Shown here: one piece after another, positions 1-64,000 of the stretch
How positions within the stretch are numbered: the stretch's first letter is position 1
Layout of the letters: every line of letters begins with the position of its first letter
Assembly (NCBI RefSeq): GCF_030273315.1
Contig: NZ_CP127174.1
Span: 248,001 to 312,000, forward strand
DNA: 64,000 nt
Direction of reading: 5' to 3'
Source of the DNA: Natrialbaceae archaeon AArc-T1-2
Lineage (GTDB): Archaea > Halobacteriota > Halobacteria > Halobacteriales > Natrialbaceae
Position numbers and translations under genes: made by a program
The notes under the pieces: generated by a model
The model's input: only the letters and a program-made list of their open reading frames with translations
Told to the model about the DNA's origin: nothing
The model's database searches: none

Positions 1-226
1 TGAGAGGGACAACACCAAGCAGGTACGTCCGCTCCTGTAGGAGTTCGGCGGCGAGAATCGCTCCGATGACCGCCGCGGCCAGTCCGACACAGAAGCCGAC
101 GTAATGTCCGACGAGCACTTCCCAAAGCCGGTAATCGTTGTCCGTGCAAAAGGCGCCGATGACGAGTAGCGTGTCGAGATGGGTTACGGTAAACAACCAC
201 ACAGCCACGAGCAGAGTCGTTTCCAC
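1..226 (-). CDS. CadD-like cadmium-resistance family membrane transporter (partial, C-terminus off window)
   Basis: The visible 75 residues begin VETTLLVAVWLFTVTHLDTL and contain two strongly hydrophobic segments separated by a short polar stretch (FCTDNDYRLWE). The order of a first helix with a TH(L/I)D motif, a polar loop and then a G-H-Y-x-G-F helix resembles the N-terminus of CadD-type transporters (Cad family), which are small multi-helix proteins linked to cadmium resistance. The GTG at 224-226 is the only sensible start because an in-frame TGA lies two codons upstream. The gene reads off the left edge, so length and C-terminal helices cannot be judged. Family assignment is by pattern recognition and moderate; a generic LysE-like exporter is the main alternative. 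Confidence 0.5.
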   Translation of the reverse strand, partial: METTLLVAVWLFTVTHLDTLLVIGAFCTDNDYRLWEVLVGHYVGFCVGLAAAVIGAILAAELLQERTYLLGVVPL

Positions 227-572
227 AGGTCACCGAATCTGTCACATCGAGACCGTATAGTGGTTTCTCTCCGCGAGCCTCAGTCGTTATAGGGTACCGT
301 GACCGGTACTCACTTTCTGACTCGTGCCACATTCGCGCTATGGGTTCAGCAGACGCGGTCCGAACTACCGAGTAGCTGTCAAAAGTGGCGTGACATGTAG
401 AGGATAGATGCAGCACAGGGACATAGTTTGTTTCACACTATCACCGAATGTCTATCCCGTAGCTACGAATGTCAGAGTTTCTGGATGGGATTTCGAATCT
501 CAGAAGAGGTACCCCAAACTCCTCGCAACGATGCCTCACTTAGAGAAAAAGATTGATCGTCGTCGATTCGAT
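227..572. other. Intergenic, relatively AT-rich, no gene recognised
   Basis: This stretch separates the CadD-like gene from the end of the PGF-CTERM gene. A 60-codon frame at 408-590 is present, but it has no recognisable domain, no ribosome binding site that I can see and runs into the neighbouring gene, so I do not call it. A near-palindromic GGTACC/CCGGTAC patch lies around 292-310. Confidence 0.6.
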
Positions 573-1295
573 CTAATGGATTCGCCGTGACGCTATTCCA
601 AGAGCTGCAACTAATGCAACCAATGCAGCACCGATTCCGAATCCAGGTAGCCCATCGGCTGCTTCTTCTTCATCTTCGGAATCTGTCTCCGCCACAGTGT
701 CACTCTCACCGTCTTCCAGTGAGATCACCAATTCGAACCCATCTAGGTCTGTATCCGCATCCCAAGAGGCTTGGGCACTATCTTTTTCATCCGAGTCGGG
801 ACTGGTAGATTCGATGGTCGCATCATCCGGTCCAGTAATAACCAACTGTCTGTCCAGTTCGAACCCGCTCGCAAACGGCTCGGTCAGAACGAGCGTCTCA
901 CCGTCAGCCTCTGCTAGCCCGCTCCAGGTAACCGCCACCGTCACTACACCGTATCCGTCTTCACTTTGGATCTCAATCGATGCGTCATCGATCACGGCTT
1001 CTCCATTGTGACCGCTATTTTCAGCCACGGATTCCATCCGCTCTGTGAACCGGTCACGGAGATCATCCTGTGCTTCTTCGTCTTCTTCTAACGATTCGAA
1101 CGAAGCTTGCTCATCTTCGTCACCGAGATCATAGACACTGACCAACGAAACGGTCGCATCGCCGTCCGAAGTCATTTCTACGTGGATCTTTGGTTCGTCT
1201 GGGTCCTCGACGCCAGTCGCTCCGGCAACCGGCGAAACAAATACGCTCCCAACAAGCACTACCGCAACTACGGCAACCAGAGTCCGGTCGTGCAT
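573..1295 (-). CDS. Secreted PGF-CTERM protein with DUF7345-like domain
   Basis: 240 residues with an N-terminal signal peptide (MHDRTLVAVVAVVLVGSVFV), an acidic ectodomain and a C-terminal tripartite sorting signal: the PGFG motif, a hydrophobic helix and a final RRIH cluster. That signal is recognised by archaeosortase ArtA, which removes the helix while the protein is lipid-anchored, so it should act at the outer face of the cell. The ectodomain (about residues 35-170) matches the DUF7345-type domain of the HTH membrane protein at 2166-3206: both have a beta pattern followed by FESLE, a VV..(F/T)W.G(F/L) strand and a late P-D pair. It is last in a three-gene minus-strand group, starting 6 bases after the previous stop. 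The ligand is unknown. Confidence 0.75.
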   Translation of the reverse strand: MHDRTLVAVVAVVLVGSVFVSPVAGATGVEDPDEPKIHVEMTSDGDATVSLVSVYDLGDEDEQASFESLEEDEEAQDDLRDRFTERMESVAENSGHNGEAVIDDASIEIQSEDGYGVVTVAVTWSGLAEADGETLVLTEPFASGFELDRQLVITGPDDATIESTSPDSDEKDSAQASWDADTDLDGFELVISLEDGESDTVAETDSEDEEEAADGLPGFGIGAALVALVAALGIASRRIH

Positions 1296-1301
1296 TGTTA
1301 G

Positions 1302-2027
1302 TTACTGGCCTCGATCGTCACTGTTGTTGCCGGCTCCACGATCTTCATCGTCAGCGTCATCGTCGCTTGCGTCAGTTGTGTCATCGCCAGGGGTTTCGTC
1401 GGGTGCACCTGGTTCGAAGTCACCGGCAACTCCGTTCCCGACGTTCTCACCAGCGATAGACTGAGCAAGCTCAGCCGTTTCAGGTCCGCCAAGTTCGCTC
1501 GCCTGTTCCTGGAGTTCCTGGATCGCCTCTACGTTGATCCCACGCTCTTCTAACACGTCTTCAGGTAACTCACCAGCAGTCTCCCCTGCCTGTTCGGCAG
1601 CTCGTTCCGTGTTAGCGTTCTCGGCAGTGACCTTCGCTATCTCCGAACGGTACTCACCCTCGCTAATCTCACCGTTCTCACGGGCTTCCTCTAGTTCTTC
1701 GAGTTCGGCTTCGTGTTCGTCCAGCCGTTCCTCGATTTCGGCAAGCCTGTCACCGACGATGTCGGCTTTGGCCGCATCTGACTGCGCGTTCGCTATTTTG
1801 ATTCCGAACGTCCGATCGGACACTTCACCATCGATTTCAGCGTCTTGCACACCTACGACGCCAGTCAACTGCTCTCCTGGTTCGACCGAGTTGTTCTCGC
1901 TCGCGTCTGCGTTGTCATTCGAACTGTCTTCACTGCCGTCTGCCAGGGCTGCGGCTGCGCCGAGTGGCATCGCTGCCAGTGCGGCAATGAGCATGATCGC
2001 CATGAGGATCGTTCCAAGTCGTTTCAT
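1302..2027 (-). CDS. Secreted acidic coiled-coil protein
   Basis: About 241 residues from MKRLGTILMAIMLIAALAAM, a clear signal peptide; an in-frame start 12 codons upstream would only add a non-signal extension, so 2027 is preferred. The mature part has an early Ser/Asn/Asp-rich linker, then a GV-rich patch, then a long Glu/Ala/Arg helix with heptad-like spacing (about residues 75-150: DRLAEIEERLDEHEAELEEL) typical of a coiled coil, and a disordered D/G/N-rich tail. No transmembrane helix or lipobox follows the signal, so it is probably released or held by partners. It lies between the DUF7345 sensor and the DUF7345 PGF-CTERM protein in the same orientation. Function unknown; a periplasm-like adaptor is conceivable but unproven. 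Confidence 0.7.
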   Translation of the reverse strand: MKRLGTILMAIMLIAALAAMPLGAAAALADGSEDSSNDNADASENNSVEPGEQLTGVVGVQDAEIDGEVSDRTFGIKIANAQSDAAKADIVGDRLAEIEERLDEHEAELEELEEARENGEISEGEYRSEIAKVTAENANTERAAEQAGETAGELPEDVLEERGINVEAIQELQEQASELGGPETAELAQSIAGENVGNGVAGDFEPGAPDETPGDDTTDASDDDADDEDRGAGNNSDDRGQ

Positions 2028-2165
2028 TGCAATCGTTCCTATGGCCTGTCCACGGATATACACTGAAGTTGGTAGCTCCGGTTCAACGATGTTTTCCCGG
2101 GTTTTACGCCGTTTTCGATCCGACGCCGTCTATCGATTTCCCGATTTACAGTTATTGGATTGACG

Positions 2166-3206
2166 TTATTCGTGGTGGCTTGCTTTCTCGGCTTCTTCCT
2201 CGGGAATTCGAAGCACGTTTTCCCGGCCAATCCGGAACGATTCGAGCTCACCTTCCTCACGGAGCTTGCTCACTACCTTGCTCGTCTTCGCATCAGTCCA
2301 TCCAAGCTCCTCGACCACCCGCTTTTGTTTCATTCGACCACCGTTCTCTTCCACCAGGTGCATCACCTGTTCCTCATTGCTCAACAGCGACTCATCGGGT
2401 TCCGATAGGTCTGGTTCCGCAACTGGTTGCGGATCACTCCCCGATGGTTCGTCCGTTTCGTCCCTCGTCCGGATACGGAACCACCAGAACGCAAGTCCTG
2501 TGACCGCCCCGATAGCGCCTACCGATCCAGCGATGAGCGGCCAGCTAAGCCCGGTTCCAGCGGTTGAAACGACGATGCGAGGTTCTCCAGAGACAAAATC
2601 CGTTTCCCCACCGTGCCAGATAACGGCCCGGTCACGCTGATCATCGGGATCTGGGGTTACGGATATGAGTTCGTACTCCTCAGGCCAACTAATCAGTAGC
2701 CGGGTTCCGTCATCAAGATAGATGCCCTCGATCGCGTCTCCGGCCTGTAATTCGCCATTCTCACTACTGGTGAATCCATGCCATTGGAACGAGTACCGAA
2801 CGACTCCATACTCGCGGCCAAATGACTGTCGTTCCGTACTGACACGAAAGCTGTCAGCCGTCATCTCCCTGTTTGTCGCGGTACTCGCGGTCGCAACGGT
2901 GTCGTCGATCCGGTCAGCGAACTCGTGAGTGTACGCGTCTGGATCGTCCTCAATATCACGTTCGAGTGACTCGAAAGCGTCTGTACTGTCATCGTCGTCG
3001 AGTTGGACCCAGAATTCGACCGTCCACGCAGCAGAACCATCGTCTTGGAGCGCAATATCCATTCGCACCTCATCAGCGTCGATCTCATCTGGCTCCATCG
3101 CTGGTGCCTCTGTTCCTTGTGCCGATCCGGCAGATACTGAGGGGCCAAGCCCGATGAGAAGGCCTGTAGCGAAAAGGAAAACAAGCAAGCCGAAGCGGAC
3201 ATTCAT
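2166..3206 (-). CDS. Membrane-anchored DUF7345 sensor with cytoplasmic winged-helix (DUF7343-like) domain
   Basis: About 346 residues from MNVRFGLLVFLFATGLLIGL; the frame stays open further upstream, but those 82 codons lack a signal peptide and 3206 gives a proper one. Order: signal peptide (1-30), external DUF7345-like domain (about 40-215), single helix (about 225-250, SWPLIAGSVGAIGAVTGLAFWWF), acidic linker, and a C-terminal winged helix (about 285-340) containing SNEEQVMHLVEENGGRMKQK and a recognition-helix-like DAKTSKVVSKLREEGEL. The layout suggests a one-component regulator that reads an outside signal and binds DNA inside. It heads the group with 1302-2027 and 573-1295. Regulatory targets are not visible; autoregulation of this locus or control of the divergent genes from 3538 is the obvious guess. 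Confidence 0.75.
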   Translation of the reverse strand: MNVRFGLLVFLFATGLLIGLGPSVSAGSAQGTEAPAMEPDEIDADEVRMDIALQDDGSAAWTVEFWVQLDDDDSTDAFESLERDIEDDPDAYTHEFADRIDDTVATASTATNREMTADSFRVSTERQSFGREYGVVRYSFQWHGFTSSENGELQAGDAIEGIYLDDGTRLLISWPEEYELISVTPDPDDQRDRAVIWHGGETDFVSGEPRIVVSTAGTGLSWPLIAGSVGAIGAVTGLAFWWFRIRTRDETDEPSGSDPQPVAEPDLSEPDESLLSNEEQVMHLVEENGGRMKQKRVVEELGWTDAKTSKVVSKLREEGELESFRIGRENVLRIPEEEAEKASHHE

Positions 3207-3537
3207 ACCTGAATCTATTTCAGCTGCTCGCTTAAAAGATATGAAGTTCAAAAGGTGAGCAGTCTTATCAGCCAACAGTGTTCGGAGGGTGCTGAACTTG
3301 CCAGTGCACCGTTTCTTGAGTCGGCGTACTCTCGCTAATCGACTGGAATGCACTTCGTTGGTCCGCGGTATCGAATCGGTAGTGAACGTATCTAAAACCT
3401 CGACCGAACGGTCCTGGACCAGCACCACGTTGAGGGTCTCGATCACTCCCAAACGGCGTTAAATGGTGGAAAATGCCGGAAACCAGGAGTCAACAACTCC
3501 AGTGTATATCATCGGTCTTGTCGTATGATCGGACGCA
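3207..3537. promoter_or_regulatory. Divergent intergenic region between sensor and secreted-protein genes
   Basis: This 331-bp gap separates two divergent transcription units. AT-rich patches (GCTTAAAAGAT near 3231 and GTGTATATCATC near 3501) are plausible TATA-like elements for the minus and plus genes. No operator repeat could be assigned. Confidence 0.4.
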
Positions 3538-3930
3538 ATGAACGCAAGACAACTGATCACGATTGCGGTTGTGGCACTGCTCATGATCGGTGGGGTGGCG
3601 GCGCTCGGAGCCGCCAGCCCAGCCGATCAGTCGAATGACAATGCATCGGATACGTCTCACGAAAATGAGTCCGACACCGACGGCGGAACTGCTGGTGCCG
3701 CCGACGATCGTGCCGAGAACGCCGATGATATCGGGCCAAACGACGGCCTACCCGCACAGGTGCCCGAACACGTGAGCGATCTTCACGACCGAATTGGATC
3801 GTTCCTGGATGGGTCGATTGACCACCTCGGCCAGGCGCTAAGCGACCTGTTAGGTGGCGGTGACAGTTCCGACACGAGTGACCGCAGCGAAACCGGTGAC
3901 GAGAGCGACGATGTGGAGTCAGCCACGTAA
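3538..3930 (+). CDS. Small secreted acidic protein of unknown function
   Basis: 130 residues. An N-terminal signal peptide (MNARQLITIAVVALLMIGGV) is followed by a low-complexity Asp/Asn/Ser/Glu linker and a short conserved-looking amphipathic block around residues 65-105 (LPAQVPEHVSDLHDRIGSFL), ending in another Ser/Asp tail. The linker-block-linker layout suggests a protein that presents one helical segment at the cell surface. It starts 331 bp from the divergent sensor gene and is followed after 53 bp by the DUF4382 lipoprotein, so the four plus-strand genes probably form one operon of exported proteins. I do not recognise a family. Confidence 0.65.
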   Translation: MNARQLITIAVVALLMIGGVAALGAASPADQSNDNASDTSHENESDTDGGTAGAADDRAENADDIGPNDGLPAQVPEHVSDLHDRIGSFLDGSIDHLGQALSDLLGGGDSSDTSDRSETGDESDDVESAT

Positions 3931-3983
3931 GTGCTGAACATAAACACCCAATTCCAACTGACCAACGTAATCGATTACATCTC

Positions 3984-4571
3984 ATGAAACAGAATACCAC
4001 TTTGACGGACAGACGAACGTATTTGGCAACGACTGGGGCAGCAACAACCGGGATAATCGGGTTCGCTGGTTGTCTCGCTTCCGGCGAAACGGGAACGCTT
4101 GCAACGCAGGTGACCGACCAACCAGGCGACATCGCGGACTTCGAATCCTGTCTCGTTACCATCGTCGGGATGTGGCTCGGTCCCGATGGTGCACAGACAG
4201 GTGAAGAGGAAGACGAGGAACCCGCTGACCGCGAGTACTACGAGTACGAAGAATCCCAGCAGGCCGACCTCGTCGAACTGCAAGGTGACAACACGCAGCT
4301 AGTTGACGAACGGGAACTCGATGTCTCAACATACGAGTTCCTACAACTCGATATCGACGGGATCGACGCGACGCTCGAAGATGGTTCCGACGCGACCGTC
4401 GAGGTACCGGGAGAAGCACCACTGACGTTCAACGAGGGCTTCGAGGTCCGCGAGGATACTCGCACTGAGTTCACGGCGGACTTCACCCCGGTCCAGCGCG
4501 GGCAGGCAGATGACTACGTTCTCCAGCCCGTCCCCGAAGGCATCACCGTCGAATACGAGGAGGAGGCGTGA
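3984..4571 (+). CDS. DUF4382-family lipoprotein (Tat, lipobox)
   Basis: 195 residues. The N-terminus has a twin-arginine signal (DRRTYLATTGAA) and a lipobox FAGC at about residue 30, so the mature protein should be folded in the cytosol, exported by Tat and lipid-anchored outside. The body starts with the T-D-x-P-G-D-I strand typical of DUF4382 proteins (beta-sandwich surface domains of unknown ligand), has an acidic insert (about 70-90, EEEDEEPADREYYEYEESQQ) and a second beta half (95-190). Its TGA stop overlaps the ATG of the next small membrane gene by one base, which suggests translational coupling. Function beyond a surface domain is unknown. Confidence 0.75.
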   Translation: MKQNTTLTDRRTYLATTGAATTGIIGFAGCLASGETGTLATQVTDQPGDIADFESCLVTIVGMWLGPDGAQTGEEEDEEPADREYYEYEESQQADLVELQGDNTQLVDERELDVSTYEFLQLDIDGIDATLEDGSDATVEVPGEAPLTFNEGFEVREDTRTEFTADFTPVQRGQADDYVLQPVPEGITVEYEEEA

Positions 4572-4801
4572 TGATCGGCGCCATGGTCTCGATACCGTTG
4601 TTCGTCGGTCCAACCGTGTTCCTACTGGGGCTGCTGATCGCGCTCGTGGTCGCGGTTGCGATCGTCGGTCTGCTATTCAGCCTGTCGTGGCGGGTCATCG
4701 CACTCGCTGCTCTCGTACTGGGTATCCTTTGGCTGGTTGGCGTAATCGGGTTCAGCCCGGGAGGCCCCGGCGCATCGGAGCTGCTAGCGATGGGCCTGTA
4801 A
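4571..4801 (+). CDS. Small two-to-three-helix membrane protein
   Basis: 76 residues beginning MIGAMVSIPLFVGPTVFLLG, almost entirely hydrophobic with helices at roughly 6-35 and 40-62 and a short GPG-rich tail. The ATG at 4571 overlaps the TGA of the DUF4382 gene (TGATG); a GTG one codon upstream is possible but less likely. No domain is recognised. Its tight coupling to a lipoprotein gene suggests that it accompanies the exported proteins, perhaps as a membrane partner, but nothing in the sequence shows this directly. Confidence 0.6.
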   Translation: MIGAMVSIPLFVGPTVFLLGLLIALVVAVAIVGLLFSLSWRVIALAALVLGILWLVGVIGFSPGGPGASELLAMGL

Positions 4802-4846
4802 CGATTGTACCGTTCACAAATCAGCTTCCGAAATAATCAGATACCT

Positions 4847-5527
4847 ATGCAATCGAGACGAACCTTCTTGACACTCGGTGCGAGCACAGCGATAGCAACT
4901 ACAGCTGGATGTACTGCGAGTATGCCGTTCGTCGGCGACGATCCGATGGAGTTTGATGCGGACCCGGCATCGATTCCGCAATCCGCCCTGGACGAGACGG
5001 GGTACGACGAGCACGAAATCGAGGACATCGGGATCGAACGGACGTTCGAAGCAGGCGGTCAGACGCAGGACGTCGTTGTCACGAATTGGCAGGCGGAGTA
5101 CGACAAGGCAATCGACCTGGGAGAACTGGGAGTGCCGATCGACGAACGCCTTCGAGCAGCCGTTTGCACGGCACTCACGACCCCGCAAGTGAGCGTGCTC
5201 AACCGGACATTCAACCCCGTCGGCGAGATGACGAGCGAGGAACTCGCGGAGAAAGTTCAAGATCGATACGAGGGGATGGAGAACCTGGAACAGGTTGACG
5301 AGGACACGGTATCGATCACCCGTGAATCGACAACTGTTGGCGAATTCGAAGGGGAGGCTGACCTCGTCGGAGAAGGAATCCCGATCGACCTCACGCTTCA
5401 CATCACAGAGGCGGTGGAGTCCGGAGACGACTTCGTCGTCGGCGTCGGTGGGTATCCTACCGAATTGCGGAGTGATGAACGACCGAATATAGTTTCCTTG
5501 TTGGAAGCTATCGAGCATAACGGATAG
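4847..5527 (+). CDS. DUF6517-family Tat lipoprotein
   Basis: 226 residues from MQSRRTFLTLGASTAIATTA; the frame is open upstream, but this ATG places the RR motif at the N-terminus. A Tat signal and a lipobox (TAGC, about residue 20) precede a domain with the haloarchaeal DUF6517 hallmarks: a PMEFDADPASIP segment, a SALDETGYDEHE segment, then beta-rich sequence with a GIPIDLTLHITEAVESGDDF strand pair near the end. The family is a surface-anchored protein of unknown function. It is the last gene of the plus-strand group and is followed by the convergent integrase gene. Identification of the family is fairly confident; its role is unknown. Confidence 0.7.
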   Translation: MQSRRTFLTLGASTAIATTAGCTASMPFVGDDPMEFDADPASIPQSALDETGYDEHEIEDIGIERTFEAGGQTQDVVVTNWQAEYDKAIDLGELGVPIDERLRAAVCTALTTPQVSVLNRTFNPVGEMTSEELAEKVQDRYEGMENLEQVDEDTVSITRESTTVGEFEGEADLVGEGIPIDLTLHITEAVESGDDFVVGVGGYPTELRSDERPNIVSLLEAIEHNG

Positions 5528-5616
5528 GCTTACTAACTGAGATCTGCTGCATTTGCGCGTTGTATTCAGCACGCACGTCTTGTCATCTCTAGATGATTTC
5601 GACATAGCCGATCGAA

Positions 5617-6234
5617 TCAAACCTTGAGTAGGTGATCGTAGATCCGCTCAGTTGTTTGAATACTTCGGTGGCGAAGCCGGTTGCGAACGTCATAGAGTGT
5701 GTTCCCCTCTTCTACATTCATCATCCGATATGCCACACCGTGTCGAAGAGTATGCGGAGTCACATCACTCGTATCTCCCCGACTGCCATCGATCTTGTAT
5801 GGTCGGACACCAGCCTCGTCGGCTACCTTGTGCAGCATATTCCGTACACCTTGTTCAGAGATTCGGTCTGCAGACCGTGATGGAAAGAGTGCCAATGAAT
5901 CCTTCCAGCGGTTGGTGAGATACGCAGAGAGCAAACGCGAGGTGTCATCTGCAAGTTCCAGCGTTACAGGTGGCGGTGAGTTTTCGTTCGGGTAGTCCTT
6001 CTGGATCTCAGTCGGAAGGTAAAGATCCGAGTTGTTGTTTCGAAGAAGTTCGACGTTGAGTTGTACGAGCTCACCAACCCGGAGTCCAGTATCGTACATC
6101 GTCACCACGATAGCTTCGTTGCGTTGTTGCAGATAGTCGGCTCCGATGGCATAACATGCCGACCGGAGTGCCTCAACCTGTTCTGGTGTCACCCAGACTT
6201 TCGCCCGAACTTTGGAGTTTGCAGATTCACTCAT
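5617..6234 (-). CDS. Orphan tyrosine recombinase (catalytic-domain-only integrase)
   Basis: About 205 residues from MSESANSKVRAKVWVTPEQV (a start four codons upstream is possible). The tyrosine recombinase catalytic set is visible: Arg52 in YDTGLRVGEL, His161 and Arg164 in TPHTLRHGVA, His189 in NRLRHRS and the nucleophile Tyr199 in TTERIYDHL. The usual N-terminal SAM-like core-binding domain (about 100 residues) is absent, giving a protein close to the minimal catalytic domain seen in small haloarchaeal virus and plasmid integrases. No excisionase, replication gene or second viral gene is adjacent. A perfect inverted repeat lies 46-77 bp upstream and a third copy of its core lies inside codons 5-8. 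It may be an active solo integrase or a domesticated remnant. Confidence 0.8.
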   Translation of the reverse strand: MSESANSKVRAKVWVTPEQVEALRSACYAIGADYLQQRNEAIVVTMYDTGLRVGELVQLNVELLRNNNSDLYLPTEIQKDYPNENSPPPVTLELADDTSRLLSAYLTNRWKDSLALFPSRSADRISEQGVRNMLHKVADEAGVRPYKIDGSRGDTSDVTPHTLRHGVAYRMMNVEEGNTLYDVRNRLRHRSIQTTERIYDHLLKV

Positions 6235-6279
6235 TCTAACAACCACTCTTTATATACTGGTATGCGTCTCGACCGACTT

Positions 6280-6311
6280 AACTTTGGAGTCTACAAAGAG
6301 ACTCCAAAGTT
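6280..6311. repeat. Perfect 12-bp inverted repeat upstream of integrase gene
   Basis: AACTTTGGAGTC (6280-6291), an 8-base spacer and GACTCCAAAGTT (6300-6311). The arms match perfectly. An 11-base copy, AACTTTGGAGT, recurs in direct orientation at 6208-6218, inside the first codons of the integrase. The placement, immediately upstream of the gene and overlapping its start, fits either an operator that represses the integrase or arm/core binding sites of an attachment site. The rest of the 6235-6549 gap shows no gene. Confidence 0.75.
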
Positions 6312-6549
6312 CATATATCGGTTGTTAGCGGATGTTGCCTACAAGAGACAGAAGCAGTAAGGATTGAATCCGGTGTGAGGATCAAGCACTCTCCGGGATG
6401 CGTCCTCTTACCATTCTACAGGGTGTCATACAACGGTTCCCATACCTGTTAGCACCGCCCCGAATCGGTCAATTCAGAGAACTCACATACCAGCGAGGGC
6501 GACGATCTTACCGACATCTGTCAAGAACGGCGTGCAAGATACAGAGATT

Positions 6550-8667
6550 TTATTGATCATCGATTTCGACACCAGTAATTTCGAAACGCGCACCACCCTC
6601 GTCACCGTCCGTCACATGGAGTTCCCAGCCGTGGGCATCGACGATCTGTTTGACGATGCTCAACCCGAAGCCGGTGCCATCTTCACATGTCGAATAGCCT
6701 GCTTCGAAGATCGTTTCACGCTCGTTTGCAGGGATGCCCGGGCCAGTATCTTCAATGTAGAACCCATCGGTCAGTTCGCCAACCGTCACGGTTACGCCTT
6801 CGCCACCGTGCTCGACAGCGTTCCGAATCAGGTTCTCGAACAACTGTTTCAGGCGGCTCCTGTCAGCCTGCACTGTGCCGTCCATATCAGTAACGAGTGT
6901 GGCCTCGTCCGTCTCCACAGTCGCCCAGCAGCCCTCTACAACTGAAGCGAGAGCTACCGGTTCGAGGTCCGCTATGGCCTCACCCTCACGGGCTAACGTC
7001 AGGAGATCCTCGATCAGCGTCTGCATCCGTTCGTGGGCCCGATCAGCGTGTTCTAAGTGCTCGCTATCACACTCCTCAGCAGCTAGCTCCAGTCGCCCTT
7101 TAGCGACACTCAGCGGATTCCTGAGATCGTGGCTAACGATGCTGGCGAACTCTTCGAGCCGGTCGTTTTGCCTGGTAAGTTCCTTCTCACGGGCACGGAG
7201 CTGCCCGGTCCGTTCGACCTGCTCCAGCGCTGTAGCCAGTCCGCTGGCCAGAATCTTGGCCAGAAGTAAATCCTGATCGTCGAACGATTCCGGTGACGGC
7301 GATCCAGCGAGTAAAATCCCGTATTCACCGAGTGGCAGGTAGAGCTCGCTCCGAATCGGCGTGTCCGGATTATACCGATCCGGTTCCTCGTGAACGTCAC
7401 CGACTGCGAGTGGCTCTCCCTGCTGGTAGACACGCCATGCGATGCTGTCCCCATCGGTGAACGTCGGGGGCTCGCCAACGAGATCGTACACGGACTCGGT
7501 GGCCACCACCGGAACCAATCCTTCAGCGTCCGAATCATACAGGTGAATCGAGTTCGCGTCTATACCCAGGAGATCTCGGGTCGTCTCAACACCTATCTCG
7601 ACGATTTCGTCTTGCGTATCTGCGCTCATCAGCTCGTGAGCGACTCGGTTCAGGGCTTCAAGCTGTTCTGTCGTCTCTTCGAGTTGCTGGCGATACAACT
7701 CACGATCTCCGACATCGGTGATGGTTACTAATTGGCCCGTCTGCACTTCGCCTGCCATGAACGGTGAAGTCGTTACCTCATAGAAGTGTAGCTCTTCACC
7801 CTGGGAGACTGTCATCGGGTCTGTGCTCGAAAGGGCGTCGCTGAGCGTTGAGTTCACTGTATCGAGCGACTGTCCAATAGACCCCCGAAGGGATGGAAAG
7901 AGTTCCTGAGCAGCCCGATTATAATCACGAATGCAGCCATCTTTGTCGAGAAAGAGTGCAGGTGACCCGCTTTCACTTGTCAGACGTAATACTTCGAAGC
8001 GACGGTGATAGACGAATAGCGTACCAACGGCGAACAGTGCGACACCAGGCGGCTCATACATCAGGGGAAGCAGTATATCGATCTGATTGCTGAGAATGGT
8101 TGCGGTTGCCGGAAGTCCAGTAAGGCCGGCGAGAATCACGAGGGGCCGACTATCGGTTCCAGTATGGTAGAACCGCTCGATTAGCATAAAGAAGCCAACT
8201 GCGATAACTGCGTAGGATAGCCCCAGTACGATCCAGTGCAGTGATTGCTGGTGAATAGCGAGATGTGTATATGGAGTAGTGGTCCACTCGGTCGTGAAAT
8301 AGAGATTGTGAAGTGGATTCGTGATCTTCAGAACGGTAAAGAGCAGGAAGACAGCGATGAGGATATTTCGGTACGGTGCTTGTCGTGGCGGCCGGCCAGT
8401 GTAGGCCGCACAAAAGTACAACCAAGCACCGACAGCGACGAACGCAAAGACGTATCCGAAAATATACAATGCGATTTTACTCCCCGCTGTAGGGGCGAGT
8501 AGATAGCCGATATAGCCCCCAGACCAGAGAGCGACGGCGGCTAACAAAGCGACAAGACCTTGGCGTGTTCCTGGGTGTTGGATCGTCCGGGCCCGTGGAA
8601 TACTGGCGAGACAAACAAGCGCTGACGCTGAAAACAGAAGCGTATATCCGAGAATAGCTAGATTCAT
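6550..8667 (-). CDS. Seven-helix-sensor histidine kinase with PAS and GAF domains
   Basis: 705 residues. The first 225 residues form seven hydrophobic segments of the histidine-kinase N-terminal 7TM type, followed by a PAS domain (about 232-335), a short coiled linker, a GAF domain (about 338-485), a HisKA dimerisation helix with the acceptor His513 in SIVSHDLRNPLS and a HATPase domain (N box IRNAVEHGG, G1 box DTGPGI, G2 box GTGFGLSIVK). It should autophosphorylate in response to a membrane or cytosolic cue and pass phosphate to a response regulator, but no regulator gene is adjacent. It is divergent from the LOV-containing kinase starting at 8985, with 317 bp between them, which may indicate joint control. 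Confidence 0.85.
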   Translation of the reverse strand: MNLAILGYTLLFSASALVCLASIPRARTIQHPGTRQGLVALLAAVALWSGGYIGYLLAPTAGSKIALYIFGYVFAFVAVGAWLYFCAAYTGRPPRQAPYRNILIAVFLLFTVLKITNPLHNLYFTTEWTTTPYTHLAIHQQSLHWIVLGLSYAVIAVGFFMLIERFYHTGTDSRPLVILAGLTGLPATATILSNQIDILLPLMYEPPGVALFAVGTLFVYHRRFEVLRLTSESGSPALFLDKDGCIRDYNRAAQELFPSLRGSIGQSLDTVNSTLSDALSSTDPMTVSQGEELHFYEVTTSPFMAGEVQTGQLVTITDVGDRELYRQQLEETTEQLEALNRVAHELMSADTQDEIVEIGVETTRDLLGIDANSIHLYDSDAEGLVPVVATESVYDLVGEPPTFTDGDSIAWRVYQQGEPLAVGDVHEEPDRYNPDTPIRSELYLPLGEYGILLAGSPSPESFDDQDLLLAKILASGLATALEQVERTGQLRAREKELTRQNDRLEEFASIVSHDLRNPLSVAKGRLELAAEECDSEHLEHADRAHERMQTLIEDLLTLAREGEAIADLEPVALASVVEGCWATVETDEATLVTDMDGTVQADRSRLKQLFENLIRNAVEHGGEGVTVTVGELTDGFYIEDTGPGIPANERETIFEAGYSTCEDGTGFGLSIVKQIVDAHGWELHVTDGDEGGARFEITGVEIDDQ

Positions 8668-8984
8668 CGGAGATATATGTATAGGAATATACGGCTGATT
8701 GATAATGATTCGGTTGCCAAGACGAATGCTCTAGACCAGCTACTTCTGGACGAATCGCCGTGCAGTAGACACCGTACGGTTGATCTGCATATGTGGGAGT
8801 AGAAACGATGTGACGATTCAGAGATTAACTGGTGCACTGAATGGGGATTTGACCTGCAACTTGTGGCGGCCCACAACTAAAATATGTCTCGGGTCCTGTA
8901 TCAATAGATAGCATGACACATCTCCCCACGCTACGTGAACGCCAAGAAAACGAACTGACCACTCATTAAGCGGGGTACGATAAG
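8668..8984. promoter_or_regulatory. Divergent promoter region between two histidine-kinase genes
   Basis: The 317-bp gap is AT-rich near the minus gene (GATATATGTATAGGAATATA at about 8671-8690), a good TATA-like candidate for the 7TM kinase. For the plus gene, CACTCATTAAGCGGGG at about 8961 precedes the ATG by roughly 20 bases. No gene is recognised in between. Confidence 0.45.
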
Positions 8985-11276
8985 ATGACAGAAACCGCAA
9001 TAACAGCTCAAGCGGCCAGAAATGAATTGTACGAAATCATTCAGAGGGATATTCCGTTTGAGCAGAAAGCACGTGATGCCCTCGAACTCGGCACGCAGTA
9101 TCTCGGTGCAGACAACGGCCATCTCACCCGGATCGACCGAGAAACCGATTACTGGGAAGCCATCGTCAGTACTGACCCACCGGACGGTCGCTTTCCGCCG
9201 GGGCTCGAACTCGATCTCAACACGACGTATTGCCGCCGAACGATTGAGGCGAATTCGACTATCGCGCTTTCTGATGCACCAACTCAGGGGTGGGCTGACG
9301 ACCCGGCATTCGAAGCCCACGGCCTGCACTGTTACCACGGCACGTCACTCATAGTCGATAACAACACGTACGGAACAGTCTGTTTCGTTGCTGAAGATCC
9401 ACGTGAGGAGTTCAGCGACGGCGAAACCATGTTCGCTGAACTCATCGCCAAACTGCTCGAACGAGAACTCGAACGCCAGCAACATGAGGCCGAACTCACG
9501 AGACAAACCAATCTTGCCATCGTCCTCAATCGGGTGCTTCGACACAACCTTCGCAACGATCTGTCTGTTGTCCGTGGATTCACCGAAATGATGGCTGACG
9601 AATTGGGTGAGAATCCGTATAGTAAGACTGTACTCGATAACATTGATGACCTTATTCGGTTGGGCGAAAAAGCCCGGCAGTTAGATCGCATCGTCGCCGC
9701 TGACTTCGAACGTGAATCGACCACTATTACGGCACTCGTTGACGACATCGTCGAGCAGGTTTCACGCAAGTATCCGAACGCGTCAGTTAGTGCTGAATAC
9801 GACGAAGCGATCATCGCAGCAGTCTTCCCAAGTCTCGAACGGGCACTCGAAGAGTTGATCGAAAACGCTGCCAAACACGGCGGCGACGCTCCGACTGTCA
9901 CCGTTTCTGTGGACGCCGTGCCAAATGCCGTCGAGATCGAAATTACGGATACCGGCCCCGGACTGGCCAGTCATGAAGCCGATGTGCTCCAAACGGGTAC
10001 TGAGACCCCACTAACTCACGGATCGGGACTCGGCTTGTGGCTCTCTCACTGGATCGTCACCAGCCACGACGGCACAATCGACGCGACCGTAACGGACGAC
10101 GGAACAACGATGACGCTTTCTATCCCTCGAAAAACGGACACGGACATTCACCAGCAGATCTCCGAACTCAGGCGGGCCCGCGATCAGTACGAAGCAGCCT
10201 TTGACGAAGCCAACGATGCGATGGTTATCGTCAACGATGAGGCACGGATTCTCCACGCCAATCCGGAAGCGAGCACTATCTATGGCCTGGACCAGCAAGC
10301 GTTGCTCGGCCAGACACTCCAGCGATTTCTGCCGGGCGCGTTTGACTTCGACGCCGCATGGGACACGTTTCAGGACGCCGGACGGGAACGTGACTCAGTG
10401 TCGATAGTTGACGCGGATGGCATCGAACGGCAAGTCGAGTATTCTGCTACGACCGATATTGTGCCGGGGCAACATCTCTTTGTTATTCGGGACGTGACAG
10501 AGCGACTCCAGCAGAAAGCCGAACTCACAACGAAGACACAGGCGATGGACAATGCACCGGTCGGCATCACGCTTGCCGATCCGAACCAGAACGACAACCC
10601 ACTCGTGTACGCCAACGAGCGGTTCTGTGAGTTGACCGGATACGACGAGGGAGAGGTTTGTGGGCAGAACTGTCGGTTTCTGCAAGGAGATGAGACTGAT
10701 CCGGAAACAGTAGCCACGATTCGCCAAGCCATTGACGCCCAAGAGCCGGTCACAGAAGTAATCCGAAATTACCGGAAGGACGGCACCACATTCTGGAATG
10801 AGCTAACCATTGCACCGATCAGAGACGAGTCTGGAGACCTCGTGAATTGGGTCGGATTCCAACAAAATGTGACTGAACGAATCGAACGTGAACAGGCGCT
10901 TGAAGAGACAACACAGCGACTGAACGCAATCATCGAAGCCTCTCCAGACGCAATCATCGCGCTCGATGCGGATGGAACCGTCCAGTTGTGGAACGAGGCT
11001 GCTGAAGACGTGTTTGGATACGAGGAAGAAGCGGTGATCGGTGAACCAATTCAGTCACTCGGAATACATAGTGACGATCAGCAGTCCGAAATCGAACAGC
11101 AATTCAAGCTTGCACTCGCGGGTGAAACGTTTCGCAATCACAAAATCCACCGGCAAACAAAAGATAACGAACGTGTTCAGCTGAGTCTATCAACAGCACC
11201 AATTATGGCCGAGTCTGGAGCAATCACAGGAGTGATGGGTGTCGCTACACCTCTCACAGAGGATGTCTATGGCTGA
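8985..11276 (+). CDS. GAF-histidine kinase-PAS-LOV-PAS protein with internal kinase core
   Basis: 763 residues, soluble. Order: GAF domain (about 10-165), HisKA-like helices with His187 in VLRHNLRNDLSVV, HATPase (about 275-382; N box ELIENAAKHGG, G1 DTGPGL, G2 GSGLGLWLS), PAS (about 395-508), LOV-type PAS (about 515-632) and a further PAS (about 640-755). The LOV domain has the flavin-binding signature GQNCRFLQG at 560-568, including the photoactive Cys563, so blue-light sensing is chemically possible. The kinase core usually sits at the C-terminus; here three sensory domains follow it. No response regulator is fused or adjacent. The C-terminal sensory domains may gate the kinase in trans or act as a separate output. 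Domain calls are confident, light sensing is inferred. Confidence 0.85.
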   Translation: MTETAITAQAARNELYEIIQRDIPFEQKARDALELGTQYLGADNGHLTRIDRETDYWEAIVSTDPPDGRFPPGLELDLNTTYCRRTIEANSTIALSDAPTQGWADDPAFEAHGLHCYHGTSLIVDNNTYGTVCFVAEDPREEFSDGETMFAELIAKLLERELERQQHEAELTRQTNLAIVLNRVLRHNLRNDLSVVRGFTEMMADELGENPYSKTVLDNIDDLIRLGEKARQLDRIVAADFERESTTITALVDDIVEQVSRKYPNASVSAEYDEAIIAAVFPSLERALEELIENAAKHGGDAPTVTVSVDAVPNAVEIEITDTGPGLASHEADVLQTGTETPLTHGSGLGLWLSHWIVTSHDGTIDATVTDDGTTMTLSIPRKTDTDIHQQISELRRARDQYEAAFDEANDAMVIVNDEARILHANPEASTIYGLDQQALLGQTLQRFLPGAFDFDAAWDTFQDAGRERDSVSIVDADGIERQVEYSATTDIVPGQHLFVIRDVTERLQQKAELTTKTQAMDNAPVGITLADPNQNDNPLVYANERFCELTGYDEGEVCGQNCRFLQGDETDPETVATIRQAIDAQEPVTEVIRNYRKDGTTFWNELTIAPIRDESGDLVNWVGFQQNVTERIEREQALEETTQRLNAIIEASPDAIIALDADGTVQLWNEAAEDVFGYEEEAVIGEPIQSLGIHSDDQQSEIEQQFKLALAGETFRNHKIHRQTKDNERVQLSLSTAPIMAESGAITGVMGVATPLTEDVYG

Positions 11277-11513
11277 AGAGTAAGAGACAGCGTGTCCGTT
11301 GTACCTAGTCTGAGATTGACATTCTCAACAATCAAGTTGGCTACCTGAACTTGTCTCTGGCGGCAGGCACAACATATGTGCGGTGTATCTTGCATACCAG
11401 CACAGATACCAATCGCATCTTACAATTCACTCATCGCAAAATACGCACCCGGTACTGAACGATCAACAGTATTTGTGAATCGGGTGTGGGAACAATTCTA
11501 TGACACCCTGATT

Positions 11514-12284
11514 CTACGGAACCTTGCCGTCTGGGATAGCTCCCAACCGCTCTGCGATGTATAGTGTTAATGTACTGTCTGCAGTTGGAAATTTGGTTGT
11601 GTACTGAACGTAATGTGGAGTGATACGGATCGTAACGAGGGTAGTTGGGGGGATTTTCTGCTTGAGGTCTCGAAGGATGTCGATTGGTATAGTGAGCCGT
11701 ATCGTTGAGTCGTGTATCTGCTTGACCTGCTCAGGCTGAACGACGTATATGAAATCGTCACCACCTGGATCCGCTGCGGCGAACTCAATCAGGCTGGTTT
11801 CCGGATTGATCTGTAACTGCACCTCACCACCGATGAAATTCGCTGCGGTGATCGCTTTAGCAAACTCACCGTGATGAATTGAGAAGGTTGTTGCTATATC
11901 TGATGCTGGAACATCAGGTAATCGGTGACCATATGCGGTGATGAGAGATGGTGCTTGATATGTGAGCTGCTCCGGTTCGAATATGGGTGTGCGATCCGGT
12001 GTCTCAGAGGGGAGCGTGATTCGAACCTCGTCACCCCCGGTTGCACGCAAGAATCGACTGATCAGGTCGAGTTTTATCCAAAAACTGTCGGGCTCGGCAT
12101 CTCCGGTGACATGCGGACTCGACCGTGGAAGCGAATACTCAAAATAGATCGTTCTGTCTTCTGCTTGTGCGCGGAGCCGAATCTCATCAGTTTCCACCGC
12201 GACGTGACACTCGCTCTCCTTATGGATAGCGGCCCCTGTACTGAGAATGTCTTTGAGTGTCGGGGCATCGAATAGTAGCGGCAT
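11514..12284 (-). CDS. Divergent PCNA-like sliding clamp paralogue, coupled to a transposase gene
   Basis: 256 residues, close to the 245-250 of archaeal PCNA. The N-terminus (MPLLFDAPTLKDILSTGAAI) aligns with the PCNA start (a beta strand then a helix with TLRDAL-like spacing). The interdomain region (LPDVPASDIATTFSIHHGEF then AKAITAANFIGGEVQLQINP) follows the order of haloarchaeal PCNA (PDIPDLDLAATIVLEG...IKAADMVSDHIRLRV), and the C-terminal half keeps the LRDLKQKIPPTTLVTIRI pattern (cf. LKDMNKAIPSDAEVTVEL) and a final strand like LAPRI. Sequence identity is clearly low and there are small insertions, so this is not the replicative clamp. Its ATG overlaps the TAA of the upstream transposase by one base (TAATG), implying coupled translation. 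A clamp that loads or targets the transposase is an inference. Confidence 0.7.
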   Translation of the reverse strand: MPLLFDAPTLKDILSTGAAIHKESECHVAVETDEIRLRAQAEDRTIYFEYSLPRSSPHVTGDAEPDSFWIKLDLISRFLRATGGDEVRITLPSETPDRTPIFEPEQLTYQAPSLITAYGHRLPDVPASDIATTFSIHHGEFAKAITAANFIGGEVQLQINPETSLIEFAAADPGGDDFIYVVQPEQVKQIHDSTIRLTIPIDILRDLKQKIPPTTLVTIRITPHYVQYTTKFPTADSTLTLYIAERLGAIPDGKVP

Positions 12285-14101
12285 TAGGATGTGTCCTGTA
12301 GGTACCGAAGTCCTATTGGGCAGGTTGGGCCACCGAATGAGAGATTCCGAATTACTTCCAGGACTTCCAGCTGTGTCGGGTCAAACTCGACGCCACGCTT
12401 CGGTGAAGGGACGGTCTCCGTAATCTTATAGAGGTTATAAAACAAGGTGGAGATATTGTAGTAGAATAATTTGTGAGCCGGGTTCGCTGAATCCGTCGCT
12501 ACATCGAACCTGTTCCTGGTAAGTCGGAATTGCGTCTCGATCTTCGCACGCTGATTATACTGGAAGTTAAGATTTGTAATCCGTTGCTCACGAGCGTCCT
12601 GGTCATCCGGAAGTGGTATATCAGACCAGAACGCCCGAACTGAGTCCGATAGCTTCTGGCTCGATGTCTCCTTGTCAGTTTCTGACGACTCCTCGTCGGT
12701 GCTTACTCCCGAATAGCCAAGGAGTTGCGTCGGCGGATGTAATCCCTCGAATCCAGCATCAGGGATGACCGCCGTTCCACCTAGCTCGATTTCCTCTAAA
12801 AGCCGGGTATAATCCGTACTGCCTGAATTTTTCTCACTCTCGTCTTGGGCATGAATCGCCCACCGTTGCGGAACAAATGCTCGGCATGCTTCTATATCAC
12901 TCACGCCGTCGAATCCGCGATCAGCGAGGAATAATTTCACGTCGACCATCCGTGTCAATGCCCGAAGGAAATTTTTCAACACTCGGGTCCGCTGGGCTTC
13001 TGATTTCAGGAGTCTAAGTCCGAACGCGAATTCAAGATCGGTGTCAGTAAACGAGAGCGAGGCGAACCGCCACCGACCATCGTCGGTCAGAAACGTGTCA
13101 TCGCGCACTTCATGCCCAAAGTTTTGGATATTGACGAGATCATACGCAACCGTGACCGGTTCAGACACGACACCTGAATCAAGCACGTATTCAAGCAACT
13201 CTTGATACATCCCATTAAACAACGCATGAATCTCCCACACGGATAATCCGTCAATATGGTGCCAGATCGTTGAGCCGCTGAATGCTGTATCAAGCTGGAA
13301 GAGGTGTTGTGCTGCTTGTTCATACTTTTCGATGCTTTCATCGGTGATCGCAGCGGTGGCAAAGATTCCAAGAAGACTTCGTAACTCACGTGACTTGTTC
13401 GAGGCTCGATCAAAATCCAGGTGCGAGATGACGATCTCCATCAAGTCATTCATCAGTTCGTATAGCGGTACCTGTCGAGCGTCGTCAGAGAAGTCGTCAG
13501 CAGCTGGCCCAAGCGTATACGACAATCCGTACTGATCTTTGACCGGGTCTGGAATCGGCAGGCCATTCCAAAACAACGCATGCGCCGCGATCCAACTCGC
13601 ATCAACCAGCAGCTCAAACTCACCACTCTTTTTCAACTGCTTTGCGGCTTTCCGATACGTGGATTGCCCATAGGCGGCCTGCAGTCCGAACTGTTCGAGT
13701 TCTCTAGACGAATATATCGAGAGGTGATCACTCAACGCTTTGAACGACCCAAGATTCCGTGTGCAGCGAATCATCAATCCTCGCAACTTGTACAGCTTGT
13801 AAGAGTCCGCATTGAGGCCTGCTGTCTCCAGCGCTAATTCTGCTACATCACATAGTCCTTCGTCGAAAATCGCATTGATACACCGCTCTGTTTCGTGTTC
13901 TTCGCAGTCTGGTTCGTATCTGTTTTCTCGTGCCATCGCAACAATCAGCGGTTTCTCTAACTCGATACTGCGACGCCCACCGCCTGGGTGAGAGAGGGTA
14001 TATTCTCGTGTGGACTCTGGGTTGAACGACTTGAACTCGTCCACTTGGTCTTGATTCGCGTGGCGTGTTTCGCCCGCAAATGCATCTTGAAACTTCGTCA
14101 T
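12284..14101 (-). CDS. DDE (IS4-like) transposase, translationally coupled to PCNA-like gene
   Basis: About 605 residues from MTKFQDAFAG. A catalytic triad can be proposed: Asp321 in TVAYDLVNI, Asp394 in LFLADRGFDG and Glu522 in YNQRAKIETQFR. The region around the Glu, followed by NISTLFYNLYKI, resembles the Y-(2)-R-(3)-E signature and the hydrophobic tail of haloarchaeal IS4/ISH-type transposases. The N-terminal 300 residues (FKSFNPESTREYTLSHPGGG, then helical sequence) presumably bind DNA ends. It is long for the group, and I could not find convincing terminal inverted repeats in either flank (11277-11513, 14102-14409), so it may be domesticated or a damaged element. The TATA-like TTTATAAT lies only 8 bases from the ATG, so the true start could be downstream. 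Confidence 0.7.
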   Translation of the reverse strand: MTKFQDAFAGETRHANQDQVDEFKSFNPESTREYTLSHPGGGRRSIELEKPLIVAMARENRYEPDCEEHETERCINAIFDEGLCDVAELALETAGLNADSYKLYKLRGLMIRCTRNLGSFKALSDHLSIYSSRELEQFGLQAAYGQSTYRKAAKQLKKSGEFELLVDASWIAAHALFWNGLPIPDPVKDQYGLSYTLGPAADDFSDDARQVPLYELMNDLMEIVISHLDFDRASNKSRELRSLLGIFATAAITDESIEKYEQAAQHLFQLDTAFSGSTIWHHIDGLSVWEIHALFNGMYQELLEYVLDSGVVSEPVTVAYDLVNIQNFGHEVRDDTFLTDDGRWRFASLSFTDTDLEFAFGLRLLKSEAQRTRVLKNFLRALTRMVDVKLFLADRGFDGVSDIEACRAFVPQRWAIHAQDESEKNSGSTDYTRLLEEIELGGTAVIPDAGFEGLHPPTQLLGYSGVSTDEESSETDKETSSQKLSDSVRAFWSDIPLPDDQDAREQRITNLNFQYNQRAKIETQFRLTRNRFDVATDSANPAHKLFYYNISTLFYNLYKITETVPSPKRGVEFDPTQLEVLEVIRNLSFGGPTCPIGLRYLQDTS

Positions 14102-14409
14102 GAGGCACAATTATAAATATCCAAATCACGCACGGATAAACCCTTGCCAGAATCACGAATCAGAGACCTCGGGAAGCAATCCGGTAATTCGGGTCTTGCG
14201 TCCACTCGAATCAGCTAACCATCGAAAAACGGCATACGGAGAGACGTAATCACTTCACCTCTCAAACTGACAGGCAAATGAATATTATCTGAAATGCCGA
14301 AAATGACGTTGTAGCGTGTCTATAATGCTTGATTCCGATTATTCGCATCCTGCTCAGCAAACGATGCAGTCACAGCCAAGTGGCTTCGCCGCGTATCTTT
14401 GCTAAACTC
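14102..14409. other. Intergenic between transposase and SWIM gene
   Basis: AT-rich with TATA-like patches on both strands (ATATTTATAATTG near 14110 for the transposase, GTCTATAATGC near 14318 for the SWIM gene). No terminal inverted repeat matching the other side of the transposase/clamp pair was found by eye. Confidence 0.45.
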
Positions 14410-15231
14410 GTGAACGTCACGAAGCAAGCCATACGTGACCGCTGTACTGACGCGGTCTTCGAGCGCGGACAAGACTACTGTGAAGAAGGGCGCATCCAGC
14501 GTATCAACCGGTTTGGCGACATCATTACTGCCGCAGTACAGGGTTCGACCCTCTACGAACTCACTATCGAAGTCGGGCCATCCACGATAAATCCGCGCTG
14601 TTCGTGTCCCTACGACGGACCGGGCGACTGTAAACATATTGTCGCCGTGTTGCTGGACATTGTGGACGCTCCGCCATCGGATGAGCGCGACCGCGTCCAA
14701 GCAGTCCTTGACGATGTTGCGGATGAGGATCTCCGTGCGTTCGTGATCGACACTTTCGCAATCCGCCCTGAACTACGCGACCAGTTTCTTGCCCGGTTCG
14801 ACGACACGGACATGGCGAGTAAATCCGTCGAGGAGTACCGCGCCGAGATTGAAGGACTGTTCAACCAACACACCGAAGAGTATCCAGTCGTCGTTGATGC
14901 CATCGACTTCTCTCGGTTCTTCGACATTGCGGAACAGTATCAGGAACGCGATCACTACCGGTCCGCAGCGACCGTCTATCGGGCATTGTTCGAGGCGATC
15001 GATGACAACATCCATCTCGTCGATGCGGCTTACGATCACTACGCACAGGTACTCCGGTCCGCGATTGACGGGTATGTTGACTGCGTTCACGTCGCGGAGC
15101 TGGACGCCGACGCCTTCGAATCATACGCCAGGGTGTTAGACGAGCGAGCCTCAACGGGAGCCGACATTCACCGTGAACAGTTCATGGACGCGCTTGAGGA
15201 GCTTGAAGAGTTTGAGGAATTTGGAGAGTAG
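14410..15231 (+). CDS. SWIM zinc-finger domain protein
   Basis: About 273 residues from the GTG at 14410 (VNVTKQAIRDRCTDAVFERG), which matches where family members usually begin; the frame is open upstream but without recognisable sequence. The SWIM motif CSCPYDGPGDCKHIVAVLL at about residues 64-82 gives the C-x-C...C-x-H zinc ligands. SWIM domains bind DNA or protein and are often found beside helicases or Rad51 paralogues. The remaining 190 residues are helical with an acidic C-terminus (EELEEFEEFGE). The neighbour is the divergent transposase, and no helicase gene is nearby, so a partner cannot be named. Confidence 0.7.
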   Translation: MNVTKQAIRDRCTDAVFERGQDYCEEGRIQRINRFGDIITAAVQGSTLYELTIEVGPSTINPRCSCPYDGPGDCKHIVAVLLDIVDAPPSDERDRVQAVLDDVADEDLRAFVIDTFAIRPELRDQFLARFDDTDMASKSVEEYRAEIEGLFNQHTEEYPVVVDAIDFSRFFDIAEQYQERDHYRSAATVYRALFEAIDDNIHLVDAAYDHYAQVLRSAIDGYVDCVHVAELDADAFESYARVLDERASTGADIHREQFMDALEELEEFEEFGE

Positions 15232-15782
15232 CTACCAGAAAATTATGCCTTTATATTTACAATGTTATCATAGTTATCCATCTATGCGCCAGATGTTCGG
15301 AAAGGAATGACGAATATCTGAGCCTCTACAGCCTGATCTCGGCCGAATCGCATCATTCTCATTCTACCGCTCGATCGCCCGCTGACTCACATGTCTTGGC
15401 GGGTCCAATCTTATAGTGCGGGTTTGAAGGAAGTCACAGCGCGCCGCTTCTGGTCGATACTCGCCGAATCGGGAAAGACTGCCGACTGACTGGCTTGGCT
15501 CGTGAGGTGTGCCCCCAGATGATAGGGTAGCACCTCGATCACCGCGCCGATCGGCGCGGATTCTGGCCTGCTTGCCCCGGTTCGATCAGCCGTGACTCCC
15601 CACCGAAACAGTGGCTCCGTCACCGCCACCGTACAGTGCGGTGGTCAGCTCACACGTATGCCATAATCTTCCAACCATAGCACAGTGATGAAACCGGCTA
15701 ATCCCTTCCCGTTCATACGAACGAACCAATCCGATATTTGCTGAATTAGGCCTTGAAACGTATTCTGCCGCCGCCTATTTGG
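15232..15782. other. Intergenic, partly structured; weak 72-codon frame
   Basis: The 551-bp gap marks the end of the A+T-rich region. It contains an 18-base perfect palindrome at 15542-15559 and other short GC-rich inverted segments. A minus frame at 15411-15629 would encode 72 residues (MAVTEPLFRWGVTADRTGAS...), with fairly balanced composition but no domain I recognise. It may be a small gene, a leftover of a mobile element or a structured RNA; I cannot decide. Confidence 0.35.
15542..15559. repeat. 18-bp perfect palindrome
   Basis: CCGCGCCGATCGGCGCGG reads identically on both strands with no spacer. It lies in the 15232-15782 gap and is not at a gene start that I can identify. Possible protein-binding site or cruciform. 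Confidence 0.8.
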
Positions 15783-16094
15783 TCACGAGCGCGACTCGAA
15801 CTCGTGTAACACCACCTCGCTCTCGTCGTCCCACTCGGTGTCGTGTGTCGCTTCGATGCGGCGCTTGTACGCCTCGAGGTTCGGCGATCCCTCTGCACGG
15901 GCATCCTCGTCGGTGAGCTCACCCAACCGTCGGTGCTCGACGTTCGTGACCTCGAAAACCGTCTCCTCGATGACGAAGGTATCGCCCTCCGTTGCGTGGG
16001 GATCCCCGCGATGCAACTGCGTGATTTCGCCCTCGAGAGCCATCTGTCTGATCCGCGCTGCCGGCAGCAACTCGGCTGCGTCAATGCGCGCCAT
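15783..16094 (-). CDS. ASCH-domain protein
   Basis: 103 residues, MARIDAAELLPAARIRQMAL..., with the ASCH-like small beta-barrel order: an early EGEITQLHRGD strand, EGDTFVIEETVFEVTNVE and a helix DEDARAEGSPNLEAYKRRIE, ending in DTEWDDESEVVLHEFE. ASCH proteins resemble PUA folds and are thought to bind RNA or act on modified nucleosides; some members hydrolyse acetylcytidine. The haloarchaeal version is a stand-alone protein of this size, so the gene looks complete. It is the first clearly GC-rich gene after the accessory region. Confidence 0.75.
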   Translation of the reverse strand: MARIDAAELLPAARIRQMALEGEITQLHRGDPHATEGDTFVIEETVFEVTNVEHRRLGELTDEDARAEGSPNLEAYKRRIEATHDTEWDDESEVVLHEFESRS

Positions 16095-16428
16095 GGTCCC
16101 TAATTTCCCTCTCTCGACTCATATACTGTGGTCTTGGAGTAGCAGTCCAAGAAGCCACAGCAACGTTCTGGTGGGTTGTGTACTCGTGTTCGCCCCGCGG
16201 TCTGAAGACGAACACGTCGTACTCCAGTAAAACCCGAACGCAAGAGGCCCTTCGTATCACTCACACGGATAGTCGCGATTTCACAACTACCTGCCTTATT
16301 TCACCGTCTCCGTCAGGTATACGTTCGACCAGAGGCTTGTCACTGCGGGGAGTGACATTCCGTGGTTCGACCCAAACTGCCTCGGGTGGGTATGCTCCCG
16401 AATCGCGGATGCACCTTCCCATGGGGTC

Positions 16429-16458
16429 CCCTTCGCCGCTTTCCGGGGTGGCGAAGGG
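16429..16458. repeat. 9-bp stem hairpin
   Basis: CCCTTCGCC (16429-16437) pairs perfectly with GGCGAAGGG (16450-16458) around a 12-base loop. Candidate RNA structure or terminator in a gene-free stretch. Confidence 0.6.
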
Positions 16459-16775
16459 ATTCCGTCTTCCTTTCCTTCCTCGTGTCTAGAGTGCATCCCT
16501 CTTCGCACAAAACCTATCACCCTATTGAGTATATTGGGCTGTCAGGTCATATTCGGGGCTGGGAAATGCCCCCCATAGGAGTAACGCGGACGTCTCGCCA
16601 GGCCCTCGGTCCGTTTTCGATCGCAGTCGTCTCGAGCGAGTTCGTCGACACGAGGTCTGTGGTGTATCGGCGTGAGATCGGAGAACGCGTCTTCCAGCTA
16701 GTCGACACGCACAAGCCAGTCGGAAGCCGCGTTCCGAGCCGGCCGGTACAGGGCTTGAGCGGAAATGGGAAGAGT

Positions 16776-16783
16776 CTTAAATT
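16776..16783 (+). promoter_or_regulatory. TATA-like promoter of tRNA-Gly
   Basis: CTTAAATT centred about 32 bases before the tRNA 5' end, preceded by a purine-rich AGAGT that fits a BRE element. Confidence 0.6.
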
Positions 16784-16811
16784 CGAGTCACCGAAGAACT
16801 CGTATACGAGA

Positions 16812-16883
16812 GCGCGGCTGGTCTAATGGCTATGACTCTAGCCTTCCAAGCTAGCGATCCGGGTTCAATTCCCGGGCCGCGCA
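16812..16883 (+). tRNA. tRNA-Gly (anticodon TCC)
   Basis: A complete cloverleaf can be folded: acceptor GCGCGGC (16812-16818) with GCCGCGC (16876-16882) and discriminator A at 16883; anticodon stem CTAGC/GCTAG around the loop CTTCCAA, giving anticodon TCC; T stem CCGGG/CCCGG around TTCAATT. No intron is present and CCA is not encoded. It sits at the boundary between the A+T-rich accessory region on the left and GC-rich core sequence on the right. Confidence 0.95.
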
Positions 16884-16955
16884 CTCTCTTTCCAACGGAC
16901 GCCACCGACATCCGACACCCGAACGTTTTCCTCCAGCGCCGTCTCACTCCGAGCC

Positions 16956-17480
16956 ATGTACGCCGTCGTCGGCTGTAGCGAATGTTCGAATCTCTGGATC
17001 ATCGAGGGCCGATCCGAGACGATCCAGTGTCCCCGGTGTGGCTCGCGTCGTGCCTACGAGAAGCGCAAGAAGTTCCTCGAGACCGACGACGCCGCCCACG
17101 CCCGCGAGGTACGGGCGTCGATGCTGGCGAATCGCCAGGGCGAAGGTGAGGCGTTCGCCGAGGTCGACTCCTATGCCGCCCTCGAGTCACAGGTCGAAGA
17201 CGGCGTCGTCGACGACGAGACGTACCTCGAGGCCTCGGGGCTCGACGTCGACGAGCTCGAGGATGCCGGCGACCGCGATCCGCGTGGGCCGACCCGGACG
17301 GGCAGTCGCCGAGAGATCGTCGAGTCGGCACTCGCGGATCTCGACCGTCCGACCGAAGACGACGTAATCGAGTACGCTGACGAACACGGGATAGACGCCG
17401 AGTACGTACGGAAGGCGCTCGCGAAACTCGTCCGGCGAGGCGAGGTCAGCGAGAGCCGGGGTCGATACCGGCGGCTCTGA
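16956..17480 (+). CDS. DUF5817 zinc-ribbon/winged-helix protein
   Basis: 174 residues. The N-terminus carries a zinc ribbon (Cys7, Cys10, Cys25 and Cys28 in MYAVVGCSECSNLW and IQCPRCGSRRAYEKRKKF), followed by a variable acidic middle and a C-terminal winged-helix-like domain (about 115-174) ending in LAKLVRRGEVSESRGRYRRL. This is the DUF5817 architecture, conserved across haloarchaea and probably nucleic-acid binding. It follows tRNA-Gly by 72 bp. Its exact role is not known. Confidence 0.8.
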   Translation: MYAVVGCSECSNLWIIEGRSETIQCPRCGSRRAYEKRKKFLETDDAAHAREVRASMLANRQGEGEAFAEVDSYAALESQVEDGVVDDETYLEASGLDVDELEDAGDRDPRGPTRTGSRREIVESALADLDRPTEDDVIEYADEHGIDAEYVRKALAKLVRRGEVSESRGRYRRL

Positions 17481-17971
17481 CTGCTCTTTTCCGTGTATGC
17501 TGTGTGGACGTCGTCACTGTGAAGTACCACGGGCACGGTGGCCCGTGGCTTCGCCGTGGTCTCTGGCGGGAAGCCAGCGGAACGACCGGTGGCGAATTTA
17601 ATTCCGCCCGCGCTTGTCTCTGGAGAGAGTCGCGTGGAACCAGTCATACCCGAACGCACCGAGAGTGCCACCGCAACAGAGGTCGTCTGTTGCTGCCGTG
17701 GCAGGTGTGTCCGTGGGCGTCCGCCCCCTCACGTGGGCGCGACACAGGCCCGGCGTCGTTCGAAAATCTTCGATTTTCGTGATCACGAAAGACGCAGTCT
17801 TTCGGACGACACCGCGTCTTACCCCGAAGTGGGTGCGCGGGTTTTGCGAGGCCGATAACGTGGGTTCCAAACTGTCGTAGGGCGTCCCGGTACTTAAAAA
17901 TCGGGACGTAGCCGAGCGTACGCGCTTCACCCCCGCCCACGGTGGGGCGGGGAACTCGCGCTGCTTTTCGT
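17481..17971. other. Structured noncoding segment, probable IS200/IS605-type or MITE remnant
   Basis: The 491 bp hold no believable gene but many hairpins: CCACGGGC (17527-17534)/GCCCGTGG (17541-17548) extended by GAAG/CTTC; CTGGC/GCCAG near 17561-17575; a 56-bp imperfect palindrome at 17755-17810; and CCCCGCCC...GGGGCGGGG near 17932-17953. Short ORFs on both strands are shadows of these repeats. The mix of GC-rich hairpins and the TTAAAAATCGGGACGTAGCC patch resembles the noncoding ends of haloarchaeal IS200/IS605 elements, but no transposase or TnpB gene is left. The identification is by resemblance only. Confidence 0.4.
17755..17810. repeat. 56-bp imperfect palindrome made of two hairpins around TGATCA
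   Basis: Hairpin 1 is CGAAAATC/GATTTTCG (17761-17779, 3-base loop), hairpin 2 is CGAAAGAC/GTCTTTCG (17786-17804, 3-base loop), and TGATCA (17780-17785) lies at the centre. The outer GTCGTT...GACGAC ends nearly match, so the whole unit is palindromic. Confidence 0.75.
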
Positions 17972-18934
17972 TTAGAGGGAGACCTGGTTCTCGAGGTCGT
18001 CGAACGACCCCGTCTCCCGGATCCGCTCGACGTTGCCCGCGACGATGTCTGCCAGTCGATCGTAGTACTTCGGAGTATGACCGGAGTTGTGAGGCGTGAT
18101 CTGGACGTTCTCGAAGTTCCAGAGAGGGTGTTCCGCCGGCAGTGGCTCGGGGTCAGTGACGTCGAGCGACGCCCCTCGGATCCAACTCGAGCGAAGCGCC
18201 TCGACGAGCGCGTCGGTCTCGACGACCGGGCCGCGGGCGACGTTCACGACCACCGCCTCGGGCGGGATCGTCACCAGCGCATCCCGGTCGATCAGTCCGC
18301 GCGTCGTCTCCGTCAACGGACAGGCAAGCACCAGGTAGTCCGTCCGTGCGAGCGCCTCGTGGAGTTCGTCGAATCCGTACACCTCGTCCGTCGGTCCACC
18401 CTTCTCGGGAGTGTACCTGATTCCGATCGTCTCGACGTCGAACGACTCGAGGCGATCGACGACCGCCCGTCCGATCGCACCGAGGCCGACCACGGTGACG
18501 GTCGACCCCTGCAACTCGTGGGCCTGGTAGTGGCGCCACTCCCGGCGCCGTTGCTGGCGCGCGGCGACGTGGAACCGTCGCGTAAAGAAGAGGATCGATC
18601 CCAGCACGTGCTCGCCCATGTTCGGTCCGTGGACGCCGGAGGCGTTCGTCACCGTCACGTCCCGGTCGTTGAGCCCCTCGATCGGGAGATGGCCCGTCCC
18701 CGCGTACGCACACGCGAACACCTCGAGACGCTCGGCGACCTCGAGTAGCTCCGGGTCGAGGGTCATCCCGGTAACGAAGCGTGCGTCCTGAATCGCCTCG
18801 CGTTCCTCGTGTGGCGTTCGGGCGAGTCGAACGGTCGTCCCGGGAAGGCGTTCGCGAATCGCATCCGCGTACTGCTCGACCGGCGTGCCGTGTGTCCCTT
18901 TCCGGAGCACGACGACGTCGAAGTCATCGACCAT
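17972..18934 (-). CDS. D-2-hydroxyacid dehydrogenase
   Basis: About 320 residues from MVDDFDVVVLRKGTHGTPVE (a GTG three codons upstream is possible). The Rossmann signature VGLGAIGRAV lies at about 150-159; the catalytic Arg, Glu and His are expected in VVNVARGPVV (about 235), DVTDPEPLP (about 263) and ITPHNSGHT (about 283). It should oxidise or reduce a 2-hydroxy/2-oxo acid with NAD(P)H. Members are common in haloarchaea, and the substrate cannot be read from sequence. Divergent from the geranylgeranyl-reductase-like gene. Confidence 0.85.
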   Translation of the reverse strand: MVDDFDVVVLRKGTHGTPVEQYADAIRERLPGTTVRLARTPHEEREAIQDARFVTGMTLDPELLEVAERLEVFACAYAGTGHLPIEGLNDRDVTVTNASGVHGPNMGEHVLGSILFFTRRFHVAARQQRRREWRHYQAHELQGSTVTVVGLGAIGRAVVDRLESFDVETIGIRYTPEKGGPTDEVYGFDELHEALARTDYLVLACPLTETTRGLIDRDALVTIPPEAVVVNVARGPVVETDALVEALRSSWIRGASLDVTDPEPLPAEHPLWNFENVQITPHNSGHTPKYYDRLADIVAGNVERIRETGSFDDLENQVSL

Positions 18935-19001
18935 GGCTGACACTCAAACCGATCGGTCAAGAACCTGTTGGCAACCGGTCCGACTGGTCGGTTCCAGACA
19001 C

Positions 19002-19031
19002 TTTAATACGCACCGTTGAGTTCAAACGGTG
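19002..19031 (+). promoter_or_regulatory. TATA box plus 7-bp inverted repeat before reductase gene
   Basis: TTTAATA (19002-19008) lies about 28 bases before the ATG at 19033, fitting a leaderless transcript. CACCGTT (19011-19017) and AACGGTG (19025-19031) form a perfect inverted repeat with a 7-base spacer between the TATA box and the start codon, in a position where a bound repressor would block transcription. Confidence 0.55.
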
Positions 19032-19032
19032 T

Positions 19033-20406
19033 ATGGAACGCGTAGACGTCGCGATCGTCGGCGGCGGTCCGGCGGGATCGTCGGCGGCCGAGCGGGCCGC
19101 TGCCCACGGTGCCGAGACGGTCCTCTTCGAACAGGGGGTTCCGCGAGAGGACCGAGACGAGCCGGGGCCGGACTCGACCGACGCCGCCGGAATGCTCGAT
19201 TACTGGGTCGACATCATGGATCTCGATCATCGGGAGATTCCCGACGAGGTGATCCTACAGGAACTCGACGGCGCGGACTTCATCGGCCCCAGCGAGTCCG
19301 TTGCGTTGAACACGACTGGGATCGACGCCACCTATCCCGGGTTCGGGTACACTTTCCACCGAGCCCGGATGGACGACTGGCTCCACGAGCGAGCCGCCGA
19401 AGCCGGCGCAGACCTGCGAGTCGGCACGGGCGTGACCGACCTCGAGACCGACCTCTCCGGACCGACGCATACCCTGACGCTGTCGACCGGCGAGGAAGTC
19501 GAGGCCGACTACGTCGTCCTCGCGGACGGCCCCCAACGCCGGGTCACGCTCGAGGCGCTCGATCAGTTCACGCCGCCCGGCCGGACGATCTCGGAACACC
19601 TCTCCCCGCCGGAGGCAAACCACATCGCCTACCAGGAGTACCGCGAGTTCCCCGAGGAACTGTTCGAGGAAGACCGGATCAAGTTCTGGTGGGGGTACAT
19701 GCCCGGCGAGACGGCGTACCCGTGGGTGTTTCCGAACGACGGGACCGTCGCCCGCGTCGGGCTGACGATGCCCATCGGCATGGACCTCGCAGCGGTCGAC
19801 GACCCCGCCTCCTACGCTCTGCTCGAGCCGACCGACGAAGACATTCCCACGGGGGCGGAGTACGTCCGTCGGCTGCTCGAGTTCGAGTACGGCGACGAGT
19901 ACGACGTCGAGGAGGACTTCCCGCTCGTCGAGGACCGGGGCAAGTCTCGAGGCACCGAGACGTATCCGATCTCCTCGACGCGGCCGATCGACTCGCCGGT
20001 GAACGCGAACATTGCCGTCGCCGGTGGCGCGATGGGGACGACGTCGGCGTTTCACGAGGGCGGCTACCACGTCGCCGTCCGGACCGGCAAGATCGCCGGC
20101 CGGCTCGCTGCGACCGACTCCTTGCAGGGGTACAACGAGATCTGGAAACGTGCGATCGGCGAGGAGATCCGCCGCAACGTCGCCTTCGCCGACATCGTCG
20201 AGGAGTACGAGCCGACAGATTGGGACCGTGCGTTCGAGATCGTCGACGGGATGACCGCGGCCACGGACCTCGAGGGGCCGCTGCTGAAAAAGAAGTACTC
20301 GGCCGGCATCGGCGCGACGAGACTCGTCGCCGCCTACAAGAAACGAAAGTTCGAGTATCGCGACGCTCACTACGTCCAGTTCCGCGAGGACGAGTACGTT
20401 ATCTGA
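19033..20406 (+). CDS. Geranylgeranyl-reductase-family FAD oxidoreductase
   Basis: 457 residues from MERVDVAIVGGGPAGSSAAE; the frame is open upstream but the dinucleotide-binding motif fixes this start. GxGPAGS (10-17) binds FAD; the family signatures DGPQRRVT (about 165) and the late G-G-A-M-G...E-G-G-Y-H region (about 335) are present, followed by a helical C-terminal part with AGRLAATDSLQGYNEIWKRA and EEIRRNVAFADIVEEYEP. This fits digeranylgeranylglycerophospholipid reductases or related enzymes, which saturate isoprenoid chains of archaeal lipids or menaquinone. A palindromic site sits in its 5' region. Exact substrate is uncertain because haloarchaea carry several paralogues. Confidence 0.8.
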   Translation: MERVDVAIVGGGPAGSSAAERAAAHGAETVLFEQGVPREDRDEPGPDSTDAAGMLDYWVDIMDLDHREIPDEVILQELDGADFIGPSESVALNTTGIDATYPGFGYTFHRARMDDWLHERAAEAGADLRVGTGVTDLETDLSGPTHTLTLSTGEEVEADYVVLADGPQRRVTLEALDQFTPPGRTISEHLSPPEANHIAYQEYREFPEELFEEDRIKFWWGYMPGETAYPWVFPNDGTVARVGLTMPIGMDLAAVDDPASYALLEPTDEDIPTGAEYVRRLLEFEYGDEYDVEEDFPLVEDRGKSRGTETYPISSTRPIDSPVNANIAVAGGAMGTTSAFHEGGYHVAVRTGKIAGRLAATDSLQGYNEIWKRAIGEEIRRNVAFADIVEEYEPTDWDRAFEIVDGMTAATDLEGPLLKKKYSAGIGATRLVAAYKKRKFEYRDAHYVQFREDEYVI

Positions 20407-20889
20407 TCTCTCATCCGGATCTCCTGCGAGGGTCCGAGGAGAAGGCTTTAGCCCGTCGACGACCTACGTGGAGTGCGTGCCTTAGTCCCCGTCCGAGCCG
20501 ACCCACTCGGGTGCGATGACGGAACGGCGAACCCGGGCGCGCGACACTTGCGACTCGACGGCGTCGCCGTCTCGGAGGCGGTGCCGACAGACGCCGCCCG
20601 CCCGGCACGAGGGTTAGCCAGCCGACGCGGCACGCCGCCACGGGATGAGGCTGGACGTTAGTGTTCCGGGCGCACATTTCAAATATGCTATGAGTATCAT
20701 TTATGAATAATATGGTGATTGTCTTCGTTGGGGTGGTTGTGACTTAAATTTTCTACTGAGAGCTACTTCACTGACTTATTCACCGTATTTGGGATGAAAT
20801 TAACTCCTTGAGAATGATTTATGCACTCTTCATATCTCCACATCCCTGTCAGCAGTATGCTTTTGCGGGAGTAGCAGCAACGTGTAGGT
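20407..20889. other. Intergenic with sharp GC-to-AT change and direct repeat
   Basis: The first half (20407-20660) is GC-rich with short inverted segments and no convincing gene. The second half (20673-20889) is strongly AT-rich and leads to the toxin-antitoxin pair; its promoter may be in TTTATGAATAATATGG or AATGATTTATGCAC. A 14-bp repeat at 20659-20672 sits exactly at the change of composition. Confidence 0.55.
20659..20672. repeat. 14-bp direct repeat, left copy (TAGTGTTCCGGGCG)
   Basis: Identical to 21613-21626. The sequences following each copy (CACATTTC and ATACATTTTC) are also similar. The two copies bracket the AT-rich DUF433/DUF5615 module. Confidence 0.8.
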
Positions 20890-21183
20890 ATGTCCGAGGG
20901 AGAATCCCGGCGGATCGCACACGAGCTAATGAGCGAGCCCCACATCCGTGGCCGCCGAGTCAGCGTCCGTCAGGTGTACGCCCTGATCGAAGAGCGTGGC
21001 GAAGATCCCGAGGCTGTCGCTGATCGGTACGATCTCGACGTAGCTGACGTGTATCACGCGCTGGCGTACTATCACGACCATCCGCGGGAGATCCATACTG
21101 TAGAGCAGGCACGTGAAGACGCCATGGAAGAGTTCCGCCGATCCATCAGTCGTCCTGAAGGCGTCGATCCGGACGCCGTCTGA
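20890..21183 (+). CDS. DUF433-family antitoxin
   Basis: 97 residues with the DUF433 core: MSEPHIRGRRVSVRQVYALI, then EERGEDPEAVADRYDLDVAD and VYHALAYYHDHPREIHTVEQ. This is a small winged-helix domain that commonly pairs with a PIN-like (DUF5615) toxin. The TGA stop is one base from the ATG of the partner gene. It probably represses its own operon and neutralises the downstream ribonuclease-fold protein. The gene lies in an AT-rich patch between direct repeats, unlike its neighbours. Confidence 0.85.
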   Translation: MSEGESRRIAHELMSEPHIRGRRVSVRQVYALIEERGEDPEAVADRYDLDVADVYHALAYYHDHPREIHTVEQAREDAMEEFRRSISRPEGVDPDAV

Positions 21184-21184
21184 A

Positions 21185-21529
21185 ATGAGCGAGTGGCGCT
21201 TTCTACTCGACGAGAACATTGATCCGAAGACAGCGACGTATTTAGAGAAGGAAGAAATCCACGCTGAGCACGTCCGTGACGCGCTCTGGCAGGGAGCCGA
21301 GGACAAAGCGGATGTTCTACCGTACGCCCGAGAACACGAACTGATTATCGTGACGAGTGACGTGAAAGATTTCGGTGGATTACCATCTGACGTTCACTCA
21401 GGCATTGTTCTCCTCTACGATGATACAATGCCAGCATACCAGGTTGCGGCTGGCCTTATTACAATGACCGATGCGTACCAGAACCGGAATTCGTTCAGGG
21501 GGCGTGAGGAACTCGATGCATGGATTTGA
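21185..21529 (+). CDS. DUF5615 PIN-like toxin
   Basis: 114 residues. The N-terminal FLLDENIDPKTATYLEK carries the first acidic residues of the PIN-like fold (Asp-Glu-Asn), DKADVLPYAREHELIIVTSD the middle acidic pair and HSGIVLLYDD the last strand. Proteins of this family are small ribonuclease-like partners of DUF433 antitoxins. The start at 21185 follows the antitoxin stop by one base, so both are co-translated. Activity is inferred from the family. Confidence 0.85.
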   Translation: MSEWRFLLDENIDPKTATYLEKEEIHAEHVRDALWQGAEDKADVLPYAREHELIIVTSDVKDFGGLPSDVHSGIVLLYDDTMPAYQVAAGLITMTDAYQNRNSFRGREELDAWI

Positions 21530-21612
21530 ATGGATATGCTGATTTTACGCATTTGAGCGCCTCAGATGATCTAATACACTTCCACCGAGACTACTAGTAG
21601 ATTGTCGCTCGG

Positions 21613-21626
21613 TAGTGTTCCGGGCG
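21613..21626. repeat. 14-bp direct repeat, right copy
   Basis: TAGTGTTCCGGGCG, same as 20659-20672. It closes the segment holding the toxin-antitoxin pair and sits just before GC-rich sequence resumes. Confidence 0.8.
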
Positions 21627-21765
21627 ATACATTTTCGGTGCAGTATCCGACGTCGGTAAGTGGCGTCGCCAAGAACGATGGTCGATCAGCGCCTACTGGA
21701 ACACGTGACTGTCGAACGAGGTACGAGTACGAGTCAACGACGCGAACGCACCGGTCGGTGAGACC

Positions 21766-23451
21766 GTGACCGCGCTGACCAGACGGATCGCGATCTACGT
21801 CGGCTCCTTGCTCGCATTGGTCGCGGCGTATACGGTCGTCTATCGGTGGGGAATGGCGACGTTCGAAGGGGAGCCGAGGACGTGGTACGGCGCACTCGAG
21901 ATCGTCGTCCAGTCGATGACGACGACGGGGTACGGACAGGACGCGCCGTGGGAAACCCCACAGATGACGATCCTCATGGTCGTGATCCAGCTGACCGGGA
22001 TCACGTATCTCTTCGTCGCGTTTCCGCTGTTCGTCGTCCCCTGGCTGGAGACGCTCGTGCAGCCGTCGGCGCCCGAGGATGCCGACGAACTCGAAGACCA
22101 CGTCGTCATCGTCGGATATACGGAACTCTGTGCGTCGCTCGTCGACGAACTTGAGTCGAACGAGACGCCGTACGTCGTCCTCGAGGCCGACGCCGAAAGC
22201 GCACAGGAGCTGTACGACGACGGAATCCGCGTGCTTCACCGCGACCCCACCACGGACGCGGCGCTCGAGGCCGCCCGCGTCGAGAGCGCACTCGCGATCG
22301 TCATCGACGCGACCGAAGACGAGTTCGTCAGCACCATCCTCGCGATCGGTGAGCGAAATCCCGACGTGGCGATTCTCGCGCTCATCGAGGATCCGTCTCG
22401 CGCGCGATATCTGCGATACGCCGGCGTCGACGAGACCCTCTCGCCAAAACACCGCCTCGGAAAGGCGCTCGGAGACAAGGTACGCGGCGTCGTCGATGTC
22501 GATATAGACGACGCAGACGAACCCGGAGAGAGCCTCCACGTCGCGGAGTATCCGATCGACCACGACAGCGAGTTCTTCGCCGTCCCGCTCGAGGACGTCC
22601 GTCGGATCGAACGAACGGGGGTGACGGTACTCGGCGCCTGGGTTCGTGGCGACTTCGTCACGACGCTGTCGGACGGCGTCCACACCGACGAAAACACGAC
22701 GGTGCTCGTCGCCGGAACCCAGTCCCAATTCGAGGCGGTCGCCGAACGGGTCGGCTCGAGGGGCCGTCACTACCGTTCGACCTCGGATCCCGTCCTCGTG
22801 GTCGGCTCGGACGCTATCGGTTCGACCGCCGTTGGCAGCCTCGAACGCGCCGGGCTCGAGACGGTGCTCGTCGAACGGGACGGCGAAACGTCGGTCGGTC
22901 ACGGCGATCCGACGACCGAAGACACGCGGTACGAGGCGGACGTCGTCGGCGATCCGACGGCCGAAGAAACGTTCCACGAGGCGGGGATAGAAGACGCTCG
23001 AACGGTCGTCATTGCGCTCGAAGACGGCGACGACGCCATCCTGACGGCACTCGTCGCGCGAGAGCTCAACCCGGAAGCACAGATCCTCTCGGCGATCGGT
23101 CGGAAAGAGAACGTGAGTCGGCTTCGAGCCGCGGGCGTAGATTACGTGCTCGCGCTGCCGAACGTCGCCGGCCGAATGGTTACCGATACCATCTTCGAAG
23201 GCGACGCCATGGCCTTCGACGAGCAGCTTCGACTCGTTCGCGTCGACGCCTCGCCGCTCGCCGGCAAGCGGGTACGGCCGGAGGCGATACGAACACGGAC
23301 CGGCTGTGCGGTCCTCGCACTCGAGCGCGACGGGGGGTGTCGTACCGACGTCGACGACCGCCTCGTCGAACGCGGTGATTCTCTCGTCGTCGCCGGATCA
23401 GATCGAGAACTCGAGCAGTTACGGGACCGATTGCCGGACGTGGCGACGTAG
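21766..23451 (+). CDS. Two-helix potassium channel with two RCK/TrkA domains
   Basis: 561 residues from a GTG start. The N-terminus has TM1 (about 7-28), a pore loop with the selectivity filter TTTGYGQD (about 52-59) and TM2 (about 65-95). Two RCK regions follow: an N-terminal one starting HVVIVGYTELCASLVDELES and a second starting VLVVGSDAIGSTAVGSLERA, each with a TrkA-C-like end (the last is around 475-555). The first RCK glycine motif is changed (GYTELC rather than GxGxxG), which may weaken nucleotide binding. It probably gates K+ flow in response to a ligand, and is followed by DUF2270 and TrkH genes, so this is a potassium-homeostasis cluster. Confidence 0.85.
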   Translation: MTALTRRIAIYVGSLLALVAAYTVVYRWGMATFEGEPRTWYGALEIVVQSMTTTGYGQDAPWETPQMTILMVVIQLTGITYLFVAFPLFVVPWLETLVQPSAPEDADELEDHVVIVGYTELCASLVDELESNETPYVVLEADAESAQELYDDGIRVLHRDPTTDAALEAARVESALAIVIDATEDEFVSTILAIGERNPDVAILALIEDPSRARYLRYAGVDETLSPKHRLGKALGDKVRGVVDVDIDDADEPGESLHVAEYPIDHDSEFFAVPLEDVRRIERTGVTVLGAWVRGDFVTTLSDGVHTDENTTVLVAGTQSQFEAVAERVGSRGRHYRSTSDPVLVVGSDAIGSTAVGSLERAGLETVLVERDGETSVGHGDPTTEDTRYEADVVGDPTAEETFHEAGIEDARTVVIALEDGDDAILTALVARELNPEAQILSAIGRKENVSRLRAAGVDYVLALPNVAGRMVTDTIFEGDAMAFDEQLRLVRVDASPLAGKRVRPEAIRTRTGCAVLALERDGGCRTDVDDRLVERGDSLVVAGSDRELEQLRDRLPDVAT

Positions 23452-23547
23452 CGAAGTCTCCTCGTCGGCGCGAATGGACGGTGTCGGGTCGGAGCCACGC
23501 TCATCCAGGGAACAGATCGTTGTGCCCCCGACTCGTCACTCGCGCCT

Positions 23548-24252
23548 ATGAGCGACGGAACGGGTGGGTTCGATCCCGAAGATCCCGAAGAGAAAGCGAT
23601 CGGCAGAGAGATGGTCGATCAGAGTACCGGACTCGGGTCCATCGCTGCACACCTGTACCGCGGCGAGGTCGAACGAACCGTCGAGTGGCGCGACCGGCTC
23701 GACACCACCACGGACTGGGCGGTGACCGTCATGTCTGCTATCGTCGCGTACTCGTTCTCGGGCGAGATCTCTCACGCGGTGATTCTGGCCGGAGTCATGA
23801 TGGGAACGGTCTTCCTCCTCATCGAGGCGCGGCGCTTTCGCGACTACGACATCTGGCGATCGCGGGTACGATCCTTACAGGAGAACCTCTTCGCGAACGC
23901 GCTCGATCCGTCCCAGGGCGTCGAACACGACGCGTGGCGGGCACAGCTTAGTCAGGATTACCGCGATCCAGAGCCGAAGATCAGCTATCGTGGTGCGCTC
24001 GCCCACCGCTTGCGTCGGGTCTATCTCCCGTTGATCGCGGCGATGCTTCTGGCCTGGCTCTTCCACCTTTGGGCGTTCAACCCGGACGAGCCGTTTCCCG
24101 AGAGCGCAGGACTTCCCGGCGTCTCCGGAACGGTCGTCGTCGCCGTCGTTGCGCTCTACGTCGCTGTGTTACTCGTCGCTGCGATCCCGCTGTCGCCGAA
24201 AGGGCGTGGCGAGTCGGGAGCCGCCGACCACGGCGAACTCGAGGAGTCCTGA
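23548..24252 (+). CDS. DUF2270 membrane protein
   Basis: 234 residues. The conserved cytosolic N-terminus (GLGSIAAHLYRGEVERTVEW) leads into helices at about 55-75 and 78-95, a linker with RRFRDYDIWRSRVRSLQENL, and two more helices at about 165-185 and 195-218. This matches DUF2270, a family of four-helix membrane proteins frequently near transport genes. It lies between the K+ channel and trkH, all on the plus strand, which suggests a link to potassium or osmotic control; direct function is unknown. Confidence 0.8.
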   Translation: MSDGTGGFDPEDPEEKAIGREMVDQSTGLGSIAAHLYRGEVERTVEWRDRLDTTTDWAVTVMSAIVAYSFSGEISHAVILAGVMMGTVFLLIEARRFRDYDIWRSRVRSLQENLFANALDPSQGVEHDAWRAQLSQDYRDPEPKISYRGALAHRLRRVYLPLIAAMLLAWLFHLWAFNPDEPFPESAGLPGVSGTVVVAVVALYVAVLLVAAIPLSPKGRGESGAADHGELEES

Positions 24253-24360
24253 GGGGTGTCGTCGCACGCGCTGGAGAACGACGCGACATTCGACGAGCAC
24301 ATTCACGCCGTGTGTATTCAGAACCATTATTTCCCCCGGCGACACAGGTGTCCCCAGCCG

Positions 24361-25890
24361 ATGAGAATTCGCGTCGACTGGCGCTCGAGCTGTAGCCTGA
24401 CGGGGACGGTGCTGAAGTGGATCGCCGTTCCGCTCGTGGCTCCACTCGCACTGGCTGCGTTCGACGGCGACCCCATCCTCCCGTTTCTCGTTGCGATCGT
24501 GGTGACGGCCGTCGCTGGGATCTCCCTCGAGCGGTTGAGCGACGATCGCGACCTCCGACAACGCGAAGGGTTCCTGATGGTCGCGCTGACCTGGCTCGGC
24601 GTCGCGGCCGTCGGCGCGATCCCGTTTTTCATCGTCGGGCTCACGGCGGATGGAAACTCCGCGTTTGCCGGCCCCGTCGGAGGACTGGTCAACGCCCTCT
24701 TCGAGAGCACGAGCGGGTTGACGACGACGGGGGCGACCGTCATGAGCGGCTGGGACTTCGAGAATCAGCCCCGGGCGATCTTGCTCTGGCGACAGCTCAT
24801 CCAGTGGCTCGGCGGACTCGGCATCCTGATCGTCGCGATCGGGCTGCTCTCGAACCTGATGGTCGGTGGCGCTCAACTGATGGAGACCGAGACCCAGTCA
24901 CGGAACGTGACCAAGCTGACGCCGGAGATCGCGAGTACCGCCCGGCTCATCTGGGGACTGTACGTCGCGATCACCATCCTCGCTGCGACGACGTTTTACG
25001 CGTTACACCTCGTCGGGCTCGCGCCCAACATGGATCTCTTCAATGCGGTGTCACACGCGTTCACGAGCGTCGCGACCGCCGGCTTCTCGCCCGAACCCGA
25101 GAGCATCGGTGCGTTCGCGCCGATCGTCCAGTGGGCGGTGCTGCCGTTTATGATCCTCGGCGCGACCAACTTCGTCCTGCTGTACTATCTCACGCAGGGT
25201 GAGTTCGAACGTCCGCTTGAGTCCGAAGAGCTTCGGTTCTATCTCGGCCTCATCGTCTTCTTCAGCGTGATCGTCACCGTCATCATCGGTCTCGATCCGG
25301 ACGTCGAGAAAGGGTTCGAGGCGACGATCAGACACGGCGTTTTCAACGTCGTCTCGATCGTGACGACGACGGGGTACGCCTCGGCGGACTTCGACCTCTG
25401 GACGGCCGGGGCGAAACATGTCCTCTTTCTGTGTATGTTCCTCGGCGGGATGGCCGGGAGCACGACCTGTTCGATCAAGACGCTTCGCTGGCTCGTGATC
25501 CTCAAGGGGCTGTACCGCAACTTCTTTACGGCGATTCACCCGAGTGCGGTGCGGCCGATCCGGCTCGGCGACAGCATCGTTGACGAAGAGACGGTCAACG
25601 ACATCTTCGCCTACGTCATGCTCGCGATCGTCATCTTCTTCCTGCTGACGTTGTTCGTCGTCGTCGACGCCGCCAGAGCTAGCACGACCGTCACCGAGTT
25701 CGAGGCACTCGGCGCGTCCGCCTCGATCTTTCTGAACATCGGACCGGCGTTCGGCATGGCCGGACCGATGGACAACTACGCCGGCTTTCCCGTTACGACG
25801 CGTGCCGTCATGGTGATCATGATGTGGATCGGCCGCATCGAGATCATCCCCGTGCTCGTGTTGTTGCTGCCGGCGTACTGGCGATCCTGA
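24361..25890 (+). CDS. trkH: TrkH-family potassium uptake protein
   Basis: 509 residues from MRIRVDWRSSCSLTGTVLKW; the frame is open upstream, but a TATA-like ATTATTT lies about 30 bases before this ATG. The four pore-loop repeats of Trk/Ktr transporters are visible: TSGLTTTGATV, TSVATAGFSP, VTTTGYASADF and a final GPAFGMAGPM. Multiple helices flank each loop. It imports K+, a major osmolyte in haloarchaea, and normally works with TrkA/RCK subunits; here the RCK domains are on the upstream channel, and a separate trkA gene is not adjacent. Confidence 0.9.
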   Translation: MRIRVDWRSSCSLTGTVLKWIAVPLVAPLALAAFDGDPILPFLVAIVVTAVAGISLERLSDDRDLRQREGFLMVALTWLGVAAVGAIPFFIVGLTADGNSAFAGPVGGLVNALFESTSGLTTTGATVMSGWDFENQPRAILLWRQLIQWLGGLGILIVAIGLLSNLMVGGAQLMETETQSRNVTKLTPEIASTARLIWGLYVAITILAATTFYALHLVGLAPNMDLFNAVSHAFTSVATAGFSPEPESIGAFAPIVQWAVLPFMILGATNFVLLYYLTQGEFERPLESEELRFYLGLIVFFSVIVTVIIGLDPDVEKGFEATIRHGVFNVVSIVTTTGYASADFDLWTAGAKHVLFLCMFLGGMAGSTTCSIKTLRWLVILKGLYRNFFTAIHPSAVRPIRLGDSIVDEETVNDIFAYVMLAIVIFFLLTLFVVVDAARASTTVTEFEALGASASIFLNIGPAFGMAGPMDNYAGFPVTTRAVMVIMMWIGRIEIIPVLVLLLPAYWRS

Positions 25891-25998
25891 TACTGTCGGT
25901 CATACATACGTAACCCGCCCGCGAGAGCGGACGGGCTGACACCCGCTGCACCGCCGGTTGTGGCACACACCAGTTCACCGGTCCATGACCGACAGTAT
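25890..25998. mobile_element. 109-bp MITE-like element, copy A
   Basis: Bounded by perfect 14-bp inverted repeats: ATACTGTCGGTCAT (25890-25903) and ATGACCGACAGTAT (25985-25998). The right 30 bases, read on the minus strand, are identical to the left 30 bases of copy B at 28465. The interior is GC-rich and noncoding. It begins at the last base of the trkH stop codon. Confidence 0.75.
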
Positions 25999-26037
25999 GA
26001 CCGGACCCAGACCGCGGCCGACCGCGTCCTCGATCAG

Positions 26038-26688
26038 TCAGGTGCGTCGCCTGCTCCCATCGAGCGTCGATCGAAGCACCGCGTCCGTCCCCCGTCGAAC
26101 GCGCTCTGACGCCGCCTGCGTCGAGATGCCGAGTTCGTCCGCGAGTTCGGACAGCGTAACCTCTCGCGGAACCGAAAAGTAACCCCGCTCGGTGGCGAGT
26201 TCGAGCGCCTGTCGCTGTTCTGCGGTCAGCCCGGGACGGTCCAGTGACTCGCCTTCGAGCGAACTGATCCGGACGACCGAGAGCCCGATCCCGTCGCGTT
26301 CACAACGCTCGTGAAAGGCAGACAGCGCCGCGTGTGTCGGAAACCGGAGTCGGAACGTCCACCGGTCGCCGCCCCGGGCGTCGAGTACCGTCGCCCGGTT
26401 CGCCTCGAGTGCGTCGACGAGACGACCGGACCGTTCACCCCACTCGATGCGATAAAGCGTCCGACCGTCGATCCGATCGAGTTCCGACACCGACTCGACG
26501 CGCTCGCACGCGCCGACGCGTTCGTCGAAGACGTCGACGTCCGTGCCATCGACCCAGACGAACGGCACGAGCTGGCCGGACGTCGGGACGACCGCCTCGA
26601 CGCGTACTTCGACGTCGAGGTCGGCCGTGAGAACCTGTCCGAGCGTGAACTCGCCTGCATCGACTGCAAACACCGAGACGACGGCCAT
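26038..26688 (-). CDS. Bat-type (bacterio-opsin activator) HTH regulator
   Basis: About 216 residues from MAVVSVFAVDAGEFTLGQVL; ATGs 4 and 9 codons upstream exist, but a TTTTTGCTAT box lies about 20-30 bases before this one. The N-terminal two thirds (1-150) is the regulatory domain typical of haloarchaeal Bat proteins, and the C-terminal HTH (about 155-210) reads LTAEQRQALELATERGYFSV, then VTLSELADELGISTQAASER. It should be a DNA-binding regulator of unknown target. It is convergent with trkH and co-directional with ligA. Confidence 0.85.
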   Translation of the reverse strand: MAVVSVFAVDAGEFTLGQVLTADLDVEVRVEAVVPTSGQLVPFVWVDGTDVDVFDERVGACERVESVSELDRIDGRTLYRIEWGERSGRLVDALEANRATVLDARGGDRWTFRLRFPTHAALSAFHERCERDGIGLSVVRISSLEGESLDRPGLTAEQRQALELATERGYFSVPREVTLSELADELGISTQAASERVRRGTDAVLRSTLDGSRRRT

Positions 26689-26731
26689 AATTGGTGACAT
26701 GTGAGACGATAGCAAAAAGCTCTCGGCGGCG

Positions 26732-28435
26732 TCACGTCTCTCGAAGCGACCGGACTCGTTCTACGGTGTCGGCGTCGTCCGGATCTAGGTCCTCGCGAAC
26801 GCCGACGAACCGGGGAAACCGCAACGCGTAGCCGGAAGAGTACGTCGGCGAGGACTGGATCTCCTCGTAGCCGACCTCGAAGACGACCGCCGGCTCGACG
26901 TCGACGCTCGTCCCGTCCTGACTTCTGACGTGGGGTTCGAGCAACGCCGTCAGCTCGGCCAGTTTCTCGTCGGTGATGCCGGTCGCGACCTTGCCGATCG
27001 TCTCGTATGCCTCGCCGTCACGGATCGAGAGCTCGAACGTTCCGAGAAACGTCGCCCGCCGACCCTCGCCCCACTCGGCACCGGTCACCACGCAATCGAG
27101 GGTCTCGACGTCCGGTTTTCGCTTGAGCCATCGCTTTCCGCGTCGACCCGGCGAGTACGTCGAGTCGGGATCTTTGAGCATGATCCCCTCGTGACCAGAC
27201 TCGAGCGCCTCGGCGTCGATTGCGTCGATCTCGTCGGGGTCGTCAGTCAGCCACAGCTTCGAGCGGCCCTCGCCGCCTGCGAGCAGCGACTCGAGACGGG
27301 CGTGACGGTCACGCAGCGGCGTCTCGAGCAGGTCCTCGCCGTCGACGTGGAGACAGTCGAAAAAGACCGGTTCGACGGTCACGTCCTCGCGAGCCTTCGC
27401 GACGTCGTGTTTGCGCCGGAAGCGGCGTAACACCTCCTGGAACGGGAGCGGATCGCCCGCCTCGTCGATCGCGACGACCTCGCCGTCCAGAATCGCGGGG
27501 GCGTCGAGACGGTCGTCCGCGAACTCGACGACCTCGGGGAGGGCGTCGGTTACGTCCTCCATGTTCCGTGAGAAGACCCGCACCTCGTCGTCTGCGTGGT
27601 GTAACTGGACGCGTGCGCCGTCGTACTTCCACTCGACGGCCGCCTCCTCCCAGGACTCTACGGCCTCGGTCACCGTTCCGGCCTGAGCGAGCATCGCCTT
27701 CACCGGCCGGCCGACCGAAAGCGTCATCGCCTCGAGTCCCTCGAGTCCGTCCTCGATCGCGACGCGGGCGACCCGGCCGTAGTCGTTTGCCACCTGCAGG
27801 GCGCGTTCGACCCGATCATCGGGAACGTCGAAGGCGGCGGCGACGGCGTCTCTGACCGTCCCCTCGCCGACGCCGATGCGCATCTCGGCGAGGACGAGCC
27901 GGGCGAGATAGCGCGCCTCGGTGCTCGTACAGCGGTTGAACAGGCCAAAGAGCAGGTCGACCTTCCGGTCCTGGCTGCCCGATCCCTCGGCGGCCGCGAG
28001 GTCGACGAGCGTCTCGTGGACCTCCCGGATCGTCAGGCCGTCTGTGCCGTCGCCGTCGGTGAACGCCCCCAGTCCCTGCTGGCCGCCGAACTCGTAACTC
28101 GCCGCGACCGTGCCGATCTCGCCGACCGCCGCGAGTCGCGCCTCGACGTCGTCGGCGTCGACGTTTCGTCCGGCCGCCCGCGCGATCGCCTCGTGACAGG
28201 CGCTGGGTCCGACCTCGAGCTTGCGGGCGTCCCAGGCCGGGAACACCCGCCCCTGGACGTATCGGGCGACGACCTCGAGATCGCCGGTTCGCTCTTCGCT
28301 CTCTCCCGGCGTCTCGTCCCAGGGGTCCGTCCTGGCGGCGTGCTCGAGCAGTCGGCTGACGCCGTCGACGGTCCCGTGGTCTGAGGACTCGGCTTCGATC
28401 TCGTCGACCTGGTCGGCGAAGGCGGCAAACTCCAT
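26732..28435 (-). CDS. ligA: ATP-dependent DNA ligase
   Basis: 567 residues, the usual archaeal length. The nucleotidyltransferase motif I KYDGARVQ contains the adenylated Lys270; motif III FFDCLHVDG, motif IV EGIMLKD and motif V KRGKRWLKRKPD-like residues follow in order, then the OB-fold. It seals nicks in replication and repair. It has a helical N-terminal DNA-binding domain (1-230). The gene is transcribed toward the Bat regulator, and both lie between two inverted 109-bp repeats. Confidence 0.95.
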   Translation of the reverse strand: MEFAAFADQVDEIEAESSDHGTVDGVSRLLEHAARTDPWDETPGESEERTGDLEVVARYVQGRVFPAWDARKLEVGPSACHEAIARAAGRNVDADDVEARLAAVGEIGTVAASYEFGGQQGLGAFTDGDGTDGLTIREVHETLVDLAAAEGSGSQDRKVDLLFGLFNRCTSTEARYLARLVLAEMRIGVGEGTVRDAVAAAFDVPDDRVERALQVANDYGRVARVAIEDGLEGLEAMTLSVGRPVKAMLAQAGTVTEAVESWEEAAVEWKYDGARVQLHHADDEVRVFSRNMEDVTDALPEVVEFADDRLDAPAILDGEVVAIDEAGDPLPFQEVLRRFRRKHDVAKAREDVTVEPVFFDCLHVDGEDLLETPLRDRHARLESLLAGGEGRSKLWLTDDPDEIDAIDAEALESGHEGIMLKDPDSTYSPGRRGKRWLKRKPDVETLDCVVTGAEWGEGRRATFLGTFELSIRDGEAYETIGKVATGITDEKLAELTALLEPHVRSQDGTSVDVEPAVVFEVGYEEIQSSPTYSSGYALRFPRFVGVREDLDPDDADTVERVRSLRET

Positions 28436-28464
28436 CGGTGAAAAGTAGTCGACGGCCGAAACTT

Positions 28465-28573
28465 ATACTGTCGGTCATGGACCGGTGAACTGGTATCCGG
28501 GTGATCCGGCCGTTGAACGTGTGTCTGGCCGTGCTGTCACCAGCCGTGTTCACGTCGGTATGACCGACAGTAT
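28465..28573. mobile_element. 109-bp MITE-like element, copy B
   Basis: ATACTGTCGGTCAT (28465-28478) and ATGACCGACAGTAT (28560-28573) are the same 14-bp terminal repeats as copy A, with the same total length. The first 30 bases match the inverted copy A exactly; the rest of the interior has diverged. It lies between the ligA start and the DUF389 gene, so it may overlap promoters. Confidence 0.75.
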
Positions 28574-28653
28574 CAACTACCCCGGCCTGCACCCCGTCGT
28601 TCTCTTTCAGTAGCAGGACGAACGCTTTTCCGCACCATTGTGGAGACGAATCC

Positions 28654-29973
28654 ATGCGACTCGTCGAAGTGCTGATTCCGAAACGAAAACGCGAGGCCGT
28701 CGAGGAGGTTCTCGAGGACGAGGGGATCGATTACACCCTCGTCGAGGAGGGGAGCCACGACGAACCCTCGGTCGTCGTCACGTTCCCGCTGCCGACGCCC
28801 GCAGTCGAATCGATTCTCGACGACCTTCGGGAGACGGGCATCGACGAGGACTCCTACACGGTGATCGTCGAGGCCGAAACCGTCGTCTCCGATCGGTACG
28901 ACGACCTCGAACAGCGATACGCCCAGAACACCGCACGCATCTCTCGCGAGGAGATGCAGGCCCGGGCGAAGGATCTCACCCCTCGCTTCAGCACCTATCT
29001 CGTGATGACGATCATGAGCGTGATCGTCGCGACGGCCGGCCTGTTGCTGGACTCGCCGGCGGTCGTCGTCGGCTCGATGGTGATCGCCCCGCTGATCGGG
29101 CCCGCCCTCGGCGCGAGCGTCGGGACAGTGATCAACGACCAGGCGCTGTTCTGGCGAGGGATCAAACTGCAGGCGATCGGACTCGGCATCGGCGTCGTCA
29201 CCGCCGCCGTCTTCGCGATCGCTGTCCGCCAGGTCGGGCTCGTGTCGCCGATGATCGACCTCTTCGCGATCTCGGAGATCGAAGGGCGGGTACGGCCGGA
29301 CTTGCTCTCACTCGTCATCGCGATCGGCGCCGGCGTCGCGGGCGCGTGGACGCTCACCGCAGGCACCTCCGCCGCGCTCGTCGGCGTCATGATCGCCGCC
29401 GCGCTCGTTCCACCGCTGGGCGTCGTCGGAATCGGCATCGCGTGGGGTCGGCCCGAGGTCGCAATTGCGGCGGGCGTTCTCGTTCTCGTCAACATTCTGG
29501 CGATCAACGTCACCAGCCTCGCAGTCCTCTGGCAGAAGGGGTATCGACCGGAGAACTGGTTCGGTGCGGACGAAGCACGCGTCGCCACGAGACGGCGTGC
29601 GATCGCGCTCGTCGTCGCGATCGTCGCTCTCTCGACGTTTCTCGGCGTCGTGTCTTACGACACCTATCGGACCGGAGCCTACGAGGAAGACGTCACCGAC
29701 GACGTCACTGCCGTCCTCGAGTCGCCGGAGTACGCCGAACTCACGCTCATCGACGTAACGGTCGAGTACACCGATCCGGTCCCGCTCCGCCAGCCGGAGC
29801 GCGTCGTCGTGACGATCGGTCATCCGGTCGGAACCGACCCGCCACCGGTCGCCGAGGAGATCCAACCTCGCGATAGCGTCTACGCCGAGTCAGCGATTCA
29901 TCTGCCGACCGGGCCGCTCATCGACTCCCACCGCGCCGACGTCGTCGTCCGCTACACCGAACAGGAGCAGTAA
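28654..29973 (+). CDS. DUF389/TIGR00341 membrane protein
   Basis: 439 residues. A cytosolic N-terminal domain (1-105, MRLVEVLIPKRKREAVEEVL) precedes six or so helices (about 115-345) that contain the family signature DSPAVVVGSMVIAPLIGPAL and a later ALVPPLGVVGIGIAWG, followed by a C-terminal beta-rich extension. TIGR00341 proteins are widespread in haloarchaea and their function is not established. Copy B of the 109-bp element ends 80 bp upstream. Confidence 0.85.
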   Translation: MRLVEVLIPKRKREAVEEVLEDEGIDYTLVEEGSHDEPSVVVTFPLPTPAVESILDDLRETGIDEDSYTVIVEAETVVSDRYDDLEQRYAQNTARISREEMQARAKDLTPRFSTYLVMTIMSVIVATAGLLLDSPAVVVGSMVIAPLIGPALGASVGTVINDQALFWRGIKLQAIGLGIGVVTAAVFAIAVRQVGLVSPMIDLFAISEIEGRVRPDLLSLVIAIGAGVAGAWTLTAGTSAALVGVMIAAALVPPLGVVGIGIAWGRPEVAIAAGVLVLVNILAINVTSLAVLWQKGYRPENWFGADEARVATRRRAIALVVAIVALSTFLGVVSYDTYRTGAYEEDVTDDVTAVLESPEYAELTLIDVTVEYTDPVPLRQPERVVVTIGHPVGTDPPPVAEEIQPRDSVYAESAIHLPTGPLIDSHRADVVVRYTEQEQ

Positions 29974-30051
29974 TACTGCCGGACGTACGTCGTGAACGAG
30001 TCTCGCCGCCACGGGGTGGCGTGAATTTTACACAGCTACAGCCGATAGTAT
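29973..30051. repeat. Degenerate 79-bp relative of the 109-bp element (copy C)
   Basis: Ends ATACTGCCGG (29973-29982) and CCGATAGTAT (30042-30051) match each other at 8 of 10 positions and resemble the 14-bp terminal repeats of copies A and B. It starts at the stop codon of the DUF389 gene, just as copy A starts at the trkH stop. Confidence 0.45.
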
Positions 30052-30092
30052 AACGCGGTAGGTCTGCCCAGGCCAGGGCGTTCTCGTCCGAA

Positions 30093-30314
30093 TCACTCGG
30101 TCGTGTCGACGCCGACGGCTTCGTTGATGGGACACTTCTGGGTCGTTCCGGTCACGAGAAGGACGGCTCCGACGACGAGAGCGACAATCCCGACGGCGAT
30201 ACCGACGGCCCAGTAGCCCGACAGGGCGACGATGCCCGCGATAACGGCCACGAGACCGACGACGATACGTCCAGTACGATCGAGTCCGCCCACGTTTCGA
30301 TCCACGTCGCTCAC
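30093..30314 (-). CDS. DUF2892 (YgaP-like) two-helix membrane protein
   Basis: About 73 residues from the GTG at 30314 (VSDVDRNVGGLDRTGR). The motif NVGGLDRTGRIVVGLVAVIA followed by a second helix (GYWAVGIAVGIVALVVGAVL) and a terminal QKCPINEAVG identifies DUF2892. An ATG 21 codons upstream is possible, but an AT-rich box about 30 bases before the GTG (CATTTTGTC on the minus strand) supports the shorter form. The CPxN motif near the end is shared with rhodanese-associated YgaP tails, though no rhodanese domain is present. Function is unknown. Confidence 0.75.
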   Translation of the reverse strand: MSDVDRNVGGLDRTGRIVVGLVAVIAGIVALSGYWAVGIAVGIVALVVGAVLLVTGTTQKCPINEAVGVDTTE

Positions 30315-30470
30315 CCGTTCCAAGTTGGGTTTTGATTGACAAAATGGTTCGCTTCTGTTCGCCAGTTCATAGCTCATCGCGTCGAACTATTCACTCATCG
30401 CGACACCGGAAAGAGCGACTCCCCCCGCCGAGACAGATGACTTATCCGGCCCAACGGCGTCACGACCAGT

Positions 30471-33170
30471 ATGGATGACCGGACGCGGACTACCGGCGGG
30501 CCCGTCTGGGACGACGCCGACGAGACCGAGGCGCTCTGCCGGTACCGAACGCTGATAAACGCCGTCGACGACGGAATCTACCAGCTCGACGCCGAGGGCC
30601 GATTCGTCGCGATCAACGACGCGATCGCCGAGACCACGGGGTACGATCGCGAGGAACTCCTCGGCGAGCACGTCTCGAGCGTCCTCGCGGAAGACGACGC
30701 CGAGCGTTTCGAACGCGAGATTCGGACCCGGCTCGAGGGCGACGCAGACGACGAGACGGCGTTCGAGGTCACACTCGAGACGGCAGCCGGCGAGTTCGTC
30801 CGCTGTGAAGTGCGGCTTAGTCTCCTCGTGGATGACGGCGACCTCGAGGGGACCGTCGGCGTCGTTCGGGACGATTCCAGTCGGGTTAGAAACCGAGACC
30901 GACCCGATCCCAGATCCGCCCGGGTGGCCGACGAGTCGATCACCTCGGTCATCGACGAGGCCGACGTCGGCGTCTTCGTCCTCGACGACTCGTTCGACGT
31001 CGTCTGGATCGACGAAACCGTCGAGGAGTATTTCGGTCTGAACCGGGCCGACGTCGTCGGTCGGGACAAGCGAACGCTCATCGAGGAGACGATCCGGGAT
31101 CGCCTCGCCGATCCGGACGCGTTCGCGGAGACCGTCCTGGCGACGTACGACGACAACACCTACGTCGAACAGTTCGAGTGCCGGATCACGTCCGACAGCG
31201 ACCGCGACGAACGCTGGCTCGAACACCGGAGTACACCGATCGAGTCCGGACGATACGCGGGCGGGCGAATCGAACTGTACTACGACATCACCGCCAGAAG
31301 GGAGTCCGAACGGTCCAGACGAGAGAGCGAGCGACGGCTCAAATCGCTGGTCGACGCGGTCGAAGAGTACGCGATCTTCATGCTCGATCCCGACGGTCAC
31401 GTCGTCAGCTGGAACGAGGGCGCCGAACGGATCAAAGGCTACGACTCGTCCGAGATACTCGGCGAGCACTTCTCGACGTTTTACACCGACGACGATCGAG
31501 CGGCGAGCGTTCCGGACCGAAACCTCGAGCGAGCCAGCGCAGAGGGTGCCATCGAGGACGAGGGCTGGCGCGTCCGTGCGGACGGGTCGCGATTCTGGGC
31601 GGACGTGACGATCACAGCTATTCGAGACGAGGGCGAGGTACAGGGGTACGCGAAAGTCACCCGCGACATGACCGACCAGCGCGAACGAGAACAGCAACTG
31701 CAACGCGAACGCGATCTGGTCGAGCGGATTCTGGAGGCCAGTCCGGTCGGCATCGCGGTCGTGAACGCGGACGGCTCGATAAGCCGGGCCAACGAGCGGA
31801 TGGCAGCGTTGCTCTCGCTTTCGCCCGAAGCGATGTCGGAATACGTCGCGGGCCAACGGGACATGTTCGACGAGAGCGGCGAGTTCATTCCGGTCGAGGA
31901 CCGTCCCGCGAGCCGCGTCTTCGAGACGGGCGAGCCCCTGTACGATCGGGAGGTTCTCGTCGATCCGCCGACGGGCGAACGGACGTGGCTGTCGATAAAC
32001 GCCACGCCGATCACCGACGAGGAAGAGAGCCCGGAACAGGTCGTCGTGACCGCGACCGACATCACCGACCTGAAAGAACTGGCGGCGCGGCGCAAGCAAG
32101 CGCTCGAGGAACGCGAGAAGGAACTCGAGGCCATCCGAATCGCCACGGACCTGCTCGAGCCCGGCGAACCGCCGGTCGACGACCTGCTCGAGGAGTTCGC
32201 CACGAAGCTACCGCAGTTTTTCCGTCACCCGGACCGGACCGCTGCACGCGTCTCGGTCGGCGAACACGACGCAGTCACCGAGGCGTTCGAACCCTGCAAT
32301 CGGCAAATTTCCGCCCACACCAGCACGGAAGACGACACGCCGATCGCAATCGACGTCGTCGACGTCGGATCCGCTACGGACGACGACGCGACGCCGTTTC
32401 TCGAATCAGAGCGGGAGCTGATCGAGACGCTCGCGACGCTTCTCACCGTTCACTTCGAACGCCGCGCGTACATCACGGAACTCCGGACGGAGACCCGCCG
32501 CCTGGAGCAGTTCGCCTACGCCGCCAGTCACGACTTACAGGAGCCCCTGCGGATGATCTCGAGTTACCTCCAGTTACTCGAGCGCCGGTACGGCGACGAC
32601 CTCGACGAGGACGGCCGGGAGTTCCTCGCGTTCGCCGTCGACGGCGCAGAGCGGATGCGCGAGATGATCGACGGGCTGCTCGCGTACTCCCGGGTCGAGA
32701 CGCAGGGCGAGCCGCTCGAGCCGATCGACCTGAATACGGTCCTCGAGGACGTGCTGTCGGACCTCGAAGTCCGGATCGCAGAGAGCGACGCGGAGATCAC
32801 CGTCGAGTCGCTGCCGCGTGTCGACGGTGACGCCAGCCAGCTCCGACAGCTGTTCCAGAACCTGCTCGACAACGCGATCGAGTACAGCGACGACGCTCCC
32901 CGAATTCACGTCTCGGCCGACCGCGACGGGGCGGAGTGGGTCGTCTCGGTTCGCGACGAGGGGATCGGGATCGATCCCGAGCAGCAGGATCGTATCTTCG
33001 ACGTGTTTCAGCGCCTCCACGGCCGCAGCGAACACACCGGCACCGGCATCGGACTCGCACTCTGTGAACGGATCGTCGAGCGCCACGGCGGCGAGATCCG
33101 TGTCGAGTCCGAACCCGGCGAAGGGTCGACGTTCTCGGTGACGCTTCCGGCTGCGGCCGCGGACTCGTAA
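30471..33170 (+). CDS. Soluble multi-PAS histidine kinase
   Basis: 899 residues without a transmembrane helix. At least four PAS domains are visible: about 22-145 (TLINAVDDGIYQLDAEGRFV), 160-280 (VIDEADVGVFVLDDSFDVVW), 290-405 (DAVEEYAIFMLDPDGHVVSW) and 415-535 (ILEASPVGIAVVNADGSISR), followed by a GAF-like stretch (about 555-670), a HisKA helix with the acceptor His in YAASHDLQEPLRMISSYLQL and a HATPase domain (N box NLLDNAIEY, G1 DEGIGIDP, G2 GTGIGLALCE). It should integrate several cytosolic signals. No response regulator gene is adjacent. Confidence 0.9.
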   Translation: MDDRTRTTGGPVWDDADETEALCRYRTLINAVDDGIYQLDAEGRFVAINDAIAETTGYDREELLGEHVSSVLAEDDAERFEREIRTRLEGDADDETAFEVTLETAAGEFVRCEVRLSLLVDDGDLEGTVGVVRDDSSRVRNRDRPDPRSARVADESITSVIDEADVGVFVLDDSFDVVWIDETVEEYFGLNRADVVGRDKRTLIEETIRDRLADPDAFAETVLATYDDNTYVEQFECRITSDSDRDERWLEHRSTPIESGRYAGGRIELYYDITARRESERSRRESERRLKSLVDAVEEYAIFMLDPDGHVVSWNEGAERIKGYDSSEILGEHFSTFYTDDDRAASVPDRNLERASAEGAIEDEGWRVRADGSRFWADVTITAIRDEGEVQGYAKVTRDMTDQREREQQLQRERDLVERILEASPVGIAVVNADGSISRANERMAALLSLSPEAMSEYVAGQRDMFDESGEFIPVEDRPASRVFETGEPLYDREVLVDPPTGERTWLSINATPITDEEESPEQVVVTATDITDLKELAARRKQALEEREKELEAIRIATDLLEPGEPPVDDLLEEFATKLPQFFRHPDRTAARVSVGEHDAVTEAFEPCNRQISAHTSTEDDTPIAIDVVDVGSATDDDATPFLESERELIETLATLLTVHFERRAYITELRTETRRLEQFAYAASHDLQEPLRMISSYLQLLERRYGDDLDEDGREFLAFAVDGAERMREMIDGLLAYSRVETQGEPLEPIDLNTVLEDVLSDLEVRIAESDAEITVESLPRVDGDASQLRQLFQNLLDNAIEYSDDAPRIHVSADRDGAEWVVSVRDEGIGIDPEQQDRIFDVFQRLHGRSEHTGTGIGLALCERIVERHGGEIRVESEPGEGSTFSVTLPAAAADS

Positions 33171-33187
33171 CCGGCAGACTCGAGCTG

Positions 33188-33907
33188 TCAACGCTCGCGT
33201 ACACACCCCAGCCAATCGAACACCCGCTCGCGCATCCGTCTCTCGCCCTCCCGCGAGAACCGATGACCCTCTCCCGCGACGGCCTCGAGCAGGACGTCCG
33301 TCTCGAGGGCTGCGGTGGCGTCGGTGCTGTCGCCCAGTGGCACCGACTCGTCGTCCCGGCCGTGAACGATCGCGACCGGAACCGCGAGTGCGGCTGCGAC
33401 GTCGTCGAAGGGGTATCGATCGAGGTCGTCGAAGAACCGTCGGTCGATCCGCCGGCCGTCCTCGAACCGGCACTCGCCGTCTTCCCGTACGGCCTCGCGG
33501 TACTCGTCGAACGATCGGTTGTCGGTGACGGGAGCGCGAGCGACGACGGCCTCGACCCGATCGTCGGTCGGTGCGGCGTGAAACGCGACCTTGCCGCCGA
33601 AGCTCGAGCCGAAGAGGACGTACGAGTCGGGGTCGACGCGGTCGACGACGGCCTCGAGGTCGGCGAGTTTGTCCGAAAGCGTCTGATCGACGAACGCGCC
33701 GTCGGCGTCGCCACAGCCACGGAAGTCGAACCGGACCGCGCTGTAGCCCGCCTCGACGGCGCGTTCACAACGGCTCTCGTAACTTCCCGTCCTGTCGCTT
33801 AGAAAGCCGTGACAGCAGACGAACCACCGATCGGACGGCCCGTGATGGACGGTCGCGGTGACAGCTTCGTCGTCGGTGACCGGAATCTCGTGCGTATCGG
33901 TCGTCAC
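33188..33907 (-). CDS. Alpha/beta hydrolase
   Basis: 239 residues from the GTG at 33907 (VTTDTHEIPVTDDEAVTATV), which lies 26 bases from a shared TATA element; an ATG 18 codons upstream is an alternative. The fold is shown by VCCHGFLSDRTGSYESR (oxyanion loop), the nucleophile elbow GSSFGG (Ser about 103), HGRDDESVPLG (catalytic Asp) and GEGHRFS (catalytic His). It resembles the small serine aminopeptidase/esterase group. The substrate is not predictable. Divergent from the isomerase gene. Confidence 0.85.
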   Translation of the reverse strand: MTTDTHEIPVTDDEAVTATVHHGPSDRWFVCCHGFLSDRTGSYESRCERAVEAGYSAVRFDFRGCGDADGAFVDQTLSDKLADLEAVVDRVDPDSYVLFGSSFGGKVAFHAAPTDDRVEAVVARAPVTDNRSFDEYREAVREDGECRFEDGRRIDRRFFDDLDRYPFDDVAAALAVPVAIVHGRDDESVPLGDSTDATAALETDVLLEAVAGEGHRFSREGERRMRERVFDWLGCVRER

Positions 33908-33932
33908 ACTCGAGTGGAGTCGGCGCTGTCCC

Positions 33933-33940
33933 TTTATTGT
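33933..33940. promoter_or_regulatory. Single TATA-like box serving two divergent leaderless genes
   Basis: TTTATTGT is 25 bases from the ATG at 33965 on the plus strand, and its complement (ACAATAAA) is 26 bases from the GTG at 33907 on the minus strand. Both distances fit leaderless transcripts, so one element may drive or balance transcription in both directions. Confidence 0.5.
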
Positions 33941-33964
33941 TCCTCGCGGTGTGGTCGCCATCGC

Positions 33965-34933
33965 ATGGAGATCGGCGTCCACACCCCACCGCTTGCGGAC
34001 GAATCGCTCGAGGACGCGCTCGCGTACCTCGCCGACCGCGGTGTCGACGCGATCGAGCCGGGCGTCGGCGGCTTCCCGGGCGAGAACCTCCTTCGTCGCG
34101 AGACGTACCTCGACGACGAGGACGCCCAGGACGACCTTCAGGAGCTCCTCTCGGCACACGGGATGCGGATCAGTGCGCTTGCGACGCACAACAATCCCGT
34201 CCACCCCGACGACGACCGCGCCGCACGTGCCGACACGGAGCTCCGGGAGGCGATACGGCTCGCGTCCCAGCTCGAGGTGAACACGGTCACCTGCTTTTCG
34301 GGGCTACCCGCGGGCGGTCCGGACGATACGGTTCCGAACTGGATCACGGCTCCGTGGCCGCCGGAACACGCCGAGGCTCTCGAGTACCAGTGGGAGCGGA
34401 CCATCGAGTACTGGGACGGCCTGGCTGCCGACGCCGACGACCACGGCGTCGACGTCGCGATCGAGATGCACCCGAACATGCTGGTGTACGAACCACACGG
34501 GCTGGCCCGCCTGCGCGAGGCGACGAACGCGCGAGTCGGCGCGAACTTCGATCCCTCGCATCTGTACTGGCAGGGCATCTCGATCACCGACGCCATCCGC
34601 TATCTGGGCGAGCGGGACGCGATCCACCACGTTCACGCCAAGGACACGCGGATCTACGACCCTCAGGCTCGCGAGAAGGGCGTCCTCGATACGACGGCCT
34701 ACGAGGACGAGCCCAACCGCTCGTGGCTCTTTCGCTCCGTCGGCTACGGCCACGGCGAGACCCACTGGAAGGATATCGTCTCGACGCTCCGGATGGTCGG
34801 CTACGACGACGTCTTGAGCATCGAACACGAGGACTCGCTGACGAGTTCCCGCGAGGGCCTCGAGAAGGCGATCGACCTGCTCGGACGGGCGATCTTCGAG
34901 GAACAGCCCGGCGAGGCGTACTGGGCGGAGTGA
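33965..34933 (+). CDS. Sugar phosphate isomerase/epimerase (xylose-isomerase-like TIM barrel)
   Basis: 322 residues from MEIGVHTPPLADESLEDALA. The AP-endonuclease-2 type barrel shows IEPGVGGFPG, ISALATHNNPVHPDD, VTCFSG (strand 4), VAIEMHPNM (metal-binding Glu), ANFDPSHLYW (Asp/His) and HVHAKDTRI (His and Asp), ending with SIEHEDSL. These residues fit a divalent-metal centre. Members isomerise or epimerise sugars or inositol-type compounds. The specific reaction is unknown. Confidence 0.85.
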   Translation: MEIGVHTPPLADESLEDALAYLADRGVDAIEPGVGGFPGENLLRRETYLDDEDAQDDLQELLSAHGMRISALATHNNPVHPDDDRAARADTELREAIRLASQLEVNTVTCFSGLPAGGPDDTVPNWITAPWPPEHAEALEYQWERTIEYWDGLAADADDHGVDVAIEMHPNMLVYEPHGLARLREATNARVGANFDPSHLYWQGISITDAIRYLGERDAIHHVHAKDTRIYDPQAREKGVLDTTAYEDEPNRSWLFRSVGYGHGETHWKDIVSTLRMVGYDDVLSIEHEDSLTSSREGLEKAIDLLGRAIFEEQPGEAYWAE

Positions 34934-34963
34934 GACCGCGTTGGCCGAGCCCTCGAGCCGGAA

Positions 34964-36298
34964 TCAGATGCCCTCTGACGCGGCGACGGCCTCGAGAAAC
35001 AGTTCGACGCCGAGGTCGATCTCGCGTTCGGTGACGTCGAGCGGCGGCAACAGGCGCAACGTCTTGTACCCACAGCCGAGGGTGAGCAGCCCCCGCCTCA
35101 TCGCGGCCGCCATGACCTCGTCACGTCGCGCTTCGGTGTCGAACTCGACGCCGACCATCAGCCCGCGCCCGCGGACGTCGACCATCGACTCCCGGCCCGC
35201 GTCCGAGAGCAGCCCCCGGAGCCGTTTGCCCCGGACGCGGACGTTCTCGAGCAGGTTCTCCTCGCGGACGACGTCGATGGTGAGCGCTCCCTGCAAGGCG
35301 GCGAGGACGTCGCCAGCTCCCCACGTCGAGGAGAGCCGTCCCTGCTCGTCCGGAAAGCACTCGGCGCGAGAAATCGTCGCGCCCACGCGCAATCCCTTGG
35401 CGCTCGCGATCACGTCGGGCGTGAGCTCGAGGCCGTCGACGGCCCAGAACTCGCCGGTCCGGCCCAGCCCGGACTGGATCTCGTCGGCGACGATCCGGAG
35501 GTCGAACCGTTCGCGGAGGGACTCGAGGTCGCGGGCGAACGCGGGGTGGGCCACGTGGTAACCGCCCTCACCCTGGATCGGCTCGAGAATGAGGTAAGCG
35601 ACCTCGTCGGGGTCGATCACGCCCTGCTCGGGATCGAGTCGGTCGGCGACGACGTTGCCACCGGGGCCGTCGGTCAGCCAGTCGCGTTCGTACGCCTCGT
35701 CCGTCGAGGGAAACGGGATCGAGACGACGCCCGGAATCTCGGGGTAGCCTTTCCGGTGGGCCGTCTTCGAGCGATTGAGCGAGAGCGCCCCGAGGGTTCG
35801 GCCGTGGAATGCGCCGTCGGTCGTGAACGCGCGGTGGCCGCCGGCCGCGTAACAGATTTTGATGGCGTTCTCGACCGCCTCCGCGCCCGAGTTCGAGAGG
35901 AAGACGGTGTCCATGCCGTACTCGGTCACGTCGACGAGCCGTTCCATCAGCTGGCTCGGGCCCGGGAAGTCGGGATCGTCGGGCGGGTAGCCGGCGCTGA
36001 CGTAGAAGTCCTGGCCGGCGATCTTCGTCGGGTCGGGCAGGTCGAACGCGGTAACTCGCTCGCGGATCGTCGGGTTGTTGTACCCGAGCGGGGCGGCACC
36101 GACGTGGCCGGTGAAATCGAGCAAGACGTTGCCGTCGACGTCGGTACAGAAGGGGCCGATCGCTTCACCCTGTGCGTCGAGGACGAACTCGTAGACGTAG
36201 GTGCTCGGAGCGGCGAACTCGTGGTGATACGAGACCCACCGCCGTGCTCGCTCTCCGGGGATCGCGTCGACCTGGGGTTCGACCGTCGCTCTATCCAT
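34964..36298 (-). CDS. Class III PLP aminotransferase (acetylornithine/GABA type)
   Basis: About 444 residues from MDRATVEPQVDAIPGERARR (a start nine codons upstream is possible). Class III features: LDFTGHVGAAPLGYNNP near the start, SNSGAEAVENAIKI, FHGRTLGALSLNRSK, LEPIQGEGG, ADEIQSGLGRTG and the PLP lysine in VIASAKGLRVG. It transfers an amino group from an omega-amino acid such as lysine, ornithine or 4-aminobutyrate to 2-oxoglutarate. Substrate is not certain. It is convergent with the isomerase gene. Confidence 0.9.
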   Translation of the reverse strand: MDRATVEPQVDAIPGERARRWVSYHHEFAAPSTYVYEFVLDAQGEAIGPFCTDVDGNVLLDFTGHVGAAPLGYNNPTIRERVTAFDLPDPTKIAGQDFYVSAGYPPDDPDFPGPSQLMERLVDVTEYGMDTVFLSNSGAEAVENAIKICYAAGGHRAFTTDGAFHGRTLGALSLNRSKTAHRKGYPEIPGVVSIPFPSTDEAYERDWLTDGPGGNVVADRLDPEQGVIDPDEVAYLILEPIQGEGGYHVAHPAFARDLESLRERFDLRIVADEIQSGLGRTGEFWAVDGLELTPDVIASAKGLRVGATISRAECFPDEQGRLSSTWGAGDVLAALQGALTIDVVREENLLENVRVRGKRLRGLLSDAGRESMVDVRGRGLMVGVEFDTEARRDEVMAAAMRRGLLTLGCGYKTLRLLPPLDVTEREIDLGVELFLEAVAASEGI

Positions 36299-36388
36299 AC
36301 CTACCTCTGTCACTCGCTGAACCAAGTATTCGGTGCTCCGATAACAGATCGTGAAGATGCGGGTAGTACGATGTGGTCAGGCTGATGG

Positions 36389-36787
36389 TTAGTCTCTGAA
36401 ACTCGTCTGTCGCTCCCGTTCGAGTCGTTGACAGCCGATCACTAACGAATCGGGAATGTCGGTCGCGGTTGCGTGTAACGCAGTAAGAACGACAGCGACT
36501 TCGTCAAACCGTGGGCCACGAGATGCAACTAACGGCTCTGTCTCCCAGTTGATGAACCCATGGTCAGCCAGCATAGGTAGATGGCAGTGATGCAACTCTC
36601 GCCGAACTTTCTCTGGATCGGCAGGAATGTTTGGATTCACTGCATGCTCCGGCAATGAAACCGATTGGCCTGGTGGTGCATCTAACAGGGAGACGATGAG
36701 CTGACGGCGTGGCTCTGCCGTGAGAATTTCGAAAACCTGGTCCCACTTTTTAATCACATGACGACCATTTTCGATACGTACGTCCAT
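36389..36787 (-). CDS. ArsR-like/DUF7344-type HTH protein
   Basis: 132 residues. The N-terminal half (IKKWDQVFEILTAEPRRQLI, then a PADPEKVRRELHHCHLPML segment) forms a winged helix: EPRRQLIVSLL helix, a recognition helix region and a wing DHGFINWE. The C-terminal 40 residues are helical (ALHATATDIPDSLV). It is likely a small transcription regulator. Targets unknown. The gene is more A+T-rich than its flanks. Confidence 0.75.
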   Translation of the reverse strand: MDVRIENGRHVIKKWDQVFEILTAEPRRQLIVSLLDAPPGQSVSLPEHAVNPNIPADPEKVRRELHHCHLPMLADHGFINWETEPLVASRGPRFDEVAVVLTALHATATDIPDSLVIGCQRLERERQTSFRD

Positions 36788-36940
36788 TTCTCTCGCGTTG
36801 GGAGTTCGAGTTCCTCCGGTATAAACTAGTGGCGTACCTATAACATACTAAGTATTTCGACAAATCCTACTGGACCGATCAACGACTACCCGATCGAGCT
36901 CGAGACGCGATCGGTGTCCGAACCGTGTGCTCCGGCAGTG

Positions 36941-38233
36941 TCAGGCCACGACCACGGTCGAAGCGACCGCGCCGCCGACGAGCAACGCCGCGCTGTAGAT
37001 CGCGACCTGCCGACGAAAGTCCGCGTTCGTCGACGTCGTTGCGAGTACCGCCTTGACGACGATGCTCGCAACGGTCGCGAGCAGGATTGCGATCGTCGCC
37101 TCCGCCGATCCGAGCTGGCCGCCACGGTAGAGCACGACCGCGGAGGTCGTCGCGCCAGCACTCGAGACCAGCCCGCTCGCGACGGCAGTCGCGTAGAAGC
37201 CGAGCGTCCCGAACCACGTCTCCGCGAGCGAGCCGAAGACGAGCACGACGAGGAAGACGGCCCCGAACCCGAGCGCGTTTTTCATCGAGAACGGACTCTC
37301 GAGTTCCATCGCCGCTGATTCGCGCCAGTCCGCCGTCACCGCGGCGATGACGAACGCGAGGACGATGACCGCGCCGAGCGGGACGACCGCCTCGAAAAGC
37401 GGCGAGTTGCCGGTTCCGATCGTGAAGGCGACGGCGATCGCGAGGTTTCTCGCCGCCATCGCGGCGTTTGCGAGCAACACGGCCGCGACGGCGTAGGAGG
37501 CCGCGTCGGGACGCTGGTGGACGTGATCGAGCATCGTTCCCACGACGGCCGTCGAGGACGCCAGTCCGCCGAAAAACCCCGTCACCGCGATTCCCCGGCC
37601 GCCGTAGGTCGAGACGATCGCGTAGTTGACGATGCCGATGCCGGCGACGGCGACGACCATCAGCCAGATGACCTGTGGCTCGAGCGGGATCGCGATCCCG
37701 CCGACGTCGAGGGTGTACTCGGCGGGAAGCAGCGGGTAGACGACGAACGCGAGGATGGCAAACTCAGAACTCGCCCGCATCTCCTCGCGGGAGAGCCCCC
37801 ACGCGAACTCGTGGAGTTCTCGTTTCAGTACGAGCAACAGCGACGAGAGGACGGCGACGGTGACGCCCTCGAGGATGAAGCCGGCGGCGACCATCGCCCC
37901 GACGCCGTAGGCGACGAGCATCGAGACCGACGTCGTCAGCGACAGGCCCGTATCCTCCTCGCCGGTGAGTCCTCGGACCGCGAGCAACACGCCCTGAACG
38001 ATGACCAACAGTCCGCCGAGTACCAGCAGTCCCTGTCCGATCTCGGTCTCGAGCGCGAGGATCGTAAACACCGCAGCGAGCAGACTGATGAGCGAGAACG
38101 TCCGGATGCCGGCTGACTTCTGGGACCACTCGCGCTCGAGACCGAGAAACATTCCGAGCGCGCCGGCGAGTGCGATCCGGACGACGGTCCCCTCGAGCGG
38201 GGCCTCGACGACCTGCAGAACGACGTCGTTCAC
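36941..38233 (-). CDS. MgtC/SapB-DUF4010 membrane protein
   Basis: About 430 residues from GTG at 38233, which lies about 25 bases from TTTATATCC on the minus strand; the open frame upstream is not needed. The N-terminal MgtC-like part (ALAGALGMFLGLEREWSQKS, then GIRTFSLISLLAAVF) is followed by the DUF4010 region with a GFFGGLASSTAVVGTML motif and a second related SSAGATTSAVVLYRGG. About 12 helices. Members are implicated in ion or magnesium homeostasis, without proof. Start choice is fairly firm. Confidence 0.85.
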   Translation of the reverse strand: MNDVVLQVVEAPLEGTVVRIALAGALGMFLGLEREWSQKSAGIRTFSLISLLAAVFTILALETEIGQGLLVLGGLLVIVQGVLLAVRGLTGEEDTGLSLTTSVSMLVAYGVGAMVAAGFILEGVTVAVLSSLLLVLKRELHEFAWGLSREEMRASSEFAILAFVVYPLLPAEYTLDVGGIAIPLEPQVIWLMVVAVAGIGIVNYAIVSTYGGRGIAVTGFFGGLASSTAVVGTMLDHVHQRPDAASYAVAAVLLANAAMAARNLAIAVAFTIGTGNSPLFEAVVPLGAVIVLAFVIAAVTADWRESAAMELESPFSMKNALGFGAVFLVVLVFGSLAETWFGTLGFYATAVASGLVSSAGATTSAVVLYRGGQLGSAEATIAILLATVASIVVKAVLATTSTNADFRRQVAIYSAALLVGGAVASTVVVA

Positions 38234-38304
38234 TCGAGGAGTTTCATCAGTGGAGGATATAAACGACACGCCGGCGGGGGCTCGACACCGGTGCTGGACT
38301 CGCG

Positions 38305-38559
38305 TCACTCGTGGTCGCGATCACGAAGTCGCGTGCCATCGCGCGGGCAGTACTCGTGCTCCGGATCGGTCGTCTGAAACCCACATCGGGGACAGTGCCG
38401 CGTCGGGCGGCGGTCTCGACGTCGACTCGCGAACAGAAACGGGACGAACGGCACGAACAGAAACAGCAGTAGCGTCTCGAAGTACAGCCAAACCGCGACG
38501 CTCACGGCCAGTCCGACGACGAGACCGACCACTGCGGTGAGCGCTCGCGATCCGATCAC
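38305..38559 (-). CDS. Small membrane protein with C-terminal zinc ribbon
   Basis: 84 residues from GTG at 38559 (VIGSRALTAVVGLVVGLAVS). Two helices (about 5-25 and 27-45) precede an Arg-rich linker and a zinc ribbon with four cysteines spaced as two CPRCG/CPRDG-like pairs (HCPRCGFQTTDPEHEYCPRD). It follows the PadR gene stop by one base (TAA-C-GTG), so the two are co-translated. It may be a membrane-linked partner or target of that regulator. No closer family is recognised. Confidence 0.65.
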   Translation of the reverse strand: MIGSRALTAVVGLVVGLAVSVAVWLYFETLLLFLFVPFVPFLFASRRRDRRPTRHCPRCGFQTTDPEHEYCPRDGTRLRDRDHE

Positions 38560-38560
38560 G

Positions 38561-38836
38561 TTACAGGTCGACGTACTGGGCTTCCCACTCTCTGCGCGCT
38601 TCGAGTTCGCGCCGTCCGCGCCGGGTGAGCGTGTAGAAGTTCGTCCGTCGGTCGCGCCGACCTTTCTCGACGAGTCCTTTATCGACGAGGGTATCGAGAT
38701 TCGGATACAGTCGCCCGTGGTGAATCTCTTTCTCGTAGTACTCCTCGAGTTCCTCTTTGATCGCGAGTCCATGCGGCTCTTCTTCCCCAGCGATGACGTA
38801 CAGTAAGTCTCGCTGGAATCCTGTCAGGTCGTACAT
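38561..38836 (-). CDS. PadR-family transcriptional regulator
   Basis: 91 residues: DLTGFQRDLLYVIAGEEEPH, GLAIKEELEEYYEKEIHHGR and LYPNLDTLVDKGLVEKGRRD followed by TNFYTLTRRGRRELEARREW. This is the PadR winged helix with its Y-P-x-L-xx-L signature. It lacks the long C-terminal dimer domain of larger PadR proteins, which is normal in haloarchaea. It is coupled to the downstream zinc-ribbon membrane protein and is likely autoregulated. Confidence 0.9.
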   Translation of the reverse strand: MYDLTGFQRDLLYVIAGEEEPHGLAIKEELEEYYEKEIHHGRLYPNLDTLVDKGLVEKGRRDRRTNFYTLTRRGRRELEARREWEAQYVDL

Positions 38837-39210
38837 TGGGAGAGGACTAGGCCGGGATTACTGTCGGAATTTAATAAAGATATCGGGTTGTTTCGATCGA
38901 AAGGGGGATATTACCATCGACTGAGGACGTTTCGGTCGATCACGAATGATAACGTCGGTGATCTATCTATCTGATTCGTCCCATAACTCCCAGTTCATGT
39001 TTAGTCTTCTGATCGTTTCGGTGGATGGAATTAGTCGTTTCTTGCGGGCACAACCGGTCGATGCCGGGTCACGAAATCGGTCGCTACTCGTGGAACGGAC
39101 GGTCCCGTCGTCGTTCCAGCGCGGAAATCGACGCTGACGGAGCCGAGTACGGTATCAGTCCCTCGAGACGCCGGCCGCTATCCGGTCGATTACAGCGAAA
39201 CAGGAAAGCA

Positions 39211-39240
39211 GATTGCACGACTGAAAAGGGTCGTGCAATC
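39211..39240. repeat. Perfect 11-bp stem hairpin
   Basis: GATTGCACGAC (39211-39221) pairs fully with GTCGTGCAATC (39230-39240) around the loop TGAAAAGG. Candidate small RNA or terminator. Confidence 0.75.
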
Positions 39241-39266
39241 GCTTGCCGCCCTGAATTGGTCCCCGC

Positions 39267-39296
39267 TGACGCTTCGGCCCTCCAAGCGAAGCGTCA
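39267..39296. repeat. Perfect 10-bp stem hairpin
   Basis: TGACGCTTCG (39267-39276) pairs fully with CGAAGCGTCA (39287-39296) with a 10-base loop, 26 bases after the previous hairpin. Confidence 0.75.
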
Positions 39297-39453
39297 TCTG
39301 AACGATTTCGCTCTTTGGACTTAAAGGTACCGACACCAGATGGCGTCGTGATACGTTCGTTCGGAACTGGAATCCGTCGAACTCGCCCCCTCCGGCGCCG
39401 CGACCCGGCAGTACATCCGACAGTATATTTTCCTCGCCGTCCTCGAGTCGCGT

Positions 39454-39768
39454 ATGACAGTCGTCGCCTTTCTAAGCGTGGCACCGGTGATCGAAGACAG
39501 CATGTCGGGCGAGGTCGCGAAGGCCGTCGACGCCCTCGAGTCCTACGACGTTGCTTACGAGACGACGCCGATGGGGACGACGATCGAGGCCGACGACGTC
39601 GACGAGCTGTTCGCGGCGGTTCAGGCCGCCCACGAGGCCGTGGAGGCTGATCGGGTGAGCACGGTCCTGAAGATCGACGATAAGCGGACCGACGACGTCA
39701 CAGCCGAGGAGAAAGTCTCGTCGGTCGAAGAGCACCTCGGACGCCCGGCGTCGAGTCGGGACGACTGA
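39454..39768 (+). CDS. MTH1187 family thiamine-binding protein (DUF77/YqgV)
   Basis: 104 residues, a ferredoxin-like small domain: MTVVAFLSVAPVIEDSMSGE, SYDVAYETTPMGTTIEADDV and VSTVLKIDDKRTDDVTAEEK match the DUF77 order. Family members form tetramers that bind thiamine-type ligands. Length and start fit the family exactly. It precedes a HMA-domain protein and mch, all plus strand but each with its own spacing. Confidence 0.9.
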   Translation: MTVVAFLSVAPVIEDSMSGEVAKAVDALESYDVAYETTPMGTTIEADDVDELFAAVQAAHEAVEADRVSTVLKIDDKRTDDVTAEEKVSSVEEHLGRPASSRDD

Positions 39769-39822
39769 ACCGCCTGACACAGAAAGCGGAACACTCACCA
39801 GACGGGTTCGCCAAGGGAGCGT

Positions 39823-40032
39823 ATGAGCCAGCGTAGTTTCCAGGTCGAAGGAATGGCCTGTGCCGGCTGTGAGGACGCCGTCGTCGACGCGTTGACCAGC
39901 TTATCCGGCGTCGAGGACGCTGAAGCCAACCACGAGACGGGCTCGGTCACCGTCGACTACCGGGACGACGAGGGCGATGCCGAGACGATCGCCGACGCGA
40001 TCGAGAACGCGGGATACGACGTTGCTGACTGA
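39823..40032 (+). CDS. Heavy-metal-associated (HMA) domain protein
   Basis: 69 residues, MSQRSFQVEGMACAGCEDAV..., with the metal motif GMxCxGC at residues 10-15 and the betaalphabetabetaalphabeta pattern. It is a stand-alone copper-chaperone-like domain that could carry Cu+ to a P-type ATPase; no ATPase gene is adjacent. Confidence 0.9.
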   Translation: MSQRSFQVEGMACAGCEDAVVDALTSLSGVEDAEANHETGSVTVDYRDDEGDAETIADAIENAGYDVAD

Positions 40033-40058
40033 CGCTGTCAGAAGCCGTCGACAAACTG

Positions 40059-40064
40059 TTTTAT
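40059..40064 (+). promoter_or_regulatory. TATA-like box of mch
   Basis: TTTTAT, about 24-29 bases before the ATG at 40088, fits a leaderless transcript. Confidence 0.5.
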
Positions 40065-40087
40065 CCGGGGGGCCGAAACGACGGGAC

Positions 40088-41020
40088 ATGGACAGTCTCA
40101 ACCGAACGGCGATCGAACTGGTCGACGAGGCCCTCGAGTACGCCGAAGAACTCGATATCGGCGCGTACGAACTCGAAAACGAGGCGACGGTGCTCGATCT
40201 CGGCCTCGAGTTCGACGGCGGCGTCGAGGCCGGGCTGTTGGCGACCGAGATCCAGACCGCCGGACTGGCGACGCCGAACCGGTACCTCGCCGAGATCGGC
40301 GATGCGTCGATCCCACACGTCGAGCTCTCGACCGACCAACCGGCGCTGTCGTTGCTCTGTTCCCAGAAGGCCGGCTGGGAGCTCGCGACCGAGGACTTCG
40401 AGGGGTTAGGAAGCGGCCCGGCCCGGGCGCTGGTCGCCGAGGAAGAGGAGTTTCACCGAGTCGGCTACACCGACGCGTTCGATCTGACGGCACTCGCCGT
40501 CGAGACCGACACCCAACCGACCGCGGCTGCCGCCGCACAGGTCGCCGACCTCGCCGGGGTCGAGACCAGTGGCGTCTTCCTGCTTGCGTACCCGACTGCG
40601 AGCGTCGTCGGCAGCGTCACGAACGCCGCTCGCGTGGCCGAACTGGCGACGTTCCGGCTATCAGAACTGGGGTACGATCCGCTGGATATCGTCTCCGCGA
40701 GCGGGCGAGCACCCGTCGCACCCATCGCAGGCGACGAACGCGGGGCCATCGCACGGACGAACGACGCCATCGCCTACGGCGGCAGTGCCCATCTGATCGT
40801 CCGCGAGGAGTTCGATCGGTTCGACGAGATCCCCTCGACGGCCGCCGACGACCACGGCGAACCGTTCCGGGCGATCTTCGAGGACCTCGAGTGGTCGTTC
40901 GAGGAGACGCCCGCGGAGCTGTTCGCGCCCGCAACCGTCACGGTAGACGTCCTCGGCGGCTCGACGTCCGTCTACGGCGAGAGAAACGAGGAGCTGCTCG
41001 TCGACTCGTTCGGTCTGTGA
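40088..41020 (+). CDS. mch: Methenyltetrahydromethanopterin cyclohydrolase
   Basis: 310 residues from MDSLNRTAIELVDEALEYAE; the frame extends upstream but the TATA box sets this start. Conserved blocks include DGGVEAGLLATEI, LSTDQPALSLLCSQKAGW, GSGPARALVAEEE, VYPT-like LLAYPTASVVGSVTNAAR and ASGRAPVAPIAGDERGAIAR. The enzyme converts methenyl- to formyl-tetrahydrofolate/H4MPT-type cofactors and is widespread in haloarchaea, where it may act in C1 metabolism. Length matches the family. Confidence 0.9.
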   Translation: MDSLNRTAIELVDEALEYAEELDIGAYELENEATVLDLGLEFDGGVEAGLLATEIQTAGLATPNRYLAEIGDASIPHVELSTDQPALSLLCSQKAGWELATEDFEGLGSGPARALVAEEEEFHRVGYTDAFDLTALAVETDTQPTAAAAAQVADLAGVETSGVFLLAYPTASVVGSVTNAARVAELATFRLSELGYDPLDIVSASGRAPVAPIAGDERGAIARTNDAIAYGGSAHLIVREEFDRFDEIPSTAADDHGEPFRAIFEDLEWSFEETPAELFAPATVTVDVLGGSTSVYGERNEELLVDSFGL

Positions 41021-41036
41021 GTTGGCCGCGAGTGGC

Positions 41037-42692
41037 TCAGTCGGCGGGGTAGACGTCCGTGACGGTGCCGACGCCCTTGCTTCTGCCCTCCCGGAAGACG
41101 AACTTCTGGCCCGGCTCGAGGTAGTACGGCCGGAACTTGAACCGAACCCGCGTTTTGCCGGTGTCGCCGGGTAACAGTCGTCCCTCCTCGGGGTAGAAGG
41201 CGGCGGCCTCGCCGATCGTCTCGAGGTGGACGACGGGCTCGTAGCCGTCGCCGATCCGGGTCGGGTGGTTGAGCACCATCACCTCGGCTTCGAACTCCCG
41301 CACCGGATCGGGGTCGGCGCTTGCGGGTAGCAAGACCATGCCGCGCTCGAGGGCGCTCTCTTTGATGCCTTTGAGCGCGATGCCGACGATCCGACCCGCC
41401 CTGGCGCGGTCGACGCGGTGGTAGTGCATCTCGATCGAGCGGACCTCGACCTCCTCGAAGTGACCGTCGGGCATCGGCCCGAGCAGGAGTTCGTCGCCGG
41501 CTTCGACCTCGCCGGCCATGACGGTGCCGGAGGCGACCGCGCCGACGCCGGTCACCGAGTAGCTGCGATCGACGTACATCCGGAACGCGCCGTCGTCGCG
41601 TGCGGTCTTCGGGAGGCGATCGAACAGCTCGTCGAGCGTCTCGAGACCGTCCATCGTCACCGCGCTGGTCTCGACGATGGGGACGACGGTGTCGCTGATC
41701 TCCTCGACGGCGGCGTCGACGCCGTGGCGGTCGACCCGAAGCGGCGACTTGTCGACGTCACGAAGAAGCCGTTCGACTTCGCGGGAGACCTCGGCGACGC
41801 GGTCGTCGTCGACGAGATCGGTCTTGGTGATCGCGACCATCGTCGGCAGGTCGGTCGCGAGCAAGACGCCGAGGTGTTCCCGGGTGGTCCGGGTTGGGCC
41901 GTCGTCGGCGGCGACCACGAGCAGTCCGTAATCGAGTTTCTGGCCGACGAGCCCGCGAATCGTCGTGCGAAGCCACGGCTCGTGGCCGACGGTGTCGACG
42001 AACGAGACCAGCCGGTCTGCCTCCTCGACGACCTGTGCGCGATCCTGCTTGCGGTCCGGATTGGGCACCCGGATCGGACCGTCGTCGTCGAAGCCGTAGA
42101 CTGCGTACGAGAGGTCCGCCGAGAGCCCGCGTTCGACCTCGTGTGGCTGGACGTCGAGAAAGGCACGCGTTGCACCGTCGCCGTCGTCTTCCGTACCCGT
42201 GATCAGCGAACCGACGAGCGTGCTCTTGCCGTGGTCGACGTGACCCGCCGTTCCGACGACGACGTGTTCGTCGTCGGTCTCGAGGACGGCCCCGTCACAG
42301 ATCCGCGCGACGCCGACGATGCCGCCGTCTCGAGGCGTCGACGATCGGTCGTTCGGCGCACTTTCGCCTTCGTCCTCGCCCGGAACGCCCCACGTCTGGA
42401 CATCTTCGATGTGGGCGTCTGCCTCCTCTGCGAGCAGCGAGAGGACGTCCATCGTCTCAGAGAAGGTGTCGGGGTCGACGCCGGCGAGTCCGCCGTCGTC
42501 CGTGACGCCGAGAACGTACGTCGCCTCGCCGTCGCCCGAGAGGACGCGGTGTCGAAGCTGTGCGGCCAGACTCTCCCGTCGTCCGCCCTCGAGGTGGACG
42601 TCTCGCGAGAGTCGTTCTTTGAACTCTACACTGCCGCCGTCCTGTTCGCCACGTTCCAGGGCCCGCTCGAGCAGGGCCCGGTCACGGCTCAT
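41037..42692 (-). CDS. GTPBP1-like translational GTPase
   Basis: About 551 residues from MSRDRALLERALERGEQDGG, with CCTTTTGCAG about 27 bases upstream. GTPase motifs: G1 GHVDHGKST (about 155), G3 DTVGHEPW, G4 TKTD, G5-like ETSAVT. The N-terminal 140-residue extension, the domain-2 sequence YVDRSYSVTGVGAVASGTVM and the RVRFKFRPYYLEPGQKFVFR domain-3 end fit the GTPBP1/GTPBP2 branch related to EF-Tu. It probably acts on ribosomes or RNA; the exact role in archaea is not defined. Convergent with mch. Confidence 0.85.
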   Translation of the reverse strand: MSRDRALLERALERGEQDGGSVEFKERLSRDVHLEGGRRESLAAQLRHRVLSGDGEATYVLGVTDDGGLAGVDPDTFSETMDVLSLLAEEADAHIEDVQTWGVPGEDEGESAPNDRSSTPRDGGIVGVARICDGAVLETDDEHVVVGTAGHVDHGKSTLVGSLITGTEDDGDGATRAFLDVQPHEVERGLSADLSYAVYGFDDDGPIRVPNPDRKQDRAQVVEEADRLVSFVDTVGHEPWLRTTIRGLVGQKLDYGLLVVAADDGPTRTTREHLGVLLATDLPTMVAITKTDLVDDDRVAEVSREVERLLRDVDKSPLRVDRHGVDAAVEEISDTVVPIVETSAVTMDGLETLDELFDRLPKTARDDGAFRMYVDRSYSVTGVGAVASGTVMAGEVEAGDELLLGPMPDGHFEEVEVRSIEMHYHRVDRARAGRIVGIALKGIKESALERGMVLLPASADPDPVREFEAEVMVLNHPTRIGDGYEPVVHLETIGEAAAFYPEEGRLLPGDTGKTRVRFKFRPYYLEPGQKFVFREGRSKGVGTVTDVYPAD

Positions 42693-42737
42693 ATCTCTCG
42701 GTAGAGACTCACACTGCAAAAGGCTTCTCGTGGAATG

Positions 42738-44255
42738 CTAACATAAGTCACCGTTTCGAGACCGCTCGAGTGCGTACGCGCCGTTCAGGACCGTCGCGTC
42801 GTCGAAGCGAGCGCCGACGAGCTGTACGCCGACGGGGAGGCCGTCGACCTCGCCGGCGGGGACGCTGATCGCGGGGTGGCCGGTCCGGTTGAACGCGGTG
42901 GTGTTGGCGACGATGCCGGTCTCTCGCAGCCGGTCGAACTGATCTTGCTCGGGGTCGAGTTCCGGTGCGGTCACAACCGTCGTCGGCATCGCGAGCAGAT
43001 CACACGTCTCGAGGCAGTCGTCGTATCGCTCGGTCAGCTCGACGACGAGGTTCATCCCGTCGGCGTAGTACCGCGAGTGGTAGGCCCGGTTGGCGTACGC
43101 ACCCATCAGTAACGACAGTTTGAGCCGCGCCGGAAAGTCGTCTGCCTGCGCTCGCCGAAATTTCCCGAAGGCGTCGATCCAGGACGTGTTGTACCACGCT
43201 TTGAAGCCGTGGCCCAGTCCCTCGCCGATCATCGCGTCGAGCAACCCCTCGGCCGAACAGACCTTGTGGATCGCCTTCGCGTCGGCGTGCATCGGCACCG
43301 ATACGTCCTCGAGTGTCGCACCGAGTGCCTCGAGCTGGTCGATCGACGTCCGGACCTCCTCGAGTACGGCCTCATCGGCCTCGGGTTTGTCGAACCCCTC
43401 GGTCAACACGCCGATCGTGAGATCCGAGACGTCGCCGTCGAGCATCTCCTCGTATCGATCGACGGGAACCGGCGCGTGGCTCCGGAGATCGCGTTCGTTG
43501 CTGCCCGCGATCGTCGAGAGGACGCGGGAGACGGTCTCGACGTCTGGCCCCATCGGACCGGGGTGATCGATCGCGTGCTCGAGGCCGACACAGCCCGTGT
43601 ACGGGACGAGCTCGTAGGTCGGTTTGTGCCCGACGACGCCACACAGCGCGGCGGGAATGCGAACGCTGCCGCCCTGATCGGAGCCGATCGCGGCGTCGAC
43701 CTCCCCGGCGGCGACGACGGCTGCGCTCCCGCCGCTCGAACCGCCCGCCGTGTGCGCCGTATCGCGGGGGTTTCTGATCGGGCCGACGGTGCTGTAGCCC
43801 GAGGTCGTCATCGCCATGTCGTCCATATTCGTCTTGCCGACGACGTCCACCCCTGCCTCGAGCAATCGCGTGACGATCGTCGCGTCGACGTTCGGGACGT
43901 ACCCCTCGAGTACCTGCGAGCCACAGGTCATCTCGACGCCGGCAACGCAGACGTTGTCCTTGAGCGCTATCTCCCATCCCGCGAGTTCACCGTCGTCGTC
44001 GCCGGCGACGCGACACTTCGTCACCCACGCGTTGTGCGGATCTTCCTCGTCAGAGGGTCGTCTCCCGCCAGTTCGTTCGCGCGGTTTGCGTCCGCCGAGT
44101 TTCGGCTCGAGGTCGTACGACCGGACCGTCTCGTAGGCGTCGACGCGTTCGCGTGCCATCTCGGCGAAGAACGCAGCCTCGTCGTCGGTGAGGTCGAGAT
44201 ACAGCGACGCAGCCAGTTCGTGTAAGTCCTCCTCCGTCGGCGGTCGAATCGGCAT
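42738..44255 (-). CDS. Amidase (amidase signature family)
   Basis: 505 residues. The Ser-cisSer-Lys triad is evident: Lys in EIALKDNVCV, cis-Ser in TAGGSSGGSAAV and nucleophile Ser in SDQGGSVRIPAA. An N-terminal helical region (1-60) and a C-terminal hydrophobic segment complete the family length. It hydrolyses a carboxamide; it is not a clear GatA, which has a different context (no gatB/gatC here). It could act on amino acid or nitrile-derived amides. Confidence 0.85.
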   Translation of the reverse strand: MPIRPPTEEDLHELAASLYLDLTDDEAAFFAEMARERVDAYETVRSYDLEPKLGGRKPRERTGGRRPSDEEDPHNAWVTKCRVAGDDDGELAGWEIALKDNVCVAGVEMTCGSQVLEGYVPNVDATIVTRLLEAGVDVVGKTNMDDMAMTTSGYSTVGPIRNPRDTAHTAGGSSGGSAAVVAAGEVDAAIGSDQGGSVRIPAALCGVVGHKPTYELVPYTGCVGLEHAIDHPGPMGPDVETVSRVLSTIAGSNERDLRSHAPVPVDRYEEMLDGDVSDLTIGVLTEGFDKPEADEAVLEEVRTSIDQLEALGATLEDVSVPMHADAKAIHKVCSAEGLLDAMIGEGLGHGFKAWYNTSWIDAFGKFRRAQADDFPARLKLSLLMGAYANRAYHSRYYADGMNLVVELTERYDDCLETCDLLAMPTTVVTAPELDPEQDQFDRLRETGIVANTTAFNRTGHPAISVPAGEVDGLPVGVQLVGARFDDATVLNGAYALERSRNGDLC

Positions 44256-44523
44256 ACAGGCCTAGTCAGTCCTGTGGTTGAAACGCCTGTTTCCGGTCGA
44301 TACTGACTATCACGACCGTGATCACGTCGATTGCGAGGACCTCCGACTTCGGGCAAGTACTGCAGGCGAACGCAAGCGCGGCGGCTACCCACGAACCGTC
44401 CCTACCCGGGAGTGGCCTTCCCGATACCGGTCTCGTCCGTCGATCGTCGCGCTCACTGCCGTCGAGGACGTTTTAGCGACAGGCATCACGGCGACCGGAA
44501 GGGTGGCGTCACCAACCCATATC

Positions 44524-45606
44524 ATGCAAACAAGCATCGAAGTAGAGTATTGGGTCGTCGACGAATCCGGGGAACTCACCGAACCGGGACCTCTCGTCGA
44601 CGTCTCGGACAACGTCGAGGAGGAGTTCGTCGGGCCGTTGTTCGAGTTGAAGACCCCACCCTGCGAGACGATGGCCGAGCTCAAACGCGAGTTCGTCGGC
44701 GAACTCGCCAACGTGTTGGCCGAAGCCGACCGCTGTGGAAAGGGACTCGTTCCGCTCGGCACGCCGATCAACTGCGGCCCGATCGATCAACACCCGGGCG
44801 AACGAAGCCACATCCAGGAGTGCGTCCTCGGCGAAAACTTCGGCTACGCCAAGTACTGCGCCGGCACGCACGTCCACGTCGAGAAGCGAAACGTGGTCGA
44901 TCAGCTGAACGTACTCATCGCCCTCGACCCCGCGCTGGCGCTCTGTAACTCGTCGCCGTACTTCGAGGGGCGGCCGATCGCCAGTAGCGCCCGCGCGTAC
45001 GTCTACCGGCGGAAGTGTTACGAACAGTTCCCGAAACACGGCCAGCTTTGGGAGTACGCCGACAACGTCGGTCAGTGGAACCGCCGCCTCGAGCGCCGCT
45101 ACGAGGAGTTCAAGGACGCGGCGGTGACCGAAGGGATCGACGAAGAACGCGTCGACGAGCGGTTCACTCCCGACGACGTCGTCTGGACACCGGTCAGGCT
45201 TCGCCAGGAGTTCCCGACCGTCGAGTGGCGCTCGCCCGACGCCACCGTCCCGAGCGAGATCCTCCGGCTCGTCGCGGACCTCGAGGCAGTGATGGAACGC
45301 CTCCATCACACGAACGTCTCCGTCGCCGGCGAGAACGGCGCAGTGACCGAAGACGGGATCGCCCTTCCCGAGTTCGACGCCGTCTGTGGCCTCGCAGACG
45401 AGGCGATAATCGACGGACTCGCCTCACAGAACGTGCGAAACTACCTCGACCGAATGGGGTTTTCGGTCGCCGACTACGAGCCGATCACGGATCGAATCGC
45501 CGGACGCGAACACGTCGGACCGACGGACGCCTGCGAGCTTCGACGAACGTACGCCGACCTGCTCGCTCGGGACGTAGACGCTCTGCTCCAGACGGCGGAC
45601 GCTTGA
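44524..45606 (+). CDS. gshA: Glutamate-cysteine ligase (haloarchaeal GshA)
   Basis: 360 residues from MQTSIEVEYWVVDESGELTE, the usual start. It has the glutamate-cysteine-ligase type order GPLFELKTPPCETMAELKRE, PINCGPIDQHPGERSHIQEC and GTHVHVEKRNVVDQLNVLIA. Haloarchaea use this ATP-dependent enzyme to make gamma-glutamylcysteine, their main low-molecular-weight thiol. The last codons overlap the IS200/605-like sequence described at 45601-45650, so the C-terminus may have been reshaped by an insertion. Confidence 0.85.
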   Translation: MQTSIEVEYWVVDESGELTEPGPLVDVSDNVEEEFVGPLFELKTPPCETMAELKREFVGELANVLAEADRCGKGLVPLGTPINCGPIDQHPGERSHIQECVLGENFGYAKYCAGTHVHVEKRNVVDQLNVLIALDPALALCNSSPYFEGRPIASSARAYVYRRKCYEQFPKHGQLWEYADNVGQWNRRLERRYEEFKDAAVTEGIDEERVDERFTPDDVVWTPVRLRQEFPTVEWRSPDATVPSEILRLVADLEAVMERLHHTNVSVAGENGAVTEDGIALPEFDAVCGLADEAIIDGLASQNVRNYLDRMGFSVADYEPITDRIAGREHVGPTDACELRRTYADLLARDVDALLQTADA

Positions 45607-45650
45607 ATCCTCCACACGGCTGAAGCCGGTGGGCTTTCGCCTCGCTACCG
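45601..45650. mobile_element. Possible solo end of an IS200/IS605-type element at the gshA stop
   Basis: The sequence GCTTGAATCCTCCACACGGC, then TGAAGCCGGTGGGCTTTCGC, carries the CGGCT-GA-AGCCG hairpin and flanking bases that I associate with haloarchaeal IS200/IS605 right ends, in degenerate form (one extra G on the right arm). The TGA of gshA lies inside it. No tnpA or tnpB is near, so it would be a scar. Assigned by resemblance from memory only. Confidence 0.4.
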
Positions 45651-45705
45651 CTGTAACCGGCTCTGCCGGGACCGGTTTCAAGCACCTCGAGCCCGTATCG
45701 GTCGT

Positions 45706-45885
45706 ATGAGCGTCAGCGGCCTCTGTCAGATCTGTGAGTCCCAACCTGCCGTCGAGCGGTGTGACAACTGCGGGACCCTGGCCTGCGAACAGCACTACGA
45801 GCGAAGCCTCGGGCTCTGTGCCGACTGTGCTGCACAGGCGCGACCGGGCCGGGGGTCGGACGAGACCGACGTCCACCGATTCTGA
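45706..45885 (+). CDS. Small B-box-like zinc-finger protein
   Basis: 59 residues beginning MSVSGLCQICESQPAVERCD. Cysteine pairs at CQIC, CDNC, then C-x(3)-H and CADC give a treble-clef/B-box-like arrangement with two zinc sites. Such very small acidic zinc proteins are numerous in haloarchaea and some affect swarming or biofilm formation. It is followed after 4 bases by another small gene, so they form a pair. No function can be assigned. Confidence 0.7.
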   Translation: MSVSGLCQICESQPAVERCDNCGTLACEQHYERSLGLCADCAAQARPGRGSDETDVHRF

Positions 45886-45889
45886 CGAG

Positions 45890-46141
45890 ATGACCTCGAT
45901 CCGTGACCTCTTGGGCGAGTCGATCGCTATCGGCGAGACGTTCTGTCTCACCCTCGAGGAGGAAGACGGCCGTCTCGTCGCCGACCATCCCAACGACGCC
46001 AGCCCGATGGACGTCGCCGTCGTCGAGGGACTTGACCGACTCGAGGAGCGCCCGCCCGACGAGCCAGTCGCGATCGAGATCGTCGGCCGGATCGTCGACG
46101 GACGGATCGCGGGACGAGTAGTCGAGACGGAATGCGAGTAG
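45890..46141 (+). CDS. Small acidic hypothetical protein
   Basis: 83 residues starting MTSIRDLLGESIAIGETFCL, following the zinc-finger gene by 4 bases. Sequence pattern suggests a small beta-rich domain (FCLTLEEEDGRLVADHP, then PVAIEIVGRIVDGRIAGRVV). No family recognised. The codon use is strongly GC3-rich like its neighbours, supporting a real gene. Confidence 0.6.
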   Translation: MTSIRDLLGESIAIGETFCLTLEEEDGRLVADHPNDASPMDVAVVEGLDRLEERPPDEPVAIEIVGRIVDGRIAGRVVETECE

Positions 46142-46258
46142 CGACCGCGCGAGCCGGGGTCGAAGAGAACGTGGCCGATTCCAGCGTCTCGCGTCGAGAA
46201 ACGGGCACGAACGTACACGACCGACGACGCTAAACGCGTCCAAGCCTCCGATCTGAAC

Positions 46259-47368
46259 ATGCACGCGCCCGTGCCGGAGTACGACCCGGACGACCTCTAC
46301 GAGGCGGCCGAATCGTTCGTCCGGCAGTGCTACGCCGAACTCGAGCGAGAGGACGAGATCGACGACCGCCTGGCGGAGATCCGCGCGTCGATCGAGGAGA
46401 CGGGCCACTACGAACACACGTACGACGAGATCGAACACGGCGCGCGGATGGCCTGGCGCAACAGCAACCGCTGTATCGGCCGGCTGTTCTGGGAGGCCCT
46501 CGACGTGATCGACGCCCGCGACCGCGACACCGCCGAAGGCGTCTTCGACGCGCTCTGTCACCACCTCGAGTACGCCACCAACGACGGCGACATTCGACCG
46601 ACGATCACGCTGTTCGAGCCGATGGTCCGTGGCGAACGGCAGGTCCGGATCTGGAACTACGAGCTGATCAGGTACGCCGGCTACGAGACCGACGACGGGA
46701 CCGTCGGCGACCCGGACGAACTCGCGTTCACGAACTACTGTCGGTCGCGTGGCTGGGAGGGGGAGGGCACCGACTACGACGTGCTCCCGCTCGCTATCCA
46801 GATGCGCGATCACGAGCCGGAACTGTTCGAGGTGCCCGACGACCTCGTCCTCGAGGTCCCGATCGCACATCCCGACTACGACTGGTTCGACGACCTCGGA
46901 CTGCAGTGGTACGCCGTCCCCGTCGTCTCGAACATGCGCTTAGCGATCGGCGGCCTCCAGTATACGGCTGCACCCTTCAACGGCTGGTACATGGCGACCG
47001 AGATCGCCGCGCGGAACTTCGCCGACGAGGATCGCTACGACGTGTTGCCCGAGGTGGCCGAGGGCCTCGGACTGGACACGGACCGGAACCGCGAACTCTG
47101 GAAGGACGAGGCCCTCGTGGAGCTGAACCGGGCGGTGTTGCACTCCTTCGAGCGCGACGGGGTGAAGATCGTCGACCACCACACGGCCGCCGAGCAGTTC
47201 GAGGCGTTCGAACGCCGCGAAGCGAAGGTGGGCCGGGAGGTGACCGGCGACTGGTCGTGGCTCATCCCGCCGATGTCACCGGCGACGACCCACATATTCC
47301 ATACGACGTACGACGATACTATCACCACACCCAATTTCTTCTATCAAGAGCCGCCGTACGAGGACTAG
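46259..47368 (+). CDS. nos: Nitric oxide synthase oxygenase domain protein
   Basis: 369 residues, full length for a prokaryotic oxygenase-only NOS. The haem-ligating Cys72 lies in GARMAWRNSNRCIGRLFW, the substrate-binding Glu in APFNGWYMATEIAARNF, and the pterin/dimer end in TGDWSWLIPPMSPATTHIFH. It should oxidise L-arginine to NO and citrulline with electrons from an external reductase; no reductase domain is fused and none is encoded nearby. Start is immediately supported by the ATG at 46259. NOS genes are known in some haloarchaea (e.g. Natronomonas). Confidence 0.9.
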   Translation: MHAPVPEYDPDDLYEAAESFVRQCYAELEREDEIDDRLAEIRASIEETGHYEHTYDEIEHGARMAWRNSNRCIGRLFWEALDVIDARDRDTAEGVFDALCHHLEYATNDGDIRPTITLFEPMVRGERQVRIWNYELIRYAGYETDDGTVGDPDELAFTNYCRSRGWEGEGTDYDVLPLAIQMRDHEPELFEVPDDLVLEVPIAHPDYDWFDDLGLQWYAVPVVSNMRLAIGGLQYTAAPFNGWYMATEIAARNFADEDRYDVLPEVAEGLGLDTDRNRELWKDEALVELNRAVLHSFERDGVKIVDHHTAAEQFEAFERREAKVGREVTGDWSWLIPPMSPATTHIFHTTYDDTITTPNFFYQEPPYED

Positions 47369-47373
47369 TATTA

Positions 47374-47958
47374 TCAATAAATGTACATTCCGTGAGCAAG
47401 CTCTTCTGCCTGGGAGATAGTCGCCTCGATGGGGGCGTCGTCGGTTGGTTGGCCCGATTCAAAACGAATGATTACGTTTCCCACATCAGAGCCACTCCGA
47501 AATCTCACATCGGCGGCCTCTTCGAACTCGATACGGTCGCTATCGTACAGGCCGATCCCTCCATCAGCGATGTCGACATCCCGGACTTCTTGCCAGTCCG
47601 GACGCAGATCCTCCCCGACCGTGGCTTCTTCTTCAGTTTCGTATCGAAATATAGAGGAAACTACCAGTATCCACCGCTCCCTATGTAGCGTTTGCTCGTA
47701 GATGACTTCCTCGTCAGCATCCGTGTGATATCCCCAAACGAAATTGTCACCCCACCCTTCTCCGGGGAGAGCATCAGGCTCTATCAGGGTGATTTCGCGG
47801 TCTGTATCAGTACGATCTTCGTCTTGGTTCCCGGCAGTCCCAGTCATACCACCATCGGTTTCAGTGCTATCAGCATCGTCGTCGCCATTTCCAATACAAC
47901 CTGCACACACACAAACAGCAGACGGTGCGGTAATTGCTAGTAGCTTCCGACGCTTCAT
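47374..47958 (-). CDS. Lipoprotein of unknown function
   Basis: 194 residues. The N-terminus MKRRKLLAITAPSAVCVCAG carries a Lys/Arg-rich start, a hydrophobic stretch and a lipobox (CAGC). A Thr/Asp-rich linker (25-50) precedes a domain with a GEGWGDNFVWGYHTDADEEV block and repeated YETEEEA/EEAADVRF segments. It is more A+T-rich than its neighbours. The gene converges on the NOS gene, 5 bases from its stop. No family recognised. Confidence 0.65.
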   Translation of the reverse strand: MKRRKLLAITAPSAVCVCAGCIGNGDDDADSTETDGGMTGTAGNQDEDRTDTDREITLIEPDALPGEGWGDNFVWGYHTDADEEVIYEQTLHRERWILVVSSIFRYETEEEATVGEDLRPDWQEVRDVDIADGGIGLYDSDRIEFEEAADVRFRSGSDVGNVIIRFESGQPTDDAPIEATISQAEELAHGMYIY

Positions 47959-48088
47959 GTCTCTATATCCTAATATATAGTAATGAGTTTTATGGTCTCT
48001 TTCGTCGACGGGTGCTGTTCCGGCACAGTCTCTCGTGAGCGCGATGTAAACGACAGTCCGATGAACAAACGACGGTACCTCGAGGTCG

Positions 48089-48886
48089 TTATCTGTACTG
48101 GTTTAACCGCTTCTTGAGTCGCTTCGCGGCCTGGCTCGACGCCTGTGCGAACTCCTCGCCCTGGTCTTCGCCGGCGAAGATGATCCCCCGCGAGGAATTT
48201 ACCAGCCCGACGCCGTCTGCCAGCCCGTACTCGACGGCAGCCTCGACATCACCTCCCTGTGCACCTACACCCGGGACGAGGAAGGGAAGGTCGGGCACCT
48301 CCTCGCGCAGTTCCTCGAGTTCCTCGGGTCCGGTCGCACCGACGACGAGCCCGACGTTGTCGTTCTCGTTCCACAGCTCCGCGAGTGCCGCCACGCGCTT
48401 GTAGAGGGGTTCGCCCGAGGCGAGTTCGAGATCTTGCAGGTCGGCCCCACCCGGGTTCGAGGTCCGACAGAGGATAAAGACGCCTGCGGTCTCGTCTGCG
48501 AGAAACGGCTGCAGGGAGTCCCGACCCATGTAGGGGTTGACGGTGATCGCGTCGGCGGTCTCTAAGGCCGTCGCGTACTGGCGGGCCGTGTTCCCGATGT
48601 CCGCCCGCTTGGCGTCTAACAGGACGGGCACGTCCTTGCCGTGGGCGTAGGCGATCGTTTCCTCGAGGGAAGCCCAGCCGTCTGGCCCCTCGTAGAAGGC
48701 GGCGTTTGGCTTGTAGACGGCGGCGTGTTCGTGGGTCGCGTCGATGATCCGGCGGTTGAACGCCCACCGCGGGAGGTCGTGGTCGTGTAAGTGCTCTGGA
48801 ATGCGATCCAGATCGGGATCGAGTCCGACCGAGACGACGCTGTCGACCGTCCGGATGCGGTCGTGGAGTCGATCGAAGAAGTTCAT
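48089..48886 (-). CDS. pyrF: Orotidine 5'-phosphate decarboxylase
   Basis: 265 residues, the longer haloarchaeal/bacterial type 2 form. The catalytic Asp-Lys-Asp set lies in VPVLLDAKRADIGNTARQYA, with phosphate-binding residues in FLVPGVGAQGGDVEAA and NSSRGIIFA. The enzyme makes UMP from OMP. The ending KRLKKRLNQYR is typical. No other pyrimidine gene is adjacent. Confidence 0.9.
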   Translation of the reverse strand: MNFFDRLHDRIRTVDSVVSVGLDPDLDRIPEHLHDHDLPRWAFNRRIIDATHEHAAVYKPNAAFYEGPDGWASLEETIAYAHGKDVPVLLDAKRADIGNTARQYATALETADAITVNPYMGRDSLQPFLADETAGVFILCRTSNPGGADLQDLELASGEPLYKRVAALAELWNENDNVGLVVGATGPEELEELREEVPDLPFLVPGVGAQGGDVEAAVEYGLADGVGLVNSSRGIIFAGEDQGEEFAQASSQAAKRLKKRLNQYR

Positions 48887-48979
48887 GGTCTCGAGTGAAC
48901 GGCGACGGCCGAAAGCCTTGCTATACCGTCGACGATCGCTCGGACGATCTCGAGGCGGCTACCGGCGGATCCGGCGGGA

Positions 48980-49555
48980 TCACCGAACTCGGTTGCGAAC
49001 GAATCGCCAGGCGTCACTGGCGACCGGTGCGCCGTCGAACAGCCAGAGAACGAGGACGGCCGTTCCGAGCACGAGCTGAAACGCGACGTCGGTCGTCACC
49101 CCGCCGTTGATGAGGTGGGCGACGTGCCGGCGGGCATACACGACGAAGTGATCGACGAACCCGCCGTGATCGCTCGCTGGCGGCGACGTGACGGGCTAGG
49201 GAACGACGCGTAGCTCGGGCTCGCGTCCCATGCGCAACGGGTTGCGCACGTCCGTCACGAGGTGTGAGAGGTACGCGAGCGAGAACGCACCCGCGAGGCG
49301 AGGCGAACGACGTCGCCGGGCGATACCGTACGCGACGAGCCAGACGAACGGAGCGACGAATATCGAGTACCCGATGGCGTAACCGGTCTCTGTGATCCCA
49401 GCCATCCAGGCAAGCGGCTTGTCGACGAGGTCCGGAAGCTGGGAACCGAGGACGACGGCAACCGTTTCGTGAGCCGACGGCGACTCACGGACGACGACGT
49501 TCGTGATCAGCGAGTAGAGGACGTACGCGACCGCGAGGTGTTCCCAAGGCCACAT
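48980..49555 (-). pseudogene. Metal-dependent hydrolase (DUF457-like) gene interrupted by in-frame amber codon
   Basis: The frame runs 192 codons from MWPWEHLAVAYVLYSLITNV to a TGA at 48980-48982, but TAG at 49196-49198 stops it after 119 residues. The sequence on both sides is one family: the first half has helices with SQLPDLVDKPLAWMAGITE and SLAYLSHLVTD; the second half reads PVTSPPASDHGGFVDHFVVY and a final helix VAFQLVLGTAVLVLWLFDGA. The interrupted site reads VVP-stop-PVTSPP, where relatives usually have a tryptophan before proline, so a single TGG-to-TAG change explains it. It directly follows the DUF1616 gene (TAG then ATG). Probably a recent pseudogene; readthrough is not excluded. 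Confidence 0.75.
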
Positions 49556-50539
49556 CTACGTCGCCTCGATCGGGAGCGAAACGACGCGGTAGGCGTTCTC
49601 GGCTGTGGGCTCTTCCGGCGGCTCGTCGTCGTAGAGCAACAGCGTCAGCCGGAGCTGTTCGCCTTCCATCGTCGGGGTGACTTCGAGGGTTTGCCGATGC
49701 GTCGTGCCGTCGGGAACCGTTGTCGTCTTTCTCTCTAGCTCGTCCGCCTCCTGAACCGTTACCTCGTCGTCGCCGTAGCTTACTCGCTCGAGCAGGACGA
49801 CGGTCGTGTACGTCCGTTCCTCGTGTTCGTGGTTCGAGATCGTTGTCTCTAGCTCGCGGGACTCTCCGACGTCGTACGTCGATTCGTACATCGTCTCGGT
49901 CTCGCCGGTCACGTTTTCGGTTTCGACCGAGAACTCGGTGAACCCGTCGTGCTGTGGTGGGTTGGCAACGGCGAACCCGGCGCTTGCGACCAGCAAACCC
50001 ACTCCGATCGCCACCGCCACGGAGTATGGGCGTCGGTTCGTCCGTTCGTAAAGCGTCGACCGTGACCGAGTGACCGACGGGACCGAAACCGAGGGAGTGA
50101 ACCGCTGATCGGGCGAGCATCGGTATCGAGAGCTGATCGCGACGAGTGCAAGGATGACGGTGAGGACTGCAAGCCCGGAAAGTACCGTCTTGACCGTCAA
50201 ACCCCAGGGGGTAACACCCGAGAAAAGGGTGATCGCCGGAACGAGGGAAACACTAAATACGATTGATAGGATGAACCGTTCGACCGGCTCGAGTCCGCCG
50301 CTTACGAGCAGCGGATTGACGAGTCCGGTTTTCCCCTCGTCGAACGACTGGTAGTCGTCGTTTGGTTCGTCCGGAAAGAGAGCCGAGACGAGCGCATACC
50401 CGGGCAGAAAGAGAACGAGAGGGGCTGTCAACACTATTCGCGTGACTCCGCTCGCTCCGGCGAACACGCCGAACGTGAGGACGCCGGTGATCGCGATGAC
50501 GGCTGCCTGATCGAGAAACCACCAGTGTGTGTCGCTCAT
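49556..50539 (-). CDS. DUF1616 membrane protein
   Basis: 327 residues with four or five helices in the first 190 residues (GVLTFGVFAGASGVTRIVLT and APLVLFLPGYALVSALFP contain the DUF1616 LPGYALVSALFP motif), then an external domain (about 195-320) with an NPPQHDGFTEFSV...GETETMYEST pattern. DUF1616 proteins are common in archaeal surface-glycan loci, as here. The stop abuts the ATG of the next (broken) gene. Function unknown. Confidence 0.8.
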   Translation of the reverse strand: MSDTHWWFLDQAAVIAITGVLTFGVFAGASGVTRIVLTAPLVLFLPGYALVSALFPDEPNDDYQSFDEGKTGLVNPLLVSGGLEPVERFILSIVFSVSLVPAITLFSGVTPWGLTVKTVLSGLAVLTVILALVAISSRYRCSPDQRFTPSVSVPSVTRSRSTLYERTNRRPYSVAVAIGVGLLVASAGFAVANPPQHDGFTEFSVETENVTGETETMYESTYDVGESRELETTISNHEHEERTYTTVVLLERVSYGDDEVTVQEADELERKTTTVPDGTTHRQTLEVTPTMEGEQLRLTLLLYDDEPPEEPTAENAYRVVSLPIEAT

Positions 50540-50928
50540 TTCGGCGTCACTGCGCGGCGGCGACGGTTTATTATCGCCCCAGTAAGGGTCGAACTCAGGG
50601 GTCAGTGTGACGGATGTCTTGCACCATAGTATAATAAGCCTGATACTGAATTCGCTTAAGTACCTTCCGTCAGTTTTGAACTGTCCCAGAAATAGAAACG
50701 GAGTTGAATCCAGAGCTAGTATTCACAAGTGTCTATGTCTATACCTGCGTAACAAAGAGATAACTGGTTTCGAGATATTCGCCATACAGAGCCTATATGG
50801 GCAGAGATTCCGGTTTAGAAAATATAAAAAACGTCCGACGGGCCTGTGAAGATACCAAAACGGTACTGTTCACCAATGTACGGTTTCAATCCTTTATTAC
50901 CACCTTCTGATTAGGGAAGACTGACGCA
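50540..50928. other. 389-bp A+T-rich gap
   Basis: Markedly A+T-rich (for example AATATAAAAAACG near 50821). An 80-codon frame at 50607-50849 has no haloarchaeal composition (few acidic residues) and is not called. The patch may be promoter-rich sequence between the DUF1616 locus and the DUF7344 genes, or an insertion scar. Confidence 0.5.
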
Positions 50929-51519
50929 ATGAAATCGACTCATGTCAGTCCCGAAGAACAGGATAGCCGGGGAGCGGAAGACGACGCTGGGTGTCCATCC
51001 GACGAGTCGGTAATTTCGAAGGACGAAATCTTCCACCTCCTGCAAAACGAACGCCGTCGAATGGTTCTTCGGTACCTACGGGACACTGACGGGCCCGTCC
51101 GCATGCGCGACGTCGCCGAACAAGTCGCGGCGTGGGAACACGATACGACCGTCGAAAAGCTCACGTCGAAGCAACGCCAGCGCGTTTACATTCCGCTGTA
51201 TCAGTCTCATCTCTCGAAGCTCGACGAGGTAGGTGTGATCGACTACCAGCAAGACCGTGGGATCATCGAACGAAAGCCGCGTGCGGATCAGTTCGATACC
51301 TATCTCGAGGTAGAACCGACCGACGAATCGGACGACCGAGAACGCTCCGATGAGACGGGATGGGACGATTACTACCTCGGTGCGACGGTCTTCTGTTATG
51401 TAATCTTGCTCGGGGCAGTGATTGAACTGCCGTTCGTCTCGGTCCTCTCCGGGATCGGACTCAGCGCAGTTATCCTGTTGCTGTTTACGGTGCTTACCCT
51501 TAGCCGAACCTTCCGATGA
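50929..51519 (+). CDS. DUF7344-type HTH protein with C-terminal helices
   Basis: 196 residues. After a flexible start, SKDEIFHLLQNERRRMVLRY and VRMRDVAEQVAAWEHDTTVE and QRVYIPLYQSHLSKLDEVGV form a winged helix, followed by an acidic linker and two helices (about 148-190). It would be a DNA-binding protein held at the membrane. It is convergent with a related protein at 51526, only 6 bp away. Targets may be the neighbouring glycan genes. Confidence 0.8.
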   Translation: MKSTHVSPEEQDSRGAEDDAGCPSDESVISKDEIFHLLQNERRRMVLRYLRDTDGPVRMRDVAEQVAAWEHDTTVEKLTSKQRQRVYIPLYQSHLSKLDEVGVIDYQQDRGIIERKPRADQFDTYLEVEPTDESDDRERSDETGWDDYYLGATVFCYVILLGAVIELPFVSVLSGIGLSAVILLLFTVLTLSRTFR

Positions 51520-51525
51520 GAGCCG

Positions 51526-52068
51526 CTACACGAAACTCGGGACGAACCAGACGGCGAACGTGGTCGTAATCAGCGTGACCGCCAGTGCGGTCAGTGCGGA
51601 CGCCGACACGAGCGCGATGAGGACGAATAGTGCGGCGATCGAAATCGATCCGACCGCAGCCGTCGAGCGCAACTCACCTTCGACCGGATACGCCGTTGGT
51701 CGGTCGACGAGCCCTTGCGTGTCGTCGAACTCGATGTCACCTGCCGCATCGAGCGTCGGTAGTCGGTTTTGGTGCAGTCGTTCGTGTACGCCAGCCCACG
51801 TTTCGATCGACGGTCGTGCGGGTTCGGTTAGCTGATCGGCGATCTCGTCGACAGTAACGGGCGTGTTCATCTCGTCTATGAGAGCCAACAATTCGGCGTC
51901 GGACTCCGGAACGAACTCCGTTACTCGACGGTCGTCCGGTTCACCCTCCCCCGTTGAACTGGCTACCGACGTGTAATAAATCGCCACTTCTGCGGTGGAT
52001 TCGGTCTCCCCGGAATGCTCTGTTGAGGTATCCGATGAAGAGCGAAACCACGACGGCGTCAGACGCAT
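51526..52068 (-). CDS. DUF7344-type protein with C-terminal helices
   Basis: About 180 residues from MRLTPSWFRSSSDTSTEHSG (the frame extends upstream). The winged-helix-like part reads FVPESDAELLALIDEMNTPV and VTVDEIADQLTEPARPSIET followed by VHERLHQNRLPTLDAAGDIE, and a two-helix end (about 135-178) mirrors the protein at 50929. Sequence similarity is in the same order, so the pair looks paralogous. The N-terminal Ser/Thr-rich stretch is variable. Function is inferred only by comparison. Confidence 0.7.
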   Translation of the reverse strand: MRLTPSWFRSSSDTSTEHSGETESTAEVAIYYTSVASSTGEGEPDDRRVTEFVPESDAELLALIDEMNTPVTVDEIADQLTEPARPSIETWAGVHERLHQNRLPTLDAAGDIEFDDTQGLVDRPTAYPVEGELRSTAAVGSISIAALFVLIALVSASALTALAVTLITTTFAVWFVPSFV

Positions 52069-52286
52069 ATTCCGCGGTAAAACCCCGTGGTATATAAGTA
52101 TTCTCACGGTTTATCGATTCCGAGCAGGGTTTACACGTTTCACCAATCCAGATCGAAATAAGCTCTCGGTAGGGTCGGTTTCAACAGTGATAATGACGTC
52201 CATCGTAGTGGTTCACAGGGCCTGATCGGCAGAACCGAATCTGACTGTGCGGTCGGTTCACCTCCGTAGTCGACGCTTGAAGGGGA

Positions 52287-54017
52287 CTAGGGGTTTCGAA
52301 GCGAGTCGGGACGGCGTTTCGACTCGGCGGTGGGGTCGTGTTCAGGCTGTAACCACGGGAGTGATCTGACTCGTGACGCTGCCCAGGACTGAACCCAGGA
52401 ACGAAGATCGATGACTCGGAGCTTGTGTCGGGCTGGCAAGCCGTGAACGTTCTCGAGGTCGGCCAGCGAGTGTCGATCCAGCTCGTACCGGTCGAAAAGC
52501 GTCGTCCGATCCGGCCACGGCGGTTCGAACGACGAAAGAAGCGGCACCTTCCGTCGAAAGAATCCCTCGATCTCGTTGAGCAACGTCATGTCGTGTGGTC
52601 GATCGGGCGGTCTGTGTCGCAACACGTCGCTGTCCAGTAGCTCACACGCCCGTAGGAACGTCTCCGTCGTCCGGTGTGCCGGTGGCGTTCGGAGGTGCCA
52701 GTCGATCAGTTCGCGGTCCGTCGCCAGAAACGACGTCACGAAATGATCGGACAAGTGGGTGTGAAACGGTACGGACGGCTGGTTGGCGATGCCACAGCAG
52801 CTCAACGCGTTCTGTGCGCCGTTTGCCCGCGATTTCCTGGCGTCGAACTCGTCGGCGACCGCTTCGCTGACGAACGCTTCCGGATCGACGTCGAACGACG
52901 TCCGGTCGGCGAGCTCGAGACTCGCCTCGCGACTGTAGCCGAACTTCTCGAGGAGGGTCTCGACGGGATCCGGATCGGGATCGAGTCGTCCGGTCGGAAC
53001 GCGTTTGCCGACGACGTCGACCGTCTCCGCTGCGGTGAAGTGGCCGCGAAAGAACGTATCACAGAGGAGTCCGTGATACATCGTCTCGGCGTCGATCTCG
53101 TCCGTGTAGCCGGCGTGGTGGATGTGCAACGATTCTTTGATCCCCTGTGAGTACCGAACCTTCGACTCGTCGGGACGGAGATAGCGCTCGTCGGGCGAAA
53201 AGGCCGTGTGATCCGTATCGTACTGGGAAGCGAGACACCTCGCGCCACGGACTTCCTGTGCGTCGGGCGATCCGACGGTGTAACTGTGTGCGATCTCGGG
53301 GAGCTGTGACAGGATGATTCGTGAATCGTACCCCGCCGACAGGAGCACGCCCTTTCGGCCGGGCAGTGAGCGTCGACGTTCGAGTGCGCGCTCGAGCCGG
53401 TCGGCGAGTTCGCCGACGTAATCGAACTCGGTCGGCTGATACCGAAACCGATCGAGCGAATCGACCGACGTCGGTGTGAGACGGCTGTCGATCGGGAGCC
53501 GACGTAGCTCCGTGACGGCCGTCTTCTCACCCAGCATCAACCCCAGATGCAGGAACTCGAGGATTCCGTCCCGATCGAACGTCGGCTTCGTGATGGTTCG
53601 AGCGACTTCGGCGGCGTCGGTTCCGAAGATCCGAACGTCCGGGTCGGTAGTATAGAAACACTCGCGTGAACGCACCGGATCAGTCACGACGAACGCGTCG
53701 CCGATCACCTCGTGGTCGAGTACGGCCAGGTACGACCCGTTGAGCCGTTCCAGCGCGTTTCGTCCATCTGTCTCGTACTGCTCGAGGAGCCACCGCGCCG
53801 CGTTCGAGTCGTCACCCGGCACGTACACCTCGCCCCAGATACAACAGCAACCGGCGTCGCCACTGTGGCAGGCGCTCCAGCCGGGCGTGCCGAGGTCGGG
53901 ATCTCTGAGTCCGACCGTGACGGTCGATCCGGCGAGCACCGCGTCGAACTCCTCGCGCGATCGGAACCGTTCGAACGCCTCGACGTCGCCGAACACGCCG
54001 AAGAGTTCCCTGTTCAT
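52287..54017 (-). CDS. Asparagine synthase-like protein lacking the glutaminase cysteine
   Basis: 576 residues. The N-terminal half (1-200) resembles a class II glutaminase but starts MNRELFGVFG and has no Cys at position 2, so ammonia release from glutamine should not occur. The C-terminal synthetase half has a pyrophosphatase-loop motif GVLLSAGYDSRI (about 223-234, in place of SGGxDS), then VGSPDAQEVRGARCLASQYD. It could use free ammonia or another amine to amidate a glycan or peptide acid through an adenylate. It is divergent from the deacetylase at 54260 and probably belongs to the glycan locus. Confidence 0.75.
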   Translation of the reverse strand: MNRELFGVFGDVEAFERFRSREEFDAVLAGSTVTVGLRDPDLGTPGWSACHSGDAGCCCIWGEVYVPGDDSNAARWLLEQYETDGRNALERLNGSYLAVLDHEVIGDAFVVTDPVRSRECFYTTDPDVRIFGTDAAEVARTITKPTFDRDGILEFLHLGLMLGEKTAVTELRRLPIDSRLTPTSVDSLDRFRYQPTEFDYVGELADRLERALERRRSLPGRKGVLLSAGYDSRIILSQLPEIAHSYTVGSPDAQEVRGARCLASQYDTDHTAFSPDERYLRPDESKVRYSQGIKESLHIHHAGYTDEIDAETMYHGLLCDTFFRGHFTAAETVDVVGKRVPTGRLDPDPDPVETLLEKFGYSREASLELADRTSFDVDPEAFVSEAVADEFDARKSRANGAQNALSCCGIANQPSVPFHTHLSDHFVTSFLATDRELIDWHLRTPPAHRTTETFLRACELLDSDVLRHRPPDRPHDMTLLNEIEGFFRRKVPLLSSFEPPWPDRTTLFDRYELDRHSLADLENVHGLPARHKLRVIDLRSWVQSWAASRVRSLPWLQPEHDPTAESKRRPDSLRNP

Positions 54018-54259
54018 ACGTGTCGATCACCCCGCAGCGGGCCTGTCTGATGGATGGGAATAACGGATTCGGTCATCGACAGAGCGCAATTCACGTAGCT
54101 CTCACCGACCCAGTGTCCCGAGGTCGTCTCAATAACTATGCCGTGGGTAAGCCTCGAGTGATCGCTTCCGCGGTGGCTCGATGGCCGACCGATACCCCGT
54201 CATCCGTCGACTATCGAATCTATAATAATGGTGTCACTGCCGATACCGTTGGTTCGCCA

Positions 54260-55600
54260 ATGTCACGAAAGCGTACGAGGCGGACGTTCCTCACGCTGTC
54301 GAGTGCGGCCGGCATCGCCGGAATGGCGGGCTGTGTGGGACTCGAGTCGAGCGCTGACGAACCGAACGGACAAAACGGCAACGAGACGGCGACCGGATCC
54401 GACTCGACAGGGTCCGATGAGTCGACCCCTGCGGCACTCGTCGACGGCGTGCCACCGCTCGAGACCGAGTACAACAGTCGTGAACAGTACGGCCAGCCGG
54501 GCGAGTCCCTCGACGACTTCAGCGACCTCGACGCCTGGGAGATCGTCCAGGGATCGGGCGAGCCGGACGAGGACGTCGTCTTCACGGGTGAGCAGAGTCT
54601 CAAGCTCGAGTCGGACGGTGACGAGACCATCGTCGCAGAACGCAGTCTCACGGGCGAGGATCTGACGGCGACCGATCTATCGATTGCGGTGCGAACGACG
54701 AACCCGCACAACGTGACGATCAACCTTCGCGTCGTCGACCAGTTCGGGAGCGCACGGGTGTACTCGCTTCGCGAGATCAGGTACCGCACGCCCGACGTCG
54801 GCTGGTTCCGGTCGAGCCCCGGTGTCTACGACGAAGACGAGCACGAACCCGCGATGGATTACCTCGATCGCCTCGAGATCCGGGTGCTTCACTCCACGGA
54901 CGGGGCGGAAGTCTGGGTCGACGACCTGCGAACCCACGACACACCCGACCAGGGATACGTCATGCTGGCCTGGGACGACGGCTTTCGTGACTACTACGAG
55001 ACCGCCGCGCCGTTACACGACGAGTACGGATTCCGGACGGTACAGGCACCCGTTCCCCGGTGGACGGAGCAGGGACGAGACGGGATCATGTCGGTCTCCG
55101 AGCTGCAGGAACGACAGGACGAAGGAGATCAGATCGTCGTCCACGGTACGCACGAACCGATTCACGAGTACGAGGACGAAGAACGGATCGAGGCACGCCT
55201 CGAGCGCGACAAACAGTGGTTCATCAACAACGACTTCGAGGGGGCGAACTACATCGTCTACCCGCACAACAGCTTCGACCGGACGAGTCTCGAGTACACG
55301 GCCGAGTACCACTACTGCGGCGGCTTCAATCAGGCTGGCGACGTCAACACGACGGGCGTCTACGGCTTCGACCCGCTGGTGCTTCCGCGGACGATCGGCC
55401 ACGACCTCGAGATTTCGAAACGGTGTGTCGACCTCGCGGCGGAGCACAACCAGTGTACGATCTTGAACTTCCATACGTTCGAGGCGGATAACACGATGCC
55501 CGAGGACGACTACGAGGCATTACTCGAGCACATAGACGACGCCGACGTGGAGGTCATCACCTTCGACGAGCTCTGGGAGCTGCGAGCGACCGCCGAGTGA
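54260..55600 (+). CDS. Polysaccharide-deacetylase-type Tat lipoprotein
   Basis: 446 residues from MSRKRTRRTFLTLSSAAGIA; the frame is open upstream. A Tat signal and lipobox (AGC, about 25) precede a Ser/Thr/Asp linker (30-65), a jelly-roll-like domain (about 75-220) and a NodB-like domain (about 225-446). The motif VMLAWDDGFRDYYE supplies the acidic pair, and VVHGTHEPIHEY supplies His residues. It could deacetylate or cleave a surface polysaccharide outside the cell. Closely related in order to the protein at 58794, which has lost these residues. Enzymatic identity is inferred. Confidence 0.75.
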   Translation: MSRKRTRRTFLTLSSAAGIAGMAGCVGLESSADEPNGQNGNETATGSDSTGSDESTPAALVDGVPPLETEYNSREQYGQPGESLDDFSDLDAWEIVQGSGEPDEDVVFTGEQSLKLESDGDETIVAERSLTGEDLTATDLSIAVRTTNPHNVTINLRVVDQFGSARVYSLREIRYRTPDVGWFRSSPGVYDEDEHEPAMDYLDRLEIRVLHSTDGAEVWVDDLRTHDTPDQGYVMLAWDDGFRDYYETAAPLHDEYGFRTVQAPVPRWTEQGRDGIMSVSELQERQDEGDQIVVHGTHEPIHEYEDEERIEARLERDKQWFINNDFEGANYIVYPHNSFDRTSLEYTAEYHYCGGFNQAGDVNTTGVYGFDPLVLPRTIGHDLEISKRCVDLAAEHNQCTILNFHTFEADNTMPEDDYEALLEHIDDADVEVITFDELWELRATAE

Positions 55601-55708
55601 CTGTGTTACTGCCACACTCGCAATCGACTCCGTTCTAATTTATCAGACGTGCTGGTTCGGGTGTCGAGGCCGTTCGTTGGTACCGAAAAGCGACGCGAGA
55701 CGGCGAGT

Positions 55709-56845
55709 TCACCGGACGCCGTGGCGTTGGTAGAACCGTCGGATGCGATCGTCGGTCAGCAACGGCCCATGGACCTGGATCGATTTGAGCCCGGGATAGC
55801 TGTTCGCCTCGATGACGGTGAACGACCCATCGTCGGTGACGATGAGATCCCAGCCGACGTACGGAACGAACGAACAGGCGTCTGCGATCTCGAGCAGCCG
55901 CTCTCGGATTCGACGCCAGCCGGGAATCCGTGTTCCCTCGATCGGTGTCCCGGTGTCGGGATGGGACGTATGCCAGGTGACGTCGTCACTGTCGGCGTCC
56001 GGTAGCTGTCCACCGGCACCGAGATCGCCCGTCCCGAGGTCGACGAGCGCGGAGAGCCCGCCCTGAGAGAAGTTATCGAGCGGGGCGGATCGCTCCGTTC
56101 CGATTCGGTGAATCGCGGCGGCGACGAACGGCTCGCCGGCTGCCTCGTCGTACATCGTAACGACGCGAACAGTATTCGGCGTCGACGGATATAGCTCGGC
56201 CGCGAACGACCCCTGTTCGACGAACTCGCAGACGAGGTACTCTTCGAGGTCCGAGACCAGCGACCGGAGCTCGCCTCCGGTGTAGTGGTCGCCGTTTACC
56301 CGATAGCCGTCGTCGGTTCGTCGACACAGAAGGACGTTGTTTCCGCCGCCGCCGTGTGTCCACTTGAGAACCAATCGCGGCTCGTTTTCGAGCCGTTCGA
56401 CGACGCGCTGGGCGGCGTTGCGCGTGTCAGACGACTGCTCGGAACGGCCACCGGCTGGCTCGAGAGCGGTCGGACCGCCGTCGGCTATCTCCAGGCGGGA
56501 CCCTCGCTCGTCGACCGGATGAAACGCGCCGTCACGAACCATCCCGTAGACGGCCATTCGGTGGTCGTCGAACGGCTGCATCACGCGATGAAAGAGGAGT
56601 TTGTTCGACAGCGCGACCGACCAGGTACCGTTGATCCGTTTCGTCCGTACGTATCGCTGGTAGTCGCTCACGTAGTCCCGGTAGGTATCCTCCTCGAGGT
56701 CGTAGAGAACGTCGGACCGGCTCAAGAACCCGCGACGCCAGAGCCAGAGCCGACGACGGATCGGACGCGTGATCGGGCTCTCTCTCTCGGTTTCCGTGAG
56801 TCCCTGTACTCCTTTGACCGTGTGATAGAGCTCTCGAACGTTCAT
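55709..56845 (-). CDS. Sugar-transfer-associated ATP-grasp enzyme
   Basis: 378 residues. N-terminal helical part (LYHTVKGVQGLTETERESPI, RRRLWLWRRGFLSRSDVL) then ATP-grasp: a nucleotide-binding loop in VLKWTHGGGGNNVLLCRR, EYLVCEFVEQGSFAAELYPS, and late metal ligands in YVGWDLIVTDDGSFTVIEAN. This fits the ATP-grasp_ST group, associated with glycosyltransferases in polysaccharide loci. It probably ligates an amino acid or phosphosugar acid. It is transcribed toward the deacetylase gene. Confidence 0.75.
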   Translation of the reverse strand: MNVRELYHTVKGVQGLTETERESPITRPIRRRLWLWRRGFLSRSDVLYDLEEDTYRDYVSDYQRYVRTKRINGTWSVALSNKLLFHRVMQPFDDHRMAVYGMVRDGAFHPVDERGSRLEIADGGPTALEPAGGRSEQSSDTRNAAQRVVERLENEPRLVLKWTHGGGGNNVLLCRRTDDGYRVNGDHYTGGELRSLVSDLEEYLVCEFVEQGSFAAELYPSTPNTVRVVTMYDEAAGEPFVAAAIHRIGTERSAPLDNFSQGGLSALVDLGTGDLGAGGQLPDADSDDVTWHTSHPDTGTPIEGTRIPGWRRIRERLLEIADACSFVPYVGWDLIVTDDGSFTVIEANSYPGLKSIQVHGPLLTDDRIRRFYQRHGVR

Positions 56846-56920
56846 CGTCGGGACTGTCCAGTCGTCGATGTTAGTTATCGATCCGTCAAGACCGTTGCAG
56901 GGAAGCGGAACGGGTGTCCT

Positions 56921-57166
56921 CTACACCGTCGAGTCGGTGTCGATGACGATCTGATCGCCCATCGTTTTGACCCGACTCACGGGAATCCGGACCCGACCGT
57001 CGTCGGTCTCTGTCGCTCCCGTCGACGAGCGTTCCGGATCGACGACGAGGTCACAGAGTCTGCCAGATTCACGGTCCATCGTGACGTCGTATAGCGTCCC
57101 AACGGTCGTGCCGTCAGTTCCAACGATCGACATTCCCTGAAGGTTCCGGGCCAGAACGGCATTCAT
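56921..57166 (-). CDS. PRC-barrel domain protein
   Basis: 81 residues, MNAVLARNLQGMSIVGTDGT..., the PRC-barrel fold: GMSIVGTDGTTVGTLYDVTM, GRLCDLVVDPE and VRIPVSRVKTMGDQIVIDTD. In archaea these small proteins are linked to cell-division machinery and RNA processing, with CdpB-type members among them; this copy's role is open. It sits within the glycan locus. Confidence 0.85.
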   Translation of the reverse strand: MNAVLARNLQGMSIVGTDGTTVGTLYDVTMDRESGRLCDLVVDPERSSTGATETDDGRVRIPVSRVKTMGDQIVIDTDSTV

Positions 57167-57618
57167 ACGATCACGGTGGTCTCACTATCCATTAAATTCG
57201 TGAGGTCGTTGCATTCGTGAAACCGTTTCACCTGCGCCCCGGAGACCGGAGACGGCACTCGAGGACGTCGCCGTGGCGTGGTGACGATGAGGCGCTGACA
57301 GCCGACGTCACGTCGAAGCTACTGATCGAGCGTTGCAACCGTTTATCGTCAGTATAACTATCCCGTAACCGCCGAATTACTCATCTGGCGGGAACGGACG
57401 ACCGTCGTGCCGACGGCGTCTGTCGGATGAGATAGCCATCCCGTCGACAGGTAGAGACCAACCCAACCCAACGTCAGGTTCGAATCCGATCTCTATCCAC
57501 CCTTCCCCACCCACCCCTATCCATCGTTTATCGGCATCGTCGAATCGCGTATCAGCATTCGCCACCTGCTCGCTCGAGCGACGAAACCGCGCCGATACCA
57601 GAGCCCTTCGTATCCGAA
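57167..57618. other. 452-bp gap with pyrimidine-rich tract
   Basis: No gene is recognised. A tract at about 57448-57525 is very rich in C and A on the plus strand (ACCAACCCAACCCAACG; CCACCCTTCCCCACCCACCC). TATA-like GTTTATCGTCAGTATAAC lies at about 57340-57357. A T-loop-like GGTTCGAATCC at 57477-57487 is not part of a tRNA. Confidence 0.5.
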
Positions 57619-58626
57619 CTACGATACCGACGTCGGCGTAGCCGCGAGCATGCGACGGGAGAGCGTACTCCAGCTCACCACAACCACGACCGCGAGGATT
57701 GCGATCGTCGCAACGACCGGGAGCGGTCGACGTCGGATTCCAGTGCCGACGGCCCAACAGACGCCGGGTACGTGTCGCAGCGACACCGACGCCGCTTGCG
57801 CGTGCCACAGCCCACGAGCGAGCCGTCCGTCGGCGAAGTACCGCTTCGCGAGGATGAGTTCGTGTGTCGATCTGATATCGTAGCCCGCCGCTTCGAACCG
57901 CTCGACGTCCGCTTCGTACGCCGTCAGATACTGCTCGCTTGCGTTCGCGATAACGTCCGCCGGCGGATGGCCAGTCTCCGCACGGCGGACGAGTGGTTCG
58001 TCGACGTAGGCGAGTTTGCCGTACTCGAGCACCCGAAGGCAAAACTCCGGATCCTGGAATCGATCGAGCGTCTCGTCGAAGCCGCCGGCTTCCCTGGCGA
58101 CGCTCGTCCGAACGAGCAGCGTCGAGCCAGCGCCCGGCTGAACGTTGTCCGCGAGGACCTCGCCGACCAGTTCGTCGCCGCCTTCTCTCGTCGGTTCTGC
58201 GTCACCGCGGGCGAGTACGGACGCGGCGACCGACCGTACCGTTCCGCTCGTTCCCGACAGCTCGTGAGCCGAGTCACAGTAGACGCCGACCCAGTCGTCT
58301 GAACGACCCTCGAGGGCGGCGAGTTGCCGTTCGAGCTTCGCGGGGTGCCACTCGTCGTCGGAGTCGAGGAAAGCGACGTACTCGCCGTGTGCGTGTTCGA
58401 TACCCGTGTTCCGGGCGACGTTCGCCCCTCGGTTCGTCGCGTGGACGATCGGCCGAACTCGCGGATCATCGTAGGTTTCGAGGACGGCCTCGGTCTCGTC
58501 GGTCGAGCCGTCGTCGACGACGATCACCTCGAGGTCGTCTACCGTCTGCTGGAGTGCGCTGTCGATCGCACGAGGGAGCGTCGCCGCTCTGTTGTACGTC
58601 GGAATCACTACGCTGACGAGAGTCAT
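57619..58626 (-). CDS. Family 2 glycosyltransferase
   Basis: 335 residues. GT-A fold motifs: VSVVIPTYNRAATLPRAIDS, DDLEVIVVDDGSTDETE, ATNRGANVARNTGIEHAHGE and VAFLDSDDEWHP (DxD-like metal site). A C-terminal helix (about 300-322) suggests membrane anchoring. It should transfer a sugar from an NDP or lipid-linked donor in surface-glycan assembly. Start is fixed by the MTLVSVVIP N-terminus. Confidence 0.9.
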   Translation of the reverse strand: MTLVSVVIPTYNRAATLPRAIDSALQQTVDDLEVIVVDDGSTDETEAVLETYDDPRVRPIVHATNRGANVARNTGIEHAHGEYVAFLDSDDEWHPAKLERQLAALEGRSDDWVGVYCDSAHELSGTSGTVRSVAASVLARGDAEPTREGGDELVGEVLADNVQPGAGSTLLVRTSVAREAGGFDETLDRFQDPEFCLRVLEYGKLAYVDEPLVRRAETGHPPADVIANASEQYLTAYEADVERFEAAGYDIRSTHELILAKRYFADGRLARGLWHAQAASVSLRHVPGVCWAVGTGIRRRPLPVVATIAILAVVVVVSWSTLSRRMLAATPTSVS

Positions 58627-58793
58627 CTCCCGGCGAGTTTTTCGACGGATCAGATTATTATCGCGTGTATAACTGGCCGTTCATCACGTCCGCGTCCCTC
58701 GTCTCGTGCCGGCCGGAAGACAGCGGTCATCCAATCGGAGCGGCCGTACTAAGAGCCGTATAAGAAAGACCGAACGGTCCGTCGACGCGGCCG

Positions 58794-60071
58794 ATGACGA
58801 CCAGAAACCGACGATCGTTCGTATCTGCGGTCGCAACGACCGGAACGATCGGCCTTGCGGGCTGTCTCTCGAGCGTTCGCGAGTGGCGCGGTGGGGACGG
58901 TGAGCCGACGGAAACCCGGTCGCCCTCCCCAGAGGGCGACGACGGAGATAACACCACGGACGACTCGGAGCGCCCCGGAGAGCAGATCGACGCCTTCGAG
59001 ACGCTCGACGACTGGACCGCGATGATCGACGCCGGCGACCTCGAGGCCGAGACGGACGATTCGTACACGGGATCGCAGTCGGCCCGTCTCAGGGCGGACG
59101 AAGAGACGGAGTACGCTGCCATCTACAGGACGATCACCGGCGGGATGGATCTGACCGACGCGAACCTCTCGCTCGCGGTCAATTTCGCCGGCCGCGATCA
59201 GCTTACGCTCACGCTCGAGTTGTTCGCTCCGAACTCGCGTGCCACACACGTCATGCGTCGGACGCTCACGGGACCGACCGATCGATGGGTACGCGTCGAC
59301 TTCGGAACTAGCCGGATCGACGGCCAGCCCGATCTCGCCGACGTCCGCGAGATTCGGGTGACGGCCCGGCGTCGCGGCGACCTGACCGGTCCGATCGATT
59401 GTCGGATCGACGACCTCCGTGCGGTCGGCCGCCCCGGGACGGGACGGGTCGTGTTGCTGTTCGACGGGACACTCGAGAGCCACTACACGCACGCGTTCGA
59501 CCTCATGACGGAGTACGGCTATGCGGGTGTCGAGGCAGTCATCCACGAGGCCGTCGGCGAGACGCGCAACGGCAGACTCACGATCGATCAGCTCCACGAG
59601 CTGGACGACGCCGGCTGGGATATGGCTTCCCGTCCCCGAACGGGCGCGCAGTTTCTCTATGCGTATCCGCCCGACGAACAGGAAACGCTGATCCGACGGA
59701 ACAAGTCCTTCCTCGAGAGCCGCGGGTTCGAAGACGGTGCGAAACACTTCGTCACGCCGCGAAACGTACTCGGACCGAACTCGATCGATTTCGTCAGAGA
59801 GCACCACGAGCAGGCCTTCCGGTTCGGCGGCGGGCCAAACGCGATGCCGCTTACGGATCCCCACAACGTCGGGTTCTTCGCCGGGGACGGCGGTGACGAG
59901 ACGAAAGCGTACATCGACTACGCCGCCGAGTACGGTCAGCTCGCCGTTTTGCACTTCGAGCACATCGGCGCAGACGGTACGAGCGAACGGGCGTTCGAGG
60001 ATCTGCTCGCGTACATCGACGACCGAAACGTCGAGGTCGGTACCGCGACGGACCTGCTCGAAGGAGCATGA
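58794..60071 (+). CDS. Catalytically degenerate NodB-like Tat lipoprotein
   Basis: 425 residues. The N-terminus MTTRNRRSFVSAVATTGTIG and lipobox (LAGC) give a lipoprotein; a jelly-roll-like domain (about 60-215) and a NodB-like barrel (about 218-425) follow in the same order as the protein at 54260. The motif that should be DDG reads VLLFDGTLESH, so only one Asp remains, and the H-x-x-x-H region reads MASRPRTGAQF without His. It probably binds a glycan without hydrolysing it, or regulates the active paralogues. It is followed after 67 bp by a glycosyltransferase gene. Confidence 0.75.
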   Translation: MTTRNRRSFVSAVATTGTIGLAGCLSSVREWRGGDGEPTETRSPSPEGDDGDNTTDDSERPGEQIDAFETLDDWTAMIDAGDLEAETDDSYTGSQSARLRADEETEYAAIYRTITGGMDLTDANLSLAVNFAGRDQLTLTLELFAPNSRATHVMRRTLTGPTDRWVRVDFGTSRIDGQPDLADVREIRVTARRRGDLTGPIDCRIDDLRAVGRPGTGRVVLLFDGTLESHYTHAFDLMTEYGYAGVEAVIHEAVGETRNGRLTIDQLHELDDAGWDMASRPRTGAQFLYAYPPDEQETLIRRNKSFLESRGFEDGAKHFVTPRNVLGPNSIDFVREHHEQAFRFGGGPNAMPLTDPHNVGFFAGDGGDETKAYIDYAAEYGQLAVLHFEHIGADGTSERAFEDLLAYIDDRNVEVGTATDLLEGA

Positions 60072-60138
60072 CCGGGGCGGACGACGGGTCGGTCGGGGCG
60101 ATCGATCGCGATACCGAAACAGGGGGTGTCGGCGACTG

Positions 60139-61197
60139 ATGTACCGGGGTTCGACCGTCGGCGTCGTGATGCCAGCCTACAACGAGGCGGGGTTCGTCGG
60201 CGACGTCGTCCGCGAGATGCCCGACTACGTCGATCGGATCTACGCGATCGACGACCGATCGACGGACGACACCTGGAACGAGATACACGAGGCCGCACGC
60301 GAGGATGCGACCGCTGTCGACCGCCACCACGGCGAGGACGTCGGACCGCTCGTCTCCGACGGCGGGACGTCTTCGCTCGCGTCACGGGCCGCAGTTTCCG
60401 ACCCGATCGGCCGGGTCGTCCCGATCCAGCACCGGGAAAACCGCGGGGCCGGCGGTGCGATCAAGACCGGGTATCTCGCCGCACGCGAGGACGGGATGGA
60501 CGTGACGGTGACCGTCGACGCGGACGGACAAATGGATCTCACCCAGATGTCACGGCTGCTCGATCCGATCGTCGAGGGCGAGGCCGACTACGCGAAGGGT
60601 AACCGACTCCTCTCGAAAGAGTACCGAGCGGCGATGCCTCGGTTCCGGTTCGTCGGGAACGCGACGTTGACGTTCCTGACGAAGATCGCCGCCGGCTACT
60701 GGAAGACGATGGACCCACAGAACGGCTACACGGCGATCTCTCACGACGCGCTCGAGGCGATCGACCTCGAGAACCTCTACGAGTACTACGGCTACTGTAA
60801 CGACCTGCTGGTGAAGCTGAACGTCCACGGGATGCGCGTCGCCGACGTGGCGATGCCGGCCGTCTACGGCGAGGAGACCTCGAGTATCCAGTACACACAG
60901 TACGTTCCGAAGGTTTCGGCGATGTTACTGCGAAACTTCCTGTGGCGGCTGAAGACGAAGTATCTCGTGGTGGATTTCCACCCGCTCGCACTGTTTTATC
61001 TCGTCGGAGCCGCGACGGCTGCAGTGAGCGTTCTCGGCGCAGGTCTGGCACTGATTGGGACGATCTCGGGCGTCGGCCTCCCGTCCGTCCAGGGGTCGAC
61101 GAGCTTGCTGCTTTTCGTCGCCGGCGTCGTTCTGTTGCTGTTTGCGATGGTGTTTGACATGGCCGAAAGCGAACATCTGGAGACCCGGGTCCAGTAG
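60139..61197 (+). CDS. Family 2 glycosyltransferase with C-terminal membrane helices
   Basis: 352 residues from MYRGSTVGVVMPAYNEAGFV; the frame is open upstream. GT-A motifs VGVVMPAYNEAGF, YAIDDRSTDDTWNE, RENRGAGGAIKTGYLAARED and VTVDADGQMDL are clear, with a DPQNGYTAISHDALEAIDLE acceptor region. Two C-terminal helices (about 285-345) suggest a dolichol-phosphate sugar synthase-like or polyprenyl-linked enzyme. It is convergent with the flippase gene. Confidence 0.9.
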   Translation: MYRGSTVGVVMPAYNEAGFVGDVVREMPDYVDRIYAIDDRSTDDTWNEIHEAAREDATAVDRHHGEDVGPLVSDGGTSSLASRAAVSDPIGRVVPIQHRENRGAGGAIKTGYLAAREDGMDVTVTVDADGQMDLTQMSRLLDPIVEGEADYAKGNRLLSKEYRAAMPRFRFVGNATLTFLTKIAAGYWKTMDPQNGYTAISHDALEAIDLENLYEYYGYCNDLLVKLNVHGMRVADVAMPAVYGEETSSIQYTQYVPKVSAMLLRNFLWRLKTKYLVVDFHPLALFYLVGAATAAVSVLGAGLALIGTISGVGLPSVQGSTSLLLFVAGVVLLLFAMVFDMAESEHLETRVQ

Positions 61198-61232
61198 TAT
61201 CGAACCGTTTCGGCCGAGTCTTCTCTGCGCCG

Positions 61233-62870
61233 TCAGGGCAGCAGCTGCTGTACGTCGGGGCTCAGGACACCGAGTGCGAGCCCGGAAAGGAGCAAGGACA
61301 GCCCGGTGAGAAACAACAGGCTCTGCAACCAGTTGCGTCGCGGTCCGTCACCGTCGAGTGCCGTGAGCCGCTGATAGACTGCGTCTGCCGCCGATCCGAT
61401 CGGATCCGGAAACGCAGACAGTACCTCGAACGGCTCTGCCGGATCCAGCGCGCCGACGAGTAGGGCGAATACGAGAAAGATCGCGAACCCGATCGGTGGA
61501 ACGACGGCGAGAGCGAACCACGGATTCGTAATCGCCACAGCGAGGGTCGCGATAGGGACGGCCGCGAAGATGGTAGCAACGACGACGCGTCCGAGTCTCG
61601 CGTCCGCGAGCGGGTCGAATCCGATTAGGCGAGCACTCCAGCAGTGAAAGACGAACATCGTTCCGTAGCCGACACTGGTGGCGATAGCCGCGCCGTGCAT
61701 CCCGTACGGCGGGATGAGCGCGAGGTTGAGCACGACGTTGATCAGGGCAGCACCGCCGGTCGCCGCGATCGGATATCGAAGGGTGCCGTTTCCCTGCGAG
61801 ACCGCGAGGATCGGCCGTGCGAGCGCGAACCCGAGCGCTCCCGGGAGTAACAACAGAAGCGGCGTGATCGCCGGAACGGCCTCCGGGCCGAAGTAGATCG
61901 GTACGGCCACGTCCGCAAGCGCCGCGAGCCCGACCGCCATGACGGCCGTCAGGAGAAAGGTATATCGCGTCGTCCGGGAGGCGAGTTCCGATACCTTCTG
62001 CGTGCGATTCTGCGACCACAGCTCCGACGTCGAGTGGACGAACACCGTCTGGATCGCAAGCGGGACGAACCAGAGGAACTCGGCGAGCGTGAGCGCTGCT
62101 CGGTAGTTTCCGACTGCTGTGCTCTCTCTGAACCGCTGGAGCATCACGATGTCGATGTGATACAGCGACATCAGAAGGAAGATGAGAACGACGTTCAGCG
62201 AGTTGAACGTGAGCATTCGCTTGCGGGGAAACGTCCTCGACGGCCGGCTGAGCACACACGACAGCGACACTCGACGGTGGACGAGCGCCAGTCCGATGCC
62301 GGCCACGAGGAGGCTCGCGACCAGGTGGCCGGCGAGCGCCCCCATCACGCCCACGCCGACGTAGGTAAGCGGAATCGCGACCACGACGAACCCGACTTTG
62401 TCGAGGATCTTCAGCGGCTCCGAGTACCGCTCCAGGCCGAACCCCATGAGCGTCTTCCGGGCATAGTCACGAAACTGCGCCGAGATCACGAGGATAGCGA
62501 GGACGTAGAAGTAGATCGCCACGTCGGCACCGAACGCGGTAGCGACGAGACCGTACTGGGTCGCGACCACCAGCAGGGCCGCACCGACGATGGCGAGAAC
62601 CACTGCGAGCCGAAAGTAAAAGCCGACGACGTATCCGTCCCAGCTCGGAGCACTGCGGTCTTCCGCGAGAAACTTCCTGACGCCGTCGGTAATTCCGGAA
62701 CTGACGAAGATCATGTAGATGGCAAAGACCGACAGCAAGAACGCGTACTCGCCGAACGCCGACGCGCCGAGAAACCGGTACAGAAGCGGCGTCGAGATCG
62801 CCGTCACGACGAGAACGACGATCTTCGAACTGACGACCGAGAAGATGCCACTCGCGATGCTCCTGTTCAC
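61233..62870 (-). CDS. Polysaccharide flippase (Wzx/MOP superfamily)
   Basis: 545 residues with about 14 helices. The N-terminus MNRSIASGIFSVVSSKIVVL, then VTAISTPLLYRFLGASAFGE, follows the family order (Wzx type), and FNSLNVVLIFLLMSLYHIDI and VGNYRAALTLAEFLWFVPLA lie in the middle. It should move lipid-linked oligosaccharides across the membrane. No polymerase gene was found in the window, and the locus continues to the right. Confidence 0.9.
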   Translation of the reverse strand: MNRSIASGIFSVVSSKIVVLVVTAISTPLLYRFLGASAFGEYAFLLSVFAIYMIFVSSGITDGVRKFLAEDRSAPSWDGYVVGFYFRLAVVLAIVGAALLVVATQYGLVATAFGADVAIYFYVLAILVISAQFRDYARKTLMGFGLERYSEPLKILDKVGFVVVAIPLTYVGVGVMGALAGHLVASLLVAGIGLALVHRRVSLSCVLSRPSRTFPRKRMLTFNSLNVVLIFLLMSLYHIDIVMLQRFRESTAVGNYRAALTLAEFLWFVPLAIQTVFVHSTSELWSQNRTQKVSELASRTTRYTFLLTAVMAVGLAALADVAVPIYFGPEAVPAITPLLLLLPGALGFALARPILAVSQGNGTLRYPIAATGGAALINVVLNLALIPPYGMHGAAIATSVGYGTMFVFHCWSARLIGFDPLADARLGRVVVATIFAAVPIATLAVAITNPWFALAVVPPIGFAIFLVFALLVGALDPAEPFEVLSAFPDPIGSAADAVYQRLTALDGDGPRRNWLQSLLFLTGLSLLLSGLALGVLSPDVQQLLP

Positions 62871-63072
62871 GGTTCATCCCCCAGCGACGGCACCCGACCG
62901 TTCCCGAGACCGTTCGGTCGGCCGCGTTCGCAAACGATATCCACGGTACCGACGTGATGTCCTCGAGTTGGCCTTATTATAGCGCCACTAAACGCCGATC
63001 GAGCCGACGGCCCGACAGCCGTTAACGACGGTATAAGTATTGACGCTCTCGCTCGAGGGATCCTCGAATACG

Positions 63073-64000
63073 ATGAGTCAGGAACCGTCACGTCGTCGCT
63101 TCATCGGGGCGGCCGGCGCGGGCACGATCGGAACGACTGTGACCGTCGGATGTCTACGCGGATCGACCGACGACGAGACGTCGGGCGATCCGAACGGAGA
63201 GGGCGAGTCAGACGGCGACGACGCTGGAGACGCGGACGATGCTGTCGACGAGGACGACGTCGACGATCCGCCGGCGGGCGAGGAAGACGACGCTCCGAGC
63301 ATCGACGGCGGTGCAATCGTCTTCGTCTACGACGACGGCCCTATCGAGGACTACGACGCGGCGTTTCCCGTCCACCAGGAGTTCGACGCCCCCGCGAGCG
63401 CGGGAATCGTCACCGAGTGGATGGGCCGCGAAGACTACAACGGCACCGACTGGATGGGCGTCGAAGAACTCGAGGAGCTCGCGGCCGCCGGCTGGGAGAT
63501 CACCTCTCACACGACCGCCCACACCGCCCTCGGGGAGTTCGAACTCGTCGCGGACGCCGGGCCGGACGACGTCCGGGTCTACCCGGAACAGCGCAACCAC
63601 GGCTTCCATCACGGACACGAGATTGAGGTCACCGACGGCGAGAAGAGCGTCCGCCGAACCGTCGTCGGTTCCGACCACGACGATACCGGCGGCTATCTCG
63701 AGTTCGACGAGCCACTCGGCGAGTCGTTCCGGGCGGGCGAGACGGTCGAACGACATCCCGAAGACGTCATGCACGCGTTTCTCGGCGAGTCGAAACGCGA
63801 ACTCGAGGACCTGGGGTTCGAGGTCGACACGCTTCTGGCACCGTACGACATAGCGGACGAGTGGACGATCGAAATTGCACGCGAGTACTACGACGGCATC
63901 GCGAACGTCCGGCCGGGGTCGATGATCAACGATCCCGACACGTTCGATCCGTTCGAGACGCGACGCGACTATTTTATCGAGTTCACTAGCCCCGAGACCG
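63073..64000 (+). CDS. NodB-type polysaccharide-deacetylase lipoprotein (partial, runs off window)
   Basis: At least 309 residues from MSQEPSRRRFIGAAGAGTIG. A Tat signal with RRRF and a lipobox (VGC, about 27) precede an acidic linker (30-75) and a NodB-like domain: IVFVYDDGPIEDYD carries the Asp-Asp pair, SHTTAHTALGE the histidines, and LAPYDIADEWT a later acidic site. Unlike the protein at 58794 the key residues are kept. The C-terminal end lies outside. It sits divergent from the flippase gene. Confidence 0.8.
   Translation, partial: MSQEPSRRRFIGAAGAGTIGTTVTVGCLRGSTDDETSGDPNGEGESDGDDAGDADDAVDEDDVDDPPAGEEDDAPSIDGGAIVFVYDDGPIEDYDAAFPVHQEFDAPASAGIVTEWMGREDYNGTDWMGVEELEELAAAGWEITSHTTAHTALGEFELVADAGPDDVRVYPEQRNHGFHHGHEIEVTDGEKSVRRTVVGSDHDDTGGYLEFDEPLGESFRAGETVERHPEDVMHAFLGESKRELEDLGFEVDTLLAPYDIADEWTIEIAREYYDGIANVRPGSMINDPDTFDPFETRRDYFIEFTSPET

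Follow-up and report, generated by a model that had tools for sequence, protein, structure and literature searches.

A kinase gene with probable sensor domains on both sides of its core

The window, by which we mean the whole 64,000-nucleotide stretch of DNA analysed from Natrialbaceae archaeon AArc-T1-2, contains a gene for a histidine kinase in which a LOV domain follows the catalytic core. The gene stands alone, and its features are listed here with the evidence for each.

8985–11276, + strand: kinase-first LOV protein, ATG start, 763 amino acids (open reading frame, Pfam, homologues)
9063–9467, + strand: GAF domain, residues 27–161 (PF01590, E = 1.5e-11)
9531–9692, + strand: HisKA (DHp), residues 183–236 (PF00512, E = 0.00028; 21.3 bits, below the curated cut-off of 26.9)
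Within HisKA: H-box RVLRHNLRNDLSV, with phospho-acceptor His187 and Asn188 at +1 (H-box table, alignment)
9831–10133, + strand: HATPase_c, residues 283–383 (PF02518, E = 4.2e-17; N box IENAAKH, G1 box DTGPGL, G2 box GSGLGL)
10134–10169, + strand: HATPase-PAS1 junction, residues 384–395 (family-wide fixed spacing; low model confidence)
10170–10529, + strand: PAS1, residues ~396–515 (a PAS lies directly behind the core in 43/43 tailed family members)
10530–10904, + strand: LOV domain, residues ~516–640 (GQNCRFLQG inside; sequence and fold match)
10917–11249, + strand: C-terminal PAS, residues 645–755 (PF00989; 62% identical to the PAS directly after PAS1 in a Halorubrum dual kinase)

A sequence-only reading had proposed the order GAF-HisKA-HATPase-PAS-LOV-PAS and a LOV domain placed behind the kinase. 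Both are borne out by a Pfam domain search, which returned GAF, a weak HisKA, HATPase_c and three PAS domains, and by the GQNCRFLQG motif in the segment behind the core. The protein thus departs from the canonical LOV histidine kinase, where LOV is N-terminal to the kinase core. Pfam gave no match in the window protein to a receiver domain or a second kinase core, so that it is not a dual kinase of the TodS kind, and no match there to BAT or HTH_10 output domains, so that it is not a Bat-type regulator. The best explanation is that the gene encodes a soluble haloarchaeal sensor of the histidine-kinase type whose catalytic core receives input from either side.

The LOV segment has the GxNCRFLQ motif with the photoactive cysteine, and retains all seven positions that contact flavin in YtvA (N61, R63, Q66, R79, N94, N104 and Q123) together with the photoactive-site C62; the position of YtvA T30 is occupied by alanine. 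The best sequence match in the PDB for residues 516–646 is the LOV domain of YtvA, while the NCBIfam models for YtvA (residues 518–649) and for a blue-light histidine kinase (residues 510–652) both match at the level of the domain, under their whole-protein cut-offs. Structural modelling gives a LOV/PAS fold with flanking helices (AF2, LOV pLDDT ~90), and in a PDB fold comparison that covered mainly this region the AlphaFold model aligned with the YtvA LOV domain (2pr5) at Z 20.6 and 1.5 Å, with 47% identity. Judged from its sequence, the domain is predicted to bind flavin and to undergo a photocycle. One haloarchaeal LOV domain that has been characterised photocycles at up to 3 M salt (PMC12202551).

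In the kinase core, His187 and Asn188 are invariant among 22 aligned proteins, and the N, G1 and G2 boxes are present, leaving the ATP-binding motifs intact. Asn188 stands in place of the acidic residue of the H-E/D-x-x-T/N pattern. An acid at H+1 is required for autophosphorylation in the bacterial HisKA kinases tested, the substitutions examined being E to A, D, G and Q. CrdS and HK853 are among the kinases in which this acid serves the kinase activity and is dispensable for the phosphatase, with the reverse true of Thr or Asn at +4 (PMC3510030). The window protein could on these grounds be a light-regulated phosphatase or pseudokinase, in which an HN-type H-box has lost autokinase activity and the main reaction is dephosphorylation of a response regulator; all core-first members of the family to which it belongs have H-N at the H-box and Asn at +4, as against SHDLR(N/S)P in nearly all of the second kinases fused to them. 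We regard this as doubtful, given the intact ATP-binding motifs, the presence of Asn at +1 in 36 of 73 typed haloarchaeal kinases (LOV kinases of ordinary order included) and the fact that HWE and HisKA_2 kinases are active without an acid at +1. With Asn so frequent at +1 in the kinases of haloarchaea, Asn188 cannot be read as the mark of a dead kinase, and a 'kinase-dead because of HN' interpretation is weakened; how strong an autokinase the protein would be is uncertain. As an observation in its own right, the residue after His in the kinases typed from survey loci L133–L232 is N in 36 and D in 37 cases, and the occurrence of Asn in about half of the haloarchaeal kinases typed runs counter to the requirement for an acid in bacterial HisKA kinases.

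Upstream of the gene and divergent from it, at a distance of 317 bp, lies a gene for a HisKA_7TM-GAF-HisKA-HATPase kinase (6550–8667, − strand); a control region shared by the pair is possible. The GC content of window positions 1–16000 is 52–55%, against 60–67% further on. This low-GC stretch includes a phage-type integrase (5617–6246) and DUF7345/DUF7343 genes, and at 11514–14110 (− strand) a divergent PCNA-like protein (E = 4.5e-9, below the family cut-off) directly adjoins a gene that weakly matches an ISH3 transposase. Positions 1–16000 are probably an acquired island, and the nearest core relatives of the window protein belong to another family.

A rare design within a widespread haloarchaeal family

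LOV-like matches were found in 50 of 59 genomes of the class. When the Cys-motif proteins from 100 fetched loci were typed (n = 72), LOV preceded the kinase in 46 and occurred without a kinase in 26, and in none did it lie behind the kinase; the counts are approximate, as typing rests on the Cys motif and on HMMs from this family. Among the 26 kinase-less proteins, the one scanned is a BAT-HTH_10 regulator. The claim that the layout is unusual therefore holds, the window protein being the only post-kinase LOV of 73 typed in the 59 haloarchaeal genomes. The 2014 archaeal LOV survey describes LOV-HTH proteins and LOV-kinases assembled with RR, GAF and PAS units (PMC4844311); a Lake Diamante study places sensor modules N-terminally and mostly histidine kinases C-terminally (PMC12202551); and a census of archaeal two-component systems leaves LOV unmentioned (PMC5847659). 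Word and phrase searches of the open-licence literature brought up no account of a kinase whose LOV domain is C-terminal.

The core was sought in 125 genomes of the window's family and 391 of the class, and at the loci fetched every open reading frame was annotated with HMMs built here. It is widespread in haloarchaea, being present at E ≤ 1e-55 in 65 of the 391 genomes of the class, and a search of 295 genomes of the phylum at E ≤ 1e-40 turned up no family member beyond the haloarchaeal order. These proteins form a haloarchaeal family in which the N-terminal unit, GAF-HisKA-HATPase-PAS1, is fixed and the C-terminal tail varies. Among the 43 tailed members, defined as HATPase followed by PAS, the tail contains LOV in 11 (the window protein included), a fused second kinase in 10 (L083, L084, L088, L089, L091, L093, L105, L119, L122 and L124) and PAS domains only in 17; in five, a second kinase is encoded by the next gene, 4–18 bp away or overlapping by ~50. 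The LOV-tailed proteins are drawn from family groups f1, f3 and f4. Many relatives of the core are without any LOV, and some have no tail or PAS1 only, so a long tail is unnecessary for keeping the core.

Whether the arrangement is more than chance was addressed through homologues and trees. The sequence-only reading had called for a comparison of architectures across haloarchaeal genomes, which recovered the same order in ten others, and it had named two findings that would undermine it. One was an assembly error joining two genes, now refuted by independent homologues: LOV stands behind this core in ten further genomes, the core-PAS1 join is shared by 43 proteins, nothing was found in support of an assembly or frameshift artefact, and we treat its probability as negligible, rejecting a chance fusion likewise. 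The other, loss of the LOV cysteine in homologues, was seen in none of the LOV tails, although the LOV call is itself partly based on this cysteine. The kinase-first order is a real but rare protein design.

Evolution of the LOV tail

In a tree of 85 haloarchaeal LOV domains and YtvA, all 11 post-kinase LOVs form one clade, with support of 81/95 and recovery in 82% of bootstrap trees, values under the strict threshold. The LOV-tailed proteins are dispersed over the core tree; nine changes are required, at least eight of them forced by well-supported branches, and a single origin of LOV-tailed cores is accordingly unsupported. The core of the window protein is sister to that of a Halorubrum dual kinase (support 96/90), and the two are 72% identical over GAF-HK, 63% over PAS1 and 62% over the last PAS of the window protein. 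In the Halorubrum protein that PAS comes after PAS1 with no LOV in between, and a further PAS and a second kinase follow; this protein, the one informative relative from a scan of genome contigs, has the same length and layout as a protein of genome G205. Since this sister lacks LOV between the matching PAS domains, LOV is a module that can be inserted into, or lost from, the tail behind a constant core.

The same sister relationship, together with the low-GC surroundings of the gene, which include an integrase and a transposase-like gene, could be taken to mean that a dual kinase on a mobile island lost its second kinase and that the LOV tail is a functionless leftover. Several observations make this very improbable. 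The LOV domain and its flavin contacts are intact; LOV is absent from this place in the Halorubrum protein, where PAS1 is followed directly by the PAS that corresponds to the last one of the window protein; and two other LOV-tailed proteins (L090 and L123) terminate at the same last PAS, which also weakens the idea of a truncation peculiar to the window genome.

Proposed control of the kinase from the C-terminal side

Usual models of photoreceptor kinases place the sensor before the DHp helices, on which it acts directly. For the window protein we propose that light tunes the balance of kinase and phosphatase activities through the C-terminal PAS1-LOV-PAS tail acting on the ATP-binding (CA) domain, a reading drawn from sequence and models to which we give a probability of about one half. 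The N-terminal GAF domain would act on the DHp helices in the usual way. The tail would be a helix-linked photosensory rod, held by PAS1 at a fixed distance from the CA domain; blue light would produce a cysteinyl-flavin adduct in LOV, and the resulting change would pass along the PAS1-LOV helix to a PAS1 dimer, which could alter the reach of the CA domain to His187 or its hold on the phosphatase pose. The outcome would be a light-tuned kinase/phosphatase balance towards a response regulator. PAS1 dimerisation, the direction of the light effect and the partner are presumed elements of this scheme.

Two observations bear on how the tail might be coupled to the core. In 34 of 43 members, 16 residues separate HATPase from PAS1 (range 15–22), although the linker sequence is not conserved across the family in its first half; a constant spacing despite a variable linker speaks for a mechanical link between tail and catalytic domain, though it may partly reflect common descent. 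The AF2 model has continuous helices at residues 505–522, between PAS1 and LOV, and 630–652, between LOV and the last PAS. This model, built from a 22-row alignment (mean pLDDT 80, pTM 0.35), has well-formed domains whose relative packing it does not fix, and its lowest-confidence part is the CA-PAS1 junction (residues 384–398, pLDDT under 50).

The tail could instead be a docking or coupling module, in which light would govern the binding of PAS1-LOV-PAS to another kinase or to a LOV/BAT regulator in a heteromeric complex, the protein's own CA domain not being the target. The sequence-only reading had offered both roles, control of kinase activity and a docking output; it had not brought out that the tail is an exchangeable module in a family that includes dual kinases. 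The best argument for docking is that the tail often lies between two kinases, the second HisKA-HATPase being fused in 10 of 43 members and encoded by the next gene in five. A LOV tail and a second kinase never occur together (0/11 against 15/32; Fisher p = 0.008, in a test that ignores shared ancestry among rows related by descent), so that a separate partner could replace one; this exclusion fits either control or docking. The second LOV protein of the window genome (L128) is of BAT-HTH_10 type. Against docking, no partner gene adjoins the window gene on the same strand, and a mere tether needs no fixed CA-PAS1 spacing. Control of the protein's own kinase by the tail is favoured because of that spacing and the continuous helices in the model, and docking, the main rival, seems to us a possible but unlikely account.

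Several known systems of differing kinds can be compared with the window protein. It resembles haloarchaeal LOV histidine kinases (REC/PAS/GAF-LOV-HisKA-HATPase), such as the Halonotius protein behind ALovD-1 (PMC12202551) and those of the survey (PMC4844311), in archaeal class, GxNCRFLQ motif, solubility and PAS/GAF blocks, but LOV precedes the kinase in all 46 of those surveyed here and follows it in the window protein. Bat-type LOV regulators (LOV-GAF-BAT-HTH_10), of which L128 is one, have a DNA-binding output and no kinase. CheA is a further case of regulation from behind the ATPase domain: its P5 domain lies on the C-terminal side of the ATPase domain and feeds regulatory input into the kinase. 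P5 is SH3-like and serves in coupling, as against the PAS/LOV domains of the window protein, and the likeness is one of layout, with no homology claimed. The nearest characterised case found of a PAS behind a kinase is TodS, which with TmoS belongs to the dual kinases (PAS1-HK1-REC-PAS2-HK2) and in which dimerisation of the PAS behind the kinase core tunes output, PAS2 being without a known sensing role (PMC4861429). Those proteins have two kinases and a receiver; the window protein has one kinase and no receiver was found in it by Pfam, while ten members of its family have two cores.

We tentatively suggest, with rather less than even confidence, that these proteins constitute a separate class of haloarchaeal photoreceptor kinase, in which LOV domains of a distinct lineage would act on the catalytic domain from behind, by way of a fixed PAS1 adapter, light and the GAF signal would reach a single core from its two ends, and tails of different kinds (LOV, PAS arrays or a second kinase) would be swapped behind the constant core. 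A constant kinase core with swappable C-terminal tails may be a haloarchaeal way of building sensors, and a conserved family with its sensor behind the catalytic domain makes LOV regulation of a kinase from this other side directly testable. The family is also a source of salt-tolerant parts for tools controlled by light.

One further observation concerns family group f2 (L122, L124 and L125), where the core-first kinase comes fifth in a tight operon encoding, in order, a PAS-STAS protein, a STAS protein, an RsbT-like HATPase, a SpoIIE phosphatase and the kinase. It looks like an RsbR-S-T-X stressosome module in haloarchaea, and the same operon is also present at L233, on plasmid pHSR-CO of Halanaeroarchaeum sp. 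HSR-CO (295–6023).

Follow-up and report, generated by a model that had tools for sequence, protein, structure and literature searches.

Why do two look-alike stretches of DNA, lying in opposite orientations, bracket the genes of a Bat-like regulator and of the DNA ligase LigA in the haloarchaeon AArc-T1-2? The sequence-only reading of the 64,000-nucleotide stretch that contains this locus (hereafter the window) had left two answers side by side: a pair of repeats that might invert the ligA block, or two MITE insertions. The interpretation we propose is that copies A and B are very probably independent insertions of a geneless 107-bp MITE, for whose movement in trans the transposase of TACT-ended elements of the IS630 family is the most likely agent.

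Two insertions at the trkH-bat-ligA locus

Both 109-bp stretches exist (copy A at 25890-25998 and copy B at 28465-28573), and each is bounded by a perfect 14-bp inverted terminal repeat, ATACTGTCGGTCAT. These dimensions are right for the sequence and not for the element: the A/T at the outer edge of the 109-bp stretch is part of a target duplication, and the true element is therefore 107 bp long with 13-bp terminal inverted repeats (TIRs), TACTGTCGGTCAT. When copy A is inverted, it is identical to copy B over 29 successive bases, starting at base 1 of the element (30 in the original 109-bp frame), and 78 of the 107 positions are identical overall. The four exact TIR copies of the window are not a product of chance: the 14-mer is matched there with at most three mismatches at 13 places, against 4.5 expected and a count of 13 reached in none of 100 shuffles, and the four matches free of mismatch are all ends of copies A and B.

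Target-site duplications, of which none had been visible at first, flank both copies (Table 1). That of copy A is a perfect TGA/TGA, and that of copy B (TTA/TCA) has decayed by one substitution. Copy A had been placed at the trkH stop, and the TGA stop codon proves to be the target site itself. The NCBIfam TrkH profile reaches profile position 482 of 483 at residue 543 of 544, and since it is aligned almost to its end at the end of the protein, this stop is the natural C-terminus. Copy B lies, as had been noted, in the ligA promoter region, within the predicted TATA box of the gene.

Table 1. Features of the trkH-bat-ligA locus (positions in the window)
Feature	Position	Strand	Basis
trkH, potassium uptake protein TrkH	24256..25890	+	Pfam TrkH and NCBIfam TrkH profile
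Copy A left TNA (TGA), the trkH stop codon	25888..25890	+	sequence
Copy A, 107-bp MITE, subfamily 1 (10 full-length genome copies)	25891..25997	-	
Copy A right TNA (TGA)	25998..26000	+	sequence
bat-like regulator, BAT and HTH_10	26038..26715	-	domain search
ligA, ATP-dependent DNA ligase LigA	26732..28435	-	NCBIfam LigA_Halo, 953.5 bits
Predicted ligA hybrid TATA box, TATAAG	28462..28467	-	aligned with relatives' TTAA boxes at the same position
Copy B left TNA (TTA)	28463..28465	+	sequence
Copy B, 107-bp MITE, subfamily 2 (16 full-length genome copies)	28466..28572	+	
Copy B right TNA (TCA), one base off left copy	28573..28575	+	sequence
DUF389 / TIGR00341 gene, adjoining copy B	28654..29973	+	profile matches

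A dispersed family with a TNA target duplication

The absence of other copies in the genome had been named as an outcome unfavourable to a repeat of this kind; the genome contains 36 paired copies, as counted by a script that pairs ends and leaves out 8 single ends without a partner. Twenty-eight are 107 bp long, five 101 bp, two 105 bp and one 106 bp. With at most one mismatch, the 3.36-Mb genome contains the 14-base end at 40 forward and 38 reverse positions (2 and 0 for a reversed control), and BLAST with copy A returns 39 matches. The full-length copies form subfamilies of 10 (including copy A), 16 (including copy B) and 2 members, the five 101-bp copies making a further group. All are short and devoid of transposase coding capacity, with few mismatches in the 13-bp TIR. 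The two look-alike stretches are members of this scattered MITE family, and the suggestion of two MITE insertions is borne out: A and B are two of 36 dispersed copies, belong to different subfamilies and occupy each its own target site.

The flanks follow the pattern TNA-TACTG...CAGTA-TNA, with TNA at 67 of the 72 ends. The middle base of TNA is the same on the left and on the right in 29 of 36 copies (32% expected, P = 2.5e-9) and all three bases agree in 27, and at offsets other than TNA the genome shows no comparable left/right agreement. In a second genome, that of YIM A00010, 48 of 67 copies have the same middle base on both sides (P = 5e-11) and 41 of 67 the same three bases, and about a dozen further copies resemble TA duplications. 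An empty site is supplied by the copy at C1:3076716, which is nested in another repeat (L078): after removal of the 107-bp insert and of one TCA, 109 bp remain, which align without a gap to an uninterrupted copy (L053), and the boundaries of the 107-bp element are thereby fixed. The host repeat (L053:1109-1217 and L078:930-1148) represents another family, also of 109 bp, whose ends are TACACCCGGTCAT and whose flanks look like TA.

Of 61 genomes, two carry the paired pattern: our own and that of the one other member of the genus in the search. A scan of 84,980 species genomes gave 48 stretches in three organisms: 42 in YIM A00010, 4 in Tc-Br11_E2g1 and 2 in MAG B79T1B8. The exact 14-base end is present in 14 of 125 genomes of the host family, and at the 13 places outside the genus it has no partner end. 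Viral contigs gave no match, nor did plasmids searched with copy B or phages searched with copy A. YIM A00010 also carries further TACTGTCGG-ended elements with TNA duplications (L098, L119, L129, L134, L139, L161 and L172), of about 95 bp and in some cases nested to about 205 bp, as well as 108-bp TACCGTCGGTCAT elements with TA flanks.

A candidate source of transposase

Among the DDE_3 (PF13358) loci of the genome we found an IS630-family element of 1072 bp in two copies (L242 and L244), whose limits were set by comparing one copy with the other. Its ends, TACTGTCGGCTAAAAG and TACTCAAGGACATAAGTACG, start with TACT, one of them with TACTGTCGG, and its duplications are TAA/TAA and TGA/TGA. Two overlapping frames match IS630 (NF033545), the first of them under the model cut-off; the NCBIfam transpos_IS630 score is 149.9 bits, and the overlap contains an A7 run, which may indicate frameshifting. 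With the second frame as query, matches at E<=0.001 were obtained in 164 of 392 genomes from the order. Fifteen IS loci with clear ends, 14 of them in other genomes, have TACTNNCGGCTRAA-like and TACTCACGGACATAARTACGTA-like ends with TNA; their duplications match in 13 of 15, a proportion biased upward by the TNA filter used in choosing the ends.

The resident IS630-family element has the first 9 bases of the left MITE TIR in common with the family, and no more. The right MITE end agrees with the IS right-end consensus at 17 of 22 positions in three of four groups (copy A, the sister species and YIM), that of copy B at 15 of 22, and the left MITE end at 12 of 22; at least seven matches in the nine positions 14-22 occur with a frequency of 7.6e-4 among window positions. 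The transposase loci searched yielded no IS that carries the exact 13-bp end in full, and YIM A00010, with its 114 forward and 115 reverse TIR matches, shows only a decayed relative of the 1072-bp element. Since the IS630 element has TACT ends and the same TNA duplications, we conclude that the MITE family is, to all appearance, IS630-derived, the 1072-bp element being the probable source of the transposase. The usual rule for IS630 elements is a TA duplication, and the TACT-ended subgroup (NF033545, PF13358) differs from it by showing TNA. In the mechanism we propose, the transposase would recognise the TACT..CGG..CAT ends, excise the element and join it to a TNA target, the fill-in of which would leave the 3-bp duplication.

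Other parents were considered and rejected. None of the DDE_Tnp_1 (PF01609) loci, 13 in our genome and 30 in two related genomes, has a TACTGTCGG end; a third related genome had no DDE_Tnp_1 match, and PF13359 had none in four genomes. A full-length IS between TIRs was sought in YIM A00010, where nested and neighbouring MITEs alone were found. Three further observations concern related ends. Two partnerless TACTATCGGTCATAAATACGCAAAC-like ends (L050:1001 and L067:1013) resemble the right end of the IS more closely than they do the MITE, and are perhaps decayed IS remnants. An IS630-type transposase locus of MAG B79T1B8 (L236:1254) has the end TACTCACGGACAGAGGTATTGA, which resembles the ends of the 95-bp YIM A00010 repeats. 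Finally, another IS630-type element of our genome, in three copies (L235, L238 and L240), is bounded by CTATAGTA...GTTAGAA and seems to have TA as its target.

Landing in stop codons

The position of copy A is not isolated. Eleven of the 36 copies, copy A included, lie exactly in a stop codon, according to genes called on the empty-site sequences with an in-house codon-usage caller and not taken from published annotation. Once the 5 copies without TNA on both sides and the 3 in genes are dropped, stop codons account for 11 of 28 non-coding TNA insertions, against 37 of 654 in a background made of the one 64-kb window (odds 10.8, P=6e-7). In YIM A00010, for the part of that genome's copies that was collected and after dropping 20 of 67 without TNA, one with a short flank and one in a gene, the share is 16 of 45 (15 stops in a later run with different training), against 264 of 3471 in a background of 20 regions rich in MITEs (odds 6.7, P=1.3e-7). 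When the expectation is conditioned on the same gap, the 11 stops of our genome compare with 8.9 expected, which is not significant (P=0.15), and the 16 of YIM A00010 with 6.0 (P=2.7e-6). The distance to the nearest stop peaks at exactly 0 (11 of 31 and, in YIM A00010, 15 of 46), and coding TNA is avoided, with 3 of 31 and 1 of 46 insertions in genes, respectively. Other TACTGTCGG-ended elements of YIM A00010 with perfect duplications lie in stops in 5 of 12 cases, and IS copies in 1 of 16.

The stop-codon landings are without visible harm. The TNA duplication regenerates the stop, because any TNA reads as TGA or TAA on one of its two strands. The ten genes concerned besides trkH all match known families, one of them being the DNA primase large subunit PriL, and the match ends at most 32 residues from the stop in nine of the ten (the exception is L057), as it does within one residue in TrkH. 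A preference for the target motif was rejected as the sole cause of the excess, since, weighted by the motif derived from non-stop sites, the expectation rises to no more than 9.7% and 12.5%. The simplest explanation is selection in favour of harmless sites, and the element would be a selfish repeat surviving where it is nearly silent. A bolder reading, which we consider rather unlikely, is that this family and the other TNA-duplicating TACTGTCGG-ended MITEs are specialised for stop codons: these would serve as self-repairing pads, to which insertion would be steered by something more than local sequence, such as the termination of transcription or of translation, and not by selection alone, while the same ends would rebuild TATA boxes.

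The ligA TATA box

In the predicted hybrid box of ligA, TATAAG, the TA comes from the MITE end and the TAAG from the host, the TAA within it being the target duplication. The box ends 26 nt before the ligA ATG, and the same distance of 26 nt is found in a relative (G016). Six relatives have TTAA upstream of ligA where our genome has the MITE end and TAA, as in the alignment of CGAACGCTTAAC in G002 (L289) with CGACAGTATAAG in AArc-T1-2, and the four remaining relatives of the alignment have TTTTA. According to an excerpt of a study of haloarchaeal promoters, these combine a CGAAA BRE with a TTWT box, and 72% of the protein-coding transcripts of Haloferax are leaderless (PMC4983044). Because the relatives' boxes align at this place and fit the haloarchaeal promoter pattern, copy B would have gone into the TATA box, and the predicted box of ligA is rebuilt at the relatives' spacing. 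The outward ends of the element (...CCGACAGTA) are followed by TNA, so that an insertion at the TNA within such a haloarchaeal box would re-form it at the same spacing. A second promoter copy, at C1:2190235 and in front of another gene, shows CAGTATTA where G016 has GTTTAG, 24 nt before the start in both by an alignment made by eye. Landings in TATA boxes show no enrichment (2 of 28 insertions verified, and 25 of 654 sites in the background), and a third candidate case (L053) was discarded, its 132-codon frame looking non-coding.

Discussion

Could the two copies nevertheless act together on the block that they enclose? Their inverted arrangement and the 29-bp identical run would suit an invertible segment, in which recombination between A and B would flip bat-ligA and switch the expression of ligA, as had been suggested. 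We regard this as extremely unlikely: the pair is not specific to the locus, A and B being two among 36 dispersed copies, of two subfamilies and with the modest identity given above; the site of each is accounted for by its own target duplication; and the order and relative orientation of ligA and bat are constant in the four relatives with the pair, out of 29 ligA loci examined. We give no more credit to a composite transposon in which A and B would jointly have brought bat-ligA here, an idea that the varying neighbours of ligA, and the absence of trkH and DUF389 from the 19-kb ligA regions of seven relatives, might recommend. The outer flanks, TGA and TCA, form no matching duplication, and there is thus no sign of the block moving as a unit; moreover, copy A has a perfect TGA/TGA of its own, and the inner flank of copy B is the conserved, predicted ligA TATA box.

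Two other readings bear on the nature of the family as a whole. A repeat of the SMR-A type of Haloquadratum walsbyi, mobilised by some transposase without relation to IS630, would agree with the size class and the prominent TIRs described in an excerpt of the SMR study (PMC3119063), and with the failure of the searched transposase loci to yield an IS carrying all 13 bp of the end. It is improbable, since SMRs are described in that excerpt without target duplication, whereas here the MITE and the IS630 element have in common both a strong duplication and their end sequence. A little less probable still is a domesticated regulatory element, retained for its function as an RNA structure or a protein-binding repeat. 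The single strands do fold better than shuffles (z from -3.3 to -5.4), and copies do lie at gene ends and promoters; however, the TIRs alone already yield a 13-pair stem, two-sided changes affect 3 of 33 interior pairs in one subfamily set and 0 of 34 in the other, with no covariation (terms of 0.08 and -1.48), Rfam gives no match above gathering, and the taxonomic range is patchy. Independent insertion of an IS630-derived MITE remains the reading we prefer.

Several known systems resemble this family in part. The pneumococcal RUP, for which movement by IS630-Spn1 has been proposed, is likewise a 107-bp, high-copy, intergenic repeat whose TIR is similar to that of an IS630-family element, as far as the excerpted reports describe it (PMC2229807, PMC3049150). 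The ends of the haloarchaeal family are similar to those of a resident IS630 element in the same manner, but RUP enters at TA, whereas TNA is duplicated here, in another host and with another sequence; some YIM A00010 copies look like TA. The SMR-A repeats, which are about 110 bp long, multicopy, haloarchaeal and bounded by prominent TIRs, have no known transposase according to the excerpt of their description, which ties the MITEs of Haloquadratum walsbyi to other transposons; SMRs differ in aiming at IS605-type palindromes and in the absence of the target duplication that is present in the 107-bp family (PMC3119063). The pneumococcal BOX repeat lies at the extreme 3' end in 36 of 58 BOX-overlapping CDSs, in the part of the report that treats them (PMC3049150); there the BOX sequence encodes the stop, whereas the 107-bp family takes the pre-existing stop as its target and duplicates it. 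The Correia elements of Neisseria, which include a 107-bp form (PMC2229807, excerpt), are also short TIR repeats able to supply promoters (PMC10969869, excerpt), but they carry whole sigma-70-type promoters, whereas here the predicted TATA box is composed of the MITE end and the target. A literature search returned no title or abstract opening on the 107-bp family or on TNA-linked landing in stop codons, and a search with the end sequence returned none on the family by title among the matches listed.

In conclusion, what appeared as the curiosity of a single locus becomes a dispersed haloarchaeal MITE family with a defined end, a defined target and a likely source of transposase. The fit of the TNA duplication to TGA and TAA stops offers a simple reason why insertion in the last codon of a gene, such as that of PriL, can be harmless. 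In the case of copy B, a DNA ligase gene has a transposon settled within its core promoter, and the predicted box there would have been re-formed from the insertion itself.
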